Origin: Gemmatirosa kalamazoonensis
GTDB taxonomy: Bacteria > Gemmatimonadota > Gemmatimonadetes > Gemmatimonadales > Gemmatimonadaceae
DNA length: 64,000 bases
Assembly (NCBI RefSeq): GCF_000522985.1
Contig: NZ_CP007128.1
Location: forward strand, 4,448,220-4,512,219
Reading direction: 5' to 3'
In this document: piece by piece, positions 1-64,000 of the stretch
Position numbering within the stretch: position 1 is the first letter of the stretch
How the letters are laid out: each line of letters begins with the position of its first letter
Program-made: the position numbers and the translations under genes
The notes under the pieces: model-generated
The model's database searches: none
The model's input: the letters and a program-made list of their open reading frames with translations, nothing else
Told to the model about the DNA's origin: nothing

Positions 1-498
1 AGCGGCGGCTGGCGCCCGATGCCGGAACGGCTCGACGTCGCGACCGCGGCGGAGGAAGCTTCGGTCACCGCGCGCGACGCGGCGGCGGCGAAGCGCGTCG
101 GCTTCGCCGTGCTCGTCGAGCCGGGCGCCGCGCGCGCGTGGGCCGACGCGACGGCGCTGCGCCAGGTGCTCACGAACCTCGTGGAGAACGCGGTGCGGCA
201 CACGGCGAGCGGCGCGGTCACCGTGGTCGCGCGGCGCGACGACACGCGACGCGGCGTGTGGATCGGCGTCCGCGACACCGGCTGTGGCATCGAGCCGGAG
301 CACCTGCCGCGCATCTTCGAGCGGTTCTACCGTGTGGACCCGGCGCGCTCGCGCGAGGCCGGCGGCACCGGGCTCGGTCTGTCGATCGTGAAGCATCTCG
401 TGGAGGCGCACGGCGGTGAGGTGCGCGCGACGAGCGCGCCGGGCGCGGGCACGACGATCGAGGGATTCTTTCCCGACGCCGCTAACCACGGCACGTAG
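1..498 (+). CDS. Sensor histidine kinase, C-terminal part (5' end outside window)
   Basis: The frame is open from base 1, so this is the 3' end of a longer gene; the ATG at 19 is internal. The 165 visible residues form the HATPase_c ATP-binding domain of a membrane sensor kinase. Seen in order: N box (LTNLVENAVRHT), G1 box (DTGCGIE), F box (IFERFYRVD) and G2 box (GGTGLGLSIVKHLVEAHGG). The phospho-acceptor His and sensor domains lie upstream. The RFYRVDPARSREAGGTGLGL pattern is typical of PhoR/BaeS-type kinases, and a phosphate block follows downstream, but the specific signal cannot be told from this fragment. Confidence 0.93.
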   Translation, partial: SGGWRPMPERLDVATAAEEASVTARDAAAAKRVGFAVLVEPGAARAWADATALRQVLTNLVENAVRHTASGAVTVVARRDDTRRGVWIGVRDTGCGIEPEHLPRIFERFYRVDPARSREAGGTGLGLSIVKHLVEAHGGEVRATSAPGAGTTIEGFFPDAANHGT

Positions 499-630
499 GC
501 GGCGTCCACCGGCGCGCGGGTGGCGCACTTCCGCGCGCCCGTGCAGACTCGCGTGGTGACCGTGACGGCGCGCCGCTCGTCGCCCGCAGTCGCCTACACC
601 GCTCGCCGCTCCCACTCGCTCCCGCCGTCG

Positions 631-2094
631 ATGCCCCCGTCGTACCGCGTCGCTCTCGCCTCGATCGCAGCGCTGACGGCGCTCGTCGCCTGCAAGGATA
701 CGAGCGCCCCGTCCGGCACCACCACGCCCCCGACGAACGGTCCCAAGGTGGCGACGCTTCGCGGCGACATCGCGGCGAACCGGACGCTCTCGGCGGACAC
801 GGTCTACACGTTGAGCGGCTTCGTGAAGGTGCGCGCCGGCGCGACGCTCACCATTCCCGCCGGCACGCGCATCGTCGGCGACACGCTCGCCGCCGGCAGC
901 TCGCTGTGGATCACACGCGGCGCGCGCATCGACGCACGCGGCAGCGCGACGAATCCCATCGTGTTCACGTCGCAGCGCGCCGCGGGCTCGCGCGCACCCG
1001 GCGACTGGGGCGGGCTCGTGATCGTCGGCAACGCGCCGACGAGCCGCAACGCGAACGATGCGCTGACCTACGGGCGCGCCGGCACGCCACTCGTTCCCGA
1101 GAGCTACGGCGGCGGGTCGGTGCCTAACGACAACTCCGGCACGCTGCAGTACGTGCGCATCGAGTTCGCCGGCGCGTCGCCGACCGGCGGCGACGAGCAG
1201 ATGGCGGCGCTCACGCTGTACGCGGTGGGACGCGGGACCACGATCGAGTACGTGCAGTCGCTGGAGAGCCTCGGCAGCGCGTTCCAGTGGTACGGCGGCA
1301 CGGTCGACGGCCGCTACCTCGTGTCGTACGAGGCGGGCGACGACCACTTCGCGTGGGCCGAAGGGTACGCGGGACGCGACCAGTTCCTCGTCGGCTACCA
1401 GACGCACCAGCCGACCGCGCGCTCGGCCGACGCCGGACTGCCGTCGACGACGCCGCGCGGCATCCAGGGCTACGGGTGCGACATCTCGAACGACGCGCGC
1501 CCCGGATGCACGAGCTATCTCGCCGCGCCGCTGTCCTCGCCGGTGCTCGCGAACTTCACGCTCGTCGGCCCGGGGACCGGCGTCTACGGCGCGACGGTCG
1601 CCGCGCAGGCGAATGGGATCATGCTGCGCCGCGGCACGGGCGGCACGCTGCTGAACGGCGTTGTCGCGCGATGGCCCGGCGTCGGCCTCACGGTGCGCGA
1701 GGCGCAGACCGACACGCTGCGGCAGCGCGACTCGCTCACGATCGCCGGCGTGCTGCTCACCGACAACGCGGCCGGCAACTACGACGCGCCGGGCTCGATC
1801 GGCTTCGGGCAGCAGGCGACGTTCCCGAACACGATCAGCGCCACCGCGCCGACCGCCACGCTGTTCACCAGCGTGCCGTCGGGCGCCGTCCCCGCAGCAG
1901 CGACGCTCGACTGGACGCCGGCCGGCGGCTCGCCGCTCCGCGCGAACGGCGTCACGTCGTGGACGCCGCGCATCCAGGCGCGCACGACCGGCTTCTTCGG
2001 CGCGACGATGACACCGACGAGCTACGTCGGCGCCGCGGACCCGAACTCGGCCACGAAATGGTGGCAGGGGTGGACGGCGTACGCACGCAATTGA
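631..2094 (+). CDS. Secreted beta-helix-type lipoprotein of unknown function
   Basis: The protein is 487 aa from the ATG at 631. The frame stays open upstream to 520, but 631 places a signal peptide at the N-terminus ending in the lipobox LVAC (Cys about residue 21), so it is probably lipid-anchored in the outer membrane. The body has repeated short beta-strand turns (AGTRIVGDT, GDWGGLVIVGNAP) and Gly/Thr/Asn-rich segments ending in KWWQGWTAYARN. This layout is common in large lipoproteins of Bacteroidota and Gemmatimonadota and suggests a right-handed parallel beta-helix. No catalytic motif is recognised. It stands alone, 88 bp upstream of ppx. An octamer GCCTAACG lies at 1122-1129. Confidence 0.8.
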   Translation: MPPSYRVALASIAALTALVACKDTSAPSGTTTPPTNGPKVATLRGDIAANRTLSADTVYTLSGFVKVRAGATLTIPAGTRIVGDTLAAGSSLWITRGARIDARGSATNPIVFTSQRAAGSRAPGDWGGLVIVGNAPTSRNANDALTYGRAGTPLVPESYGGGSVPNDNSGTLQYVRIEFAGASPTGGDEQMAALTLYAVGRGTTIEYVQSLESLGSAFQWYGGTVDGRYLVSYEAGDDHFAWAEGYAGRDQFLVGYQTHQPTARSADAGLPSTTPRGIQGYGCDISNDARPGCTSYLAAPLSSPVLANFTLVGPGTGVYGATVAAQANGIMLRRGTGGTLLNGVVARWPGVGLTVREAQTDTLRQRDSLTIAGVLLTDNAAGNYDAPGSIGFGQQATFPNTISATAPTATLFTSVPSGAVPAAATLDWTPAGGSPLRANGVTSWTPRIQARTTGFFGATMTPTSYVGAADPNSATKWWQGWTAYARN

Positions 2095-2182
2095 TGACGC
2101 GTCATGGGCATTGCGTTAGCATGATCTGCACGGAGCGAAGGGTCCCGCTGCACGCTCGTCCCATGCGAACCATGGAAACCCC

Positions 2183-3760
2183 ATGGAAATGATGCGTTCC
2201 AACGACGGCGCCCCCGCGGCGACGAACGGCAGCGATGCGGTGCGGATCGCCGCGATCGACATCGGATCGAACTCCATCCGGCAGATCGTCGCCGACGTCA
2301 GCCCCGACGGAAAGATCCGGGTCGCCGACGAGATGAAGGCGATGCCGCGCCTCGGCGCCGGCGTCGACGCGACCGGCGAGCTCGCGGAGGCGTCGATGCA
2401 GGCGGCGCTCGCCGAGCTGTCGCGCATGGCGACGCTCGCGCGGCAGGTCGGCGCGAATCGCATCGAGGCCGTGGCGACGAGCGCCGTGCGCGACGCGGCG
2501 AACGGCGGCGCATTCCTCGAGCGCGTGCGCATGGAGACGGGGCTCCGCGTGCGGCTCCTCAGCGGCGAGGAGGAGGCGCGGCTCGCGTTCCGCTCCGCGC
2601 TCGCGCACTTCGAGCTCGGCGTCGGCCGCACCGTCGTGATGGACATCGGGGGCGGGTCGCTGGAGCTCGCGTTCGCGGCTGACGGACTGCTCGACTGCCT
2701 CGAGTCGTTTCCGTTCGGCGCCATCCGCACCACCGACCAGTTCCTCGGCGAGCGTCCGCGCGACCGCGACGTGAAGATGCTGCGCCGCGAGGTGCGGCGC
2801 GCGGTGCGCGAGCACGTGCCGCTGAAGGAGTGGCACAAGGCGCGGGTCATCGGCTCGGGCGGCACGTTCACGAACCTCGCGTCGATCATGAACACGCGCC
2901 TCGGCCTGCAGGATGCGCCTAACGGCCACGGCACCGTGGTGACACGCGGCGACGTGGAGGAGACGCTCGACATGCTCGCCGCGATGTCCGCCGCCGAGCG
3001 CGCCGCGGTGCCGGGGCTCAATCCCGACCGCGCCGACATCATCGTCGCCGGGCTCGCCGTCGCCGCGGAAGTGCTCGACCTGCTCGAGGCGCGCGAGCTG
3101 CACGTCTCGGCGTACGGCATCCGCGAGGGGCTGCTGCTGGAGGCGGCGCGCGTGGAGCCGCGCGCCGCGGACCCGGGCGAGGCGCGCGAGCGCTCGGTGC
3201 GCGAGTTCGCGGAGCGCTGCCACTACGAGGCACCACACGCCGAGCAGGTGCGCAAGCTCGCGCTGCAGCTCTACGACCAGCTCGCGGCGCGGCTGGGCTG
3301 CGAGCCGGGCGACCGCGAGATCCTCGCCGACGCCGCGCTGCTGCACGACGTGGGCTACCACATCAGCTACGAGCGCCATCACAAGCACTCGTACCACCTC
3401 ATCCTGCACGCCGACTTCGTGGGCATGACGCCGGCCGAGCAGGCCGCCGTGGCGAACGTCGCGCGCTACCACCGCGGCGCGCCGCCGAAGAAGACGCACG
3501 AGAACTACGGCTCGCTCGACCGCTCGCTGCGCCGCCGCATCAAGCGGCTCGCCGCGCTGCTCCGCCTCGCCGACGGGCTCGATCGCGGGCACGTGGCCGC
3601 CGTGGAGCGCGTGCAGGCGACCGTGGAGAAGACCCGGCTGCTCCTCCACCTCGTGCCGGTTCCCGACGCGACGTCCTTGCGCCTCGAGTCGTGGGGCGCC
3701 GACCGGAAGGCCGAGCTGCTCGCGAAGCTGCTCGACGTCGACGTCGAGGTGGAGGCCTAA
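2183..3760 (+). CDS. ppx: Exopolyphosphatase / guanosine pentaphosphate phosphatase (Ppx/GppA) with C-terminal HD domain
   Basis: The protein is 525 aa, the long Ppx type. The N-terminal half is an actin-like (ASKHA) fold: first phosphate loop AAIDIGSNSIRQIV (about residues 19-32), SGEEEARLAF, and the second loop MDIGGGSLEL. The C-terminal half carries an HD-type helical domain (LLHDVGYHISYERHHKHSYH) that in this family helps bind long polyphosphate. It releases phosphate from polyphosphate ends and may hydrolyse pppGpp. It converges on ppk1 with only 7 bp between the stop codons, so synthesis and breakdown genes sit side by side. ATG codons at 2189 and 2192 are possible alternative starts. 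The TAA stop lies inside an octamer GCCTAACG (3755-3762). Confidence 0.95.
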   Translation: MEMMRSNDGAPAATNGSDAVRIAAIDIGSNSIRQIVADVSPDGKIRVADEMKAMPRLGAGVDATGELAEASMQAALAELSRMATLARQVGANRIEAVATSAVRDAANGGAFLERVRMETGLRVRLLSGEEEARLAFRSALAHFELGVGRTVVMDIGGGSLELAFAADGLLDCLESFPFGAIRTTDQFLGERPRDRDVKMLRREVRRAVREHVPLKEWHKARVIGSGGTFTNLASIMNTRLGLQDAPNGHGTVVTRGDVEETLDMLAAMSAAERAAVPGLNPDRADIIVAGLAVAAEVLDLLEARELHVSAYGIREGLLLEAARVEPRAADPGEARERSVREFAERCHYEAPHAEQVRKLALQLYDQLAARLGCEPGDREILADAALLHDVGYHISYERHHKHSYHLILHADFVGMTPAEQAAVANVARYHRGAPPKKTHENYGSLDRSLRRRIKRLAALLRLADGLDRGHVAAVERVQATVEKTRLLLHLVPVPDATSLRLESWGADRKAELLAKLLDVDVEVEA

Positions 3761-3767
3761 CGGCCGC

Positions 3768-5933
3768 TCACCAGCGCGCCGAGTGCTCGGTGGTGCGCAT
3801 GAGCAGCTGCTCGTCCTCGGTGGGCGGCGCCTCGCGGACGCCCTCGTGCACCTGCCCCCACGGGTCGCGCAGCAGGATGCGGTGCGTCGCGCGCTCCGGC
3901 TCGTCGTCGAGCGGGCGGCGCTGCGTGTACGTGCCGTCGGCGGCGAGGTCCCACGCCTGCCGGTTGTCGGCGAGGCACGTGTCGAGCAGCGCGCGGAGCG
4001 GCGCGTGCAGCGCGGGATCCTCCACCGGCACGATCGCCTCGACCCGGCGGTCGAAGTTGCGCGGCATCCAGTCGGCCGAGCCGATGTAGTACTCCGCCTG
4101 GCCGTCGTTCGCGAAGTAGAACAGCCGCGAGTGCTCGAGGAACCGCCCGACGATGCTCTGCACGCGAATGCGCTCGCTCACGTCGGGCACCTGCGGCCGC
4201 AGGCAGCAGATGCCGCGCACGATGAGCGCGATGTCCACGCCGGCCTGCGACGCCGCGTACAGCGCGCCGATCGTCTCCGGGTCGACGAGCGCGTTCATCT
4301 TCGCGACGATGCGCGCGCTCCGCCCCGCGCGCGCATGCGCCGCCTCGCGCTCGATGAGCGACAGCAGACGTGCGCGCATGTTCGCCGGCGCGACGAGCAG
4401 CTTGCGATAGAGGCGCTGCCGCGAGAAGCCGGTGAGCGCGTTGAACAGATCCGACGCGTCGGAGCCGATGCTCGCGTTCGCGGTGAACAACCCGATGTCG
4501 GTGTACAGCCGCGCCGTCTTCGAGTTGTAGTTCCCCGTGCCGAGGTGCACGTAGCGGCGCACCACCCCGTCCGGGTCGCGCCGTACGACGAGCGCCGTCT
4601 TGCAGTGCGTCTTGAGCCCGGGGAGGCCGTACGCCACGTGCACGCCGTAGCGCTCCAGCGTGCGCGCCCAGTTGATGTTGTTCACCTCGTCGAACCGCGC
4701 CTGCAGCTCCACGAGCACCGCGACCTGCTTCCCCGCCTGCGCCGCGTCGGCGAGCGCGGTCACGATCTCCGTGTCGCCGGACGTGCGGTAGAGCGTGAGC
4801 TTGATGGCGATGACGTGCTCGTCGCGCGCGGCCTCCTCGATGAACCGTTCCACCGAGGCGTCGAACGACTGGAACGGGTGGTGCACGAGCAGGTCGCGCT
4901 CGCGGACGATGTCGAAGATCGACCGCGCGGTGTCGCGCAGCACGCCCGGGACGAGCGGCGTGAACGGCGCGTCCTTCAGCTCCGGCAGCTCGAGCTGCGT
5001 GAGCGCCATGAGGTCGCCGAGCTCCAGCAGCCGACCGCCCTCGTGCACGTCGTCGAGCGTGAGCGCGCTCACGGCCTGCGTCTCGACGTCGTTCAGCTCC
5101 TCGAGCAGCAGCGTGCGGAGCCCCTCCGGCATCCCTTCCTGCAGCTCGATGCGCACGACCTCGCCGAACCGGCGGCGGAAGACCTGCTGCTCCACCGTGT
5201 CGAGCAGGTCCTCCATCTGGTCGATCTGCCCGAGGTCGAGGTCCGAGTAGCGCGTGATGCGGAACGCGAACCAGCGCAGCACCTCCATGCCGGGGAACAG
5301 CGCCGGCAGGTTCGCGCCGATGAGCTCCTCGAGCGGCACGAAGTGGTGCGGCGTGCCGGTCGGCACGAGACGCGGCAGCGAGCGCGGCACCTTCACGCGC
5401 GCGAAGTGCTCGGTGCCCTGATCGGGGTCGCGCAGCTCGACGGCGAGCGACAGCGACAGGTTCGAGATGTACGGGAACGGGTGCCCGGGATCGACGGCGA
5501 GCGGCGTGAGCACCGGGAACACCTGCGACTCGAAGAACTCGTCGACCGCCATCCACTCCGGCGGCGACAGCTCCGACATGCGTTTGAGCTCGATGCCGTT
5601 CGACGCGAGCAGCGGCAGGAGCTGCCCGTACAGGCACGCATCGCGTCGCGCGAGCAGCTCGCTCACGCGCCGCCGGATCGCCGCGAGCTGCTCCGCCGGC
5701 GTGAGCCCGTCCGGCGGATACTGCGCCATGCCCTGCGCGACCTTCCGCCGCAGTCCCGCCACCCGGACCATGTAGAACTCGTCCAGGTTCGTGCTGAAGA
5801 TCGACAGGAACTTCACGCGCTCGAGCAGCGGCACGCGTGGATCCGTCGCCTCGTGCAGCACGCGCGCGTTGAACTCGAGCCACGAGAGCTCGCGGTTGAT
5901 GAACAGCGCGGTCGGCGGGAGCTTCGGGGTCAC
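3768..5933 (-). CDS. ppk1: Polyphosphate kinase 1
   Basis: The protein is 721 aa, full length for Ppk1. It reversibly moves the gamma-phosphate of ATP onto inorganic polyphosphate. The N-terminal domain opens with FINRELSWLEFNARVL and FLSIFSTNLDEFYMVRV, a strong family signature. The autophosphorylated histidine is in GLKTHCKTALV (about His443), and the second conserved histidine is in FLEHSRLFYF. The end, AADGTYTQRRP, matches the usual C-terminus. It lies antisense and tail-to-tail with ppx, and downstream (on the minus strand) of the Pit transporter, so uptake, storage and breakdown of phosphate cluster here. An inverted repeat at 5998-6090 separates it from pit, so cotranscription is uncertain. 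Confidence 0.97.
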   Translation of the reverse strand: MTPKLPPTALFINRELSWLEFNARVLHEATDPRVPLLERVKFLSIFSTNLDEFYMVRVAGLRRKVAQGMAQYPPDGLTPAEQLAAIRRRVSELLARRDACLYGQLLPLLASNGIELKRMSELSPPEWMAVDEFFESQVFPVLTPLAVDPGHPFPYISNLSLSLAVELRDPDQGTEHFARVKVPRSLPRLVPTGTPHHFVPLEELIGANLPALFPGMEVLRWFAFRITRYSDLDLGQIDQMEDLLDTVEQQVFRRRFGEVVRIELQEGMPEGLRTLLLEELNDVETQAVSALTLDDVHEGGRLLELGDLMALTQLELPELKDAPFTPLVPGVLRDTARSIFDIVRERDLLVHHPFQSFDASVERFIEEAARDEHVIAIKLTLYRTSGDTEIVTALADAAQAGKQVAVLVELQARFDEVNNINWARTLERYGVHVAYGLPGLKTHCKTALVVRRDPDGVVRRYVHLGTGNYNSKTARLYTDIGLFTANASIGSDASDLFNALTGFSRQRLYRKLLVAPANMRARLLSLIEREAAHARAGRSARIVAKMNALVDPETIGALYAASQAGVDIALIVRGICCLRPQVPDVSERIRVQSIVGRFLEHSRLFYFANDGQAEYYIGSADWMPRNFDRRVEAIVPVEDPALHAPLRALLDTCLADNRQAWDLAADGTYTQRRPLDDEPERATHRILLRDPWGQVHEGVREAPPTEDEQLLMRTTEHSARW

Positions 5934-5997
5934 GGGTCTACCTTACGACAGGACGGGGGATCCGGCTAGACGACGAACATCGGCGGTTCCCTTCTCC

Positions 5998-6090
5998 GAC
6001 AGGATGAACAGGACGGACAGGACGAGAACCAACACCAAAGGCAACGCTCTTGGTGTTGGTTCTCATCCTGTCCGTCCTGTTCATCCTGTC
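5998..6090. repeat. Inverted repeat H1: 41-bp arms, 11-nt loop
   Basis: The left arm (5998-6038) and right arm (6050-6090) are complementary with one mismatch. The outer part of each arm is made of short direct units (ACAGGA, GGAC). The loop is 6039-6049. It lies 40 bp beyond the pit stop codon (minus strand) and about 65 bp upstream of ppk1. It is one of ten such elements in the window. It could end pit transcription as a hairpin, but there is no T-run, and its length exceeds a normal intrinsic terminator. No other gene is seen in 5934-6130. Confidence 0.9.
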
Positions 6091-6130
6091 GACACGAACG
6101 GCCCACAGATCCCGTCCATCCTGTCCCCGC

Positions 6131-7183
6131 TCAGAACTGGAACGGCAGCACGGCGCGCAGGATCCAGAACGACAGCGCGGCGATGATGCCGGCCGCGGGG
6201 ATCGTGAGGATCCACGCCCACACGATGCGACCCGCGATCCCCCAGCGCACGGCCGACAGGCGATTCGTCGCGCCCACGCCGACGATCGAGCCGGTGATCG
6301 TGTGCGTCGTGCTCACCGGAATGCCGAACTGCGACGCGGTGAGGATGACGATCGCGCCGCCCGTCTCCGCGCAGAAGCCGCCGACCGGACGCAGGCGCGT
6401 GATGCGCGAGCCCATCGTGTGCACGATGCGCCAGCCGCCGAACAGCGTGCCCAACGAGATCGCGAGGTACGCGGCCGCCTCCACCCAGAGCGGCGGCACG
6501 ACGTCGGGGCGTGCGACGTACAGGTACTGCATCCACCCCGTGCGCCCCTCCATCGCCGTGCGCACCGGCGCCGAGGCGAGCAGCCCGACGATGATGCCCA
6601 TCGTCTTCTGCGCGTCGTTGCCGCCGTGCGCGAGCGACAGTAGTCCGGAGGAGATGAGCTGCCCGCGGCGGAACACACGGTCGACGCGCGCCGGCGTGAA
6701 GAAGCGGAACAGGTTGAACACCGCGAGCATCAGCAGGAAGCCCATGAGCGCGCCGAGCACCGGGCTGATGGCGATCGCGCTGAGCGTCTGGATCCACTTC
6801 GTGCCGAACGTGATCCCCGCGGTGCCCGCCTTCGCGAGCGCGGCGCCGGCGAGCCCGCCGATGAGCGCGTGCGAGGAGCTCGACGGGATGCCGAAGTACC
6901 ACGTGATGATGTTCCACGCGATCGCGCCGAGCAGCGCGGCACACATCACGTTCGGCTCCACGATCGCGTTGTCGACGAATCCCGTGGCGACCGCCTTCGC
7001 GACCGCGGTCTTCACCACGAACAGCGCCGAGAAGTTGAAGACCGCCGCCCACACCACCGCGGCGAACGGGCTGAGCACCCGCGTGCCGACGATGGTCGCG
7101 ATGGAGTTCGCGGAGTCGTGGAAGCCGTTGCTGAAGTCGAAGATGAACGCGATGACGATGATCGCGACGACGTAGGTGACCAA
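6131..7183 (-). CDS. pit: Inorganic phosphate transporter, PiT family
   Basis: The protein is 350 aa if translation starts at the TTG at 7183-7181, which has GGGAGA (7188-7193) just upstream; the longer open frame has no plausible N-terminus. About ten membrane segments are visible. The first (VTYVVAIIVIAFIFDFSNGF) runs into the GFHDSANSIAT loop, and the second repeat carries HGGNDAQKTMGI; this pair is the PiT signature. It imports phosphate at low affinity by ion symport, usually as a metal-phosphate complex. It starts 14 bp after the DUF47 gene and is surely in the same operon. Homologues are called PitA or simply Pit. Confidence 0.95.
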   Translation of the reverse strand: MVTYVVAIIVIAFIFDFSNGFHDSANSIATIVGTRVLSPFAAVVWAAVFNFSALFVVKTAVAKAVATGFVDNAIVEPNVMCAALLGAIAWNIITWYFGIPSSSSHALIGGLAGAALAKAGTAGITFGTKWIQTLSAIAISPVLGALMGFLLMLAVFNLFRFFTPARVDRVFRRGQLISSGLLSLAHGGNDAQKTMGIIVGLLASAPVRTAMEGRTGWMQYLYVARPDVVPPLWVEAAAYLAISLGTLFGGWRIVHTMGSRITRLRPVGGFCAETGGAIVILTASQFGIPVSTTHTITGSIVGVGATNRLSAVRWGIAGRIVWAWILTIPAAGIIAALSFWILRAVLPFQF

Positions 7184-7187
7184 CGAG

Positions 7188-7193
7188 TCTCCC
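7188..7193 (-). promoter_or_regulatory. Ribosome binding site selecting the TTG start of pit
   Basis: On the minus strand GGGAGA stands five bases before TTG (7183-7181), between the DUF47 stop and the first membrane helix of Pit. No ATG or GTG lies near this point, so the motif decides the start. Confidence 0.55.
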
Positions 7194-7197
7194 GCGC

Positions 7198-7809
7198 CTA
7201 GCTGTTCTTGAGCGAGATGCTCTCCAGGACGTTCGACACGTCCTCGCACTCGTCCATCGCCTCTTCGAGCTTGTCGTACAGCTCCTTCCACTTGATGACG
7301 TCGAGCGCGTTCGGCGTGCCGTCGAACAGCGCGCCGACGGCCTCGTGGTACGTCGCGTCGCCCTCCTCCTCGAGGTCCTTGATGCGGCGGCCGATGTCGG
7401 CCACGCTCTGCGGCTTCTTGACGTCGCGCACGGCCTCCTCGATGCACTCGCCGGCGCGCACCAGGACGTCGGTGAGCTGCAGCGCGGCCTCGCGCGTCTC
7501 CGTGATGCGGAACATGCGCGCTCGCCGCGCCGTGCCGTCGATGAGGTCCACGACGTTGTCGAGCCGCGTCGCGAGGAGATGGATGTCCTCGCGGTCGAGC
7601 GGCGTCACGAAGCTCGTGTCGATTCGCTTGTTGACCTGGTGCACCAGCTCGTCCGCCTGGTGCTCGACGTCCTTGATGCGGGCCTCGTACTCGACGAGGC
7701 GGTCGGGATGACTGAACAGCTCATGCAGCAGCTTCGCCGACGTCGTGATGCGCTGCGCGAGCTCGCCGAACATGTCGAAAAAGCGCTCGTCGCGAGGGAT
7801 GAGGCGCAC
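7198..7809 (-). CDS. DUF47 (PhoU-like) protein, Pit accessory
   Basis: The protein is 203 aa, the usual length of the DUF47/TIGR00153 family, which has a PhoU-like all-helical fold. The N-terminus (MRLIPRDERFFDMFGELAQR) and the helix-rich EHQADELVHQVNKRIDTSF and PLDREDIHLLATRLDNVVD segments are characteristic. Members pair with Pit transporters and are thought to control them or link uptake to regulation; the mechanism is not settled. Here it is the first gene of a two-gene operon with pit on the minus strand. The cytoplasm is its likely location, since no signal peptide or membrane segment is seen. Confidence 0.92.
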   Translation of the reverse strand: MRLIPRDERFFDMFGELAQRITTSAKLLHELFSHPDRLVEYEARIKDVEHQADELVHQVNKRIDTSFVTPLDREDIHLLATRLDNVVDLIDGTARRARMFRITETREAALQLTDVLVRAGECIEEAVRDVKKPQSVADIGRRIKDLEEEGDATYHEAVGALFDGTPNALDVIKWKELYDKLEEAMDECEDVSNVLESISLKNS

Positions 7810-7910
7810 GAAAAGTCTCCGGGAACGTGTGCGTGGAATTGAAGCGAGCGCCGGCCGTGCTCGGCACGGGCAGCCGCGTCACGATCGTGTCACACGACCG
7901 GCGTGAATCT

Positions 7911-7990
7911 AGGGCAGGAGGGCAGCAGGGCAGGAGGGCACGAGAGGCGATCGCTCCTGCCCTCCTGCCCTCCCGCCCTCGTGCCCTCTC
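7911..7990. repeat. Inverted repeat H2 (family A, GGCAGGAGG units)
   Basis: Both arms are tandem GGGCAGGA-type units around the centre GGCGATCGC, preceded by GGCACGAGAG. The right end overlaps the rhomboid stop codon (7989-7991). The element at 12654-12742 is the same core in the opposite orientation, and 35541-35633 is a third relative. It fills most of the 7810-7988 gap; nothing else is seen there. Confidence 0.9.
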
Positions 7991-8747
7991 ATTCCCAGAC
8001 CGCGCGCGCCTCCCCCAACGCCGTCCGCCGCCGCACGAGGGCGTGGTTCTCGAACAGCTTCACGAGCACCACGCCGGCCACGAAGCCGCCGACGTGCGCC
8101 CATACCGCCACGCCGCCCGACGCGTCGCGCCGCATCGGCGAGAGCTCGGGGAGCCCGGTGAGCACCTGCTCGCCGAACCAGAACACGAGCACGAACCACG
8201 CAGGCACGTGGAACAGGAACACCGGGGGGAAGTACGTCCGCACCCGGATCCGCGGGTACAGCACGAGGTAGCCGCCGAGCACCCCGGAGATCGCGCCCGA
8301 CGCGCCGACCGTCGGCACCGGCGACGCGCCGTTCAGCACGACGTGCGTGAGCGCCGCCGCCAGCCCGCACAGGATGTAGAACGCGAGGAAGCGGAACCGG
8401 CCCAGGCTGTCCTCGACGTTGTTGCCGAACACCCACAGGTACAGCGAGTTGCCGAGCAGGTGCGCCCACCCGCCGTGCAGGAACATCGACGTGAGCGGCG
8501 TGAAGATGTTCTTCGCCTCGGTGTCGATCACGCAGTCCACGCCGGGCGACATCGGGACGTGCAGCCCGACCGGGGCGAGATGGGTCAGCTCGCCGGGCAC
8601 CATCCCCCAGTTGCAGACGCTCGCGATGAGCGGGTACCCCTGCCCCGCGCCCTGCACCACCACGAACACGACGGCGAGCGAGGCGAGGAGCAGGTAGGTC
8701 ATCACCGGCGTGCGGAGCGTCGGATTCTCGTCGCTGATCGGGATCAT
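7989..8747 (-). CDS. Rhomboid-family intramembrane serine protease
   Basis: The protein is 252 aa with about six to seven membrane helices. The rhomboid catalytic serine is in [10 protein letters not shown] (Ser150) and the base histidine in [11 protein letters not shown] (His218). The oxyanion asparagine is in [18 protein letters not shown] (Asn100). All expected residues are present, so it should be active. It cleaves transmembrane substrates within the bilayer; the substrate here is unknown. An acidic/polar loop of about 40 residues separates helix 1 from the catalytic helices. It is a single gene, transcribed away from dnaK, and its stop lies in repeat H2. Confidence 0.95.
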
Positions 8748-8887
8748 GAAGGAGTGGGAGGAGAGGACCGCGACTGCCGGTACAGAAGGCAGGCCGTCGG
8801 CCCCGATCGTGCCGCGCTGTCACGCGCCGAGGGAGCCGGCCCAGCGGGCGCTGCCGGAGTGGCAGCAATTTCGGGCCCCGCGATTGC

Positions 8888-8920
8888 CTTGGAAAGCGCC
8901 GGTCACCACGACCCATACAT
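8888..8920 (+). promoter_or_regulatory. Possible heat-shock (sigma-32-like) promoter of dnaK
   Basis: CTTGGAAA (8888-8895) and CCCATACAT (8912-8920) with a 16-bp spacer resemble the sigma-32 consensus (CTTGAAA / CCCATNT). The weakness is that transcription would start only about 9 bases before the ATG, leaving a very short leader. No CIRCE operator is seen in 8748-8934. Confidence 0.25.
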
Positions 8921-8934
8921 CAATCGAGGACGCA

Positions 8935-10875
8935 ATGGCAGACAAAGTCATCGGCATTGACCTCGGGACGACGAACTCGGTCGTCGCCGTGCTCGAGGGC
9001 GGCGATCCGGTGGTCATCCCGAACGCGGAGGGCGGCCGGACGACCCCGTCCGTCGTGGCCTTCACGAAGGACGGCGAGCGGCTCGTCGGTCAGATCGCGA
9101 AGCGTCAGGCGGTGACGAACCCGCAGAACACCATCTTCTCGATCAAGCGCTTCATGGGGCGCAAGACCGGCGAGGTGCAGGACGAGCAGAAGAAGGTGCC
9201 GTACAAGGTCACCTCCGGCTCGAACGATCTCGCCGCCGTGGAGATCCAGGGCAAGCGCTACACGCCGCCCGAGATCTCGGCGATGATCCTCCAGAAGATG
9301 AAGCAGACCGCCGAGGACTACCTCGGGCACTCGGTCAGCAAGGCGGTCGTCACCGTCCCCGCGTACTTCAACGACTCGCAGCGGCAGGCGACGAAGGACG
9401 CCGGCAAGATCGCGGGGCTCGACGTGCTCCGCATCATCAACGAGCCGACGGCCGCGGCGCTCGCCTACGGTCTCGACAAGAAGAAGGAAGAGACGATCGC
9501 CGTCTTCGACCTCGGCGGCGGCACCTACGACATCTCCATCCTGGAGCTGGCGGAGGGCGTGTTCGAGGTGAAGTCGACGAACGGCGACACCCACCTCGGC
9601 GGCGACGACTTCGACCAGCGCGTGATCGACTGGCTCGTCGCGGAGTTCAAGCGCGACCAGGGCATCGATCTCTCCAAGGATCCGATGGCGCTGCAGCGCC
9701 TGAAGGAGGCCGGTGAGAAGGCGAAGATGGAGCTGTCGACCACGCAGTCGACGGACATCAACCTGCCGTTCATCACCGCCGATGCGTCGGGGCCGAAGCA
9801 CCTGAACTACACGCTCACCCGCGCCAAGTTCGAGCAGCTCGTCGACGACCTCATTCAGCGCACGATTCCGCCGATGGAGCAGGCGCTGAAGGACGCCGGC
9901 CTCTCGGCGGGCGACATCGACGAGGTGATCCTCGTCGGCGGCTCGACGCGCATGCCGAAGGTGCAGGAGGTCGTGAAGAAGTTCTTCGGCAAGGATCCGA
10001 ACCGCTCGGTGAACCCCGACGAAGTCGTCGCCATCGGCGCCGCGATCCAGGGCGGTGTGCTCACCGGCGAGCAGAAGGACGTGCTGCTGCTCGACGTGAC
10101 GCCGCTGTCGTTAGGCATCGAGACGCTCGGCGGCGTGATGACGGTGCTCATCCCGCGCAACACGACGATCCCGACGAAGAAGACGGAGACGTTCTCCACC
10201 GCCGACGACAACCAGACGACGGTCGAGATCCACGTCCTGCAGGGCGAGCGCGAGCTGGCGATCTACAACAAGACGATCGGCAAGTTCCAGCTCACCGGCA
10301 TCCCGCCCGCTCCGCGCGGCATGCCGCAGGTGGAGGTGACGTTCGACATCGACGCGAACGGCATCCTGCACGTGACGGCGCGCGACAAGGCGACGGGCAA
10401 GGAGCAGAAGATCCGCATCGAGGCGTCGAGCGGGCTGTCCGACGCCGAGATCAACCGCATGGTGAACGACGCGCAGTCGCACGCCGAGGAGGACAAGCGG
10501 AAGCGCGAGGAGATCGACACGCGCAACCGGCTCGACTCGCTCACGTACGAGGTCGAGAAGAACGTGAAGGAGTGGGGCGACAAGGTCCCCGCCGACACGA
10601 AGAGCAAGATCGACTCGGCCGTCGAGCGCGCGCGCAAGGCGCTCCGCGGCGACGACATGGGCGAGATCCGCTCGGCGCAGGAAGAGCTCACCCGCGTGTT
10701 CAGCGAGGCGGGCCAGAGCTTCTACCAGCAGCAGGCCGCGCAGTCGGGCGGCGAGTCGCAGGGCGGCGGCGACACCGGCGCCGGCAACGGCGGGCCGCAG
10801 GCTGGCGCGCAGGGCGGCGCGAAGCCCGACGACGTGGTCGAGGCGGACTACGAGATCGTGGACGAGAACAAGTAA
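8935..10875 (+). CDS. dnaK: Molecular chaperone DnaK (Hsp70)
   Basis: The protein is 646 aa from the ATG at 8935, which has GAGGA five bases upstream and gives the canonical N-terminus [20 protein letters not shown]; the frame is open further upstream but that part is not DnaK-like. The ATPase domain shows [13 protein letters not shown] and [10 protein letters not shown]. The linker [16 protein letters not shown] leads to the substrate-binding domain. The helical lid ends in a Gly/Gln-rich tail and [12 protein letters not shown], close to the usual EVVDDDK. It refolds proteins with DnaJ and GrpE, neither of which is in the window. A strong hairpin terminator follows. One octamer (CGTTAGGC) encodes part of the LSLGIE segment. 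Confidence 0.99.
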
Positions 10876-10906
10876 GCGCCGAGCGCAGAGCGTGGAGTGC
10901 GCGGTG

Positions 10907-10941
10907 GGCGCCGGGACTTCGGTCCCGGCGCCTTCTCGTTT
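10907..10941 (+). terminator. Intrinsic terminator after dnaK
   Basis: A perfect 11-bp G+C-rich stem (10907-10917 with 10922-10932) closes on a TTCG tetraloop and is followed by a T-rich tail (TTCTCGTTT). It sits 31 bp past the dnaK stop. The motif GCGTTAGCAT at 10956-10965, just after it, may belong to the htrA promoter. Confidence 0.85.
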
Positions 10942-11006
10942 CCGGCCCGGCGCATGCGTTAGCATCCCGCGTACGGCACGGCTCCCACAACCGTCGGATC
11001 ACGATC

Positions 11007-12545
11007 ATGGCACCGCTCCCTCGCGTACGCTTCGGCGTCGCCGTGGCGATCGCCTTTCTCGCCGGGCTGCTCTTCGCCTCGGCGCTCGATTTCACGCGCC
11101 CGAGCTATGCGCAGGCGGGGATGAACCTCGCGCCCGCATCCGGTCCCGCCGGCGACGTGCGCAACGGCTTCGCCGCGATCGCCGAGCGCGTCACGCCCGC
11201 GGTCGTGTCGATCCAGACCGAGCGCGACCCGCGCCGCAACCAGGCGCGCTCGCGTGGGCGCGTGCCGCCGGGCTACGAGGACTTCTTCCGCCAGTTCGAT
11301 CCCGAGCGCAGCGAGCCGGTGCAGGCCGACGGCTCGGGCTTCATCGTGTCGACCGACGGCTACATCCTGACCAACAACCACGTCGTCGGCGACGCCGACC
11401 GCGTGAACGTGACGCTCACCGACCATCGCGCGTTCAAGGCGCGCGTCATCGGCGGCGACCCGACGACCGACGTCGCGGTGATCAAGATCGAGGGGAAGGA
11501 GCTTCCGGTCGCCGCGCTCGGCGAGGACACGGTCACGCATGTCGGCGACTGGGTCGTCGCGATCGGCAACCCGCTCGGCCTCGACTTCACGGTGACCGCC
11601 GGCATCGTGAGCGCGAAGGGACGCAGCTCGAACGACCTGCCGGGGCTGATGGACGGCAACTACGCCATCGCCGACTTCATCCAGACCGACGCCGCGATCA
11701 ATCCCGGCAACTCCGGCGGCCCGCTCGTGAACGCGCGCGGCGAGGTGATCGGCATCAACTCCGCGATCGCGAGCCGTACGGGCTTCTACTCCGGGTACGG
11801 CTTCGCCATCCCGATCTCGCTCGCGCGCGGCGTGATGGACGATCTGCTCAAGCACGGACGCGTGCGTCAGCCCGTGCTCGGCGTGTCCATCGCGGACGTG
11901 TCGCCGGAGGACGCGAAGGTCGCGGGGCTGCCGCGCATCGCGGGCGCGCTCGTGCGCGGCTTCACGCCCGCCGAGGGCAGCCCGGCCGAGCAGGCCGGTG
12001 TCGAGGCGGGCGACGTCATCATCGCCGCTGATGGCCGGCCCGTGGACCGCGTCAGCACGCTGCAGCGCGTCGTGCGCAGCCACGAGCCGGGCGAGGTGCT
12101 GAACCTCGACGTCATGCGCTTCGGCCAGAAGCGCACGTTCCGCGTGCGGCTCGAGGAGCACGACGACGGTGCGCAGGTGGCGCGCGCCACGCCGACCGCG
12201 CGTCCCACGCCGACGGAGGACACGGGCCGCAGCCGGCAGCTCGGCATCTCGGTGCAGCCGGTGGACGCCGACTTCGCGCGCGACGCGAACCTCGAGGCGA
12301 GCGACCGCGGCCTGCGCGTCATGGACGTCTCTCCGTCGGGCCCCGCGCGCGGGCTGCTCGCGCCGCGCGGCACGGACGTGCTCACCGACGTGCTGTACCC
12401 GGTGAAGAAGAAGCTGCGCGCCGCGTCGGACCTGCAGAACGTGCTCGCGCAGCTGAAGCCGGGCGACGTGGTGAGCCTGCGCGTCTACAGCACCGCAGAG
12501 CCGCTCATCGGGCCGCGGGTGGTGAACCTCCGGGTCGTGGAGTGA
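11007..12545 (+). CDS. Periplasmic serine protease, HtrA/DegP/DegQ family
   Basis: The protein is 512 aa from the ATG at 11007; the upstream open frame has no matching features. An N-terminal hydrophobic segment (VAVAIAFLAGLLFASALDF) acts as signal peptide or anchor. The trypsin-like domain has the complete triad: His125 (TNNHVVGDA), Asp155 (TTDVAVIKI) and Ser236 (GNSGGPLV). Two PDZ domains follow (about 285-375 and 405-510). The family degrades or refolds damaged envelope proteins. It is preceded by the dnaK terminator, so it has its own promoter, and is followed 21 bp later by tRNA-Leu. Confidence 0.96.
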   Translation: MAPLPRVRFGVAVAIAFLAGLLFASALDFTRPSYAQAGMNLAPASGPAGDVRNGFAAIAERVTPAVVSIQTERDPRRNQARSRGRVPPGYEDFFRQFDPERSEPVQADGSGFIVSTDGYILTNNHVVGDADRVNVTLTDHRAFKARVIGGDPTTDVAVIKIEGKELPVAALGEDTVTHVGDWVVAIGNPLGLDFTVTAGIVSAKGRSSNDLPGLMDGNYAIADFIQTDAAINPGNSGGPLVNARGEVIGINSAIASRTGFYSGYGFAIPISLARGVMDDLLKHGRVRQPVLGVSIADVSPEDAKVAGLPRIAGALVRGFTPAEGSPAEQAGVEAGDVIIAADGRPVDRVSTLQRVVRSHEPGEVLNLDVMRFGQKRTFRVRLEEHDDGAQVARATPTARPTPTEDTGRSRQLGISVQPVDADFARDANLEASDRGLRVMDVSPSGPARGLLAPRGTDVLTDVLYPVKKKLRAASDLQNVLAQLKPGDVVSLRVYSTAEPLIGPRVVNLRVVE

Positions 12546-12566
12546 AGCGTTAGATTCCGCCACCAG

Positions 12567-12647
12567 GCTCGGGTGGCGGAATGGCAGACGCGCTGGACTT
12601 AGGATCCAGTGCCGAGAGGCGTGCGGGTTCGAGTCCCGCCCCGAGCA
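12567..12647 (+). tRNA. tRNA-Leu (anticodon TAG)
   Basis: The acceptor stem GCTCGGG (12567-12573) pairs with CCCGAGC (12640-12646), with discriminator A at 12647. The anticodon stem GCTGGA/TCCAGT encloses loop CTTAGGA, so the anticodon is TAG, reading CUN leucine codons. The T arm GGGTTCGAGTCCC is intact. A short variable stem (GCCGAGAGGC) marks it as a class II tRNA. CCA is not encoded (ACT follows). The D arm contains TGGCAGACGC, as in other bacterial tRNA-Leu. GCGTTAGATT at 12547-12556 could be its -10 region. Confidence 0.97.
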
Positions 12648-12653
12648 CTAAGT

Positions 12654-12742
12654 CCAGGGCAGGAGGGCAGGAGGGCAGGAGGGCAGGAGCGATCGCCTCT
12701 CGTGCCCTCCTGCCCTCCTGCCCTCCTGCCCTCCTGCCCTGG
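12654..12742. repeat. Inverted repeat H3 (family A)
   Basis: The arms are perfect complements of four GGGCAGGA-type units (12654-12689 against the right end at 12742). The centre, GGAGCGATCGCCTCTCGTGCC, is the reverse complement of the centre of H2, so the two are the same element in opposite orientation. It lies between tRNA-Leu and the 3' end of the convergent small lipoprotein gene, 3 bp from that stop. It may act as a shared terminator. Confidence 0.92.
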
Positions 12743-12745
12743 CGG

Positions 12746-13189
12746 TTAGAGCCCGGGCTGTCCTCCGCCGGTCGGTTCGCCCTTCGCGCCGCCACCGCGG
12801 TGCACGATGGCCAGGAGTGCCGCGCCCGCGGCCGCGACGCCGCCGACGAGGAGCGTCGTGCGCGAGCGCGAGACGGTCGCCTGCTCCACCGACTGCACCG
12901 CCCCGCGCGCGATCGCTACCGGCCCGCCGCTCCAGTCGACGGGCGCACCGGCCGCGGTCAGCAGGCGATCGACACGGAGGTCGATGGAGTCGGCTCGCTC
13001 GCCGACCCACTTCCCTTCCACGCCCGTCACCGCGCCGCCGAGGCGCGATGCGAGCGCCGCAGCCCCGTCGGTGGTGAGGGTCACGCGCACGCGCGCGCCC
13101 GTCGCGACGTGCTCCGGCGGCACCGCGTGGTACGCGGTGCACGCGGTCGCGGCGAGGAGCAGCGCCGAGCCGGCGCGCGCGCGCGGCAT
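12746..13189 (-). CDS. Small putative lipoprotein, last gene of the SusC/SusD operon
   Basis: The protein is 147 aa from the ATG at 13189-13187, which overlaps the susD-like stop by one base (TGATG), a sign of translational coupling. The N-terminus has a short signal peptide with Cys in ATACTAYHAV as a possible lipidation site. The middle (VRVTLTTDGAAALASRLGG, TGVEGKWVGERADSIDLRVD) looks like a small beta-sheet domain. A C-terminal hydrophobic helix (LLVGGVAAAGAALLAIV) precedes a Gly-rich tail. No family is recognised; the same type occurs behind SusD-like genes in related genomes as I recall, but this is not verified. Function unknown; probably an envelope accessory. Confidence 0.75.
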   Translation of the reverse strand: MPRARAGSALLLAATACTAYHAVPPEHVATGARVRVTLTTDGAAALASRLGGAVTGVEGKWVGERADSIDLRVDRLLTAAGAPVDWSGGPVAIARGAVQSVEQATVSRSRTTLLVGGVAAAGAALLAIVHRGGGAKGEPTGGGQPGL

Positions 13190-14592
13190 CACAGGCCGTT
13201 GCAGACCGGCTGCGTCGTCACCTTCGCGTTCGACAGGCGCTCGGTGGTCGTGATCGGGAAGAAGCAGCCGCGCGTGGTGTAGGCCACGGAGCTCGTCTGC
13301 CACCGCGGGTCGCGCTCGCCGAAGCGATACATGTCCTGCAGCCGCCGGCCCTGCAGGAACAGGTTCACGCGCCGCTCGAAGCGCAGCATCGTGAGCCCGT
13401 CCGGCGACGTGCCGTTCCACGCCGGCGTCTCGCCCGCGAGCGCGCGCACCGCGTTGATGCGCGCCACGACCTCCGCCTGGTTGCCCGCCGCGAGCGCGGC
13501 CTCGGCGAGGATCAGTTGCATCTCGCGCGCGGAGACGACCGTCATCGGCAGGAACTGGCCACCGGTGATCAGCGCGTTCACGCGCGCACGCAGCGCGACG
13601 TCCGGCGCGTTGGTCACCGGATCGTTCAGCACGATCACCGGCTGCCCGCCCTGCACCAGCGTGCGGTTCTGCCCCTGTGCCGCCGGATCGGGCTGCGCGT
13701 ACGCCTGCCCGATGCGCATCTCACGCCGGGTGTTGAGGTCGTTCCCCAGGTTGTTGCCCGCCGTGTTCTGGGACGACGGCGTGATCGTGAACGCGTAGTC
13801 CGCGGAGCCCATGAGCGCGAGCGCGGCGGTCGCGTCGGCGCTCGCCTCCGCGTCGTTCACGAGCGGGCTCGCGATCGGCGCCGGCGCGCCGGCGTACTTG
13901 GCCGGCGGATTGAGCTTCGCCCACAGCGCGCGCGAGAACTTCGCGCGCGCCCGCATGGCGAGGATCTGCGTGCGGAGCCCGCTGTTGTTGATCGCCGTGG
14001 CGACCGCGAGACCACGGTCAAGGTACGCCACCGCGGTGTCGTAGACACTCTTCATGTTCGTCTCGCCGATCGGCGCGGCGGACGTCATCCGATCGGAGAG
14101 CGTGAAGTCGTCGAACACGTCCCCGATCGTCGTGTAGACGATCGCGCCGTACAGATACGTGTTCGCTAGGTCGGCGCGCGACGACAGGCGGCCGTCCTTG
14201 TCCCACGCGACGAGCCGCGCCAGCGCCTGGTCGGCCGTCCAGCGTGCCTCGGCGATGCGGTTGAAGGCCTGGTCGGTGAACTGGATCACTGGCGTGGACA
14301 CGTTGCCGACGTCGAGCTGGAAGAAGCCGTCCTGCGAGCCGACGAAATCGAGCTCGTCGGAGACCGTGGAATACGGGTCGAGCACGGAGTTGAGCCCGCG
14401 CACGGTCGCCGCGGCGACGCCGTTCGCGAGCGGCGTCGCGGCGGACGGGTCGGCGAGGCTGTCCTCGCTGACGTTGTTCGGGTTGTCGACGTTCAGCACG
14501 TTGCAGCCGGCGGCGAGGGCCAGCGTGCCTAACGCGAGGGCGAGCTTGCGGCGGCCGGTGCGGGTGCGGCGCTGGGTGTTCTGTGCAGTCAT
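13189..14592 (-). CDS. SusD/RagB-family outer-membrane nutrient-binding lipoprotein
   Basis: The protein is 467 aa, a typical SusD length. The signal peptide ends in the lipobox LAAGC (LALGTLALAAGCNVLNVDNP); the NVDNPN start of the mature chain is common in this family. The helical TPR-like body includes WTADQALARL and RARAKFSRALWAKL, and the C-terminal part INAVRALAGETP and RLQDMYRFGERDPRW matches the SusD C-terminal domain. It caps the SusC channel and binds the incoming nutrient (glycan, peptide or other). It lies 13 bp downstream of the SusC-like gene on the minus strand. The substrate cannot be inferred, as no degradative enzymes adjoin. Confidence 0.93.
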   Translation of the reverse strand: MTAQNTQRRTRTGRRKLALALGTLALAAGCNVLNVDNPNNVSEDSLADPSAATPLANGVAAATVRGLNSVLDPYSTVSDELDFVGSQDGFFQLDVGNVSTPVIQFTDQAFNRIAEARWTADQALARLVAWDKDGRLSSRADLANTYLYGAIVYTTIGDVFDDFTLSDRMTSAAPIGETNMKSVYDTAVAYLDRGLAVATAINNSGLRTQILAMRARAKFSRALWAKLNPPAKYAGAPAPIASPLVNDAEASADATAALALMGSADYAFTITPSSQNTAGNNLGNDLNTRREMRIGQAYAQPDPAAQGQNRTLVQGGQPVIVLNDPVTNAPDVALRARVNALITGGQFLPMTVVSAREMQLILAEAALAAGNQAEVVARINAVRALAGETPAWNGTSPDGLTMLRFERRVNLFLQGRRLQDMYRFGERDPRWQTSSVAYTTRGCFFPITTTERLSNAKVTTQPVCNGL

Positions 14593-14605
14593 GGGCGTGG
14601 TCTCC

Positions 14606-17600
14606 TCAGAAACCCAGTCGGACGGCGAGCGAGAAGCGGCGCTGCAGCGGCAGGCCGAACACGTCGATGGCGTCGGCGAAGTTCTGGTCGAACGTGCTGC
14701 CGTTGCCGCGGCCGCCCTGGTTCGCCTCGGGATCCACGCCGGGGTACTTGGTGATGAGCAGCAGGTTGCGCGCGGCGCCGGTGATCGCGAGCGACGACGC
14801 GCCGACCTTCCGCGCGAGCGAGGTGCCGGCGGTGTACGTGAGCGAGAGCTCGCGCCAGCGGAGGAAGTTGCCGCTGAAGTTCTGATTCAGGCCGTCGTAC
14901 GGCGAGAGCGCCTTCACGTTGTACGCCCAGTCGAGCCCCGCGTCGAGGCGCTGCTGCGCCGTGCTCGCGGGGTTCTGCATCACTGCGTCGAGCTTCGCGG
15001 TGCGCTTCGAGTTGAGCGCGATGGTGAGCGCGTTCATGAACGCATCGGTCATGTCGCTCACCGTGTAGTGGCCGCCCTTGAACTCGAACAGCGTGTTGAG
15101 CCGCCACTTGCGGTACAGCGTCATGTTGCCGCCGAACGAGCCGGTCCAGTCGGGCGTCGGCTTGCCGAGGTAGTGGTCGAGCAGATCGCCGTCGCCATCC
15201 TCGTCCACGGCGATCGGGCTCAGCGCGGCGACGCCGACCGTGGACCCCGACTTCGGCACGCTCGCGAAGTACGCGAGCGCCTGGTCCATCGTGTCGGGCT
15301 GCTTGTCGCCGTTGAAGTCGTACGGCACCTGGTTCGGCTGCATGCACGCGTAGGTCGCGCCGGCGGGGCGTGCCGAGCAGGGGCCGATCAGCTTCGCGCC
15401 GAACAGCGCGCCCGGCGCGTAGCCGACCGCGACGAAGTTGCGGTAGCGCACGCCGCCGGCTCCAACCTTGATCGGCGCGGCGCCGCCCATGTCGGTGACG
15501 CGCTGCCAGAGATAGGCGCCGCTCGCCTGCAGGTCGATCTGCAGGTTCGGACGGCTCACCGCGAGCCCGTTCACGGAGAGCTCGAGGCCGCGCCCCTTCA
15601 TCTGGCCGACGTTCGTGAGCTGCGTGCGCAGGAAGCCGCCCGACGGCGGATACTGCACCGGGACGAGCAGGTCGTTCACGACGCGGTTCCACCCCGTGAC
15701 CTGCACGCCGGCGCGATTGTCGAACAGCCCGACCTCGAAGCCCACCTCCGCCTCGGTGGACACCTCGGGCGCGAGCGCGGCGTTGCCGAGGTTGAGCGGC
15801 ACGAGGCCGGTGCCCGTCGGCGCGAGCTGCAGCGGGCCGTACGTGGTGAACTGGTCGTACGCGCCCGGCTGGCGGCCGGACTGGCCTAACGCGGCGCGCA
15901 GCCGCAGCGCCGAGATCACGCTCGCGAAGCCGTGGTCCTTCCACCCCGGCCGGTCGCTCGGCACCACCGAGATGCTGGCCTTCGGATAGAAGACGCCCGG
16001 CGCCTCCTTGCCGAACGCGCTCGAGTAGTCGTACCGACCGCCGACGGTGGTGTGGATCCAGTTGAAGAGGCTGAACTGCTCCTGGCCGAAGAAGCCGCCC
16101 GTGACGGTGGACAGGAACGTCTCGCCGAGCGTCGTGGGCGTGCCGGCGCCGACGACCTCGAGGCCGGGACCCGGGAAGTTCTCCGCCGTCGAGTTGCTCT
16201 CGACGTTCCGCGCGAAGAAGCCCTGCAGGCCGACCGTGAAGTCGGACGAGAGCCAGCTGCGCGGCTCGGTCTTCCAGCCGAGCTTCGTGTCGACCGTGAT
16301 CTGGCGGTCCGCGATGTCGTCGATCGTGCGGCGACCGTTAGGCGCGGTGGAGTTCTGCCGGTCGATGTTGTTGCCGAACGGCAGCATCGACCAGCTCCGC
16401 TGCGCCGTCACGTCGATGCCGACGGTGCTCGTCCAGTTCAGGTTGTCGCGCATCGAGAGCGCCGCGGTGGTCGAGCCGCGGAAGCGCTGCACCTCCTGCT
16501 CGCGCTGGAGCTGCGCGGCCTCGCGGATCGTCGCGAACGCGCCGTTGCCGAACGGGTTGCCCGCGCCCACGCACACGCCCGGCTCGGCGACGCCCAGCGT
16601 CGACGCGGTCTGCGGGTTGTCGACGACGCTCTGGCGGCAGTTCGCGTTCTCGGGCTTCGCGAGGTAGACCTGGCTGACGAAGCCGGTGATGTCGTTGCCG
16701 TTGGACGGGATCTGCTGCGACGTCCCCGTGTACGCGGTGTTCACGTCGAACCGCAGGTTGCTGCGCGGCTGGAAGTTCAGGTTCGACGTCGCCTGGGCGT
16801 GGTGCGCGATGTCGTCGGCCGGTCCGAGCCGCTTGCCGCCGAGCTTCCCGCCGAGCGGCCCGTTCTCCCCCTGGTAGCGCCCGGAGACGAAATACCCGAT
16901 GCGCTCCGAGCCGCCGCTGACCTGGCCGGTGTACATCTGGCCGTAGCCCGTGGCGGCGATGTTGTCTTTCCAGATGTTCTTCTCGATGATGTCGAACGGC
17001 CGGATGGTGCGGCCGTAGAAGACGGTCAGCGAGTCGGCCTGCCCCTGCGTCTTCGCGAAGCCGGCGTTGACCGGGAAGCGGTCGAGCGGGAACTGCGAGA
17101 GGCTCTGCTCGATGCCGAAGTCCCAGCGCGGCGCGCCCGCGGCCCCGCGCTTGGTGAAGATCTGGATCACGCCGTTCGACGCTTCGGTGCCGTAGAGCGT
17201 GGCCGCGGCGGCGCCCTTGAGCACTTCGACGCGCTCGATCGTGGACGGGTCGATGTCGTCGAGCCGCGACGACGATGCGCCGGCGCCGCCCGCCTGCCCG
17301 AGCCCACCGGCGGAGTTGATGCGGATGCCGTCGACGAGGATGATCGGCTCGTTCGACTGCGACAGCGACGCGTTGCCGCGGATGCGGATGCGCGCGCCCT
17401 CGCCGGTCATGCCGCCCGATGGGAGGCCGACGAGCCCGGGCTCGCGTCCCTGCAGCACCTCGGAGACGTTCACCACCGGCGCGTTCTCGGGTGGCTTCAC
17501 CACGGCGACGGTGTTCCCGAGCTTCTTCGTCTCCACGGCGCCACCGGTGCCGGTGACCACGACCTGCTCGAGCTGCAGGGCCGACGGCGTCAGCGTGACC

Positions 17601-17953
17601 TCGACGTGCGCGGACTGGCCCGCGGCGACGGTCACCGTACGCTCGGCGGGCTGGAAGCCGATGAGGCGCACGCGGACCTGGAGCTGCCGCGCGGGGACGT
17701 TCGTGATGCGGAACGTCCCGGCGGCGTTCGTGGCCGCCCCGAGCGTCGTGCCGACGACCTGGATCTGCGCCGACTCGAGGGGGCGCCCACTGCCGACGTC
17801 CGTCACGCGTCCCTCGATGATGCCCGCGGCCGGCGTCTGCGCGCCGAGCGAGGTCGCGAGCGCGAGCACGAGCCCGAGCGCGCTGCTCGTTAGGCGCACC
17901 GCTGGCGCGCGAGCGATGTGGAGGAGTGCGGCGGCGGAGCGTGCTGACATCAT
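14606..17953 (-). CDS. SusC/RagA-family TonB-linked outer-membrane transporter
   Basis: The protein is 1115 aa from the ATG at 17953 (GAGGA upstream; a second ATG follows directly). After the signal peptide comes a carboxypeptidase-regulatory-like domain (GIIEGRVTDVGSGRPLESA), the TonB box region (LEQVVVTGTGG), the plug (VSEVLQGREPGLVG, IRIRGNASLSQSNEPIILVDG, IERVEVLKGAAAATLYGTEA) and a 22-strand barrel ending in RFSLAVRLGF, with terminal Phe. It imports large nutrients using TonB energy together with the SusD partner just downstream. Three octamers lie in the gene (15884, 16336, 17888). No anti-sigma/sigma pair adjoins, so its inducer is unknown. Confidence 0.96.
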   Translation of the reverse strand: MMSARSAAALLHIARAPAVRLTSSALGLVLALATSLGAQTPAAGIIEGRVTDVGSGRPLESAQIQVVGTTLGAATNAAGTFRITNVPARQLQVRVRLIGFQPAERTVTVAAGQSAHVEVTLTPSALQLEQVVVTGTGGAVETKKLGNTVAVVKPPENAPVVNVSEVLQGREPGLVGLPSGGMTGEGARIRIRGNASLSQSNEPIILVDGIRINSAGGLGQAGGAGASSSRLDDIDPSTIERVEVLKGAAAATLYGTEASNGVIQIFTKRGAAGAPRWDFGIEQSLSQFPLDRFPVNAGFAKTQGQADSLTVFYGRTIRPFDIIEKNIWKDNIAATGYGQMYTGQVSGGSERIGYFVSGRYQGENGPLGGKLGGKRLGPADDIAHHAQATSNLNFQPRSNLRFDVNTAYTGTSQQIPSNGNDITGFVSQVYLAKPENANCRQSVVDNPQTASTLGVAEPGVCVGAGNPFGNGAFATIREAAQLQREQEVQRFRGSTTAALSMRDNLNWTSTVGIDVTAQRSWSMLPFGNNIDRQNSTAPNGRRTIDDIADRQITVDTKLGWKTEPRSWLSSDFTVGLQGFFARNVESNSTAENFPGPGLEVVGAGTPTTLGETFLSTVTGGFFGQEQFSLFNWIHTTVGGRYDYSSAFGKEAPGVFYPKASISVVPSDRPGWKDHGFASVISALRLRAALGQSGRQPGAYDQFTTYGPLQLAPTGTGLVPLNLGNAALAPEVSTEAEVGFEVGLFDNRAGVQVTGWNRVVNDLLVPVQYPPSGGFLRTQLTNVGQMKGRGLELSVNGLAVSRPNLQIDLQASGAYLWQRVTDMGGAAPIKVGAGGVRYRNFVAVGYAPGALFGAKLIGPCSARPAGATYACMQPNQVPYDFNGDKQPDTMDQALAYFASVPKSGSTVGVAALSPIAVDEDGDGDLLDHYLGKPTPDWTGSFGGNMTLYRKWRLNTLFEFKGGHYTVSDMTDAFMNALTIALNSKRTAKLDAVMQNPASTAQQRLDAGLDWAYNVKALSPYDGLNQNFSGNFLRWRELSLTYTAGTSLARKVGASSLAITGAARNLLLITKYPGVDPEANQGGRGNGSTFDQNFADAIDVFGLPLQRRFSLAVRLGF

Positions 17954-18073
17954 GGCGTCCTCACCAGATCGACGTGGTGACGGTGAAGCCGGCGGAGCGG
18001 AATGCCGGCGGACGCGCGTCACCGGAGCGACGCGCGGGGGGCGCTGGACAGGGCGGTTCGCGGTACTACGACG

Positions 18074-18108
18074 CACCCGCCGATGACGAGGAACGTCACC
18101 GGCGGGTG
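18074..18108 (-). terminator. Hairpin downstream of the 18167-18745 gene
   Basis: Fifteen-base arms (18074-18088 and 18094-18108), both built on CACCCGCCG and its complement, pair with one mismatch around a 5-nt loop. It lies 59 bp past the stop of the minus-strand gene and 121 bp before the SusC start. There is no T-run, so it could be a weak terminator or an operon leader structure. The rest of 17954-18166 shows nothing recognisable. Confidence 0.45.
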
Positions 18109-18166
18109 ATGGACCGTGGAATAAAGTATACGAAACGCGCCCGCAGCGGGGCCCCCCACCCCGATC

Positions 18167-18745
18167 TCAGAACACCACGCCGATCACGAAGCGGCCGTCG
18201 GGATAGACCTGCCACAGCGGGTCGTCGCGCCCCACGTCCTTCAGCACCCGCTTCGCGCCGCCGCCGAGCCCGACGCGAAACCGCTCCGCTCGCCCGATGA
18301 GCCAGTCGTACGACACGATCACGCCGAGCGTCGGCGCGGTCTGCGTCTTCCGCTCGTTCGAGCAGCCCCCGGTGATGTCGAAGACCACGCAGTCGGGGAC
18401 GTTGCGCGCCTGGTGCACGCCGGCCGAGAGCCCGATGGAGAACCCCCGGAACGGTGTCTCGCCGGGGTAGTACAGCGCCTTCGCCTCCGCCCACGCGTTC
18501 CGGTCGCCGTTGTCGGAGAAGTACGTCCCCCCGAGGCCGAACGTGAAGCCGGGCGACGGCAGCGCGGCCTCGTACTCGAACGAGAACACGCCGAACGGGA
18601 TGGCCAGCGGGTTCGTTGCCACCGACTGCTGCGGCAGCAGAGGGCTCGGCGGGGCCTCGGTGGCCTGCGCGGCGGCAAGCGACGGAGCGAGCGCGGCGGC
18701 GGTGACGGAGAGAAGGCGGCGGAGCGACGGACGGGCCAGGGTCAT
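18167..18745 (-). CDS. Small outer-membrane beta-barrel protein, unknown function
   Basis: The protein is 192 aa. The signal peptide (RRLLSVTAAALAPSLAAAQA) is followed by alternating amphipathic strands (FGVFSFEYEAAL, GFTFGLGGTYFSDNG, FSIGLSAGVHQARN, APTLGVIVSYDWLIG, RFVIGVVF) ending in a C-terminal Phe, as expected for a barrel inserted by BamA. Two cysteines in NVPDCVVFDITGGCSNE could form a loop disulfide. It resembles the DUF3575-type small barrels found across Bacteroidota and Gemmatimonadota, but the assignment is loose. It is transcribed in the same direction as SusC/D, separated by 213 bp with a hairpin, so it is probably an independent unit. Confidence 0.82.
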   Translation of the reverse strand: MTLARPSLRRLLSVTAAALAPSLAAAQATEAPPSPLLPQQSVATNPLAIPFGVFSFEYEAALPSPGFTFGLGGTYFSDNGDRNAWAEAKALYYPGETPFRGFSIGLSAGVHQARNVPDCVVFDITGGCSNERKTQTAPTLGVIVSYDWLIGRAERFRVGLGGGAKRVLKDVGRDDPLWQVYPDGRFVIGVVF

Positions 18746-18901
18746 GAGCGTGCGGGGTTGAGGTCGGGCGCTGCTACCCCGGGGTGACGAGCGCGTTCGT
18801 CGGGCAGGCGCGGTCGGTGCAATCGGATCCGGCCCGGGTTAGCTTTCCGAGCGATGCGCGCCCCCACCCGGGCGCGCAGTCCCTTCCGGTACTTCGGTTT
18901 C

Positions 18902-20140
18902 ATGGACATCCAGATTACGCAGAGAGAGCCCGGCGGTGTCGAGCGCCACGTCGACGTCGCCGTCCCCGCGGACGCGGTGCGGGAGGTCGAGGAGCGCACG
19001 GCGCGGCGCTACACGTCGCAGGCGCGGCTGCCGGGGTTCCGGCCCGGCAAGGCACCGCCGGCCATGGTGCGGAAGCGCTTCGCCGACGCCATCCGGCAGG
19101 ACGTCCTGCAGGAGGTCGTGCAGGAGGCCTACAAGAAGGTCATGGAGCAGGAGAAGCTGGAGCCGATCACGCAGCCCCACATCCATGACCTGAAGTTCGA
19201 GCCGGGCGAGCCGCTCACGTTCACGCTCCACATGGAGGTGCGGCCCGAGGTGCAGCTCGCGCGGGTGGAGGGCTTCCGCGTCCACCGGCCGGCCACCGAG
19301 GTGACCGACGAGATGGTCCAGGAGCAGCTCGACTCGCTCCGCGACCAGCGCGCGACCTGGGCCCCGACCGACGACCGGCCGATGTCGGGGGACATGGTCA
19401 CCGTGGCGCTCGCCACCGCGGACGAGCAGGGACAGATCGGCGAGCAGAAGGAGTACCGGCTGGAGCTCGGGAAGGACCAGGCGATCCCCGGGATCGAGGA
19501 CCTCATCATGGAAGCCCGGGCGGGCGAGACGATCGAGCGCCCGGTGAAGTGGCCCGAGGACTTCCCCGACGAGGCGCAGCGCGGCCAGACGAAGACGGTC
19601 CGCGTGACGCTGAAGGAGGCGAAGCGGAAGACCTCGCCCGACCTGGACGACGCGTTCGCCCGCGAGGTGGGCGACTTCGAGTCGCTCGACGCGCTGCGCG
19701 AGGCGGTGCGCAAGGACCTCGGCGCGCAGGCGCAGCGCGAGGCGGAGACGCAGCTGAAGACCCAGCTGCTCGATCAGATCATCGAGGCGAACCCGTTCGA
19801 CGTGCCGCCGAGCTGGGTCCGGCAGCTCGTCGACGGCTACGCGAACGCGTATCAGATCCCCGACGAGGACAAGGAGCGCTTCGCCCAGGAGTTCCGACCG
19901 CTCGCCGAGCGCCAGGTGCGTCGCGATCTCGTCGTGGAGACGATCGCACGCGATCAGAACCTTCGCGCGACCGAAGCGGACGTGGACGATCGGGTGAACG
20001 CGATGGCCACCGAGCGCGGCGCGGAGGCGGGAAAGCTCTACGCCGCGCTGCAGAAGGCCGGCCGCCTGCAGGAGCTGGAGCACCAGATCACGGAGGAGCG
20101 GGTCTTCGCGTGGCTCCTCGAGCGCAACTCCGCCGAATGA
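18902..20140 (+). CDS. tig: Trigger factor, ribosome-associated chaperone and peptidyl-prolyl isomerase
   Basis: The protein is 412 aa from the ATG at 18902 ([19 protein letters not shown]); the upstream extension in the open frame is not family-like. The N-terminal ribosome-binding domain contains the signature [18 protein letters not shown] (about residues 45-62). A short PPIase (FKBP-like) domain follows (about 155-240: [15 protein letters not shown]), then the helical C-terminal chaperone arms. It protects nascent chains at the ribosome exit. It heads the tig-clpP-clpX-lon-engB block; its TGA overlaps a frame leading into clpP. GGGTTAGCTT at 18836-18845 is a possible promoter element. Confidence 0.96.
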
Positions 20141-20162
20141 CCGATGTGACCTCCGTCGCACT

Positions 20163-20168
20163 GGAGGG
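20163..20168 (+). promoter_or_regulatory. Shine-Dalgarno site fixing the clpP start
   Basis: GGAGGG lies four bases before the ATG at 20173. An upstream in-frame ATG at 20137 overlaps the tig stop (ATGA) and would add 12 residues with no such site, so 20173 is preferred; coupling from 20137 remains possible. Confidence 0.6.
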
Positions 20169-20172
20169 TACG

Positions 20173-20862
20173 ATGTACGGACCGTTGCACTCGTTCCACT
20201 CGGACGACGACTACGACGACGACGAACCCATGCCCACGATCTACACGCCGTACATCATCGAGCGGTCGAGCCGCGGCGAGCGGACGTACGACATCTTCTC
20301 GCGGCTCCTCATGGACCGCATCATCTTCCTCGGCACGCCGATCAACGACGACGTCGCGAACATCGTGATCGCGCAGCTGTTGTTCCTCGACAGCGACAAC
20401 CCGGGGAAGGACATCAACATCTACATCAACTCGCCGGGCGGGTCCGTGTCCGCGGGACTCGCCATGTACGACACGATGCGCTTCCTGCGCTCGCCGGTGA
20501 GCACGATCTGCATGGGGATGGCGGCGAGCATGGGCTGCTTCCTGCTCGCGGCCGGCGGCACGAAGGGGAAGCGCTTCGCACTGCCGCACGCACGCATCAT
20601 GATGCATCAACCCAGCGGTGGCGCGCAGGGCACGGCGGCGGACATCGAGGTGGCGGCGAGGGAGATCCTGTATCTCCGCGCGAAGATGAACGAGCTGATG
20701 GCCTCGCATACGGGCCAGCCGCTCGAGCGCATCGAGCGCGACTTCGACCGCGACTATTACATGTCGGCCGAGGAGGCGAAGAACTACGGGATCATCGACC
20801 AGGTGATCTCCGCGCCGGGGACGATCGTGGAGGAGTCGAAGCAGCCGACCGTGACGGCCTGA
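20173..20862 (+). CDS. clpP: ATP-dependent Clp protease proteolytic subunit
   Basis: The protein is 229 aa. The catalytic triad is complete: Ser119 (GMAASMGCF), His145 (MMHQPSGG) and Asp194 (ERDFDRDYY). The core segments [19 protein letters not shown] and [16 protein letters not shown] match the family closely. Unusually, the N-terminus carries an acidic stretch ([14 protein letters not shown]) before [14 protein letters not shown]; it is longer than most ClpP propeptides and may be removed on assembly. Fourteen subunits form the chamber fed by ClpX, encoded next. Repeat H4 begins 3 bp after the stop. Confidence 0.97.
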
Positions 20863-20865
20863 CAG

Positions 20866-20979
20866 GTCGGGACTCGGGACTCGGGACTCGGGACTCGGGA
20901 CTCGGGACTCGGGACTCGGGACTCGGGACTCGTGGGGGCGCAGGTCCCGAGTCCCGAGTCCCGAGTCCCGAGTCCCGAC
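20866..20979. repeat. Inverted repeat H4: CGGGACT tandem arms between clpP and clpX
   Basis: The left arm has nine GACT-ending 7-bp units (CGGGACT) and the right arm five complementary units, separated by CGTGGGGGCGCAG. The arm lengths are unequal, so copy number has drifted by slippage. It would fold as a long hairpin in the clpP-clpX transcript. The rest of 20863-21080 holds only the clpX leader. Confidence 0.95.
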
Positions 20980-21080
20980 TGCCTTCGGGCACGTCGTGCT
21001 TGACCCGTTCCGCTCCAGACTATTACGTGTTTTCGGGGCCGCGCCGCCGGCGCGCCCCGCCTCCCGCCCCTCCGAGAGCC

Positions 21081-22322
<1,242 letters not shown>

Positions 22323-22326
22323 GCGC

Positions 22327-22401
22327 CTCCACGGTCCACTCCACGCTCCACGCTCGCTCCCCCTGCGGGGATGCCGAGCGTGGAGCGTGGAGCGTAGAGG
22401 G
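22327..22401. repeat. Inverted repeat H5 (family B, GGAGCGTGGA units)
   Basis: The left arm (22327-22357, CTCCACGCTC units) pairs with the right arm (22376-22401) around an 18-nt G/C-rich loop. It starts 4 bp after the clpX stop and ends 16 bp before lon. The same unit makes up H6 inside lon, less than 2 kb away. Confidence 0.9.
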
Positions 22402-22417
22402 GGGTTAACTTCCGGCC

Positions 22418-24897
<2,480 letters not shown>

Positions 24898-24901
<4 letters not shown>

Positions 24902-25524
24902 GCACCGACCCGCTCGTCATCCGCCGCATCGACTACCTCGGCCCGATGGCGTCGGCCGGCGGCTGGCGCCCGGAGCCGAACCTCCCCGAGGTGGCGTTCA
25001 GCGGGCGATCGAACGTCGGCAAGTCGTCGCTCATCAACCGGCTCGTGCGACGCCGGGCGCTCGCGCGCGTGAGCAACACGCCGGGACGCACGCGCGAGAT
25101 CCACTTCTTCGGCATCAACGAGCTGTTCACGCTCGTCGACCTGCCGGGCTACGGCTACGCGAAGATCTCGAAGGCGCGGCAGGCCGAGTGGCGGCCGCTC
25201 ATCGAGGGATTCCTGCGCTCGAGCCCTCCGCTGCGCGGCGTGGTGCAGCTGCTCGACGTGCGGCACGACCCGACGGACGACGACCTGCAGATGGTCGACT
25301 TCCTCGCCGAGATCGGCGCGCCGACGATCTTCGTCGCGACGAAGGTGGACAAGCTGCACAAACGCGAGCTGCCGGCGCGCGTCGCCGCGCTCGCCGGCGT
25401 CGTAGGGACGAGCGAGGAGCAGATCATCCCGTTCAGCGCGCACACCGGCGAGGGACGCGACGACCTCGCGGCGGCGATCGTGTCGCTCGTCGGTGAGCCG
25501 GCGTGGCGCGAGGCGGCGGGATGA
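24898..25524 (+). CDS. engB: Ribosome biogenesis GTP-binding protein YsxC/EngB
   Basis: The protein is 208 aa. All GTPase motifs are visible: G1 GRSNVGKS (residues 36-43), G2 Thr in NTPGRTREIHFF, G3 DLPGYGYAK, G4 TKVDKL and G5 FSAHTGEG. The DLPGYGYA form is diagnostic for EngB. It takes part in large ribosomal subunit assembly in the cytoplasm. Start ATG at 24898 overlaps the lon TGA, and its own TGA overlaps the next ATG, so lon-engB-lipoprotein are translationally coupled. The same lon-ysxC order occurs in Bacillus. Confidence 0.97.
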
Positions 25525-26228
25525 GCCTCCGCCGCTGCCTAACGGTGTTCGGCGCGCTCGCCGCGGCGTCGTGCTCCGGTGCGCCGGGAAGCGGGCCGGC
25601 GCCGGCGCCCGCGCCGTCGGTGGGCGCGCGCGGCGTGCCCGGCACGGAGGACACGACCGGGCTCGTGCCCCCGGGCTTCGGCACGCTGCGGCTGGACGAC
25701 GTGTCGCTGCAGTTCACGCTGCCCGGCGGCGTGCTCGCGCGCGCCATCCCGCTCGACGAGAGCGTGATCCGCCTGCTGTCGCCCGACACGTACCGCGCGC
25801 TGCACGAGCAGGTGCTCGGGCGCTCGGCGCAGCTCCGGGAGATCGCCCGCCGCTACGGGCTGGAGCGGTACAGCGTGTGGCGCGTGACGTTCTACGGCAC
25901 CGAGCAGGGCGAGGCGCGGTTCAGTCCGCAGGAGGTCATCGTGACCGACGCGGGGCGCGACTTCCGGCCGCTGGATCTCGTGCCGCTCACGCCGGGGTTC
26001 GGCGAGCAGCGGCTGCAGCAGCGCGGGCAGCAGACCGCGCTCTACGTGTTCGACGGGGCGCTCGATGTGTGGCAGTCGCAGCTCGCGGTGACCGTGCAGG
26101 GCGTACGCAACGACGCCTGGGGCGCGAGCGGCGGTCCGCTCGCGCGGCTCGACCGGGAGCGCACGCTCGTGCGCGGCCGGGCGGCGCAGAGCGCGCCGAG
26201 CAAGGCGACCAGCGTGCCCAGACCATGA
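25521..26228 (+). CDS. Putative lipoprotein of unknown function
   Basis: The protein is 235 aa, its ATG overlapping the engB stop. The signal peptide (LTVFGALAAASCSGAPGSG) ends at a lipobox-like AASC, followed by an Ala/Pro linker (PGSGPAPAPAPSVG). The globular part contains VPPGFGTLRLDDVSLQF, LHEQVLGRSAQLREIARRYG and WRVTFYGTEQGEARFSPQEV; the last segment resembles an extracytoplasmic beta-sandwich. No known family is recognised. Coupling to lon-engB may be positional only. An octamer GCCTAACG lies in the signal-peptide coding region (25537). Confidence 0.72.
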   Translation: MSLRRCLTVFGALAAASCSGAPGSGPAPAPAPSVGARGVPGTEDTTGLVPPGFGTLRLDDVSLQFTLPGGVLARAIPLDESVIRLLSPDTYRALHEQVLGRSAQLREIARRYGLERYSVWRVTFYGTEQGEARFSPQEVIVTDAGRDFRPLDLVPLTPGFGEQRLQQRGQQTALYVFDGALDVWQSQLAVTVQGVRNDAWGASGGPLARLDRERTLVRGRAAQSAPSKATSVPRP

Positions 26229-26249
26229 GCCGATCGAACCAAAGACATC

Positions 26250-26771
26250 ATGCTCTCGGACTTCCTCGACGAGTACCGCCGCTATCGCCTGCTCGGTGAG
26301 AAGGCGATCGCGCAGCTGCCGGACGACGCGCTGAACCGGATCCCCGCCGCCGACGCGAACTCGGTGGCGATGCTCATGCGCCACGTCGGCGGCAACCTCG
26401 CGTCGCGGTTCACGAACTTTCTCGCCGAGGACGGCGAGAAGCCGTGGCGGGAGCGGGACACGGAGTTCGAGACGCGCGACTACACGCGCGCCGAGGTGGA
26501 CGAATGGTGGGCGCGTGGATGGTCGGTGCTCGAGCGCGAGGTCGGTGCGCTCGCCGACGCCGATCTCGCGCGCACGGTGCACATTCGCGGACAGCCGCTG
26601 ACCGTGCACCAGGCGCTGTGCCGGTCGCTCGCGCACGTGGCGATGCACGTCGGGCAGATCGTGCTGCTCGCGCGCGAGGCGACCGGCGACCGGTGGCAGA
26701 CGCTGAGCATCCCGAAGGGCAAATCCGCGGAGTACAACCGCAGTCCCACGCTCGAGAAGCGACCACACTGA
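26250..26771 (+). CDS. DinB-superfamily protein, DUF1572 type
   Basis: The protein is 173 aa. It has the four-helix DinB/YfiT-like layout with conserved histidines at the expected metal-binding spots: MLMRHVGGNLASRF (first His), and LAHVAMHVGQIVLLAR (later His residues). The C-terminus WQTLSIPKGKSAEYN is typical of DUF1572. Members are metal-dependent proteins related to thiol transferases; the actual reaction is unknown. It lies 21 bp after the lipoprotein and 1 bp before the acyltransferase, so the three form a likely transcription unit. Confidence 0.88.
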   Translation: MLSDFLDEYRRYRLLGEKAIAQLPDDALNRIPAADANSVAMLMRHVGGNLASRFTNFLAEDGEKPWRERDTEFETRDYTRAEVDEWWARGWSVLEREVGALADADLARTVHIRGQPLTVHQALCRSLAHVAMHVGQIVLLAREATGDRWQTLSIPKGKSAEYNRSPTLEKRPH

Positions 26772-26772
26772 C

Positions 26773-27633
26773 ATGGCGCTCCTTCCCCTCCGCTCCCTCC
26801 CCGCGCGCGGCTCGGCGTCGCTCGCCGACGCGTGGCTCGAGTCGATCGCCGACCGCCTGCGCGACGACGACGCGCAGACGCCCGACGCACGCAGCGAGCT
26901 GTGTCGCACGACGCTCGCGCAGCTGCTCTATCCCACGTACGCCGCGGACGTCGACGGCGCCGTGCACGACGAGCGGCTCCCGGTCGCCACGCGCCTCGCG
27001 CTCTCGGCGCTCGACCCGCGCAACGTGACGCTGGAGCCCGAGTACTACGGCGAGTGCGACGACGTGAAATTCCAGCGCGTGAAGCCGCTGCTGTGGCTGT
27101 GGTACTCGTTCGACCGCAGCCCGTTAGGCGGCCAGTACGTGGACCTCGGCGTGCGCCTGCGCCGCATCCTCGCGCCGCACATCTTCCGGCGGTGCGGCGC
27201 GAACTTCAAATGCTTCCAGCACGTGGAGTTCTCGTTCGGCTACAACATGGAGGTGGGCGACGACGTCGTCGTGCACCGCCACGTGCTGCTCGACGACCGC
27301 GGCGGGATCGTGCTCGGCAACAAGGTGTCGATCTCCGATTACGCGAACGTGTACAGCCACACGCACAGCATCGTCGACCAGAAGGACGTGACGAACGTGA
27401 CGACGGTCCTCGGCGACGGCGTGCGCGTCACGTACCACGCGACGATCCTGGCGGGCGTGCACGTCGGCGAGCAGGGGATGGTCGGCGCGATGGCGGTCGC
27501 GACGAAGGATGTGCGGCCGTATCACGTGAACGTCGGCATCCCCGCGAAGAGCATCACGGTGAAGCCGAACGCGCCGCCGCAGGAGCTGCGCGTGTCGCCG
27601 GCCGCGCGCGAGAAGGCGCAGCAGCAGGGCTGA
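26773..27633 (+). CDS. Acyltransferase with left-handed beta-helix (maltose/galactoside O-acetyltransferase-like)
   Basis: The protein is 286 aa. The first 120 residues are a family-specific helical region. The rest shows hexapeptide repeats of the left-handed beta-helix (VGDDVVVHRHVLLDDRGG, IVLGNKVSISDYANVYSHTH, ILAGVHVGEQGMVGAMAVA) and the C-terminal turn VGIPAKSITVK. The SHTHSI segment carries the likely catalytic His. Such enzymes transfer an acetyl or other acyl group from CoA to a sugar hydroxyl; the acceptor is not known. It is the last gene before a bidirectional terminator. Confidence 0.85.
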   Translation: MALLPLRSLPARGSASLADAWLESIADRLRDDDAQTPDARSELCRTTLAQLLYPTYAADVDGAVHDERLPVATRLALSALDPRNVTLEPEYYGECDDVKFQRVKPLLWLWYSFDRSPLGGQYVDLGVRLRRILAPHIFRRCGANFKCFQHVEFSFGYNMEVGDDVVVHRHVLLDDRGGIVLGNKVSISDYANVYSHTHSIVDQKDVTNVTTVLGDGVRVTYHATILAGVHVGEQGMVGAMAVATKDVRPYHVNVGIPAKSITVKPNAPPQELRVSPAAREKAQQQG

Positions 27634-27657
27634 CGCCCACGCGGCGGGTCGAAACGC

Positions 27658-27691
27658 GAAAGGAGCGCGGGAAGAACCCCGCGCTCCTTTC
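27658..27691. terminator. Bidirectional terminator
   Basis: Fourteen-base arms GAAAGGAGCGCGGG (27658-27671) and its complement (27678-27691) close on a 6-nt loop. The arm ends are A-rich on one side and T-rich on the other, so it can stop transcription from the acyltransferase (+) and from the convergent PEP-CTERM gene (-). Confidence 0.85.
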
Positions 27692-27711
27692 AGCGTGTCC
27701 GCGGCGCGAGA

Positions 27712-28476
27712 TTACGAGCGCCGCCGACGGGCGATCACGCCGATCCCGGCGAGGCCGATGCCGAGGAGGCCGAGCGTCGCTGGCTCGGGAACGAGGTTGC
27801 CGTTCCCGATGGTGTTGTCGAAGTCGAGCGTGATGGCGCCGGACCACGAGGCGACGGTCTGCAGGCCGCTCTGGTTGTACGTGAGCAGCGCCTCGAGGTT
27901 GTCGTAGAGCGCCGGGGTGAACGTGTTCGTCAGCACGCCGAAGTTCTGCGTGCAGGTGGCCAGCGTCGTCGTCGTGATCGAGCAGCTCGCGGTGCCGAGG
28001 TCCACGCCCAGGTTCGTCGCGGCGAGGCCTAACGTGCCATAGCCCGAGATGTACGTCGGGTAGACACCCGGTGCCGTCACGGAGCCGGACGTCTTCGCGA
28101 CGGTGTACGTCAGGCCGCCGGTGGACGACGCGGTGTTGTACGTGCCGGGCGTGATCGGCGTGCCGAACAGGAACGCGTAGGTGACCGGGCCCGCGATGAC
28201 GTTCGTCGTCGTCGCGCCGAACGTGATGAACGGGTCGGAGTCGTACTGCGCGTTCAGATTCACCACGCCCGCGGAGGTCCGCAGCGTCATGGCGTTCGAC
28301 CAGGTGCCGTTGCCGGTCGGCGAGACGAGCGCCGACGCGTCGTTGCAGACGCCGTTGATCCACACGTAGGCGAACGGGTGGGTCAACACGTCCGGGATCG
28401 AGCAGGCCCCCTGCGCCTTCGCCCCTGCGGGCACCAGTACCGCACCTGCGAGCACGAGCAGTTTGCGCCAGCTCAT
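27712..28476 (-). CDS. PEP-CTERM sorting-domain protein
   Basis: The protein is 254 aa. An N-terminal signal peptide (KLLVLAGAVLVPAGAKAQG) and the C-terminal tripartite signal VPEPATLGLLGIGLAGIGVIARRRR (written here in parts: VPEPATLG, LLGIGLAGIGV, IARRRRS) mark an exosortase substrate: Pro-Glu-Pro motif, membrane helix, Arg cluster. The Thr/Ser/Gly-rich middle (TTTTLATCTQNFG, TPALYDNLEALLTY) is beta-rich with three or four cysteines. Exosortase would cut it and release it to the exopolymer or cell surface. No exosortase gene is in the window. Function beyond surface display is unknown. Confidence 0.9.
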   Translation of the reverse strand: MSWRKLLVLAGAVLVPAGAKAQGACSIPDVLTHPFAYVWINGVCNDASALVSPTGNGTWSNAMTLRTSAGVVNLNAQYDSDPFITFGATTTNVIAGPVTYAFLFGTPITPGTYNTASSTGGLTYTVAKTSGSVTAPGVYPTYISGYGTLGLAATNLGVDLGTASCSITTTTLATCTQNFGVLTNTFTPALYDNLEALLTYNQSGLQTVASWSGAITLDFDNTIGNGNLVPEPATLGLLGIGLAGIGVIARRRRS

Positions 28477-28559
28477 TGAGCGACCTCCGAAGGGTTCAGA
28501 GCCCAGGTGCGGTGTACCGCGGCGACCGACGAGATGCTGCTGGCGCCGTCACGCACAGA

Positions 28560-29063
28560 CTATGCGCGCGCATCCGGCTTTACGCTAGTGCCTGGTTGGT
28601 CGACGCGCAGCACGTCCTCCAGCGGGCCGGCGTCGCCGCTCGCAAACAGATGCATGACGTGGTCGAGCGCCTCGCGCTCGCGCGGCCACGCCAGGCGCGC
28701 GCGCGCCGCGTCGATCGGCAGCCACTCGGCGGCGCGATGCTCCGGTCCCAGCGTCGGCGGCGCTCGTTCGGCCACGAAGGCGCAGAAGACGACCGCGAGC
28801 TGCACGGCGCCCATGCCGTGCAGGTAGAACGCCTGCGTGGTCACGTTGTACAGCCGCGCGATGGGGAGGCCGGTCTCCTCGGCCACCTCGCGGACCGCCG
28901 CCTGCTCCGGGCGCTCGCCGGGCTCGATGCGGCCGTGGACGGTCTCCCACGCGAGCGGGCAGCGGGTGCCGTGCGCGGCGCGCTGGAGGACGAGGACGTG
29001 CTTGCCGGCGTCGGACTGGTGGACGAGGTAGACGTCGACGACGCCGATTTTGAGCTCGGTCAT
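28560..29063 (-). CDS. Nudix hydrolase
   Basis: The protein is 167 aa. The complete Nudix box is GRIEPGERPEQAAVREVAEETGL in the pattern G-x5-E-x7-REVxEExG (given here by key residues Gly, Glu, Arg-Glu, Glu-Glu). The fold begins VGVVDVYLVHQSD-like (IGVVDVYLVHQSDAG) and ends GPEHRAAEWLPIDAARARL, close to dihydroneopterin-triphosphate or NUDIX pyrophosphohydrolases of the dATP type. It would hydrolyse a nucleoside diphosphate linked to another group; the substrate is not predictable. A short gap of 83 bp separates it from the PEP-CTERM gene on its 3' side. Confidence 0.9.
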   Translation of the reverse strand: MTELKIGVVDVYLVHQSDAGKHVLVLQRAAHGTRCPLAWETVHGRIEPGERPEQAAVREVAEETGLPIARLYNVTTQAFYLHGMGAVQLAVVFCAFVAERAPPTLGPEHRAAEWLPIDAARARLAWPREREALDHVMHLFASGDAGPLEDVLRVDQPGTSVKPDARA

Positions 29064-29093
29064 GGCGGCAACCTAACCTTGGGCGCTTGACGA

Positions 29094-29272
29094 CGGCGTC
29101 GATGACGGCGCGGGCGAAACTGCGCTGGCGGTACGGCGCGATGAAGCGCACGCGGCGCTCACATCGCGGCACTGCGCCGCACTGCGTGGTTCAGCGGTGT
29201 GAGACGGGGTCTGCGCCGCATAGCGCATCATCGCCAGCGCCGTATCGCCCGCGCCCTCATCGACGCCGCTCC
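29094..29272. repeat. Long imperfect inverted duplication beside the Nudix gene
   Basis: The left arm (about 29094-29160) and the right arm (about 29202-29272) are complementary over about 60 bases with few mismatches and one 8-base gap. The right arm contains the last codons and stop of the secretion ATPase gene. It differs from H1-H10 in lacking short tandem units. It fills the 29064-29256 gap; nothing else is seen there. Confidence 0.75.
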
Positions 29273-30882
29273 GAGGGTGACAGCAGGTCGAAGAGCGCGT
29301 CGAGATCGGGCAGCCCGAGCGCGGCGGGCCGAACGGCGGACGATCGCTCCGCGGGCGGCTCGAGGGCGCGGCGCAGCTCCGCGTCGTCGGTGACGCCGCG
29401 GCGGACCTGGTCGATACCGCTGTCCCAGAGCGTGCGCATGCCGGCGTCGCGGGCGGCGTCGGCGATCGCGGCGGCGGGCTCGCCGCGGGCGATGCGGCGC
29501 GAGACCTCCTCGCCGGCCACGAGCAGCTCGACCGCCGCGGCGCGGCCGCGGTAACCGCTGCCGCTGCACGACGGACAGTCGGCCGCGCCGCCGCGGCAGC
29601 GCGCGCAGATCCGACGGAGCAGCCGCTGGGCGACGACGCCGCGGAGCGCCGCCGCGAGCTTGAACGGCTCGACGCCGAGGTCGGTGAGGCGCGCGACGGC
29701 GGCGGCGGCGTCGATGGTGTGGAGCGTCGACAGCACGAGGTGCCCCGTGAGCGACGCCTGCACCGCGATGGTCGCCGTCTCGCGGTCGCGGATCTCGCCG
29801 ACGAGCACGACGTCGGGGTCCTGGCGGAGGATGGAGCGCAGCGCGGCGGCGAACGTCAGGCCGGCACGCTCGTTCACCGCGACCTGGGTGACGCCGGCGA
29901 GTCGGTACTCCACCGGGTCCTCGACGGTGACCACGTTCACCCCGCGCTGCTGCACGTGCCGCAGCGCGGCGTAGAGCGTGGTGGTCTTCCCCGACCCAGT
30001 CGGCCCGGTGACGAGCACGAGTCCCTCGCGCGCGTCGAGCATCCCGGTGAACCGCGCGAGGTCGGCGTCGGCGAGGCCCAGGCCGTCGAGCGACAGCGTC
30101 GTGGCGGCGCCGTCGAGCACGCGGATGACGACCTTCTCGCCGTGCGCCGCGGGGAGCGTGGAGACGCGGAGGTCGAGCGTTCGCCCGCCGACGGTGACGC
30201 GCGCGCGGCCATCCTGGGGCCGGAGACGATCGGCGATGTCGAGGCCCGACATGATCTTGATGCGCGACACCACGGGGATGCCGGCGTCGCGGGCGAGCGT
30301 CGTGGCGTCGAGCAGCACACCGTCCACGCGATAGCGAACGACGACCCCCGCCTCGCCGCACTCGAGGTGGATGTCGCTCGCACCACGCGTGACGCCGTCG
30401 GCGACGACGCGATCGACGAGCCGCACGACGGGGCGGGCGTCGGCGCCCTGCTCCTCCCCGCCGTACAGCGTGGCGAGGCCCGTGGCGACGACGTCGGGCG
30501 GCGCGATGGCGAAGCGCACGCGGCGTCCGCTCGCGGCGGCGAGAGCGCCCTCGGCGGCGGGGTCGCCCGGCGCCGGCGCGGCGACGGTGAGCACGACTGC
30601 CGAGGCGCGGAGCGGCAGCACGCCGAGCCGCTGGGCGAGCGGCAGCGGCACGAGACGACGGAGCGCGGGATCGGGCGGCGCGATCACGGCAACGCCGACG
30701 CCGAAGTGGCGCGCGAGCCGCTCGGCGAGCGCCGCGTCGTCGCACGAGGCGGCGCGCCGCGCGGCGGCCCACCGCTCGCCGCACGAGGCCTCGGCCGCTC
30801 CGAGGTCCACTGCGGCGGGGAGCACGGCGCGGAGCGCGCTCTCCAGGCGCTGCTCGGGCGTGGTGGCGGCGGGCGACTGCAT
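29257..30882 (-). CDS. Type II secretion / type IV pilus assembly ATPase (GspE/PulE/PilB family)
   Basis: The protein is 541 aa from the ATG at 30882; a GTG at 30903 is also possible but has no well-placed ribosome site. The N-terminal MshEN-like region is short. The ATPase core has Walker A GPTGSGKTTTLY (Lys299), the Asp box DGRARVTVGGR, Walker B DPDVVLVGEIRD and the His box LVLSTLHTIDA. The four-cysteine zinc motif characteristic of PilB/GspE is present (CARC ... CPSC). It powers pilin or pseudopilin assembly at the inner membrane. No other pilus or secretion gene is in the window, so its partner machine lies elsewhere. Confidence 0.93.
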   Translation of the reverse strand: MQSPAATTPEQRLESALRAVLPAAVDLGAAEASCGERWAAARRAASCDDAALAERLARHFGVGVAVIAPPDPALRRLVPLPLAQRLGVLPLRASAVVLTVAAPAPGDPAAEGALAAASGRRVRFAIAPPDVVATGLATLYGGEEQGADARPVVRLVDRVVADGVTRGASDIHLECGEAGVVVRYRVDGVLLDATTLARDAGIPVVSRIKIMSGLDIADRLRPQDGRARVTVGGRTLDLRVSTLPAAHGEKVVIRVLDGAATTLSLDGLGLADADLARFTGMLDAREGLVLVTGPTGSGKTTTLYAALRHVQQRGVNVVTVEDPVEYRLAGVTQVAVNERAGLTFAAALRSILRQDPDVVLVGEIRDRETATIAVQASLTGHLVLSTLHTIDAAAAVARLTDLGVEPFKLAAALRGVVAQRLLRRICARCRGGAADCPSCSGSGYRGRAAAVELLVAGEEVSRRIARGEPAAAIADAARDAGMRTLWDSGIDQVRRGVTDDAELRRALEPPAERSSAVRPAALGLPDLDALFDLLSPSERRR

Positions 30883-30961
30883 GCCGCACGATCGCCCTCG
30901 CACTTCCGGACGACCGTAGCGAAAACGCGCGTGACGTGTCTCGATCGCGGCGCGCGGGCCG

Positions 30962-31765
30962 TCAGGGCACGACGTGCACCTTCATCCAGTACTGCCGCGC
31001 GTACGGCCGCTGCACGGCCTGCGGCTGCCCGAGCGCCTGCACGCGCGTGTCGCGCTTGATGGCGCCGACGCTCGGCTGCTCGAGGAAGTAGTCAGTGGTG
31101 TTCGGCGGGAGACCGGCGCGCACGACCATGTTGCCGGAGACGAGGAACTCGTCGTCGCGATTGATCTGCTCCGGCGGCGTCGGGAGCGCGCCGCCGGCGA
31201 GAGGACGGATCTTCGGCTTCTCCCAGCGCGGCGAGCCGGGCGTGTAGTTGCCGATCCAGATCCAGCCGTCCTGCCCGGAGAGCAGCGGTCGGTTGTCGTC
31301 GCTCGAGAGCGAGCGGCTCAGCTTCGCCTGCGCGTCGCTCACCGTCTGCAGCCCGTCGAAGCTCTCCTGCTCGAGATGCGCGGCGATCTTCTTCGCGCTG
31401 TCGGCGCCGAGCTCGCCCGTGTGCTGCAGCCGCTCGAGCGCGGCGCGCGTATCGGCGAGCTGCGACGTGATCTGCAGGACGCGCGCGTTCAGCGTGTCGG
31501 TGTGCGCGACGAACGACACGCCGTCGGGCCCGATGGACGCGACGGCGCCGAAGCGCACGCCGAGGAACCGCTGCGCGAGCACGAGCGCGACGAGCACGGA
31601 GAAGACGACGATCGGATACTTGAACAGCTCGACGACGAGCCGGTGCAGCTGCTCCGGCGTGAGCAGCGCGGCCACTCGCGGCTCGGCCGCGGCCTGGGCG
31701 GCGCGCTCGGCATCCGACGCCGGCGTGTAGGTCGGTGGCGTGGTGGGCGGCGTGGTCGTCGACAT
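30962..31765 (-). CDS. Membrane-anchored protein of unknown function
   Basis: The protein is 267 aa from the ATG at 31765 (GGAG six bases upstream). A Thr/Pro-rich cytoplasmic N-terminus leads to one membrane helix (YPIVVFSVLVALVLAQRFLG, residues about 49-68). Outside the membrane comes a helical segment with coiled-coil character (LNARVLQITSQLADTRAALE) and then a mixed domain with WIWIGNYTPGSPRWEKPKIR. The C-terminal part VQRPYARQYWMKVHVVP has the look of a small beta domain. No family is recognised. It lies between the secretion ATPase and a large outer-membrane protein, all on the minus strand, which hints at an envelope role only by position. Confidence 0.75.
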   Translation of the reverse strand: MSTTTPPTTPPTYTPASDAERAAQAAAEPRVAALLTPEQLHRLVVELFKYPIVVFSVLVALVLAQRFLGVRFGAVASIGPDGVSFVAHTDTLNARVLQITSQLADTRAALERLQHTGELGADSAKKIAAHLEQESFDGLQTVSDAQAKLSRSLSSDDNRPLLSGQDGWIWIGNYTPGSPRWEKPKIRPLAGGALPTPPEQINRDDEFLVSGNMVVRAGLPPNTTDYFLEQPSVGAIKRDTRVQALGQPQAVQRPYARQYWMKVHVVP

Positions 31766-31828
31766 CGCGAGCTCCGAAGACGGGATGCCGCTACGTTGCC
31801 CCCGCCCCCTGTGACTCGGCAAGAACCG

Positions 31829-34045
31829 CTAGAGGATCCGCCAGAAGTCGCGCGCCACGTCGACCGAGAACGTCCATCGCTTGTCGCGCAGCCCGCGCGC
31901 GACGTCGAACCGCACGAGATCGAAGAACGCGTACGCGCCGATGCCTAACGACGGGTACCAGCCGACGCGACGCGGCTGGAACGACGCCGGCCGCGCGACG
32001 TAGACCGTATGCACGTACGGCGCGAGCGTCGCCGATGCGGGCGCGCGGCCATAGGTGCCGAGTGACAGCGACGGGAACGGCACGGGCGAGCGCCACTCCA
32101 CGCGCTGGCTCGCCGCGACGCCGCCGGCGAACTCGTGGAACGCGTAGCCCGGCCCCGTGACGGGTCCGCCGAGGTAGACGAGGTCCTGCGGGGGCACATC
32201 CGCGTCGGCCGCCTCGCCGCTGCACAGGATGCGGATGTCCGCGCAGCCGCCGACGATCATCGGCGCGGTCCGATGCCCGCCGACGACGCCGAACGTCGTG
32301 TGCGTGACGATCCGCTCGCGCCCGAACGGACGCTCGACGTGCAGCGCGAACGCGGCGCGGGCGAGCGAGCCGCAGGTGCCGTCGGACGCGCCGCACGTGA
32401 ACGACTCGCCGCGGTCGGCCCACGTGGCGAGCCGCAGCTGCGCGCTGCCGCGCCACTCGGTGCCGAACGGCCCGGCCGCGTTAGGCCGTTCGGCGCCCAA
32501 CGTGAGGCGCAGCGTCTCCGTGCGACGCGCGGGAATCGTGCGCTCGTACCGGCCGTTGAACGGTCGCGCGTGCACGGCGAGCGAGTCCTGCCACTCGCCC
32601 GCGAGCTCGATGGTGGGGCGCAGCCCGAGCCACGTCTCGGGCAGATCGAGGCCGAGCGCGACCCCGGCCGCGTCGTACGGGTCGGTGTAGTCGCTCCCGA
32701 ACTCCTGCGCAGCGAGGCTGTTGCGCAGCGCCGAGCCCTCCGGCTCGTCCCCGGCCTCGCGGAAGTCGCGGGACCCACCGAGTCGCAGCGCGACGCCGCT
32801 CGGCCACGCGTGCTGCAGCACGAGCCGTCCCTTCGGCTGCTCGTCGTCGAAGCCGTAGCGGCCGCGCGCGGTGATGCCGTTGCCGCTGCCCGGACGGAGC
32901 GTGTAGCCGGCGCCGACCGCGAGCCCCTCGACGCGGTTCACGCGCACGAAGTCGGAGATGGCGCGCGCGGAGAGCGCGGAGCCGCGCGCGCGGGCGAGCA
33001 CCTCGCGCTGCACGAGCGCCTGCGCCTGCGCCTGCACGCGGCGCACGTCCTCGTCCGACACCGTGCGCACGTCGGCGGGGAGCGAGTCGAGCACGCGTCC
33101 GGCGAACGGGTACTGGCGGCGCGCGAGCGGCGGCCGGAACTCGAGCGGCGCGCCGGCGAACGTGCGCGGCGGCACGTTCACGTTCACCGCGTAGTCGCCG
33201 ATCTCCCACCGGCCGCGCACGATGCCGTGCGCCGGGAAGTCGAGCCAGGTGCCCGAGCGCCGCACCTCGACCTCCTGGTGGCGCGGCAGCCAGTAGCGCC
33301 CCTGCACGAGCGCGTTCTCGAGCACGATCGACACGGCGTCGTTGCGCTTGTCGAGGTACGCGGAGCGCGTGAACGTGAACGCCATGCGCACGACCTGCGC
33401 GTCGTCGCGGTCGATGAACAACGAGCCGACGAGCCGCGGCTGCGACGGATCCTTCGGGCGCACCTGCAGCTCGATCACGCCGAGCGTCCCGCCGCCGACG
33501 CGGATGCGGAGCGAGTCGCGCACCGCGAAGTCGTACGCCGCGAGGCCGAGCGCGGAGAGCGGGTGCGGCACGTCGGCGACGTCGCGCCCCTCGCCGACGC
33601 GGATGACGTCGGGGAAGTTGTTCTGCACGACGCCGTACCGATCGCGGTAGAACGCGTTGTCGGTCGGCAGCAGCGTCGTGTCGCGCTCGCCGACGACGAT
33701 CTGCTTGCTGATGTTGGGCGCTTTCCAGTACACCTGCGTGGCGACCTGCGTCGCCTGGATCACGCGCGGGATCTCGATGTCGCCGAGCTGGCCGAGGAAC
33801 GTGAGGTAGCCGCGTGCGGTGGCCTGGTAGTCGTGCAGCGACGTGTCGGCGAGCTGCGTGCGGCGTCGGCAGCCGGCGCGGGCGACGAGCGCGAGCGCCT
33901 GGGCGGAGTTCCACGCGCGCGGATCGCCACTCGGCGCGGCGGCGGTCGCGGCGACGGCCGCGGTGTCGCATGGCGCGGCCGGCTGGGCGCCGGCGGACGA
34001 CGCGCCGAGAATGGTGAGGGCGAGCGCGAGAAGGTGACGCGGCAT
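31829..34045 (-). CDS. Large outer-membrane beta-barrel protein, DUF5686-like
   Basis: The protein is 738 aa. The signal peptide (LLALALTILGASSAGAQP) precedes an N-terminal domain of about 300 residues (LHDYQATARGYLTFLG, LVGSLFIDRDDAQVVRMAFTF, RYWLPRHQEVEVRRSGTW) and a C-terminal barrel of about 400 residues with repeated strands ending in VDVARDFWRIL. The layout resembles the DUF5686/CarboxypepD-reg outer-membrane proteins of Bacteroidota, though the regulatory domain itself is not obvious. Four cysteines occur in barrel loops (FTCGASDGTCG, GGCADIRILCSG). Its start codon is only 17 bp from the divergent trpE start. Confidence 0.78.
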   Translation of the reverse strand: MPRHLLALALTILGASSAGAQPAAPCDTAAVAATAAAPSGDPRAWNSAQALALVARAGCRRRTQLADTSLHDYQATARGYLTFLGQLGDIEIPRVIQATQVATQVYWKAPNISKQIVVGERDTTLLPTDNAFYRDRYGVVQNNFPDVIRVGEGRDVADVPHPLSALGLAAYDFAVRDSLRIRVGGGTLGVIELQVRPKDPSQPRLVGSLFIDRDDAQVVRMAFTFTRSAYLDKRNDAVSIVLENALVQGRYWLPRHQEVEVRRSGTWLDFPAHGIVRGRWEIGDYAVNVNVPPRTFAGAPLEFRPPLARRQYPFAGRVLDSLPADVRTVSDEDVRRVQAQAQALVQREVLARARGSALSARAISDFVRVNRVEGLAVGAGYTLRPGSGNGITARGRYGFDDEQPKGRLVLQHAWPSGVALRLGGSRDFREAGDEPEGSALRNSLAAQEFGSDYTDPYDAAGVALGLDLPETWLGLRPTIELAGEWQDSLAVHARPFNGRYERTIPARRTETLRLTLGAERPNAAGPFGTEWRGSAQLRLATWADRGESFTCGASDGTCGSLARAAFALHVERPFGRERIVTHTTFGVVGGHRTAPMIVGGCADIRILCSGEAADADVPPQDLVYLGGPVTGPGYAFHEFAGGVAASQRVEWRSPVPFPSLSLGTYGRAPASATLAPYVHTVYVARPASFQPRRVGWYPSLGIGAYAFFDLVRFDVARGLRDKRWTFSVDVARDFWRIL

Positions 34046-34062
34046 ACGAGTATCTTAGCCCC

Positions 34063-35583
34063 ATGGCATCCTTCGACGAATTCCGCGCGCGCGCCGCCCG
34101 GGGCGGCCTCGTGCCCGTATGGGCCGACTGCCTCCTCGACACGGACACGCCGGTGAGCGCGTTCGCGAAGCTGCGGCGCGGGCCGTTCGCCTTCCTGCTC
34201 GAGAGCGCACCGGCGGGCGGCGAGACGTGGGCGCGCTACACGTATCTCGGCACGGAGCCGCGCGCGGCGTGGCGGCTGATCGGCGGCGTGGTGGAGGACT
34301 GGACGCCCGATGCGGGCTGGCACGCGCGGCGCACGCCGTCGGATCCGCTCGCCGACCTGCAGTCGCTCGTCAACGCGCGGCGGCCCGTCGACGTGCCGGA
34401 GCTCGGGCCGTTCTGGAGCGGCGCGGTGGGCTACTTCAGCTACGACGTGGTGCGCTACATCGAGCGGCTGCCGCACGCGCCGCCCGACACGCTCGGCGTG
34501 CCCGACGCGCTGTTCGTGTTCACCGACGCGCTGGTGGTGATCGACAACCTGCTCTCGCAGGCGCGCGTGGTCGTGGGGGTGCCGGTGGACGAGCGGCTCG
34601 ACGACGACGCGCTGCGCGCGCAGTGGGACGCCGCGCAGCGCACGATCGCCGACGTCATGGCGCGGCTCCGTACCGCGCAGGCGCTGCCGGCGCTCGTGCT
34701 CGACCCGACGGCGCCCCCGGCGGTGGGCGAGTCGAACTACGGGCGCGAGAAGTTCGAGCGCGACGTGGAGCGCATCAAGGAGTACATCCGCGCGGGCGAC
34801 TGCTTCCAGGCGCTGCTCGCGCGGCGGATCCGCGTGCCGCTCGACTTCCCGAGCGACACGCTGTACCGCGCGCTGCGGGCGATCAACCCGTCGCCGTACA
34901 TGTTCCACCTCGTGCTCGACGGCGTGGAGCTCGTGGGATGCTCGCCGGAGCTGCTCGTGCGCGTCGGCAAGCGCCGCGTCGTCGTTAGGCCGATCGCCGG
35001 CACGCGTCCACGCGGCGCGACGGCGGACGAGGACGCCCGGCTCTCCGACGAGCTGCTCGCCGACGAGAAGGAGCGCGCCGAGCACGTGATGCTCGTGGAC
35101 CTCGGGCGGAACGACGTGGGACGCGTGGCGAAGTACGGCACGGTGGAGGTGACGAGCCTCATGCACATCGAGCGGTACTCGCACGTGCTCCACATCGTGA
35201 GCCAGGTGGAGGGCGAGCTGGCCGGCGACGCGTCGGCGATCGACGTGTTCCGCGCGACGTTTCCCGCGGGCACGATGACCGGTGCACCGAAGGTGCGCGC
35301 GATGGAGATCATCGACGAGCTGGAGCCGGAGCGGCGCGGGCCGTACGCGGGCGCTGTGGGGTACATCGCCGCCGGCGACGAGCGGATGGATCTCGCGATC
35401 ACGATCCGCACGTGCGTGATCGCCGACGGCGTGGCGAACGTGCAGGCGGGCGCCGGCATCGTCTACGACTCCGACCCGGCGCGCGAGTGGGAGGAGACGG
35501 AGAACAAGGCGCGGGCGATGCTCACGGCCATAGGCCGTGTGAGGGCAGGAGCGCAGGAGGGCAGGAGGGCACGAGAGGGCTAG
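34063..35583 (+). CDS. trpE: Anthranilate synthase component I
   Basis: The protein is 506 aa. It makes anthranilate from chorismate with ammonia from the TrpG glutaminase, the first step to tryptophan. The N-terminal domain shows the tryptophan-binding LLESAP motif (FLLESAPAGGETWARYT). The chorismate-binding core has PIAGTRPRGATADEDA, MLVDLGRNDVGRV, TFPAGTMTGAPKVRAMEII and GPYAGAVGYI. No trpG or other trp gene follows. The last 15 or so residues (GRVRAGAQEGRRAREG) are encoded by repeat H7, replacing the natural C-terminus. The gene faces away from the outer-membrane gene with 17 bp between the two starts. Confidence 0.95.
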   Translation: MASFDEFRARAARGGLVPVWADCLLDTDTPVSAFAKLRRGPFAFLLESAPAGGETWARYTYLGTEPRAAWRLIGGVVEDWTPDAGWHARRTPSDPLADLQSLVNARRPVDVPELGPFWSGAVGYFSYDVVRYIERLPHAPPDTLGVPDALFVFTDALVVIDNLLSQARVVVGVPVDERLDDDALRAQWDAAQRTIADVMARLRTAQALPALVLDPTAPPAVGESNYGREKFERDVERIKEYIRAGDCFQALLARRIRVPLDFPSDTLYRALRAINPSPYMFHLVLDGVELVGCSPELLVRVGKRRVVVRPIAGTRPRGATADEDARLSDELLADEKERAEHVMLVDLGRNDVGRVAKYGTVEVTSLMHIERYSHVLHIVSQVEGELAGDASAIDVFRATFPAGTMTGAPKVRAMEIIDELEPERRGPYAGAVGYIAAGDERMDLAITIRTCVIADGVANVQAGAGIVYDSDPAREWEETENKARAMLTAIGRVRAGAQEGRRAREG

Positions 35584-35633
35584 CTCTTCCCCTCCTGCGC
35601 TCCTGCCCTCCTGCGCTCCTGCCCTCCTGCCCT
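35541..35633. repeat. Inverted repeat H7 (family A) covering the trpE stop
   Basis: Left arm GAGGGCAGGA-type units end in GGCACGAGAGG, the same core as H2 and H3; the right arm (35584-35633) is complementary. The trpE TAG stop (35581-35583) lies in the loop. The element ends 11 bp before the next ATG at 35645. A small perfect palindrome (CACGGCC-ATA-GGCCGTG, 35523-35539) adjoins it. Confidence 0.9.
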
Positions 35634-35644
35634 ATCTTGCTCGC

Positions 35645-37456
35645 ATGCCTCTCGCGCTCGTCGACCTCACCGGCCACACGGTCGTCGTGGTGCGCCCCGG
35701 GACGCCCATCGTCGTCGGGCGCGCGGTGGAGTGCGACGTGGCGCTCACCGATCCGACGATCTCGCGGCGCCACGCGGAGGTGCGCTCGGACGACGAGATG
35801 CTCGTCGTGCGGGACCTCGGCTCGCGCAACGGGACGTTCTGGAACGGGCAGCGCGTGGAGGTGGCGCAGCTGCGGGCGGGCGACGCGATCACGTTCGGCG
35901 CGCTCACGCTGCACGTGGCGGAGCAGTCGCCGACCGCGCGCGTGGCTCCGTCCGTGCCGGCGACGCCGGAGTCGGACGCCGCCGCGTGGTACGCGCAGGC
36001 CGCGGCCGAGCAGCCGGTGCCGCATCCGCCGATCCCGGTGCTGGAGTCGCCGTCGCCGCCGCCGTCGGCGGCCGCCGCGCCGCCGGAGCCGGAGCCGGTG
36101 CAGCCGATGCCCGAGCCCGAACCGGAGCCCATGCCCGAGCCGGTGGCGGCGCCGATGGCGGCGGCCGAGCCGGAGCCCGTCGCTCACGAGCCGGCGCCGA
36201 CGTCGTCCACGGGGCCGGCGCCCGATCGTGCACCGGATCCGGAGCTGCCGATCGTCGCCGAGCGCGGAGGCGCGACGCCGGCCGCGGAGCTGGCGACGCG
36301 CAAGCTCACGCTGCTCCTCGAGGTGGCGAAGGGGCTCGGCGGCGTGGGCGACCTGGGCGCGCTGCTGCAGCGCATCGTGGGCTACGCGCTGGAGACGCTC
36401 GACGCGGATCGCGCCGCGATCATGCTGCGCGACGAACAGGAGCCCGACCGCCTGGTGCCGGCGGCGGCGCGCGACCGCTGGGGCGCCGACCTCGCGGGGC
36501 TGGAGGCACGCGCGGTGCCCCGCTCGATCGTGCGCGCGGCGATCGACCGAAAGGCGGCGCTGCTCTCCGTGAACGCGGCCGCCGACCCGCGCTTCGGCGG
36601 CCAGTCGGTGCTGCAGCAGCGCGTGCGCTCGGCGCTGTGCGGACCGCTGCTCGCGTCGGACGGCGCGGCGTTAGGCGCGCTCTACGTGGACAGCGCGGCG
36701 CCGGACCACACGTTCGACGAGGCGGACCTCGACTTCCTGTCCGCGTTCGCGGCGATCGCAGCCGCCGCGCTCGAGACGACGCGGTTGGCCGAGCGCGTGC
36801 GGCGCGAGGCGGTCGCGCGCGGCAACTTCGAGCGCTACTTCGCGCCGCCCGTGGCCGACCGGATCGCGCGCTCCACGGAGATCATGCGTCCCGGCGGCGA
36901 GCGGCGGCACGTCACGGTGCTGTTCGGCGACCTGCGCGGCTTCACGCGCTTCGCCGCCGGCGCCGCACCGGACACCGTCGCGGCGACGATCTCGGAGTTC
37001 CTGAGCGCGATGGTGGAGTGCGTGTTCAAGCACGGCGGCACGCTCGACAAGTTCATCGGCGACGCGGTGATGGCGCAGTGGGGCGCGCCCGAGGGGCACC
37101 CCGACGATCCGGACCGCGCGATGCGCGCCGCGCTCGACATGATCGACGCGCTCGACGCGTTGAACGCGGAGTGGTCGGCGGTCGGACGTCCCACGCTCGC
37201 GATGGGGGTCGGGCTGTCGTACGGCGAGGTGTTCGCCGGCAACATCGGGTCCGAGCGCCGCCTCGAGTTCACGGTGCTCGGCGACGCGGTGAACCAGGCC
37301 GCGCATCTGTGCGACGCGGCCGGCCCGAACGAGATCCTGTTGGGCGACGGGCTGCGCGCGGTGCTTCGCGAGCCGCCGCCGCTGCGCATCGTCCCGTCGC
37401 CCGGCGGCAAGGCCGAGGCGGGACCGGTGTACGCGGTCGTGCGGCGCATGAGCTGA
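35645..37456 (+). CDS. FHA-GAF-class III adenylate/guanylate cyclase
   Basis: The protein is 603 aa. Residues 1-97 form an FHA domain (VVGRAVECDVALTDP, ISRRHAEVRS, DLGSRNGTFWNG), which reads phosphothreonine. A Pro/Glu-rich linker (about 100-210) is encoded by repetitive GAGCCG-type DNA. A GAF domain spans about 218-375. The cyclase domain (about 405-600) has both metal-binding aspartates, Asp429 (LFGDLRGF) and Asp473 (KFIGDAVMA), plus VLGDAVNQAAHL. No membrane segment is seen, so it is cytoplasmic. The order suggests phosphorylation and small-molecule input controlling cyclic nucleotide output. cAMP versus cGMP cannot be told here. It begins the unit with the LPS-type genes that follow 4 bp later. 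Confidence 0.93.
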   Translation: MPLALVDLTGHTVVVVRPGTPIVVGRAVECDVALTDPTISRRHAEVRSDDEMLVVRDLGSRNGTFWNGQRVEVAQLRAGDAITFGALTLHVAEQSPTARVAPSVPATPESDAAAWYAQAAAEQPVPHPPIPVLESPSPPPSAAAAPPEPEPVQPMPEPEPEPMPEPVAAPMAAAEPEPVAHEPAPTSSTGPAPDRAPDPELPIVAERGGATPAAELATRKLTLLLEVAKGLGGVGDLGALLQRIVGYALETLDADRAAIMLRDEQEPDRLVPAAARDRWGADLAGLEARAVPRSIVRAAIDRKAALLSVNAAADPRFGGQSVLQQRVRSALCGPLLASDGAALGALYVDSAAPDHTFDEADLDFLSAFAAIAAAALETTRLAERVRREAVARGNFERYFAPPVADRIARSTEIMRPGGERRHVTVLFGDLRGFTRFAAGAAPDTVAATISEFLSAMVECVFKHGGTLDKFIGDAVMAQWGAPEGHPDDPDRAMRAALDMIDALDALNAEWSAVGRPTLAMGVGLSYGEVFAGNIGSERRLEFTVLGDAVNQAAHLCDAAGPNEILLGDGLRAVLREPPPLRIVPSPGGKAEAGPVYAVVRRMS

Positions 37457-37460
37457 CGCG

Positions 37461-38171
37461 GTGCCCGCCGGCTACACGGGGCTCTCGGCAGGCGGCGTGC
37501 ACGTGATCTGTCTCGCGGAGTGCGCGGGCGCGATCCGCGAGGCGCTCGGCGACGGCACGCTGCACGAGTGGGCGGCGTCGCACCCCGAGCGGCGCGAGCT
37601 GCGCGGTCGCGGCTCGGCGTACGCGGCGACGCTGCCCGACGGCGAGACGCAGGTCGTGGTGCGCCACAGCCGCCACGGCGGCCTGCTCGCCCCGCTCACC
37701 GGCGATCGGTTTCTCGCGCCGACGCGCGCGCCGCGCGAGCTCGCGACGTCGATCGCGCTGCGTGACGCGGGCGTGCGCACGCCGCAGATGGTGGCGTACG
37801 CGATCTATCCCGCGGGGCCGCTGCTCCGGCGCGCCGACGTGGCGACGCGGCTCGTGCCCGATGCGCGCGACCTCGGCGACGCGATCGGCGCGGTGCCGGA
37901 CGACGCGTGGATCGACGCGACGGCGGCGCTGCTGCGCGCGCTCGCGGCGGCGGGGGCGCGGCATCCGGACCTCAACCTGAAGAACGTGCTGCTCGCGGCC
38001 GACGGTGCGTGGGTGCTCGACGTGGACGTCGTGGCGTTAGGCACGCCGCCCGAGGCTGCGGCGCGCGCGAACTGGGCGCGGCTGGAGCGGTCGCTATTGA
38101 AGTGGCGGCGCGAGCGCGGGCTCGCCATCGCCGACGCCGCGCTCGCGGAGCTCGCCCGACGCGTCGCATGA
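37461..38171 (+). CDS. Lipopolysaccharide kinase, Kdo-kinase (KdkA/WaaP/InaA)-like
   Basis: The protein is 236 aa with a GTG start. It has the small-kinase fold of the KdkA/WaaP group: VVVRHSRHGGLLAPLTGDRF near the nucleotide-binding loop and the catalytic motif HPDLNLKNVLL, with WVLDVDVVALG as the metal-binding DFG equivalent. Such kinases phosphorylate Kdo or heptose of the LPS core on the inner face of the inner membrane. Its TGA overlaps the ATG of the glycosyltransferase that follows, supporting a shared role in core oligosaccharide assembly. The acceptor sugar is an inference. Confidence 0.85.
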   Translation: MPAGYTGLSAGGVHVICLAECAGAIREALGDGTLHEWAASHPERRELRGRGSAYAATLPDGETQVVVRHSRHGGLLAPLTGDRFLAPTRAPRELATSIALRDAGVRTPQMVAYAIYPAGPLLRRADVATRLVPDARDLGDAIGAVPDDAWIDATAALLRALAAAGARHPDLNLKNVLLAADGAWVLDVDVVALGTPPEAAARANWARLERSLLKWRRERGLAIADAALAELARRVA

Positions 38172-39229
38172 CGGCCCGCGACTCCGCAGCGCCGTACGCG
38201 CACGTCCCGCTCGACCGCGTCTGCATCGTGATGATGAGCGCGGTGGGCGACGCGGTGCACGTGCTGCCCGTGCTCACGGCGCTCGAGCGCGCGCACCCCG
38301 CGATGCACGCCACGTGGGTGCTGCAGCCCGGGCCGGCGACGCTCGTGCGCGGGCACCCGTCGGTGGACGACATCGTGCCGTTCGACCGCACGGCGGGGGT
38401 GCGCGGGTTCGCCGACGTGCGGCGCGAGCTGCGCGCGCGCGGGCCATTCGACCTGTGCATCAACCTGCAGGTGTACTTCAAGGCCGGTCTCATCACGTCG
38501 TTCGTGCCGGCGCCGGTGAAGCTCGGCTTCGACCGCGCGCGGGCGCGCGACTTCAACTGGCTGTTCACGAACGCGAAGATCCCGCCGCACGCGATGGGGC
38601 ACGTGCAGGACCAGTACTTCGAGTTCCTCGAGGCGCTCGGCGTACCGCACGAGCCGCCGGTGTGGAATCTCGGCCCGTGGCCCGACGAGCGCGCGTGGCA
38701 GGCGGAGTTCCTCTCGCAGTTCGACCGACCGATCGCGCCGATCGTCGTCGCGACGAGCAAGCCGCAGAAGGACTGGCTTCCCGAGCGGTGGGCCGCGGTG
38801 TGCGACGCGCTGTACGCCGACTTCGGGCTGCAGCCGGTGCTCGTCGGCGGTCGCTCGGAGCGCGAGCTGGCGGCGGAGGCGGTGATCGTGCGCGAGGCGC
38901 GGCACAGGCCGGTCTCCGCGTTAGGCAGCGGGCTGCGCAAGCTCGTCGCGATCCTCGACGGTGCGGCGCTGGTGCTGTCGCCGGACACGGGGCCGTTGCA
39001 CATGACCGTCGCGCTCGACCGGCCGGTGGTGAGCCTGATCGGCTACTCGAACCCCAAGCGCGTCGGGCCCTACCGCAAGTTCCGCGACCTCATGATCGAC
39101 GCGTACGGCGAGCCGGGCGAGGAGTACCCGATCTCGATGGAGAATCGTCTCGACCGGATGCCGCGCATCACGGTGGACGACGTGCTCGCGAAGGTGCAGG
39201 TGTGGCGTGAGCGGTACCGGGCTGTATGA
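38168..39229 (+). CDS. Glycosyltransferase family 9 (heptosyltransferase-like)
   Basis: The protein is 353 aa from the ATG at 38168, which overlaps the upstream stop. Family GT9 features: N-terminal VCIVMMSAVGDAVHVLPVL (Rossmann start with the GD motif), IVVATSKPQKDWLPERWAAV, and the nucleotide-sugar site VLSPDTGPLHMTVALDRPVV. It would add heptose to the LPS inner core using ADP-heptose. No signal peptide is present; action is at the cytoplasmic face. The stop codon is 1 bp from nested repeat H8. Confidence 0.92.
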   Translation: MTARDSAAPYAHVPLDRVCIVMMSAVGDAVHVLPVLTALERAHPAMHATWVLQPGPATLVRGHPSVDDIVPFDRTAGVRGFADVRRELRARGPFDLCINLQVYFKAGLITSFVPAPVKLGFDRARARDFNWLFTNAKIPPHAMGHVQDQYFEFLEALGVPHEPPVWNLGPWPDERAWQAEFLSQFDRPIAPIVVATSKPQKDWLPERWAAVCDALYADFGLQPVLVGGRSERELAAEAVIVREARHRPVSALGSGLRKLVAILDGAALVLSPDTGPLHMTVALDRPVVSLIGYSNPKRVGPYRKFRDLMIDAYGEPGEEYPISMENRLDRMPRITVDDVLAKVQVWRERYRAV

Positions 39230-39230
39230 A

Positions 39231-39404
39231 TTGAACCGCAGAGGGCCGCAGAGGGCCGCAGAGGACTGCCCCTTCCTTTTGAACCACAGAGGACACGGAG
39301 GTCACAGAGGAGAACCACTTCTTATTGGTTTCCTCCGTGTCCTCTGTGTCCTCTGTGGTTCAAATGAAAGCCTCTGCGGCCCTCTGCGGCCCTCTGCGGT
39401 TCAA
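39231..39404. repeat. Nested inverted repeat H8
   Basis: Two hairpins lie one inside the other. The outer arms (39231-39264, 39371-39404) are perfect 34-bp complements of GAGGGCCGCA units starting TTGAACC. The inner arms (about 39278-39317, 39326-39364) are near-perfect and use GAGGACAC units, also starting TTGAACC. The element lies between two convergent genes and contains the stop codon of maf in its right outer arm. Confidence 0.95.
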
Positions 39405-39997
39405 ACGAACGGCGCTCCGAACCGGTACCTCACCCCGACCTCGCCGAGCAGCCGGGTCAGCCGCACGAGCGGCAGTCCCATCACCGCGAAGTAGTCGCCG
39501 TCGATGCGCTCCACGATCGTCGCGCCGTAGCCCTGGATGCCGTACGCGCCGGCCTTGTCCATCGGCTCGCGCGTCGCGACGTAGGCGGCGATCTCGTCGT
39601 CGCCTAACGGGCGGAACGTCACCGCGACGTCTTCCACGCCCGACACCACGCGGTCGCCGCGGCAGACGGCGACGGCGGTGTGCACGGTGTGCGTGCGTCC
39701 GCTCAGGAGTCGCAGCATGCGCCGCGCGTCCGCGTCGTCCTCCGGCTTCGCGAGCAGCTCGCCGCCGATGACGACCGTCGTGTCCGACCCGATGACGACC
39801 GCGCCCGGGAAGCGGCCGGCGACCGCGGCGACCTTCTCGCGCGCGAGCCGCTCGGTGTACGCCGCCGGCGCCTCGTGCGGGAACGGCGTCTCGTCGATGT
39901 CGGCCGGCACCACCTCGTGCGGGATGCCGACGAGCGTCAGCAGCTCGCGCCGCCGCGGCGACTGCGACGCCAACACGACGCGCACGGGTTGACTCAT
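39401..39997 (-). CDS. maf: Maf-family nucleotide pyrophosphatase
   Basis: The protein is 198 aa from the ATG at 39997 (VVLASQSPRRRELLTLVGIPHEVVPADIDE is the Maf N-terminus; key part SQSPRRRELL). Other motifs: VVIGSDTTVVIGGELLAKP, DKAGAYGIQGYGA and ERIDGDYFAVMGLPL. Maf proteins hydrolyse dTTP, UTP and modified nucleotides; the dTTP/UTP type (YhdE-like) is most likely from the overall sequence. Its ATG overlaps the dtd TGA (ATGA), so the two are coupled. The stop codon lies in repeat H8. Confidence 0.95.
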   Translation of the reverse strand: MSQPVRVVLASQSPRRRELLTLVGIPHEVVPADIDETPFPHEAPAAYTERLAREKVAAVAGRFPGAVVIGSDTTVVIGGELLAKPEDDADARRMLRLLSGRTHTVHTAVAVCRGDRVVSGVEDVAVTFRPLGDDEIAAYVATREPMDKAGAYGIQGYGATIVERIDGDYFAVMGLPLVRLTRLLGEVGVRYRFGAPFV

Positions 39998-40431
39998 CGC
40001 TCCAGCCACAGCGTCACCGGGCCGTCGTTCACGAGCTCCACGTCCATCATCGCGCCGAACTCGCCGGTCTCCACGAGCGCGCCGCGGGCGCGCAGCAGCG
40101 CGACGAACCGCTCGTATAACGGCACCGCGTGCTCCGGCCGCGCCGCATCGATGAAGCTCGGCCGCTTCCCCTTCCTCGCGTCGCCGTAGAGCGTGAACTG
40201 CGACACGACGAGTAGCGCGCCGCCGACGTCGCCGAGCGCGAGGTTCATCTTGTCGTCGGCGTCGGAGAAGACGCGGAGGCCGAGGACCTTCTCGGTCATC
40301 CACTCGAGCTCCGCGTCGCCGTCGGTGTGCGTGAAGCCGACGAGGAGCACGAACCCCCGCCCGATGCGCCCGGTGACGCGGTCGCCCACGCGCACCTCCC
40401 CGCGCGAGACCCGCTGGACGAGCACCCGCAC
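39994..40431 (-). CDS. dtd: D-aminoacyl-tRNA deacylase
   Basis: The protein is 145 aa, the usual length. It frees tRNA from wrongly attached D-amino acids or glycine. The signature SQFTLYGDARKGKRPSF and the cross-subunit Gly-Pro motif near the C-terminus (VNDGPVTLWLER) are intact. The start is a GTG at 40431, one base after the stop of the SRPBCC gene. The order SRPBCC-dtd-maf on the minus strand forms a tight operon. Confidence 0.96.
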   Translation of the reverse strand: MRVLVQRVSRGEVRVGDRVTGRIGRGFVLLVGFTHTDGDAELEWMTEKVLGLRVFSDADDKMNLALGDVGGALLVVSQFTLYGDARKGKRPSFIDAARPEHAVPLYERFVALLRARGALVETGEFGAMMDVELVNDGPVTLWLER

Positions 40432-40432
40432 G

Positions 40433-40900
40433 CTAGCGCGCCCGCTCCCGCTCGACCAGCTCGGCGAGCTTCGCGAGCGACATGCGCCAGCCGGTCTCGT
40501 TGTCCGCCGCCGAGAGTCCGGGCGGCAGATGCTCGTGCACGGCGGACAGCGCGGTACCGCCGTTCGCGTCGGCGAGCGTGAACGTGATCGTCATCTCGCC
40601 GCGCATCGATGGGTCGGCGGTCTCGAACTCCACGACCTGCACGACGCGCTCGTGCGGCACGAGCTGCACGAATCGACCGTGGTACGTGTCGGTGTGCGCG
40701 GTCGTCTTCCCCACCCCGGTCGGCGCGTCGTACGTGAGCGAGATGCGGAACGCGCCCCCCTCGCGTCCGTCGAACGCATGCACTTCGCTCGTCATGCCGT
40801 CCGGTACCATCCACTCGGCGACGGCGCGCGCGTCGACCAGCGCGTCGTACACGCGCGCGCGTGGTGCGTCGATGTGTCGGCGGACGCGGGTCGCGGGCAT
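40433..40900 (-). CDS. SRPBCC (AHSA1/START-like) domain protein
   Basis: The protein is 155 aa. It has the START-like fold of the AHSA1 group: RRHIDAPRARVYDALVDARAVAEWMVP, FRISLTYDAP, ERVVQVVEFETADP, GEMTITFTL and the long C-terminal helix GWRMSLAKLAELVERERAR. Members bind hydrophobic ligands; the activator-of-Hsp90 link does not imply function here. First gene of the SRPBCC-dtd-maf operon. The role is unknown. Confidence 0.88.
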   Translation of the reverse strand: MPATRVRRHIDAPRARVYDALVDARAVAEWMVPDGMTSEVHAFDGREGGAFRISLTYDAPTGVGKTTAHTDTYHGRFVQLVPHERVVQVVEFETADPSMRGEMTITFTLADANGGTALSAVHEHLPPGLSAADNETGWRMSLAKLAELVERERAR

Positions 40901-40970
40901 GGCGGAACGTTATCCGCGCACGCTGCCGGGATCAACGCGTCGCGATCCATGCGCGGGTGCGCCAGGCATG

Positions 40971-41109
40971 ACTCCACGTACGTGTTCTTGGAGGACTGAA
41001 GAAGGACTGAAGAGGGACTGAAGAGGGACAACAACAAGTCGTTGTGTTTGGTCCTTCTTCAGTCCTCCTTCAGTCCTTCTTCAGTCCCACAGAAACTCGT
41101 ACGTGGAGT
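40971..41109. repeat. Inverted repeat H9 (family C, GGACTGAAGAA units)
   Basis: The outer arms ACTCCACGTACG (40971 onward) and complement (ending 41109) flank arms of three GGACTGAAGAA/GGG units and an A/C-rich centre (ACAACAACAAG). It lies between the start of the SRPBCC gene and, 26 bp away, the stop of the diguanylate cyclase gene. H10 at 53596-53756 shares both the flank and the unit. Confidence 0.93.
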
Positions 41110-41135
41110 CCTGTCCGGCGGCTCGAGAGCCCCCG

Positions 41136-42944
41136 TTAGTTCCCGTTCGCCGTGGCGCGGCGGCCGCGGCGCCGGTAGAGCCCCGCGTCGGCCGCAGCGA
41201 GTGCCGCGGCGAGCGTCTCGCCGGCGTCGGGGCCGAGTCGACGCGCACCGACGCTCGCCGACACCGGATACGGCGCCGCGGCGGGCGCGTGGCGCACGAT
41301 CGCGCCGGCGAGCCGCTGCTCGAACGCCTCGGCGACGAGCGTGTCGCCCGACGCGTCGGTCGCGCCGTTAGGCGCCGCCGCGACCGACGCGTCGGGCACC
41401 AGCGCCACGAACTCGTCGCCGCTCCAGCGCGCGGCGAGCCCCTGCTCGCCGACGAGGTCGCGCAGCCCGCGCGCGACGGCGCGCAGCGCCTGGTCGCCCG
41501 CCGCGTGGCCGTGCCGGTCGTTGATGGTCTTCAGTCCATCGAGGTCGGCGAACACGAGCACCGCGTACGACCCGCGCTCGCGCAGCCGGCGCAGCTCCGC
41601 CTCGGCGAACAGGAAGAAGCCGCGGCGGTTGTGCAGCCCCGTGAGCTCGTCGAGCAGCGCCAGCTCGCGCAGCTCGCGCTCGTAGCGGAGCTGCGGCCCG
41701 ATGTCCCGCGCGACGACGACCGCCGCGTCGCGGTCGTGATAGCGGCACGGGCTCGTCGCGACCTCGACGTCGACGTGCGCGCCGTCCGTCGTGCGGAACA
41801 CGGTGCGCAGCCGGCGCCCGACCGGCGCCCCCGCCGGCTGCCGCCGACCGACCGCCGCGTCGAGCGCCGCCCGCTCGTCCGTGCCGACGAACGTGTCCAC
41901 CGACCACCCCGCCATCGCCTGCTCGTCCGCGGCGCCGAGGAGCCGAGCGGCGGCGGCGTTCGCGAACAGCACGCGATCGCCGTCGTGCACGAGCACCGCG
42001 TCCGGCGACAGCGCGAGCAGCTGGCGATACCGCGCCTCCGTCTCGCGCAGCGCGAGCGACTGGCGCCGCGTGAGCAGCCGCGTCGCGACCACGACGAGGA
42101 CCACGACGACCACGAGCAGGACGGTGCCCTGCACGAGCCGCCGGTACACGAGGCGCGGGATGCCCACGGTGTGCACGTCCGTGGCGCGCCGCGGCACGAT
42201 CTGCCACACGCCGGGATCGCCGGGGTTGTCGCGGTACAGCGTCGCGAGCCCGGTCACGTCGAGCACGTCCTCGGTGCGCACGTCGGCGAGCCCCGGCGGG
42301 TCGGCATGCGTCCACGGAATCCACAGCGTCACGGAGTCGGCGTGCCCGGGCGCATGCAGGCGAATCCACCGTCCGCCCTCGCTCTCGCCGCGCGCGCCGA
42401 CGACGGCGTGCGACACGCGGACGAGCCGCGCCTCGCGCAGCGGCGCGGCGGGCCACCCCGAGTCGGGCGCCGGTGTCGCGAGCTGCGCGGTCGGCACCAC
42501 CGTGAGCGACGTCGCGATGATCTCGATCGAGCCGCGGTAGACGAACAGCGCGCCGCGCGCCTCGACCGAGTCGCCGCGACGGACCGCCACGGCGGAGTTG
42601 CGCCGGAACACCCACACCGCGCCGGCGTCGCCCTGCACGGCGAGGTACACGCCGCGCGCCTGGAGCACGCCGCTCGCCACCGTCGCGCGTCCCGCGATCG
42701 TCACCGTGTCGCCGACGCGCGCGGAGCTCGCCGGGCCGACGAGCGGCAGTCCGCTCACGACCGCGGCGGTCGGCGGCGCGGGCTGGCGTGCGGCCGCGAC
42801 GGGACCGACCAGCAGCGTGGCGAGCGCCGCGAGCGAGAGAGCCCGGCGAGTCGGATGCACGAGGGGCACGGCGGGGTTCCGGCGGGAGGGAGACGACGAG
42901 GCGAGACGGACCGGCATCCGGCGTTTCTGGCAAACCACGCTCAC
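41136..42944 (-). CDS. Membrane diguanylate cyclase with OB-like extracytoplasmic region and PAS
   Basis: The open frame gives 602 aa; ATG at 42917 or a later GTG may be the true start, since a signal-like helix (LSLAALATLLVGPVAAARQ) follows. Outside the membrane are about 230 residues that look like two OB-type beta-barrels (VGDTVTIAGRATVASG, RRGDSVEARGALFVYRGSIEI, then ARLVRVSHAVVGARG). A membrane helix (GTVLLVVVVVLVVVATRLL) leads to PAS (YRQLLALSPDAVLVHDGDR) and GGDEF. The signature is WSGDEF (508-512), Ser replacing the first Gly, a variant known to be active in some enzymes. No RxxD inhibitory site precedes it. It should make c-di-GMP. Confidence 0.88.
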   Translation of the reverse strand: MSVVCQKRRMPVRLASSSPSRRNPAVPLVHPTRRALSLAALATLLVGPVAAARQPAPPTAAVVSGLPLVGPASSARVGDTVTIAGRATVASGVLQARGVYLAVQGDAGAVWVFRRNSAVAVRRGDSVEARGALFVYRGSIEIIATSLTVVPTAQLATPAPDSGWPAAPLREARLVRVSHAVVGARGESEGGRWIRLHAPGHADSVTLWIPWTHADPPGLADVRTEDVLDVTGLATLYRDNPGDPGVWQIVPRRATDVHTVGIPRLVYRRLVQGTVLLVVVVVLVVVATRLLTRRQSLALRETEARYRQLLALSPDAVLVHDGDRVLFANAAAARLLGAADEQAMAGWSVDTFVGTDERAALDAAVGRRQPAGAPVGRRLRTVFRTTDGAHVDVEVATSPCRYHDRDAAVVVARDIGPQLRYERELRELALLDELTGLHNRRGFFLFAEAELRRLRERGSYAVLVFADLDGLKTINDRHGHAAGDQALRAVARGLRDLVGEQGLAARWSGDEFVALVPDASVAAAPNGATDASGDTLVAEAFEQRLAGAIVRHAPAAAPYPVSASVGARRLGPDAGETLAAALAAADAGLYRRRGRRATANGN

Positions 42945-43045
42945 GCCGGAGAGGACGATCGAGGCGGCGTCGGGCCACGCTCCGCCCCGCGGCGCGGCGG
43001 AGCAGAATGGGCTCCCCGGGGTGTCGAGTCAATGACCGTCGCGGG

Positions 43046-43181
43046 TGACGCAGCCGCGCGCGTTCGATCGGCCCGGTCCGCGTTCGCGTGACGCAGTACG
43101 GAGGCGTCAGCGGCGACAGCGTCGGTCGCACGCCGATGGTGTCTCCCCACCTCCTCTCACGGTGACGCTCGCGTGACGGTC
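43046..43181 (+). promoter_or_regulatory. Possible operator: TGACGC-type direct repeats
   Basis: TGACGCAG occurs at 43046 and 43089, and TGACGCTC/TGACGGTC at 43163 and 43174, the last two 11 bp apart (one helical turn), just upstream of an AraC-type regulator gene at 43214. AraC-family proteins bind direct repeats, so autoregulation is possible. The composition is G+C rich and chance is not excluded. Nothing else is seen in 42945-43213. Confidence 0.25.
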
Positions 43182-43213
43182 GATCTCCATCATGCTCGGC
43201 GGCGGCGCCCGGG

Positions 43214-44296
43214 ATGCTGAGCGTCGCGTGCCTGCTCGCGCAGCCGGGCGAGGGTGCCGCGCTCGCCGCGCGACTCCGGCCCCGCGCGGTCGTCGACGTG
43301 TTCGAGGACCGGAGAGCGCTCATGACCCACGTGCGCACGCGGCCGGTGGCGGCGGTCGTCGTCGACCTGCGCGACGGCGCGGGACGCGCCACCTCGGGGA
43401 CCGTGCGCGCGCTGCGCGCCGCGGCGCCCGCGCTCCCGCTGCTCGCGCGCTGCCGGCTCGCGGAGCCCGACTGCCGCGCCCTGCTCGACTTCGCGCGCGC
43501 GGGCGGCACCGACGTGCTCGTGGAGGACGCCGGGCTCGAGCCGCTCCTCGCGGTGCTGCGTCCCGGCGGCGCCGCGTCCCCCGACGCGCTCGTGCGACGC
43601 CTCGTCGCCGCCGGGATCCCCGAGCGGTTCGCGCCGCTGCTCGAGCACCTCGTCGCGAACGTCGACGCCCCCGACGCGGCACGCGCCGCGGCGGCGCACC
43701 TCGGCGTCGGACGGCGTGCGCTCGAGCGACGCCTCGCGCGCGCGTCGCTGCCGTCGCCGCGCACGCTCCAGAGCTGGTGCCGGCTGCTCGTCGCGGCGGA
43801 CCGGCTGTGCGGCGATGCGGTCGTCGTGGAGCGCGTCGCGCTCGACGTCGGGTTCTCGTCGGCGAACGCGCTGCGCAACGCGCTCCAGCGTCACGCCGGC
43901 ACCACGCCGTCGGCGGTGCGCGCGGCCGGTGGGCTGGAGGCACTCGTCGCGCGCCTGTGCCGGCACGAGCCCGCGCAGCGACGCGTGGCCGAGCGCGCGG
44001 CGGGCGCCGATGGGGGGTGCGCGCTGTTCCCCGCGCTGCTGGCCCGCCAGCGGCTCGTCGCGCGCCTAACGCAAGCGCTCGTGGTGGCGATCGCGTTCGC
44101 GCGGCGTGACGGGTGTCGCGGCCGATGTGCGGCGCCGCTGCCGATGCGTCGCATCGTGGCGCCACGCTCCCGTCGTCGCACCTCGGCGGCCATGGGAGGC
44201 CGCGCGGCTGGCGGCACGGTGCTCGACCGGAGGGCAACATGTTACAGCGATTCAGGCAGCGTCGACTCGTCGCGATCCTCGCGATGGCCGCGGTGA
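43214..44296 (+). CDS. Transcriptional regulator with receiver-like N-domain and AraC-type HTH
   Basis: The frame gives 360 aa. Residues 1-115 resemble a response-regulator receiver (VAAVVVDLRDG at the phospho-Asp position, then LLARCRLAEPD, GGTDVLVEDAG) but the acidic pocket is incomplete. Residues about 155-240 are an AraC/XylS HTH (AAAHLGVGRRALERRL and VERVALDVGFSSANALRNAL). The last 60 or so residues are Arg/Ser-rich, and the frame overlaps the next gene by 58 bp, so the C-terminus may be an artefact of a lost stop or drift. It probably controls the operon that starts at 44239. Confidence 0.75.
   Translation: MLSVACLLAQPGEGAALAARLRPRAVVDVFEDRRALMTHVRTRPVAAVVVDLRDGAGRATSGTVRALRAAAPALPLLARCRLAEPDCRALLDFARAGGTDVLVEDAGLEPLLAVLRPGGAASPDALVRRLVAAGIPERFAPLLEHLVANVDAPDAARAAAAHLGVGRRALERRLARASLPSPRTLQSWCRLLVAADRLCGDAVVVERVALDVGFSSANALRNALQRHAGTTPSAVRAAGGLEALVARLCRHEPAQRRVAERAAGADGGCALFPALLARQRLVARLTQALVVAIAFARRDGCRGRCAAPLPMRRIVAPRSRRRTSAAMGGRAAGGTVLDRRATCYSDSGSVDSSRSSRWPR
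44229..44234 (+). promoter_or_regulatory. Strong ribosome binding site of the six-Cys peptide gene
   Basis: GGAGGG stands four bases before the ATG at 44239, inside the 3' end of the regulator frame. It selects this ATG over the open upstream frame and predicts high translation of the small protein. Confidence 0.65.
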
Positions 44297-44637
44297 GCAA
44301 TGCCGCGGGATACCTCGGCGCGCAGGCGCCCGCGCCGCGCACGGGCCGACCGACGCCGAAGCTGCTCTCGAACTGCGACGTCACGATCGAGAGCTGCGGC
44401 GGCGATCCGGTGCTCGGCGGCGGCAGCACCAGCGGCGGATGGAGCGCGACCGATCAGACGACCGCCGCGTGCGGTACGGGCGCCCGCGTGCAGTGCCGCA
44501 AGGACTCGAGCTGGAAGTGTCTCAGCTGGGTGCCGCAGTACGCGAGTGGCACCCTCGGCGTCTCGGGCGGTGGCGGAACGACGACGATGGTGTGCAGCTC
44601 GTCGATCACCACCGTCACCATCCTCTACTGGCCGTGA
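44239..44637 (+). CDS. Small secreted cysteine-rich protein, unknown family
   Basis: The protein is 132 aa. A basic start (RFRQRR) and hydrophobic stretch (LVAILAMAAVSNAAGYLGAQ) form a signal peptide, probably cut near residue 29-30. The mature part has six cysteines at 46, 53, 78, 86, 94 and 119, enough for three disulfides, and is rich in Gly, Ser and Thr, ending TVTILYWP. No known family is recognised. It is the first gene of an operon with a lipoprotein, a propeller protein and an ABC exporter, which suggests it is their cargo or ligand; that is inference. Small N-terminal leaders followed by propeller proteins also occur in Bacteroidota (NVEALA-type loci), a loose analogy. Confidence 0.75.
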   Translation: MLQRFRQRRLVAILAMAAVSNAAGYLGAQAPAPRTGRPTPKLLSNCDVTIESCGGDPVLGGGSTSGGWSATDQTTAACGTGARVQCRKDSSWKCLSWVPQYASGTLGVSGGGGTTTMVCSSSITTVTILYWP

Positions 44638-44641
44638 GCCG

Positions 44642-45127
44642 ATGGTGCGACGTCCGCGAATCCTCGGGGCACCGGTCGTCGGCGTGTCGGCGGCGCTGCT
44701 CGCGTGCGCGAGGCCGCGCCCGTTGAGCGATCTGCCGTCGCGGCCCGACGGCGGCCCGACCGCCGTGTTCGCGCTGCGCGCGCGCCAGTGCGACGCGAAC
44801 GTCGCCACGCTCCGCGCGTTCGATCGTCGCACCGTCCGCGGTCGCGTCACGCTCGCCGGCGTGCTGTTGCTCGATGGTGACAGCGCGGCGGCGGGCGTCC
44901 GCAGCCAGCTCCGCGCGTTCGACGTCGACGTCCCGCTCGTCCACGTGTCGGCGCCGACGCGCGACTCGCTCGCCACGCTGATCGATCGCGCGGGTCCATC
45001 GGTGGTCGTGTACACGCGCGCGTACGGCGAGGTGCTGGTGCTGCCGTCGCCGCAGTCGACGCGCCAGCTGGTCGCGTTCCATCGCACGCTCGAGACGCTC
45101 GCACTCCGGCGCCTCCCCACACCGTGA
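44642..45127 (+). CDS. Putative lipoprotein with thioredoxin-like layout
   Basis: The protein is 161 aa, starting 4 bp after the peptide gene. The signal peptide ends in lipobox LLACARPRP (Cys about 22). The body alternates strands and helices (VTLAGVLLLDGD, FDVDVPLVHVSAPTRDSLATLID, GPSVVVYTRAYGEVLVL) in the order of a thioredoxin/redoxin fold, but there is no CxxC pair; only one further Cys (ARQCDAN) is present. It could be a degenerate TlpA-like protein working on the six-Cys peptide. The family is not certain. Its TGA overlaps the next GTG. Confidence 0.68.
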   Translation: MVRRPRILGAPVVGVSAALLACARPRPLSDLPSRPDGGPTAVFALRARQCDANVATLRAFDRRTVRGRVTLAGVLLLDGDSAAAGVRSQLRAFDVDVPLVHVSAPTRDSLATLIDRAGPSVVVYTRAYGEVLVLPSPQSTRQLVAFHRTLETLALRRLPTP

Positions 45128-46170
45128 AGCCGCCTCCGATGAGACGATGGATGATCGTGCTCGCCGCGCTCGGCTGCGAGCGCCCCGCGTCGCCGCCGCC
45201 GAGCGCGGCGCCCAAGCAGGGATCGCAGCGACGGTTCGCGGTCCGCGCTGCCGACACCTCGTGGGTGCGCGCGCTCGACGGGGCCGACGACGCGCCGACC
45301 GCCTCGTCGCTCGCCGCCGACGAGTCGTCGCTCTACGTCACCGACGTCGGCTCGAAGACCGTGCTCGCGTTCGACCAGCGCACCGGCGTGCCGCGCTGGC
45401 GCACGCACGGCGGCGACGACTCGTCGGCGGTGCGCGAGCCGCACGCCGTCACCTCGGGCCGCACCGGCGGCATCATCGTGTACGACGCCGCGCGCGGCAC
45501 GCTCCTGCGCGTCGGTCCCGACGGGCGCGTGCGCCGGTCCACGCCGGCGGCGACGGCCGGCGACGCGCAGAGCATCTGCGAGCTCCCCGACTCGTCGGTC
45601 CTCGTGTCGATCGCCGCGTCGTCGCGCGGGCTCGTTCGCATCGCGCCGAACGGCACCGTGCTCTCGGTGACGCCGCTGCCGTGGCCGGGGCTGCGCGCCT
45701 CCGGTGATCTGCTGAGCGCCGTCTTGCTCGCGCCCACCCCCCGCGGCTGCATCGCCGCGCTCTCGTTCGGGCTCGGCTTCGCGGAGTTCGAGGGATCGGC
45801 GTTCCGGCCAGCCGTCCGCTTCGTCGAGCCGCTCGCGCTGCCGCGCGTGGTCGTGACGCGCACGGAGCACGACGGCGGCGTCACCGTGTCGCAGTCGCTG
45901 GCCGAGCACGTGCTCGGCGCGATCGACGTCGGTGCGACCGATGCCGCGCGGCTCGTCGCGTTCGATGGTCGGAGCGCCGACCGCGCCCACGTCGTCGACG
46001 TGTACGACTCCCTGGGCGCCTACCGCTACTCGATCCGCACGCGCACGCGCGTCGAGGCGCTCGCGGCGACGTCCCGCGCGCTGTTCGTGCTGACCCATCG
46101 CGACGGCAGGCCAACGATCGTCGCGCTGCGCTGGTCGGCGCGCGACACCACCCGCGTCGGGGCGCGTTGA
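45124..46170 (+). CDS. Six-bladed beta-propeller-like lipoprotein
   Basis: The protein is 348 aa from a GTG overlapping the previous stop. A short signal peptide (MIVLAALGCERP) with Cys suggests lipidation. The chain repeats NHL/propeller-type strands: LAADESSLYVTDVGSKTVLAF, GIIVYDAARGTLLRVGPDG, SVLVSIAASSRGLVRIAPNG and VDVYDSLGAYRYSI, about six blades. Such proteins bind ligands or partners rather than catalyse. Clustering of this type with small secreted proteins and thioredoxin-like lipoproteins is seen in other phyla. Function unknown. The ABC ATPase starts 3 bp later. Confidence 0.75.
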   Translation: MKPPPMRRWMIVLAALGCERPASPPPSAAPKQGSQRRFAVRAADTSWVRALDGADDAPTASSLAADESSLYVTDVGSKTVLAFDQRTGVPRWRTHGGDDSSAVREPHAVTSGRTGGIIVYDAARGTLLRVGPDGRVRRSTPAATAGDAQSICELPDSSVLVSIAASSRGLVRIAPNGTVLSVTPLPWPGLRASGDLLSAVLLAPTPRGCIAALSFGLGFAEFEGSAFRPAVRFVEPLALPRVVVTRTEHDGGVTVSQSLAEHVLGAIDVGATDAARLVAFDGRSADRAHVVDVYDSLGAYRYSIRTRTRVEALAATSRALFVLTHRDGRPTIVALRWSARDTTRVGAR

Positions 46171-46173
46171 CCG

Positions 46174-46899
46174 ATGCTCCGCGCCGTCGCACTCCGCAAG
46201 CGCTTCCCGCCCGACACGCGCGCGCTCGACAACGTGACCTTCGACGTCGCGGACGGCGAGGTGTGCACGCTCGTGGGTCACAACGGCGCCGGGAAGACCA
46301 CGACGATGAACTGCTTCCTCGACTTCGTGCGCCCCGACGCCGGCCACGCGGAGGTCGACGGCACCGTCGTGGCGCGCGCGCCGATCGACGCGCGGCGGCG
46401 CCTCGCGTTCCTCGGCGAGCAGGTCGCGGTGTACCCGGCGCTCACGGGGCGCGAGAACGTGCTGTTCTTCGTGCGTCTCGCCGGACGCGTGCGCCTCTCG
46501 CGGGCGGAGGCGGGCGACGCACTTGCCCGGTTCGGCGTACCCGACGCGGCCGTCGACCGCGCGGTGGCGACGTACTCCAAGGGGATGCGGCAGAAGGTCG
46601 GTCTCGCGATCGCCGCCGCGGCGGGCGTGCGCAACCTCATCCTCGACGAGCCGACGAGCGGCCTCGATCCCGCGGCCGCGCGCGACCTGGTCGCGCTGCT
46701 CCGTCGTCTCGCGCACGACGGCTGCGCGGTGCTCGCCAGCTCGCACGACCTCGCGCGCAGCGCCGCCGTGACCGACGTCGCCGTGTGCCTCGCGCGTGGG
46801 CGCGTCGTCGGGACCGTGCGCCGGCCTGGCGACGGCGTCTCGCTCGACGCGTGGTACGCCGCGCGCTACGACGTGCTCGACGCGGAGACCGCGGCATGA
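46174..46899 (+). CDS. ABC transporter ATP-binding protein
   Basis: The protein is 241 aa, a single ABC domain: Walker A GHNGAGKTTTM, Q-loop region AFLGEQVAVYPALTGRENV, signature YSKGMRQKVGLAIA, Walker B NLILDEPTSGLDP and switch His SSHDLA. The form is the ABC-2/CcmA/NatA export group. It pairs with the permease that starts inside its stop codon (ATGA at 46896-46899). It would drive export through, or act on, that membrane protein. Confidence 0.93.
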   Translation: MLRAVALRKRFPPDTRALDNVTFDVADGEVCTLVGHNGAGKTTTMNCFLDFVRPDAGHAEVDGTVVARAPIDARRRLAFLGEQVAVYPALTGRENVLFFVRLAGRVRLSRAEAGDALARFGVPDAAVDRAVATYSKGMRQKVGLAIAAAAGVRNLILDEPTSGLDPAAARDLVALLRRLAHDGCAVLASSHDLARSAAVTDVAVCLARGRVVGTVRRPGDGVSLDAWYAARYDVLDAETAA

Positions 46900-48394
46900 T
46901 CCTCCTCGTCGCGCGCCGCGAGCTGCTCGGCCACCTGCGCAGCCGACGCCTGCGCGCGCTGCTCGCGCTCGTCGTCGCGCTGCTCGCGACGGGGGCGTTC
47001 GTCAACGTGCGCCGCTTCGAGGAGCGCGTGCGCTACGCCGACGCCCTCGAATCGCTGCGCACCGTGAGCGCGGCGCTCGAACGGGACGATCCCGAGAGCC
47101 TCTCGTCTCGCTTCGGGTGGCGCAGCGGCCGCGTGATCGCGGATCCTGCGTTGCGCGCGATCCGTCCGCCCGCGCCGGCGAGCGTGCTCGCGCTCGGCGC
47201 CGACCTCGCCGCGCCAGGCTTCTGGCAGTTCGGCACCGAAGGCGTCTCCGCGGGTCCGGCGCAGGATGCGGATGCCTCCGTGGCGGACCAGCGGACGCTC
47301 GACGTCGCGTTCGTCGTGCGCGTGGTGCTCTCGCTCGTCGCCGTGCTGCTCGCCGCGGAGACCATCGCGGGCGATCGCGAGCGCGGGCTGCTGCGCGCGC
47401 TGTTCACGGCGCCCGTGTCACGGCTCGACGTGCTGTGCGGCAAGTATGTGGGCGGACTGCTCACGCTCTGCGTGCCGGTGTGCGCCGGCACGCTCGCCGC
47501 CGCCGTCGTGATGCTGCTCGTGCGCGCTCCGCTGCTCGGCCCCGGCGTCGGACTGCGACTGCTGTCGCTCGCCGTCGGCGCGGTGCTGTTCCTCGCCGCG
47601 ATGCTCGCGCTCGGAGTGCTCGTGAGCGCGCGCTGTCGCGACGGTCAGACGGCGGTCGTGGCGGCGGTGACCGTGTGGGCGCTGCTCGTCGTCGTGCTGC
47701 CCGGCGGCGCGTCGCTCGTCGCGAGCGTCGCGCGTCCCGTCACGCCCGACGAGCTGCAGCGACAGGCGCGCAGCGAGGGCATCCGGCAGCTCGAGGTCGA
47801 GCGCGCGCGCACGTGCTCGCCGCCGTGTGGCGCCGCGTGTCCGGCACCGACGAGGTGCCGCTCGACAGCGTCGCGTCTCCCGCGCTGCGCCGCGCGTACG
47901 ACGCCGTACGCGAGCCGGTCGAGGCGGAGCTGATGCGGCGCAAGCGCGCGCTGCTCCGTGGCGCGGCGAACGAGCGGCGCCGCGAGCGCGACGCGCAGGC
48001 CGCGCTCGCGGCGTGGATCGACGCGCTGTCGCCGGCCGGTGCGTTCGCGCGCTTCGCCGAGACCGTGGTGGGTACGGGCGCGCCGGCGCTGTCGCGGTGG
48101 GAGCGCGCGGTCGACGACCACCAGGCCCGCCTCGAGGCGGCGACGTTCGACCGGCCGTACGGCACGGAGCTGTTCGCCGCTCGCGAGCGCTACCTCCGCA
48201 TCACGTACCTGCCTAACGCGTTCGATCCCGGTGGGCGCGTGCCGCGCTACGACGAGCTGCCAGCCTTCTCCGCCCCGGCGCCCGACCTCGCCGCCGACGT
48301 CCGTGCCGCGCTTCCGTCGCTCGGTGCGCTGCTCGCGCACGCGCTGGTCTGCCTGCTGCTCGCCGCGCACGCCGTGCTGCGCATGGAGGTGTGA
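46896..48394 (+). pseudogene. ABC-2 type permease interrupted by a frameshift in a (GC)5 tract
   Basis: Translation from 46896 reads well for about 305 residues with five membrane helices (LLALVVALLATGAFV, VVLSLVAVLLAAETIAG, LLTLCVPVCAGTLAAAVVMLLV and two more), then changes character after 47810 and would stop at 47933. The correct continuation (HVLAAVWRRVSGTDEVPLD ... [21 protein letters not shown]) is in the +2 frame to 48394 and supplies the soluble part and last helix. The break coincides with GCGCGCGCGC at 47801-47810; four GC units instead of five would restore one frame of 498 or so residues. It may be a DUF3526-type permease. Sequencing error, phase variation or true decay are all possible. 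Confidence 0.8.
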
Positions 48395-49839
48395 GCGTGC
48401 GCTGCCTCTTCATGCTGCTCGGATGTGCCGTTCTCGCGGTGCGCAGCGCGCACGCGCAGACGAGCGCCGAGTACCTCGACGTGCTGCGCACGCGCAGCGA
48501 CGTGGAGCGCACCGCGGGCGAGCTCGCGCGCGCCGACGCCCTGCTCCGCCGTGCCATGCTCTCGCCGAGCGAGCACGAGGCGAGACGGGCCGATTACGTG
48601 CGGGCGCGACTGGCCTACGTCGGCGCGCTGCTCGCCGCGTCCGGCGCGCGTGCCCACCTCACGATCGCGCGCGCGGTGAAGTCGCGCACCGCCGACGGCC
48701 GGCTGCGCGTCGTGCTCACGCTGCGCAACGAGAGCGCGCCGCTTCCGGTCGACGTGCGCGCGCCCGCCGTGGATTCCACGGAGACGGCGTCGCCCGAGCT
48801 CGACGCGAGCGAGCTCGCTGCGATCACGACCGTGCGTGGCGCGGTGGTCGCGCTGAAGACCGACGTCGGCGCGGCGGGCGCCGTCGTGTCGCGACCGTAC
48901 GAGCGCATCATCGACGCGCTGCGCCCGGGCGAGTCGCGCGACGTGTCGTTCGAGCTGCTCGCCGATCTCGCGGACGCGGTGATCGCCGTCGACGCGGGCG
49001 GGCGTGTGGAGGAGCGGCGGATCCGGCTCGAGGTGGGCGCGGCGGCGAACGTCATCGGCGTGCAGGCGTCGCAGTCGTCGCTCGAGGGTGACCTCGGTGC
49101 GCAGGTCGTCTACGATCTCCGTCTCCAGCGCTCGCGCCCTCGCGCGGTGCCGACGCGCCTCGTCGCGAGCGGCCTGCCGCCGGACCTCGCGGTCGAGTTC
49201 CGCGATCCCGACACGCGCACGCGCCTCGGCCAGCTCCGCTTCCCCGATGGCGCGAACACGGCGCGCGTGCAGCTCGCCGTGTCGCTGCCGGCACGGCCCT
49301 CGTCGGCGGTGCGCCCCGACGCGCCGCTCGCGTTCGACGTCGTCGCGACCGACGAGAGCGACGGCGCCGACGTCGCCCAGGGGAGTGCGCGCCTGGAGCT
49401 CGTGCCACGCGGCGTCGCGCGGCTGGCGCTGCGTCCGGCGACGCTCGCGTTGCAGGCCTCGGCCGACACGGTCACGCCACTCGCGCTCGTCGTGCGCAAC
49501 ACCGGCACCGGACGGGTCACGGACGTGCGGCTGCGGGTCGAGGCGCCGCCGCGGTGGCAGGTGTCGCTCGCACCGGCGTCCATCCCCGCCGTCGCGCCCG
49601 GGGACGAACGCCGCGTCGCCGTCCAGCTCCTGCCGCCGCGCGACGCCGCCGGCGGCGACTACGAGCTGCGCATCGGCGTCGACGACGCGTCCTCCGCGCG
49701 ACGCATCGAGGTGGAGGACAAGCTCGTCCGGGTGCGCGTCCCGGGCGACGGCGGCACGGGCGCGTTAGTCGGGGTGCTCGGCCTCGCCGCGCTCCTCGCG
49801 ATGGCGGTCGCGTACGGGCGCAGGTGGGTGACTCGTTAA
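48391..49839 (+). CDS. Membrane-anchored NEW3-domain protein of the ABC locus
   Basis: The protein is 482 aa from a GTG that overlaps the permease stop (GTGA). A signal peptide ([18 protein letters not shown]) precedes helical and beta-sandwich segments ([19 protein letters not shown]). Residues about 340-440 match the NEW3/NPCBM-associated sandwich ([40 protein letters not shown]). A C-terminal membrane helix ([20 protein letters not shown]) with basic end anchors it. NEW3 proteins often accompany ABC-2 exporters. It is the last gene of the operon. Confidence 0.85.
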
Positions 49840-49903
49840 CAGGTGCTGCCCATGTCCTGCACGCGGTGCATCTTGTCCTCAGCCCCGAGCCGAGGACCCG
49901 AAC

Positions 49904-52657
49904 GTGGATCACGCCGAAGCGCTGCGCCTCTCCGAGGACGCCCGACGCACCCGATACTGGAAGCGGTGGGGCCCGTACCTGTCGGAGCGGCAGTGGGGCA
50001 CGGTGCGCGAGGACTACTCGGAGTTCGGCACCTGCTGGGAGTACTTCCCGCACGACCACGCGCGGAGCCGCGCCTACCGTTGGGGCGAGGACGGGCTGTT
50101 CGGCATCGCCGACCGCCAGTGCCGGCTGTGCTTCGCGCTCGCGCTGTGGAACGGCCGCGACCCGATCCTGAAGGAGCGACTGTTCGGCCTCACCGGCAAC
50201 GAGGGCAATCACGGCGAGGACGTCAAGGAGTGCTACTACTACCTCGACGCCACGCCGACGTCGTCGTACCTGAAGGCGCTGTACAAGTACCCGCAGGCGG
50301 AGTTCCCGTACGCGCGCCTGCTCGAGGAGAGCCGGCGGCGCGGCAAGCTGGATCCGGAGTTCGAGCTGATCGACAGCGGCGTGTTCGACGAGGGCCGCTA
50401 CTTCGACGTGCTCGCCGAGTACGCGAAGGAGTCGCCCGACGACGTCCTCGTACGCCTCACCGTCACGAACCGCGGCCCCGACTCGGCGCCGCTGCACCTG
50501 CTGCCCACGCTCTGGTTCCGCAACACCTGGTCGTGGGGGCGCACGGGCGAGCAGTACGGGCCGAAGCCGTCGATGCACGGCCACGAGCCCGCGCGCATCG
50601 TCGCCGACCACCACATGCTCGGCCAGTTCGTGCTCACGGGCGCCGACGCGTCGGACGGCACGCATCCCACGACGCTGTTCACGGAGAACGACAGCAACAC
50701 CGCGCGGCTGTGGGACACGCCGAACGCGGGCCCCGTGAAGGACGCGTTCCACGAGTACGTCGTGAACGGACGCCTCGGCGCGGTGAGCCCGAAGCCCCGC
50801 GGCACGAAGGCGGCGCTGTACTACCCCCTCGTCGTCCCCGCGCGCGCCAGCGTCACGGTGACGCTGCGGCTGCACCCGATGGACGACGACACCGACCCCG
50901 ACGTCGCGCGCGGCTCCGCGTTCGACGCGACGTTCACGCGGCGCATCGCGGAGGCCGACGAGTTCTACGCGTCGCGCCTGCCCGCGGCGCTCACCGCGGA
51001 GGAGCATCGCGTCGCGCGGCAGGCATACGCGGGGCTGCTCTGGTCCAAGCAGTTCTACTTCTACGTCGTGGCGGAGTGGCTGGACGGCGATCCCGCGCAG
51101 CCGCCGCCGCCCCCCGCACGCAAGCGTGGGCGCAACGCGAACTGGCGGCACGTCTACAACGCCGACGTCGTGTCGATGCCGGACAAGTGGGAGTATCCGT
51201 GGTACGCGGCGTGGGATCTCGCGTTCCACACGCTGCCGCTCGCGCGCATCGACCCCGACTTCGCGAAGCACCAGCTGATCCTGTTCCTGCGCGAGTGGTA
51301 CATGCACCCGAACGGGCAGATCCCGGCCTACGAGTTCGCGTTCGGCGACGTGAACCCGCCGGTGCACGCGTGGGCCGTGTGGCGCGTCTACAAGATGACC
51401 GGCCAGCGCGGCAAGCGAGACCGCGACTTCCTCGAGCGCGCGTTCCACAAGCTCCTCGTGAACTTTACCTGGTGGGTGAACCGCAAGGACCCCGAGGGCA
51501 ACAACCTGTTCGCCGGCGGCTTCCTCGGCCTCGACAACATCGGCGTCTTCGACCGGTCCAAGCCGCTCCCGACGGCGGGAGAGCTGGTGCAGGCCGACGG
51601 CACGGCGTGGATGGCGTTCTTCTGCGCCACCATGCTCTCCATCGCGCTCGAGCTGGCGAGCGAGGATCCGGCGTACGACGACGTCGCGTCGAAGTTCTTC
51701 GAGCACTTCGTGGCCATCACCGACGCCATGAACACGCTCGGCGACAGCGGGCTGTGGGACGAGCGCGACGGCTTCTACTACGACGAGATCCATCTCGACG
51801 GGAAGGAGTACCCGCTGCGCGTGCGGTCGCTCGTCGGCCTCATCCCGCTCATCGCGGTGGAGATTCTGGAGCAGCGCGTGATGGACCGGCTGCCGGCGTT
51901 CTCGAAGCGGATGCGCTGGTTCGTCGAGAACCGCCCCGACCTCGCACACTACATCTCGTACGTCGAGCAGCCGACGCACGACGGCGCGACGCGCACGCAG
52001 CGGCTGCTCGCCATCCCGTCGCGCGAGCGGCTCGAGCGCGTGCTGCGCTACCTGCTCGACGAGAGCGAGTTCCTCTCGGACTTCGGCGTGCGCTCCGTGT
52101 CGCGCGTGCACAAGGAGCACCCGTACGTGTTCCACGCGGACGGCGACTCGCTCACCGTGGCGTACGATCCGGCCGAGAGCACGACCGGGCTGTTCGGCGG
52201 CAACTCGAACTGGCGCGGGCCGATCTGGTTCCCCGTGAACTACCTGCTCGTGGAGGCGCTGGAGCGGTACGCGCACTTCTACGGCGACTCGCTGCGCGTG
52301 GAGTGTCCCGTCGGCTCCGGGCGCATGCTCACGCTCGACGAGGTGGCGACGGAGCTGTCGGCCCGCCTCGCGCGCATCTTCCTCCCCGATGCGAGCGGAC
52401 GTCGGCCGTGTCACGGCGACGACCCGCGCTACGCGACCGATCCGGCGTGGCGCGACCTCGTCCTGTTCCACGAGTACTTCCACGGCGACACGGGGCGCGG
52501 CATCGGCGCCAGCCACCAGACCGGATGGACGGCGCTCGTCGTGCGCTGCCTGGAGACCGTCGCGCAGGCGCGCACCGCAGCGCGCCACGACGGCGCGCAC
52601 TCGCTCACCATCACCGACATGTTCGCCATCCCGACTGGCACGCCCGCCGAACCTTGA
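49904..52657 (+). CDS. MGH1-like glycoside hydrolase (GH63-related glucosidase)
   Basis: The protein is 917 aa from a GTG at 49904 (GAGGA 7 bases upstream). The length and the many conserved aromatic motifs ([41 protein letters not shown]) match the bacterial GH63/MGH1-like family. The (alpha/alpha)6 catalytic region has [20 protein letters not shown] with the likely general-acid Asp, and [19 protein letters not shown] with the second catalytic region. No signal peptide is seen, so it is cytoplasmic. It would hydrolyse alpha-glucosides or mannosylglycerate-type compounds; the exact substrate is not known. It stands alone. Confidence 0.9.
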
Positions 52658-52707
52658 CACCCCGACCGGCCGGCGGCTGATTCGCTCGGTCCTCAACGAC
52701 CCGCCTC

Positions 52708-53340
52708 ATGTCGGAGCTCGTCACCGCCGCCAGCGGCGCATACACGCCCGAGTCCCAGGCCCCGCGCGCGCCGCTGTCGCCGGAGGCGTTCGAGGCGATG
52801 CTCGTCGCGGTGCTCCCCGCCGCGTACGCGTACGCGCTGCGCCTCGCGCGCGAGCCGGCGGACGCCGAGGACCTCGTGCAGGAAGCGGCGCTGCTCGCGT
52901 TCCGCGGGGCCTCCGGCTTCGCGGCGGGCACGAACTTCAAGGCGTGGTTCTTCCGCATCGTCACGACGAGCTTCTGGGGAAGCCATCGGGCGCGCCGGCG
53001 CCGCCCGCAGACCGTCGAGTACGACGACGCGCCGGAGCTGGGCCTCTACGCGCTGTCCGCGCAGAACGGGCTGCCGCAGACCGGCGAGGACCCGGCGGCG
53101 CCCCTGCTCGATGCGTTAGGCACCGAGCGCATCGCCGCGGCGATCGCCGATCTCCCCGAGGAGTTCTCGGCGGTGTGCACGCTCTACTTCATGGAAGACT
53201 TCACGTACCAGGAGATCGCGGACGTGCTCGACGTCCCCGTCGGCACCGTGCGCTCGCGACTCCACCGAGGACGCAGAATGCTCCAGCAGGCGCTCTGGCA
53301 GGCGGCGCGCGACGCCGGGATCGTGGAGGACCGCGCATGA
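52708..53340 (+). CDS. ECF-type RNA polymerase sigma factor
   Basis: The protein is 210 aa. Sigma region 2 is visible in YALRLAREPADAEDLVQEAALLAFRG and FKAWFFRIVTTSFW, and region 4 in LPEEFSAVCTLYFMEDFTYQEIADVLDVPVGTVRSRLHRGRRML. A Pro/Asp-rich linker joins them. The sequence resembles the ECF group regulated by zinc anti-sigma factors (RpoE/SigR-like). Its TGA overlaps the ATG of the next gene, which encodes the probable anti-sigma factor. The target genes are unknown. An octamer lies at 53114. Confidence 0.93.
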   Translation: MSELVTAASGAYTPESQAPRAPLSPEAFEAMLVAVLPAAYAYALRLAREPADAEDLVQEAALLAFRGASGFAAGTNFKAWFFRIVTTSFWGSHRARRRRPQTVEYDDAPELGLYALSAQNGLPQTGEDPAAPLLDALGTERIAAAIADLPEEFSAVCTLYFMEDFTYQEIADVLDVPVGTVRSRLHRGRRMLQQALWQAARDAGIVEDRA

Positions 53341-53588
53341 CCGCGCCGCTCACGCGCTACAGCTGCGAGGAGACGTTCCGGCGCCTCGACGACTTCCTGG
53401 ACCGCGAGCTGACCGCCGCCGAGACGGAGCTCGTGAACGACCATCTGCTCGTGTGCGCCGCGTGCGCACGCGAGTTCCGCTTCGAGGCGAGCGTGCTCGC
53501 CGGCGTGCGCCGCTCCGTCCAGCGCATCACCCTGCCCGACGGCCTCCAGGCCCGCGTGCTCACTGCGCTGCGGGCGCTCGGCGAATGA
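53337..53588 (+). CDS. Zinc-finger anti-sigma factor (ZAS type, soluble)
   Basis: The protein is 83 aa. The anti-sigma zinc motif is His-x3-Cys-x2-Cys (NDHLLVCAACAREF), with an upstream Cys (YSCEETFRRLDDFLDREL). There is no membrane segment, so it is a soluble sensor like RsrA, probably releasing the sigma factor on thiol oxidation or metal change (inference from family). The gene overlaps the sigma gene by four bases (ATGA), ensuring matched amounts. Confidence 0.9.
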   Translation: MTAPLTRYSCEETFRRLDDFLDRELTAAETELVNDHLLVCAACAREFRFEASVLAGVRRSVQRITLPDGLQARVLTALRALGE

Positions 53589-53595
53589 TTCGCGT

Positions 53596-53756
53596 GCGCC
53601 GAGCGGGGCTCCACATACGAGTTCGTGTGGGACTGAAGAAGGACTGAAGGAGGACTGAAGAAGGAGAACACCAACAATGTTGTTGGTCCTTCTTCAGTCC
53701 CTCTTCAGTCCTTCTTCAGTCCCACCAACACACGTACGTGGAGCCCCGCTCGGCGC
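53596..53756. repeat. Inverted repeat H10 (family C)
   Basis: The outer 19-bp arms (53596-53614, 53738-53756) are perfect complements. Inside are TCCACRTACG-type flanks and GGACTGAAGAA units pairing across a centre with TGTTGTTGG. The element is the same family as H9 (40971-41109). It starts 7 bp after the anti-sigma stop and ends 14 bp before the convergent DUF1003 stop. Confidence 0.95.
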
Positions 53757-53770
53757 GCCCAAAGCCGCCG

Positions 53771-54283
53771 TCACCGCCGCTCGTCGAGCCGCTCCGCGAT
53801 CCCCCGCACGAGCCGCTCGATCTCGTCGATCCGCCGGCTCATGCGCACGTTGATCTCATACTCGATCTCCGCCTGCAGCGCCTCCTGCTGTCGCTCCCGG
53901 TTCTGGCTGATGAGCAGGAATCCGGTGAGCAGGATGGCCTCGACGCCGAGCAGCAGCCCGAGGAGACCGAACGGGTAGGCGTCGAACGGATGGGCGAGCG
54001 CGATGATGCCCGTGTTCACGGCGACCCACACGAGGAACCAGAACACGTGCACGAGGATGAAGTGGCTGCGGCCGACGAACGCCACGACGCGGTCGGCGAC
54101 GCGCTCGTGCCACGCCGAGCGGCCCCGCACCTCCTCGGCCACGTAGCGGTACTTGCCGAGCGCCTTGCCGCACGCCGGGTTCGCGCAGAACACCGCGTCG
54201 CCGTCGTTCGTGCCGCCGCACGCCGGACAGACGATCGCGTCGGCGGCCGCGGCCGCCTCGTTCGTGAGCGGAATCGTGGTCAT
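53771..54283 (-). CDS. DUF1003-type membrane protein with N-terminal zinc ribbon
   Basis: The protein is 170 aa from the ATG at 54283. The N-terminus carries a zinc-ribbon-like set of cysteines (IVCPACGGTNDGDAVFCANPACGK). Two membrane helices follow (FILVHVFWFLVWVAVNTGIIAL and FGLLGLLLGVEAILLTGFLLI), which is the DUF1003 layout, then a cytoplasmic coiled helix (RERQQEALQAEIEYEINVRM). The family is unknown in function. The zinc ribbon is an unusual addition. It is transcribed towards the sigma locus, with H10 between. Confidence 0.82.
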   Translation of the reverse strand: MTTIPLTNEAAAAADAIVCPACGGTNDGDAVFCANPACGKALGKYRYVAEEVRGRSAWHERVADRVVAFVGRSHFILVHVFWFLVWVAVNTGIIALAHPFDAYPFGLLGLLLGVEAILLTGFLLISQNRERQQEALQAEIEYEINVRMSRRIDEIERLVRGIAERLDERR

Positions 54284-54396
54284 GGCAGGAAGAAATGCGC
54301 AGGATCGCGCGTTGGTTCCCGGGAACCGGGTCATGGGCGGATGCATTACGGCGCGCACGATTCGCCGTCCCATCCTTCAACCCCTACGCCCCGATC

Positions 54397-55554
54397 ATGC
54401 GCACCAGATTCGCCGTGCTCGCCACGCTGCTCGTCGCCGCCTGCGCCGATCCGGTCGACGCGCCCGTCGCGCCCGCGGGACGCCTAACGCCGAGCGCCGC
54501 CGTCGATCTCGTCACCTCGCGTCTGCCGCGCGTCGGCGGCGTGTTCACGGCCACGAACGATGCGGGCGCGAACGCCGTGCTCGCGTTCGACCGCGCCCCC
54601 GACGGTACGCTCACGCCGGCCGGCTCGTTCCCCACCGGCGGCGCCGGCATCGGCGGCACCACGGATCCGCTGTTCTCGCAGTACTCCGTGGCGCTGAGCG
54701 GCAACCACCACTACCTGTACGTCGTGAACGCGGGCACCGACGACATCTCCGTGTTCCGCGTCGGCGAGTCGCCGCGCCTCGAGCTGGTGCAGCGCATCGC
54801 GTCCGGCGGCGTGCGGCCGGTGAGCCTCGCCGTCGGCACGCGCGCGCTCTACGCGCTGAACGCGGGCAGCAGCACGGTCACGGCGTTCACCATCGGCAGC
54901 GGCAGTCGGCTGCAGCCCGCACCGGCGTGGACGCGCGCGCTCAGCGCCGGCGCCAGCGGTCCCGCCGAGGTGCGTCTCAGCCGCGACGGCCGGCTGCTCG
55001 CCGTGACCGAGCGAGTGTCGGCGACGATCGACACCTATCTCGTGCAGCCTGACGGCGCGTTGGGCACCGCGATCCCGAACGCGTCGAGCGGCGCGGCGCC
55101 GTTCGGCTTCGACTACACGAACACCGGCCGGCTCGTCGTCTCCGAGGCGGGGCCCGGCACCGCGTCGTCGTACGCCGCGGCCGGTGGCGTGCTGCACGTG
55201 CGCACCGCGTCGGCCGCCACGCTGCAGCGCGCGCCGTGCTGGCTCGTCGTCACGCCCGACGGCCGCGTCGCGTTCACGGCGAACGCCGGGAGCGCGACGC
55301 TGACCGGCTTCGCGGTGAGCCCCGAGGGGCGTCTCTCGCTGCTCGTCCCGTCGGGCGTCTCCGCGGACCTCGGCGCCGGCGCGGCGCCGCTCGACCTCGA
55401 CGTCAGCGCGGACGGTCGCTTCGTCTACGTGCTGAAGGCGGGCACCGGCGGCATCGGTGCGCTCGCGCTCGCGCCCGACGGCTCGCTCACGCCCCTCGCC
55501 GACACGCCCGCCACCGCGCCGCGCTCCGGCCAGCAGGGCATCGCCGCGTTCTGA
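54397..55554 (+). CDS. Beta-propeller lipoprotein, lactonase-like fold
   Basis: The protein is 385 aa from the ATG at 54397; the longer frame upstream is not credible. The lipobox is LVAACADPVDAP. The body repeats propeller strands of the YVTN/lactonase (PF10282) type: SVALSGNHHYLYVVNAGTDDIS, EVRLSRDGRLLAVTERVS, PDGRVAFTANAGSATLTGF and VSADGRFVYVLKAGTGG, about seven blades. The metal/lactone active-site residues of true 6-phosphogluconolactonase are not clear, so it is likely a surface binding protein. It diverges from the DUF1003 gene. Confidence 0.82.
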   Translation: MRTRFAVLATLLVAACADPVDAPVAPAGRLTPSAAVDLVTSRLPRVGGVFTATNDAGANAVLAFDRAPDGTLTPAGSFPTGGAGIGGTTDPLFSQYSVALSGNHHYLYVVNAGTDDISVFRVGESPRLELVQRIASGGVRPVSLAVGTRALYALNAGSSTVTAFTIGSGSRLQPAPAWTRALSAGASGPAEVRLSRDGRLLAVTERVSATIDTYLVQPDGALGTAIPNASSGAAPFGFDYTNTGRLVVSEAGPGTASSYAAAGGVLHVRTASAATLQRAPCWLVVTPDGRVAFTANAGSATLTGFAVSPEGRLSLLVPSGVSADLGAGAAPLDLDVSADGRFVYVLKAGTGGIGALALAPDGSLTPLADTPATAPRSGQQGIAAF

Positions 55555-55569
55555 GTCGCGTCGCGTCGC

Positions 55570-55602
55570 GCGCCTGACGCGCGCCTGACGCGCGCCTAAC
55601 GC
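55570..55602. repeat. 11-bp tandem triplet of the octamer motif at the kinase 3' end
   Basis: Three consecutive 11-bp units read GCGCCTGACGC, GCGCCTGACGC and GCGCCTAACGC. The last contains GCCTAACG and the TAG stop of the histidine kinase gene. A second triplet with the same period is at 62650-62679. Confidence 0.8.
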
Positions 55603-57623
55603 GTCCGACGGTCGGAATGCCGGCGACGGTCCCCCACGCGCCGATCGGTGCTCGCGCGCCGGTCGGTGCGTTCGCCGTCGGCGGCGACCACGCGCCGCAG
55701 CGCCAGCGTGAACGTGCTCCCCTTGCCTAACTCGCTCGCCGCCGTGAGGTCGCCCCCCATGCCGCGCGCGAGGTCGCGGCTGATCGCGAGCCCCAGCCCC
55801 GTGCCCTGGTGCTCGCGCGTGCGTCGGGCGTCGACCTGCACGAACGGCTCGAAGATGGCCTCCAGCTTGTCGGCCGCGATGCCGATGCCGGTGTCGGCGA
55901 TGTGGATCAGCGCGAGGTCGGGGTGCGACGCGTCGGCCGGCTCGCAGCGCAGCGTGACGCACCCGCCGCTCGGCGTGAACTTCGCCGCGTTCGAGAGGAG
56001 GTTGAGCAGCACCTGGCGCAGCTTGTCGCCGTCGGCCCACACGGCGAGGGAATCGCCCGCCGCCGACTCCTCCACCTCGAGCGTCACGCCCTTCGCCTCC
56101 AGCTGCGGCACGCCGAGCTCCACGGCCTCCGCCATCACCACGGCGACGTCGGTCTCGCGCACGTCGTACTGCACCCGCCCCGCCTCGAGCTTCGCGAAGT
56201 TCAGCACGTCGTTGATGAGGCTCAGCAGGTGCCCCTGCGCGTGGTTCACGCGGCCCAGCACCTTCCGCTGCTCGTCGGTCAGCGGCCCGTAGAGCCCCAG
56301 CTCGAGCAGCTGCGCGTAGCCCGCGATCGCGTTCAGCGGCGTGCGCAGCTCGTGGCTCATCACGGCGAGGAACTCGCTCTTCGCGCGGTTCGCGTCTTCC
56401 GCGGCCGTGCGCGCGCCCTGCTCCGCGTGGTACCGTTCCGCGTTGTCGAGCGCGAGCCCCGCACGCCGCCCCACCTCCTCGGCCAGCGCGCGATCGCTCT
56501 CGGTGAACGGCCGGGACACCGGCGAGACGAACGACAGCGCGCCGAGCCGCCGCGCGTGCGCGACGAGCGGCACCACGAGCACCGACCGCCCGTCCAGCAG
56601 CCGCAGTCGCTCGCGCTCCTCCGCGTCGTCCACGAGCCGCTCGAGCTCCGCGGCCGACACGTTAGGCAGGTGCGTCGTGGCACCGGTGCGCACCACCGAC
56701 GCCGGCCCGTGGGGCGCGTCGATGGGAAGCGGCCGGCGGCACCAGTCGGCGCCGGCGCGGCCGGCCGCGGCGACCTCGCGCAGCACGCCCGACTCGTCGA
56801 CCACGTCCGCGGCGACCCACGCGGCGAACGCCGCCAGGCTCACCTCCACCACGTGCCGCAGCGTCGCGCGAAAGTCGAGCGACGCGCCGAGCGCGCGGCT
56901 CACCTCGCCCAGGAAGTGGTCGCGCGAGGCCGCGCGATCGCGGTCGGTGACGTCGAACACCACGACGAGCCGCGCCTGCTGGCCGTCCACGACCGTGTCC
57001 TGCGACGTGAGCTCCACCCGGCGCAGCGAGCCGTCGCGCGTACGGTGCCGGGACGTGTCGCGCACGACGTGTCCGGTGGCCGCCGCGGACTGCACCGCGC
57101 GCACCAGGGTCGGCACGTCCTCGGGCGGCCGGATGTCCCGCAGCGTCATCGTCAGGAACTCGGCCCGCGAGTAGCCGTACGCCGCTGCGGCGGCGGCGTT
57201 GACGTCGAGAAAGCGCAGCGTCGCCGGGTCGTAGATCCACATCGGCACCGGGCTCTCGCTGAAGATGCGCCGCAGCTGCTCCGCCGACGCGTTCGCCGCC
57301 TGCAGCGTCGCCGACAGCTCCTCGTTCGCCTCCTCGAGCTGCTGCGCCAGCTCCTGCGCCTCCACCACCTGGTGCTCCAGCACCTCGGCCTGCGCACGCA
57401 TCATCTCGATCATGACGTCCGCCTCTTCGCGGGCCGCGCGCGCCTCGCGCAGCCACCGGCCGACGACCAGCCCCGCGAGCACCACCGTCAGCGCCAGCGC
57501 GGCCGCGACCGCGGCGTCGAACCGCCCGTGCGACGCCCGCAGGTGCGACGCCGTGGCGGCGGCGCCGGCGAGCGACACGAGCAGCAGCGCGATGACGGTG
57601 GGAACGCGGGACGAGCGGGTCAT
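55596..57623 (-). CDS. Membrane sensor histidine kinase with PAS and GAF domains
   Basis: The protein is 675 aa from the ATG at 57623. Two membrane helices (VPTVIALLLVSLAGAAATA and DAAVAAALALTVVLAGLVVG) lead to a coiled coil, PAS (LRRIFSESPVPMWIYDPATL), GAF (about 265-410), HisKA with His424 (AVMSHELRTPLNAIAGYAQLL) and HATPase (LLNLLSNAAKFTPSGG, DTGIGIAADKLEAIFEPFVQVD, GTGLGLAISRDLARGMGG). The C-terminal tail is Arg/Asp-rich. No response regulator adjoins, so it is an orphan kinase. It probably phosphorylates a distant regulator. The signal is not predictable. Confidence 0.95.
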   Translation of the reverse strand: MTRSSRVPTVIALLLVSLAGAAATASHLRASHGRFDAAVAAALALTVVLAGLVVGRWLREARAAREEADVMIEMMRAQAEVLEHQVVEAQELAQQLEEANEELSATLQAANASAEQLRRIFSESPVPMWIYDPATLRFLDVNAAAAAAYGYSRAEFLTMTLRDIRPPEDVPTLVRAVQSAAATGHVVRDTSRHRTRDGSLRRVELTSQDTVVDGQQARLVVVFDVTDRDRAASRDHFLGEVSRALGASLDFRATLRHVVEVSLAAFAAWVAADVVDESGVLREVAAAGRAGADWCRRPLPIDAPHGPASVVRTGATTHLPNVSAAELERLVDDAEERERLRLLDGRSVLVVPLVAHARRLGALSFVSPVSRPFTESDRALAEEVGRRAGLALDNAERYHAEQGARTAAEDANRAKSEFLAVMSHELRTPLNAIAGYAQLLELGLYGPLTDEQRKVLGRVNHAQGHLLSLINDVLNFAKLEAGRVQYDVRETDVAVVMAEAVELGVPQLEAKGVTLEVEESAAGDSLAVWADGDKLRQVLLNLLSNAAKFTPSGGCVTLRCEPADASHPDLALIHIADTGIGIAADKLEAIFEPFVQVDARRTREHQGTGLGLAISRDLARGMGGDLTAASELGKGSTFTLALRRVVAADGERTDRRASTDRRVGDRRRHSDRRTR

Positions 57624-57813
57624 GAGTCGATCGAGACGAGCGGCACGGCAAGGCGGTTGCGGCGGCTGCCTGCCCGCCACAGCAATCGACGCGCGACCCG
57701 CGCCGAGCGATTAGCGGCATGGTGACGCGCATCACGCGCGCGCGCAACGAATCGACGCGCCGGCCGCTCCGCGCGGCAGGAATGCGCCGCCCGCTCACCC
57801 CGACTGCCCCCGC

Positions 57814-58812
57814 GTGCCCCGACCCTCTCTCGCGCTCGGCCCCGTCGCCGCGCTCCTGCTGGCAGCGACGGCGCGCGCCCAGACCGAGTACCACGACACC
57901 GACGCCGGCCGCCCGCTGCGCATCGAGGACGCGACGGCGACCGCGCGCTACGCGCTCGGCGTACAGCTCCCGCCGCTCCGCGTCGAGCACACCGCGTCGG
58001 GCGTCACACGGCTGCGCGCGGAGCCCAAGCTCTCGTACGGCGTGCTGCCGCGGACCGAGGTCGAGCTGCGCGCGACGCTGCTCTACGTACCGCCGAGCGG
58101 CCAGGCACCGAGACGGGCCGGCGTCGCCGGGATCGGCGTGTCCGCGCTCCACGCGCTCACGATCGAGACGCCCGACCATCCCGCGCTGGCCCTCGCTGCC
58201 GACGTGCTGCTCCCCGTGGGCAGCTTCGCGTCGCCGCTGCCGGTCTACTCCGGCAAGGCGATGCTCACACGAACGTTCCGCGCCGCGCGCGTGCACGTGA
58301 ACGGCGCCCTCGGTACGTGGAACCTCTCCGTGCCCAACCCGCTCGTCGGCTGCGGCCCGAACCAGGTCGCGCCACCGGGCACGTCGTGCCCGTTCGTGCC
58401 GGAGCCCTTCATCCCCGACACGCCGTGCGACGTCGCGCCGATGCCGGACGCGTCCGACGCCGCGCCGAGCGCACGGCTGTGCGGCGCACCGGCGACGGCA
58501 TCTGCATCGACGCGGCAGCTCGCGCTGTCGCGCACGCGTTACGGGCGCCGCTGGTTCCTCGGCGCGGCGGTCGATCGCGCGGTCGCCGTGCACTCCGTGC
58601 TGCTCGCCGCCGACGTCTACGCCGAGTCGTTCGAGCGGCTCTACGGCCGTCCCGACGTCGGTGCGGAGATCGGCGCGCGCCACCAGGTCGCGCCTAACGT
58701 GGTGCTCGACGCCGGCATCGGCCGGCGCGTCGCCGGCGTGAACCGCGCGACGCTCGTCACGCTCGGCGCCACGCTGACCGTGGCGGCGCGTCCGCTGGTG
58801 CGCGCGCACTGA
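57814..58812 (+). CDS. Outer-membrane beta-barrel protein, unknown function
   Basis: The protein is 332 aa from a GTG. The signal peptide (LALGPVAALLLAATARAQ) precedes repeated amphipathic strands (LRAEPKLSYGVLPRTEVELRATLLYV, GIGVSALHALTIET, LVTLGATLTVAARPLV). Four cysteines in a 45-residue loop (VGCGPNQVAPPGTSC, DTPCDVAPMPDA, RLCGAP) could make disulfides outside the cell. No family is recognised. Its TGA overlaps the next ATG by one base, so the two are coupled. Confidence 0.75.
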   Translation: MPRPSLALGPVAALLLAATARAQTEYHDTDAGRPLRIEDATATARYALGVQLPPLRVEHTASGVTRLRAEPKLSYGVLPRTEVELRATLLYVPPSGQAPRRAGVAGIGVSALHALTIETPDHPALALAADVLLPVGSFASPLPVYSGKAMLTRTFRAARVHVNGALGTWNLSVPNPLVGCGPNQVAPPGTSCPFVPEPFIPDTPCDVAPMPDASDAAPSARLCGAPATASASTRQLALSRTRYGRRWFLGAAVDRAVAVHSVLLAADVYAESFERLYGRPDVGAEIGARHQVAPNVVLDAGIGRRVAGVNRATLVTLGATLTVAARPLVRAH

Positions 58813-59807
58813 TGCGTCGCGCTCTCATCGCGAGCGCGCTGCTCGCAGGTATGACGGCGTGCGCGCCCCTGCGCCGCGGCGCGACCTACGACGAGCAGAT
58901 CTGGCTGCCCGCATCGCACAACTGGACGTTCCGCGCGGCGTATCCGAGCGTCGACCGGCTGTTCAACGCGTTCGACTACGGACATGCGAGAGTCTACGAT
59001 CGGCTCGCGCGGCGCGCTCCCGCCGCGGACATCGAGCGCGCCGACTACGACTGGATCACGACGCGGCTGCTGCGGCATCCACCGAGCGTGCCGCTCGACG
59101 AGGCGGCGATCGGGCCCGCCTACGTGCGGCTCGCGCCGGAGCTGCGCGCGGCATTCGAGTGGGCGCACATGCTCCATCGCCAGCTCTACGACGTCTGCGC
59201 CGACGCGCGTCTGACGCCCGCGCAGCGCGACGCCGCCGCCGCGGCGGTGCTCCGCTACTATCGCTCGCGTCCCGACCTCGCGTTGAGCACCGTGCCGAAG
59301 CGCATGGGCCTCATGGAGAGCGGGCCGCACGCGCTGGGCTTCCGCCGCGCGCACCCGCGCTATAACGGGCTGCTCTGGTCGTACCACTGGCTGCAGATGA
59401 CGCTGTACGACGCGCTGCTCGCCGGCGGCAGCCGCGCGGAGCGCGACGCGAACGTGCGCGCCGTGACCGCGCGCTTCTTCGCGATGCTCGACGACGCGCC
59501 GCGCACGACGCCCGCCGACATGCCGATGGCCGCCGCGATCGCGCCGGCGTTCGCCGCGCGCTATCCCGAGGCGGCCATCGTGTTCGACAACCTGCACGCA
59601 CTGCACGACGTGGTCGCCGACATCCTGGCGGCCCCCGGCGTGCCTGACGCCGAGCGTCGGCGACTGTTGTTGGGCGCGCTCACCGCCTACCGCGACGACG
59701 TCACGCAGGCGACGACGGTGGCCGAGTGGCGCGACATGGCGGAGATGATGGACCTCGCGCGCATGGGCGGCGCGGCGCGCGACGCGTTCGGCGCGCGCCG
59801 GCCGTAG
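58812..59807 (+). CDS. Putative lipoprotein, helical, unknown function
   Basis: The protein is 331 aa, start overlapping the previous stop (TGATG). The signal peptide ends at MTACAPLRRG, a possible lipobox. The remainder is mostly helical with many Trp/His/Tyr residues (LPASHNWTFRAAYPSVDRLFNAFDYGHA, LLWSYHWLQMTLYDALL, FDNLHALHDVVADIL). Several histidines (HMLHRQLYDVC, HALHDVV) could bind metal. No known family is recognised. It probably works with the co-translated barrel protein. Confidence 0.7.
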   Translation: MRRALIASALLAGMTACAPLRRGATYDEQIWLPASHNWTFRAAYPSVDRLFNAFDYGHARVYDRLARRAPAADIERADYDWITTRLLRHPPSVPLDEAAIGPAYVRLAPELRAAFEWAHMLHRQLYDVCADARLTPAQRDAAAAAVLRYYRSRPDLALSTVPKRMGLMESGPHALGFRRAHPRYNGLLWSYHWLQMTLYDALLAGGSRAERDANVRAVTARFFAMLDDAPRTTPADMPMAAAIAPAFAARYPEAAIVFDNLHALHDVVADILAAPGVPDAERRRLLLGALTAYRDDVTQATTVAEWRDMAEMMDLARMGGAARDAFGARRP

Positions 59808-59871
59808 ACGGGAGCTGGACCGGACCGGCTCGCGGCCGCGGCGCGTCGTTAGGCGCGCTCGCCGCGAGCGG

Positions 59872-60786
59872 TCAGGTCGTCGCGCCGTCCCGCGAGGACG
59901 CGCCCGGCAGCGCGCTCGCGTGCGTCGACCACCAGCGCTGCCAGCGCACCGCGGCCTCCGCGAACGTGCAGATCTCCACGCCCTCCGGCCCGACGGCGTA
60001 CGCGAGGTCGAGCAGGTCGAGCTCCCGCTCCAGCACCGTCGCGAGCGTGGTGCCCTCGCGCCGCACCTCGCCGCGGTCGTAGTCCTGCGCCGCGATCTGC
60101 GCCGCCGCGCCGCTCGACACCGCGATGCGCCCACCGGAGAGTCGGGCGATCGTCTCGACCTCCTCGCGCAGCCGGTGGATCGTGAACGACACGGGCGCCG
60201 AGAGCTCGGCGAACGCGGGCACCGGGCCGCCGCTCGCCGGCGCGGGGAGCGCGAGCAGCTGCAACGTGCGCACGGCGTTCGCCACCTCGCGCGGATCGCC
60301 GCGCGCGGCGAGCGACACGAGCCGGCCGACCGGATCCGGACGTCCGATGGCGCGAATGACGGCGGCGGCGTGCCGCCGCTCGTCGTCCTGCTCTCCGCGC
60401 GCCGGCGCGCCGCGCGCGACGAGGCTCGCGATCTCGGGGAGCAGCGACGTGTCGCCGCACGCCGCGATCGCGCGCACGAGGTGCAGGTCCACGATGCGCT
60501 CGTCCGCCGCCGGATCGAAGTTCTTGCCGGGCCGCCCCGCGGGTCGCTCGCGCTCCCACAGCGCGCGCAGCCCGGGCAGGAGCTCCGGATCGGCGCGGCG
60601 CGCGAGCGCCTCCAGCGCCGCGACGCGCTCCGGCAGCGGGTTCGCGGCGTCGCGCGCGACGGACAGCGAATGATCGATCGCGGGTGCGTTCATCGGAGTC
60701 GGTCGTTGCTGGGCATGGCAACCGCGCTGGCCGCTCCACGCGACGAGCAGGCAGAGTGCCGCGAGCGTGCGTCGTCGCGCCACCAT
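59872..60786 (-). CDS. HEAT-like repeat protein with signal peptide
   Basis: The protein is 304 aa. A signal peptide (TLAALCLLVAWSGQRGCHAQ) leads to helical repeats (LPERVAALEALARRADPELLPGLRALW, LHLVRAIAACGDTSLLPEIASLVARG, HAAAVIRAIGRPDPVGRLVSLAARG), a HEAT/Armadillo layout. The C-terminal part is unrelated and includes ERELDLLDLAYAVGPEGVEICTF and a Trp-rich VRWQRWWSTHASALPG. It lies 10 bp downstream of the 547-aa gene on the minus strand, so the pair is an operon. It could be an accessory or immunity-type partner, but this is inference. Confidence 0.75.
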   Translation of the reverse strand: MVARRRTLAALCLLVAWSGQRGCHAQQRPTPMNAPAIDHSLSVARDAANPLPERVAALEALARRADPELLPGLRALWERERPAGRPGKNFDPAADERIVDLHLVRAIAACGDTSLLPEIASLVARGAPARGEQDDERRHAAAVIRAIGRPDPVGRLVSLAARGDPREVANAVRTLQLLALPAPASGGPVPAFAELSAPVSFTIHRLREEVETIARLSGGRIAVSSGAAAQIAAQDYDRGEVRREGTTLATVLERELDLLDLAYAVGPEGVEICTFAEAAVRWQRWWSTHASALPGASSRDGATT

Positions 60787-60796
60787 GGGAGTGCGT

Positions 60797-62440
60797 TCAG
60801 GGACCGGCGAAGCTGGCCGGATGCGTCACGGTGATGGTACCGTCGGCGTTGCGGACCTGCAGCACGCGCGTGTTCCACGTCTTCGAGGTGAGCGTCACGG
60901 GCTGCGGATCGTCGAGCTTCCCGGTGACGACGCCGAACACCGGCGCCGAGCCGTCCTTGCGCGTGATCTTCACCGCGGCGGGCACCTCGAAGTTCAGATG
61001 GACGCGCGTCTCGAAGTCGACGCCGTGCCACTCGTGGCTGATGCCGGGATCGATCGCGCCGCCCGGCGCATCGTCGGTGCTCGCCGTCTTCTTGTCGGCG
61101 CTCACGGTGAACGCGCCGTCGCGATAGCGCGGGTTCGTGTGCAGTCGGTCGATCGTGAAGTCGGGGAAGTCCGCGTCGTGGATGATGTCGTACAGCTTGT
61201 GCGTCGGGAAGCTCTTCACCGGCGGCGTGCCGCTCCATTGCGGCATGGCGCCCTGCATCCACTGCACCATGGTGTACATCTCGGTCGTGTCGGCCTCGCG
61301 GACGGTGAACTCCATCCGCACCGAGTGCTTCGTCCCGCCGGCGATGTACCCGAGGTCGACGACGTCGAACTTCGTGAGGTTGTTGCGGAGCTTGAGCGAG
61401 CCCTTCGCGGAGTCCGCGCAGATCGGCGTCGCGGCATCCTTCACGGCGACGACGCGGAACGCGAGCGTGTCCTCGGTGAACGTGGCGAGCGTGCGTCGCG
61501 CCTGATCGCGCCACCACTCGATCGGCATCTTGAACGTCGCGCTCCCCGCCCCATCGAGCTTCAGCGTCTTCTGGCCGCTCGACCAGCTGCTGTACTCCGT
61601 CCGCCCGACGCGCACGTCGCGCGCGTCGCCCGGCGCCCACGAGTCGCCGAGCCCCGGGCCGCCGGAGAGCTTGCCCGCGCCGGCGCGCGAGATCTGCACG
61701 TCGAACAGGTGGTTCGGCGGTCCCTTCGTGATGGTGAACTCGAGGATCGGGAACGTCCCGGCGCTCGGCAGGTTGCCGGTCTTGTCGAGCACCACCGTGT
61801 ACTCCGTCTTCACCGCCTTGATCTCGATCGTCGCCTGCAGCGGGAGCTTCGACTCCGTGGTGGCGTCCGCGGGCGCGTTCGCGGTCGCGGTGCCTTCCTT
61901 GTGCTGCGGGTGCTGGCCGCGAATGGAGTAGCTGCCGGGCGCGATGCCGTCGAACTTCGCCCACCCGTCGGCGCCGGTGTTGAGGTCGTGCGTCTCCGGC
62001 CCCGAGATGTGGACGGTGCCCTTGTCGAGCGGGCTCTTGTCGCACGGGTGCTGCAGCTGCACGTGCAGGTTCGCGAGCTTCTTCGCCGGCGGCGCCGGCT
62101 TCGGGGGTGCCGGCTTCGGCGGCGTGGGCTTCGGGGCGGGCGGCGGCGGTGCGACGCCGCCGCCCCCGCCGCTGCCGAGCGAGACGGGCTCGATGAACAG
62201 CCGCACGGTGCCGGACGCGATGAACCCGGCCATGCGGTCGACGACCTCGTGGTCGCTGACGCCGGAGAGGTCGGGGCCCATGCCGCAGCGGATCGCGATG
62301 CGCCGCATCTCCGACATGGCGAGCGGGTCGCGCTGGTCGTCGCGCAGCGTCTGACGGACCCACGCATCCCCCGCCGGCGACGGCGCGCCGTCGGGCGGGG
62401 GCTCGTTCCACAGCCGGTAGGTGTGGTGCGACAGGGACAT
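60797..62440 (-). CDS. Unknown 547-aa protein with proline hinge and SpaA-like domain
   Basis: The protein is 547 aa from the ATG at 62440; upstream sequence in the open frame is Arg/Cys-rich and not convincing. Residues 1-100 form a small helical domain (YRLWNEPPPDGAPSPAGDAW, RIAIRCGMGPDLSG). A Pro/Lys hinge follows (APKPTPPKPAPPKPAPPAKK), then an SpaA/carboxypeptidase-type beta-sandwich (CDKSPLDKGTVHISGP, YSIRGQHPQHKEGTA) and a long mixed domain (RTEYSSWSSGQKTLKL, YTMVQWMQGAMPQWSGTPPVK). No signal peptide is seen. The hinge-plus-sandwich form recalls secreted cargo or tail-like proteins. The family is unknown. Confidence 0.68.
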   Translation of the reverse strand: MSLSHHTYRLWNEPPPDGAPSPAGDAWVRQTLRDDQRDPLAMSEMRRIAIRCGMGPDLSGVSDHEVVDRMAGFIASGTVRLFIEPVSLGSGGGGGVAPPPPAPKPTPPKPAPPKPAPPAKKLANLHVQLQHPCDKSPLDKGTVHISGPETHDLNTGADGWAKFDGIAPGSYSIRGQHPQHKEGTATANAPADATTESKLPLQATIEIKAVKTEYTVVLDKTGNLPSAGTFPILEFTITKGPPNHLFDVQISRAGAGKLSGGPGLGDSWAPGDARDVRVGRTEYSSWSSGQKTLKLDGAGSATFKMPIEWWRDQARRTLATFTEDTLAFRVVAVKDAATPICADSAKGSLKLRNNLTKFDVVDLGYIAGGTKHSVRMEFTVREADTTEMYTMVQWMQGAMPQWSGTPPVKSFPTHKLYDIIHDADFPDFTIDRLHTNPRYRDGAFTVSADKKTASTDDAPGGAIDPGISHEWHGVDFETRVHLNFEVPAAVKITRKDGSAPVFGVVTGKLDDPQPVTLTSKTWNTRVLQVRNADGTITVTHPASFAGP

Positions 62441-62580
62441 CGCGCTGCTCCCGTCGGCGTGCGGTGCGCCGTGCGCGGTGCGCCGTGCGCAGGACGCGGT
62501 GCACGTGCGACGCGCACGTGCCACGACACGAGCGTGGCGCGCGCCGGAGATCTTGTCAACGACGATCGCACGCCCGAAGC

Positions 62581-62649
62581 GCTCGGCGCCCCCGCCGAGG
62601 TCAGCCGTCCGTTCCGGGCGGACAGTCGACCTCGGCGGGGGCGCCGAGT
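62581..62649 (-). terminator. Large hairpin downstream of glmS
   Basis: Twenty-two-base arms (62581-62602, 62628-62649), both G+C-rich (core GGCGCCCCCGCC and its complement), pair perfectly and enclose a smaller stem around TTCC. It lies 48 bp past the glmS stop on the minus strand and 140 bp before the next start. It is probably the glmS terminator, though it lacks a T-run. The rest of 62441-62580 shows nothing recognisable. Confidence 0.6.
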
Positions 62650-62679
62650 GCCTAACGCGGGCCTAACGACGGCCTAACG
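62650..62679. repeat. Three octamers GCCTAACG in tandem, 11-bp period
   Basis: GCCTAACG occurs at 62650, 62661 and 62672, each 11 bp apart, immediately next to the glmS hairpin and 17 bp beyond the glmS stop codon. The matching array at 55570-55602 has the same period. One helical turn between sites suggests protein binding on one face of the DNA. Confidence 0.9.
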
Positions 62680-62696
62680 AGCGGCCGGGACGGCGA

Positions 62697-64000
<1,304 letters not shown>

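Follow-up and report, generated by a model that had tools for sequence, protein, structure and literature searches.

The window, by which we mean the whole stretch of 64,000 nucleotides of Gemmatirosa kalamazoonensis DNA that was analyzed, contains an operon in which two modules are joined. Module A encodes a small secreted protein, a TlpA-like protein, and a beta-propeller protein, and module B encodes an ABC ATPase, an ABC-2/DUF3526 permease, and a NEW3 protein. The source genome comprises 7.48 Mb on four contigs; G. kalamazoonensis KBS708 has been described as carrying a chromosome of 5,312 kb and satellites of 1,106, 1,041, and 21 kb, all from PacBio-only sequencing (PMC3974934).

Gene layout of the operon

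The first gene of the conserved order, that of the small secreted protein P0001 (44239 to 44637; 132 amino acids), lies 4 bp ahead of the gene for the TlpA-like lipoprotein P0008 (44642 to 45127; 161 amino acids; thioredoxin fold). The latter shares a GTGA overlap with the gene for the six-bladed beta-propeller protein P0002, a probable lipoprotein (45124 to 46170; 348 amino acids) that may instead start at 45139 or 45151. After a gap of 3 bp follows the ABC ATPase gene (46174 to 46899; 241 amino acids; PF00005, 4.3e-26), which overlaps the permease gene by ATGA, and the permease gene overlaps that of the NEW3 protein P0006 (48391 to 49839), a putative periplasmic adaptor, by GTGA. The tight packing described in the original prediction is borne out, as all named genes lie on the forward strand and overlap or are separated by a few base pairs. 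Its calls of an ABC ATPase, an ABC-2 permease, a NEW3 protein, and an AraC-type helix-turn-helix (HTH) regulator also agree with Pfam matches to ABC_tran, ABC2_membrane_2, NEW3, and HTH families.

The regulator had been described as AraC/receiver-like, of which the AraC-type HTH part stands (HTH_18, 2.6e-13) and the receiver-like part was not detected by Pfam. Its 360-amino-acid open reading frame (43214 to 44296, forward strand) shares 58 bp with the small gene, and the C-terminal tail (43940 to 44296) has a weak coding signal, with a G+C content at the three codon positions of 0.76/0.70/0.81 versus 0.83/0.62/0.90 for the whole frame. The last 100 or so residues are therefore doubtful, and the real stop codon may lie earlier or may have been lost. 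At the other end of the operon, a gene for a 917-amino-acid glycoside hydrolase (MGH1-like/GH63; 49904 to 52657) begins on the same strand 64 bp past the end of the NEW3 gene and could be cotranscribed with it. A defense-library search returned generic ATPase matches only, and no match was found among the viral contigs searched.

The permease was originally taken to be one intact gene, a view refuted by a previously overlooked frameshift at a (GC)5 run (47801 to 47810, forward strand). Frame 0 stays open from 46896 to 47933 and is out of register past this run. The N-terminal part in frame 0 (46896 to 47807; PF12679, 2.5e-25) and the C-terminal part in the second frame, which corresponds to the DUF3526 region (47810 to 48394; PF12040, 5.4e-5, just below the cutoff), are 40% and 41% identical, respectively, to a single intact relative of 498 amino acids (P0010). 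Compared with this relative, the permease gene has an excess of two bases, or one GC unit, and codon-position G+C content flips at the same point, after the run. Either the gene is truly mutated, or the extra bases are an indel left over in an assembly made from PacBio reads alone (PMC3974934).

A conserved three-gene unit in Gemmatimonadota

Relatives of the TlpA-like protein occur in Gemmatimonas-like genomes and in several other Gemmatimonadota. Through this protein we gathered module A loci from 24 genomes and checked their gene order by gene calling together with a six-frame check. The order of small protein, TlpA-like protein, and propeller is the same across Gemmatimonadota. A propeller gene lies directly downstream of the TlpA-like gene in every one of the 24 loci. 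A small secreted cysteine protein is encoded upstream in 22 of the 23 testable loci, a count in which four small proteins (L080, L082, L083, and the window) were assigned mainly by position and for which the small-protein profile used was built from the small proteins of the loci themselves. The 24th locus (L042) meets a contig end upstream of the TlpA-like gene, and the region before that gene in L081 contained no convincing member of the small family. Because the loci were collected via the TlpA-like protein, the choice of loci favored neither linkage, and the two linkages support the three genes being a conserved unit. Module A lies between the same two flanking genes in most loci of one genus (g9), which resemble those of a DHH-type phosphoesterase and an Mrp-type ATPase, and is thus old in that genus; in the window it lies elsewhere than between these flanks. 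No transporter genes were found near module A in the other 23 loci, within the stretch read. In two genomes a second small cysteine-rich gene follows the propeller gene (L037, 4147 to 4524; L084, 4848 to 5153), so that two small proteins may depend on a single module.

P0001 has the features first attributed to it, namely, those of a secreted 132-amino-acid protein with six cysteines and a strong ribosome-binding site. We found a signal peptide whose AQA cleavage site follows residue 30, six cysteines (residues 46, 53, 78, 86, 94, and 119) that all fall in the mature part, and GGAGG five bases ahead of the ATG. P0001 has no Pfam or NCBIfam match, and 179 genomes from its family yielded no close homologue; the group of small proteins as a whole is likewise absent from Pfam and NCBIfam. 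Two weak matches whose surroundings were read (L006 and L008) turned out not to be module A. The pattern C-x-x-G-x(3-5)-C-x(5-9)-C-x(12-35)-C is shared by 20 of 20 small proteins and by P0001, which carries two extra cysteines ahead of this core. It also arises in 0.95% of shuffled P0001 sequences, an indicative figure, as the pattern was written after the alignment had been seen. The score of P0001 against a family profile built without it was reached by 120 of 2,000 shuffles with composition correction, and hence was not significant, and by 10 of 2,000 without correction. By position, P0001 is the counterpart of the small cysteine family of Gemmatimonadota; it is probably a homologue, and at the level of sequence, homology to the family is weakly supported.

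The neighboring protein P0008 had been read as thioredoxin-like without a CxxC motif, and both its single invariant cysteine, which stands in a CxxN motif, and its AlphaFold2 model agree with this. The model has a thioredoxin fold (pLDDT 77), and its best VIA-align match is to a DsbE-type protein (Z 10.7, root mean square deviation 3.0, 125 residues aligned), with a Z of 9.8 to ResA. Among the TlpA-like proteins (n = 24), one cysteine (C50 in P0008) and one proline (P119) are invariant. In the model, C50 occupies the site of the first cysteine of CxxC, just past the first strand, and P119 stands directly before strand 120 to 125, as the cis-proline does. The fold, the first cysteine, and the cis-proline are thus common to TlpA, ResA, DsbE, and the TlpA-like proteins. 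However, the active site reads CxxC in the former and CxxN in most of the latter, in which the resolving cysteine has been replaced, by asparagine in most members. The missing resolving cysteine rules out a normal dithiol cycle, and the protein could instead hold a mixed disulfide or bind its partner without chemistry. The TlpA-like proteins gave no convincing match to the Pfam thioredoxin families.

Of the propellers of the family, 12 of 16 match the six-bladed propeller family PF17170; P0002 by itself does not and was placed via the family alignment. The combination of genes had originally been compared to NVEALA loci of Bacteroidota, in which a small cysteine-containing exported protein (NVEALA, PF14055) is encoded beside a six-bladed propeller lipoprotein (PF17170), sometimes in tandem; in three Bacteroidota genomes, NVEALA genes alternate with those of propeller-type lipoproteins. 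This parallel holds for the small protein and the propeller but not for the TlpA-like protein: a search of 247 Bacteroidota genomes, which had no positive control, gave no relative of it. Nor are the small proteins NVEALA proteins, an assignment that we rejected because 0 of 24 match PF14055 with E values up to 1. The loci described here also differ in having a gene for a one-cysteine TlpA-like protein between the small and propeller genes and, in the Gemmatirosa lineage, an ABC/NEW3 set. In the collection of papers searched, none named NVEALA or DUF3526.

A NEW3-type transporter found in several phyla

An alignment of the NEW3 protein was used to scan about 85,000 species genomes, yielding 38 loci in Gemmatimonadota, Ignavibacteriota, Zixibacteria, KSB1, Bacteroidota, Acidobacteriota, and others. 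Where genes were callable, the NEW3 gene is as a rule accompanied by an ATPase gene and one to five permease genes of the same type. No small or TlpA-like gene was detected beside module B in the 38 loci, although absence is weak evidence in low-G+C loci, which were poorly gene-called. In L093, a 100-amino-acid open reading frame precedes the ATPase gene and is no convincing member of the small family. A propeller gene was found in 1 of the 38 loci, which belongs to a second genus (L094, contig G009:C353) and has the order propeller-ATPase-permease-NEW3. Its contig ends inside the propeller gene, and the region where small and TlpA-like genes would be expected falls beyond the contig. The ATPase of the window is 49% identical to the counterpart in this genome over 212 columns. 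In the NEW3 tree, P0006 and the L094 protein are sisters (support 100/99) on a long stem, and P0006 itself sits on a long terminal branch. Linkage of propeller and transporter is therefore known from two genomes only, the window and L094. Module B is a transporter in its own right that occurs independently in many phyla, and the description of the ABC exporter as a dedicated one does not hold in general.

Several module B loci have features of their own. In four loci from different phyla (L076, 626 to 3222; L077, 1872 to 4588; L104, 4540 to 7159; and L108, 5518 to 8154), the NEW3/ABC genes lie beside a receiver-type response regulator and a sensor-like protein, a pair whose place is taken by the AraC-type regulator in the window. 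In the part that was read, one NEW3/TolC locus (L077, 8267 to 17999) combines a single ATPase gene with six genes for ABC-2 permeases.

The ABC set does look like an exporter, as the original prediction held, in that its NEW3 protein has a hairpin bearing an RLS motif for TolC docking. The motif lies near the N terminus of P0006 (R47-x3-L51-x6-S58; 48529 to 48564) and is the means by which adaptors dock to TolC (PMC3391258). Among the 37 NEW3 family rows that cover its positions, R is present in 29, L in 33, and S or T in 31. In the AlphaFold2 model (pLDDT 87), two antiparallel helices meet at a turn (residues 54 to 58) that places the motif at the hairpin tip, followed by beta domains and a C-terminal membrane helix (residues 454 to 481). 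Profile searches of the PDB with NEW3 gave only a few weak matches, three of the best being adaptors aligned on the hairpin (4l8j, AcrA 2k32, and MexJ). Lipoyl and beta-barrel domains are features of periplasmic adaptors (membrane fusion proteins); the model has beta domains, but a Foldseek search with the whole model returned Ig-like beta proteins and no adaptor among the matches listed, so that the adaptor reading rests on the hairpin, and the NEW3 protein has no Pfam adaptor domain. Judging from the model, it would be at most a putative adaptor of unusual build. In five loci (L077, L104, L108, L109, and L124), the NEW3 gene has TolC-like outer membrane efflux protein (OEP) genes next to it; the operon in the window has none, and the source genome encodes many OEPs.

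A close known parallel to this arrangement is offered by MacAB-TolC and related ABC tripartite exporters. In both cases, ATP hydrolysis would drive transport and the adaptor carries an RLS hairpin, and TolC-like genes lie adjacent in some relatives of module B. The candidate substrate is a Sec-exported cysteine protein, as is the enterotoxin STII (PMC5985334). In contrast, MacB is an ATPase fused to a four-helix permease with a large periplasmic domain, whereas the ATPase and the ABC2_membrane_2/DUF3526 permease of module B are separate, and membership in MacB was rejected on this architecture. The adaptor of module B also differs in its NEW3/Ig-like beta domains and C-terminal membrane helix, and no OEP gene is found in the operon.

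A possible route of release and its alternatives

The occurrence of both modules in one operon suggests, without proving, a dedicated release of the small protein. We tentatively favor a system of the cell envelope that centers on a small secreted protein, probably with disulfide bonds, and in which the ABC/NEW3 set releases this protein in the manner of MacAB; we regard this as quite possible. The small protein would cross the inner membrane by Sec and lose its signal peptide, after which its cysteines would pair in the periplasm. There the TlpA-like lipoprotein, with its nucleophilic cysteine and cis-proline and no resolving cysteine, would bind the small protein or hold a mixed disulfide with it, and the propeller lipoprotein would be a binding or docking partner. 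The ABC ATPase and ABC-2 permease would then drive the NEW3 adaptor, the hairpin of which would dock to a TolC-like channel whose gene lies outside the operon, and the small protein in its mature form would be ejected from the periplasm, as Sec-exported disulfide-bonded peptides are by MacAB-TolC. Release of such a peptide from the periplasm by an ABC transporter, an adaptor, and TolC has a precedent in MacAB (PMC5985334). For the operon, we infer the identity of the substrate, its disulfides, and its binding to the TlpA-like protein and the propeller, as well as the docking to TolC, the direction of transport, and a permease that works despite the frameshift. The weakest link is the assignment of the small protein as cargo.

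Module B usually stands alone and module A usually has no transporter nearby, so neither module needs the other, which argues against release of the small protein by the ABC/NEW3 set. The frameshifted permease, the lack of a TolC gene in the operon, the weak sequence link of P0001 to its family, the absence of close P0001 homologues from 179 family genomes, and the Ig-like Foldseek matches of the NEW3 model count against it as well. In the main rival explanation, module A alone would be the functional unit, acting on the cell surface or within the periplasm with no need of an exporter, and the ABC/NEW3 genes, with an unrelated substrate of their own, would have joined it in an ancestor within the Gemmatimonadaceae for coregulation. 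Such a joining, which we find doubtful but realistic, accords with the lack of transporter genes at the other 23 module A loci in the stretch read and with the counts for module B, where a propeller gene was found at 1 of 38 loci and TlpA-like or small genes were detected at none. It fits less well with genes that overlap or nearly touch across the module border, with the repetition of the propeller-ATPase-permease-NEW3 order in a second genus, and with the fast divergence of exactly the two propeller-linked NEW3 proteins, all of which suggest mutual adaptation.

The transporter might also move nothing across the outer membrane. NosDFY-NosL, which serves in the maturation of nitrous oxide reductase, consists of an ATPase, an ABC-2 permease, a periplasmic partner, and lipoproteins, and the operon has the same types of component. 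By analogy, the ABC/NEW3 set would be a mechanical maturation device in the periplasm, in which ATP hydrolysis moves the NEW3 protein as it acts on the small or TlpA-like protein. The permease is of the ABC2_membrane_2 kind, to which NosY belongs, accessory lipoproteins are present, and the operon has no TolC gene. However, the partner here is a NEW3/hairpin protein, the operon has no nos genes, and the hairpin that carries the RLS motif in NEW3 proteins, along with the TolC-like genes adjacent in five loci, speaks against a device of this kind, which we hold to be decidedly unlikely. We consider it very unlikely that the operon is decaying, in which case the frameshift would have abolished the function of the permease and thereby of the transporter, leaving at most module A at work. 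A frame change in a (GC)5 run and the long terminal branch of the NEW3 protein speak for such decay, but all other genes keep the codon-position G+C content of functional genes, the permease retains 41% identity to its intact relative beyond the shift, and indel errors occur in PacBio-only assemblies such as this one (PMC3974934).

Release of the small protein by the ABC/NEW3 set stays our preferred reading, and a broader version of it can be formulated. NEW3 proteins of the ABC-2/DUF3526 type would be a new class of periplasmic adaptors that couple ABC-2 transporters to TolC-like channels in several phyla, recruited in Gemmatirosa to release a secreted cysteine-rich protein that a one-cysteine thioredoxin-like chaperone holds in the periplasm as a mixed disulfide. 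In this full form we think the proposal unlikely. The parts of the operon belong to known folds. As far as the libraries and literature searched show, neither the one-cysteine TlpA-like proteins nor the family of small proteins has been described, and the same is true of NEW3 proteins as adaptors. The source organism is apparently a cultured type strain, which makes the question open to experiment. If the small protein is indeed released in this manner, the cysteine-rich secreted proteins and one-cysteine TlpA-like proteins of Gemmatimonadota, as well as the NEW3/DUF3526 transporters, would gain a testable function, and pairs of small proteins and propellers, such as those of the NVEALA loci in Bacteroidota, would be linked to a transport route.
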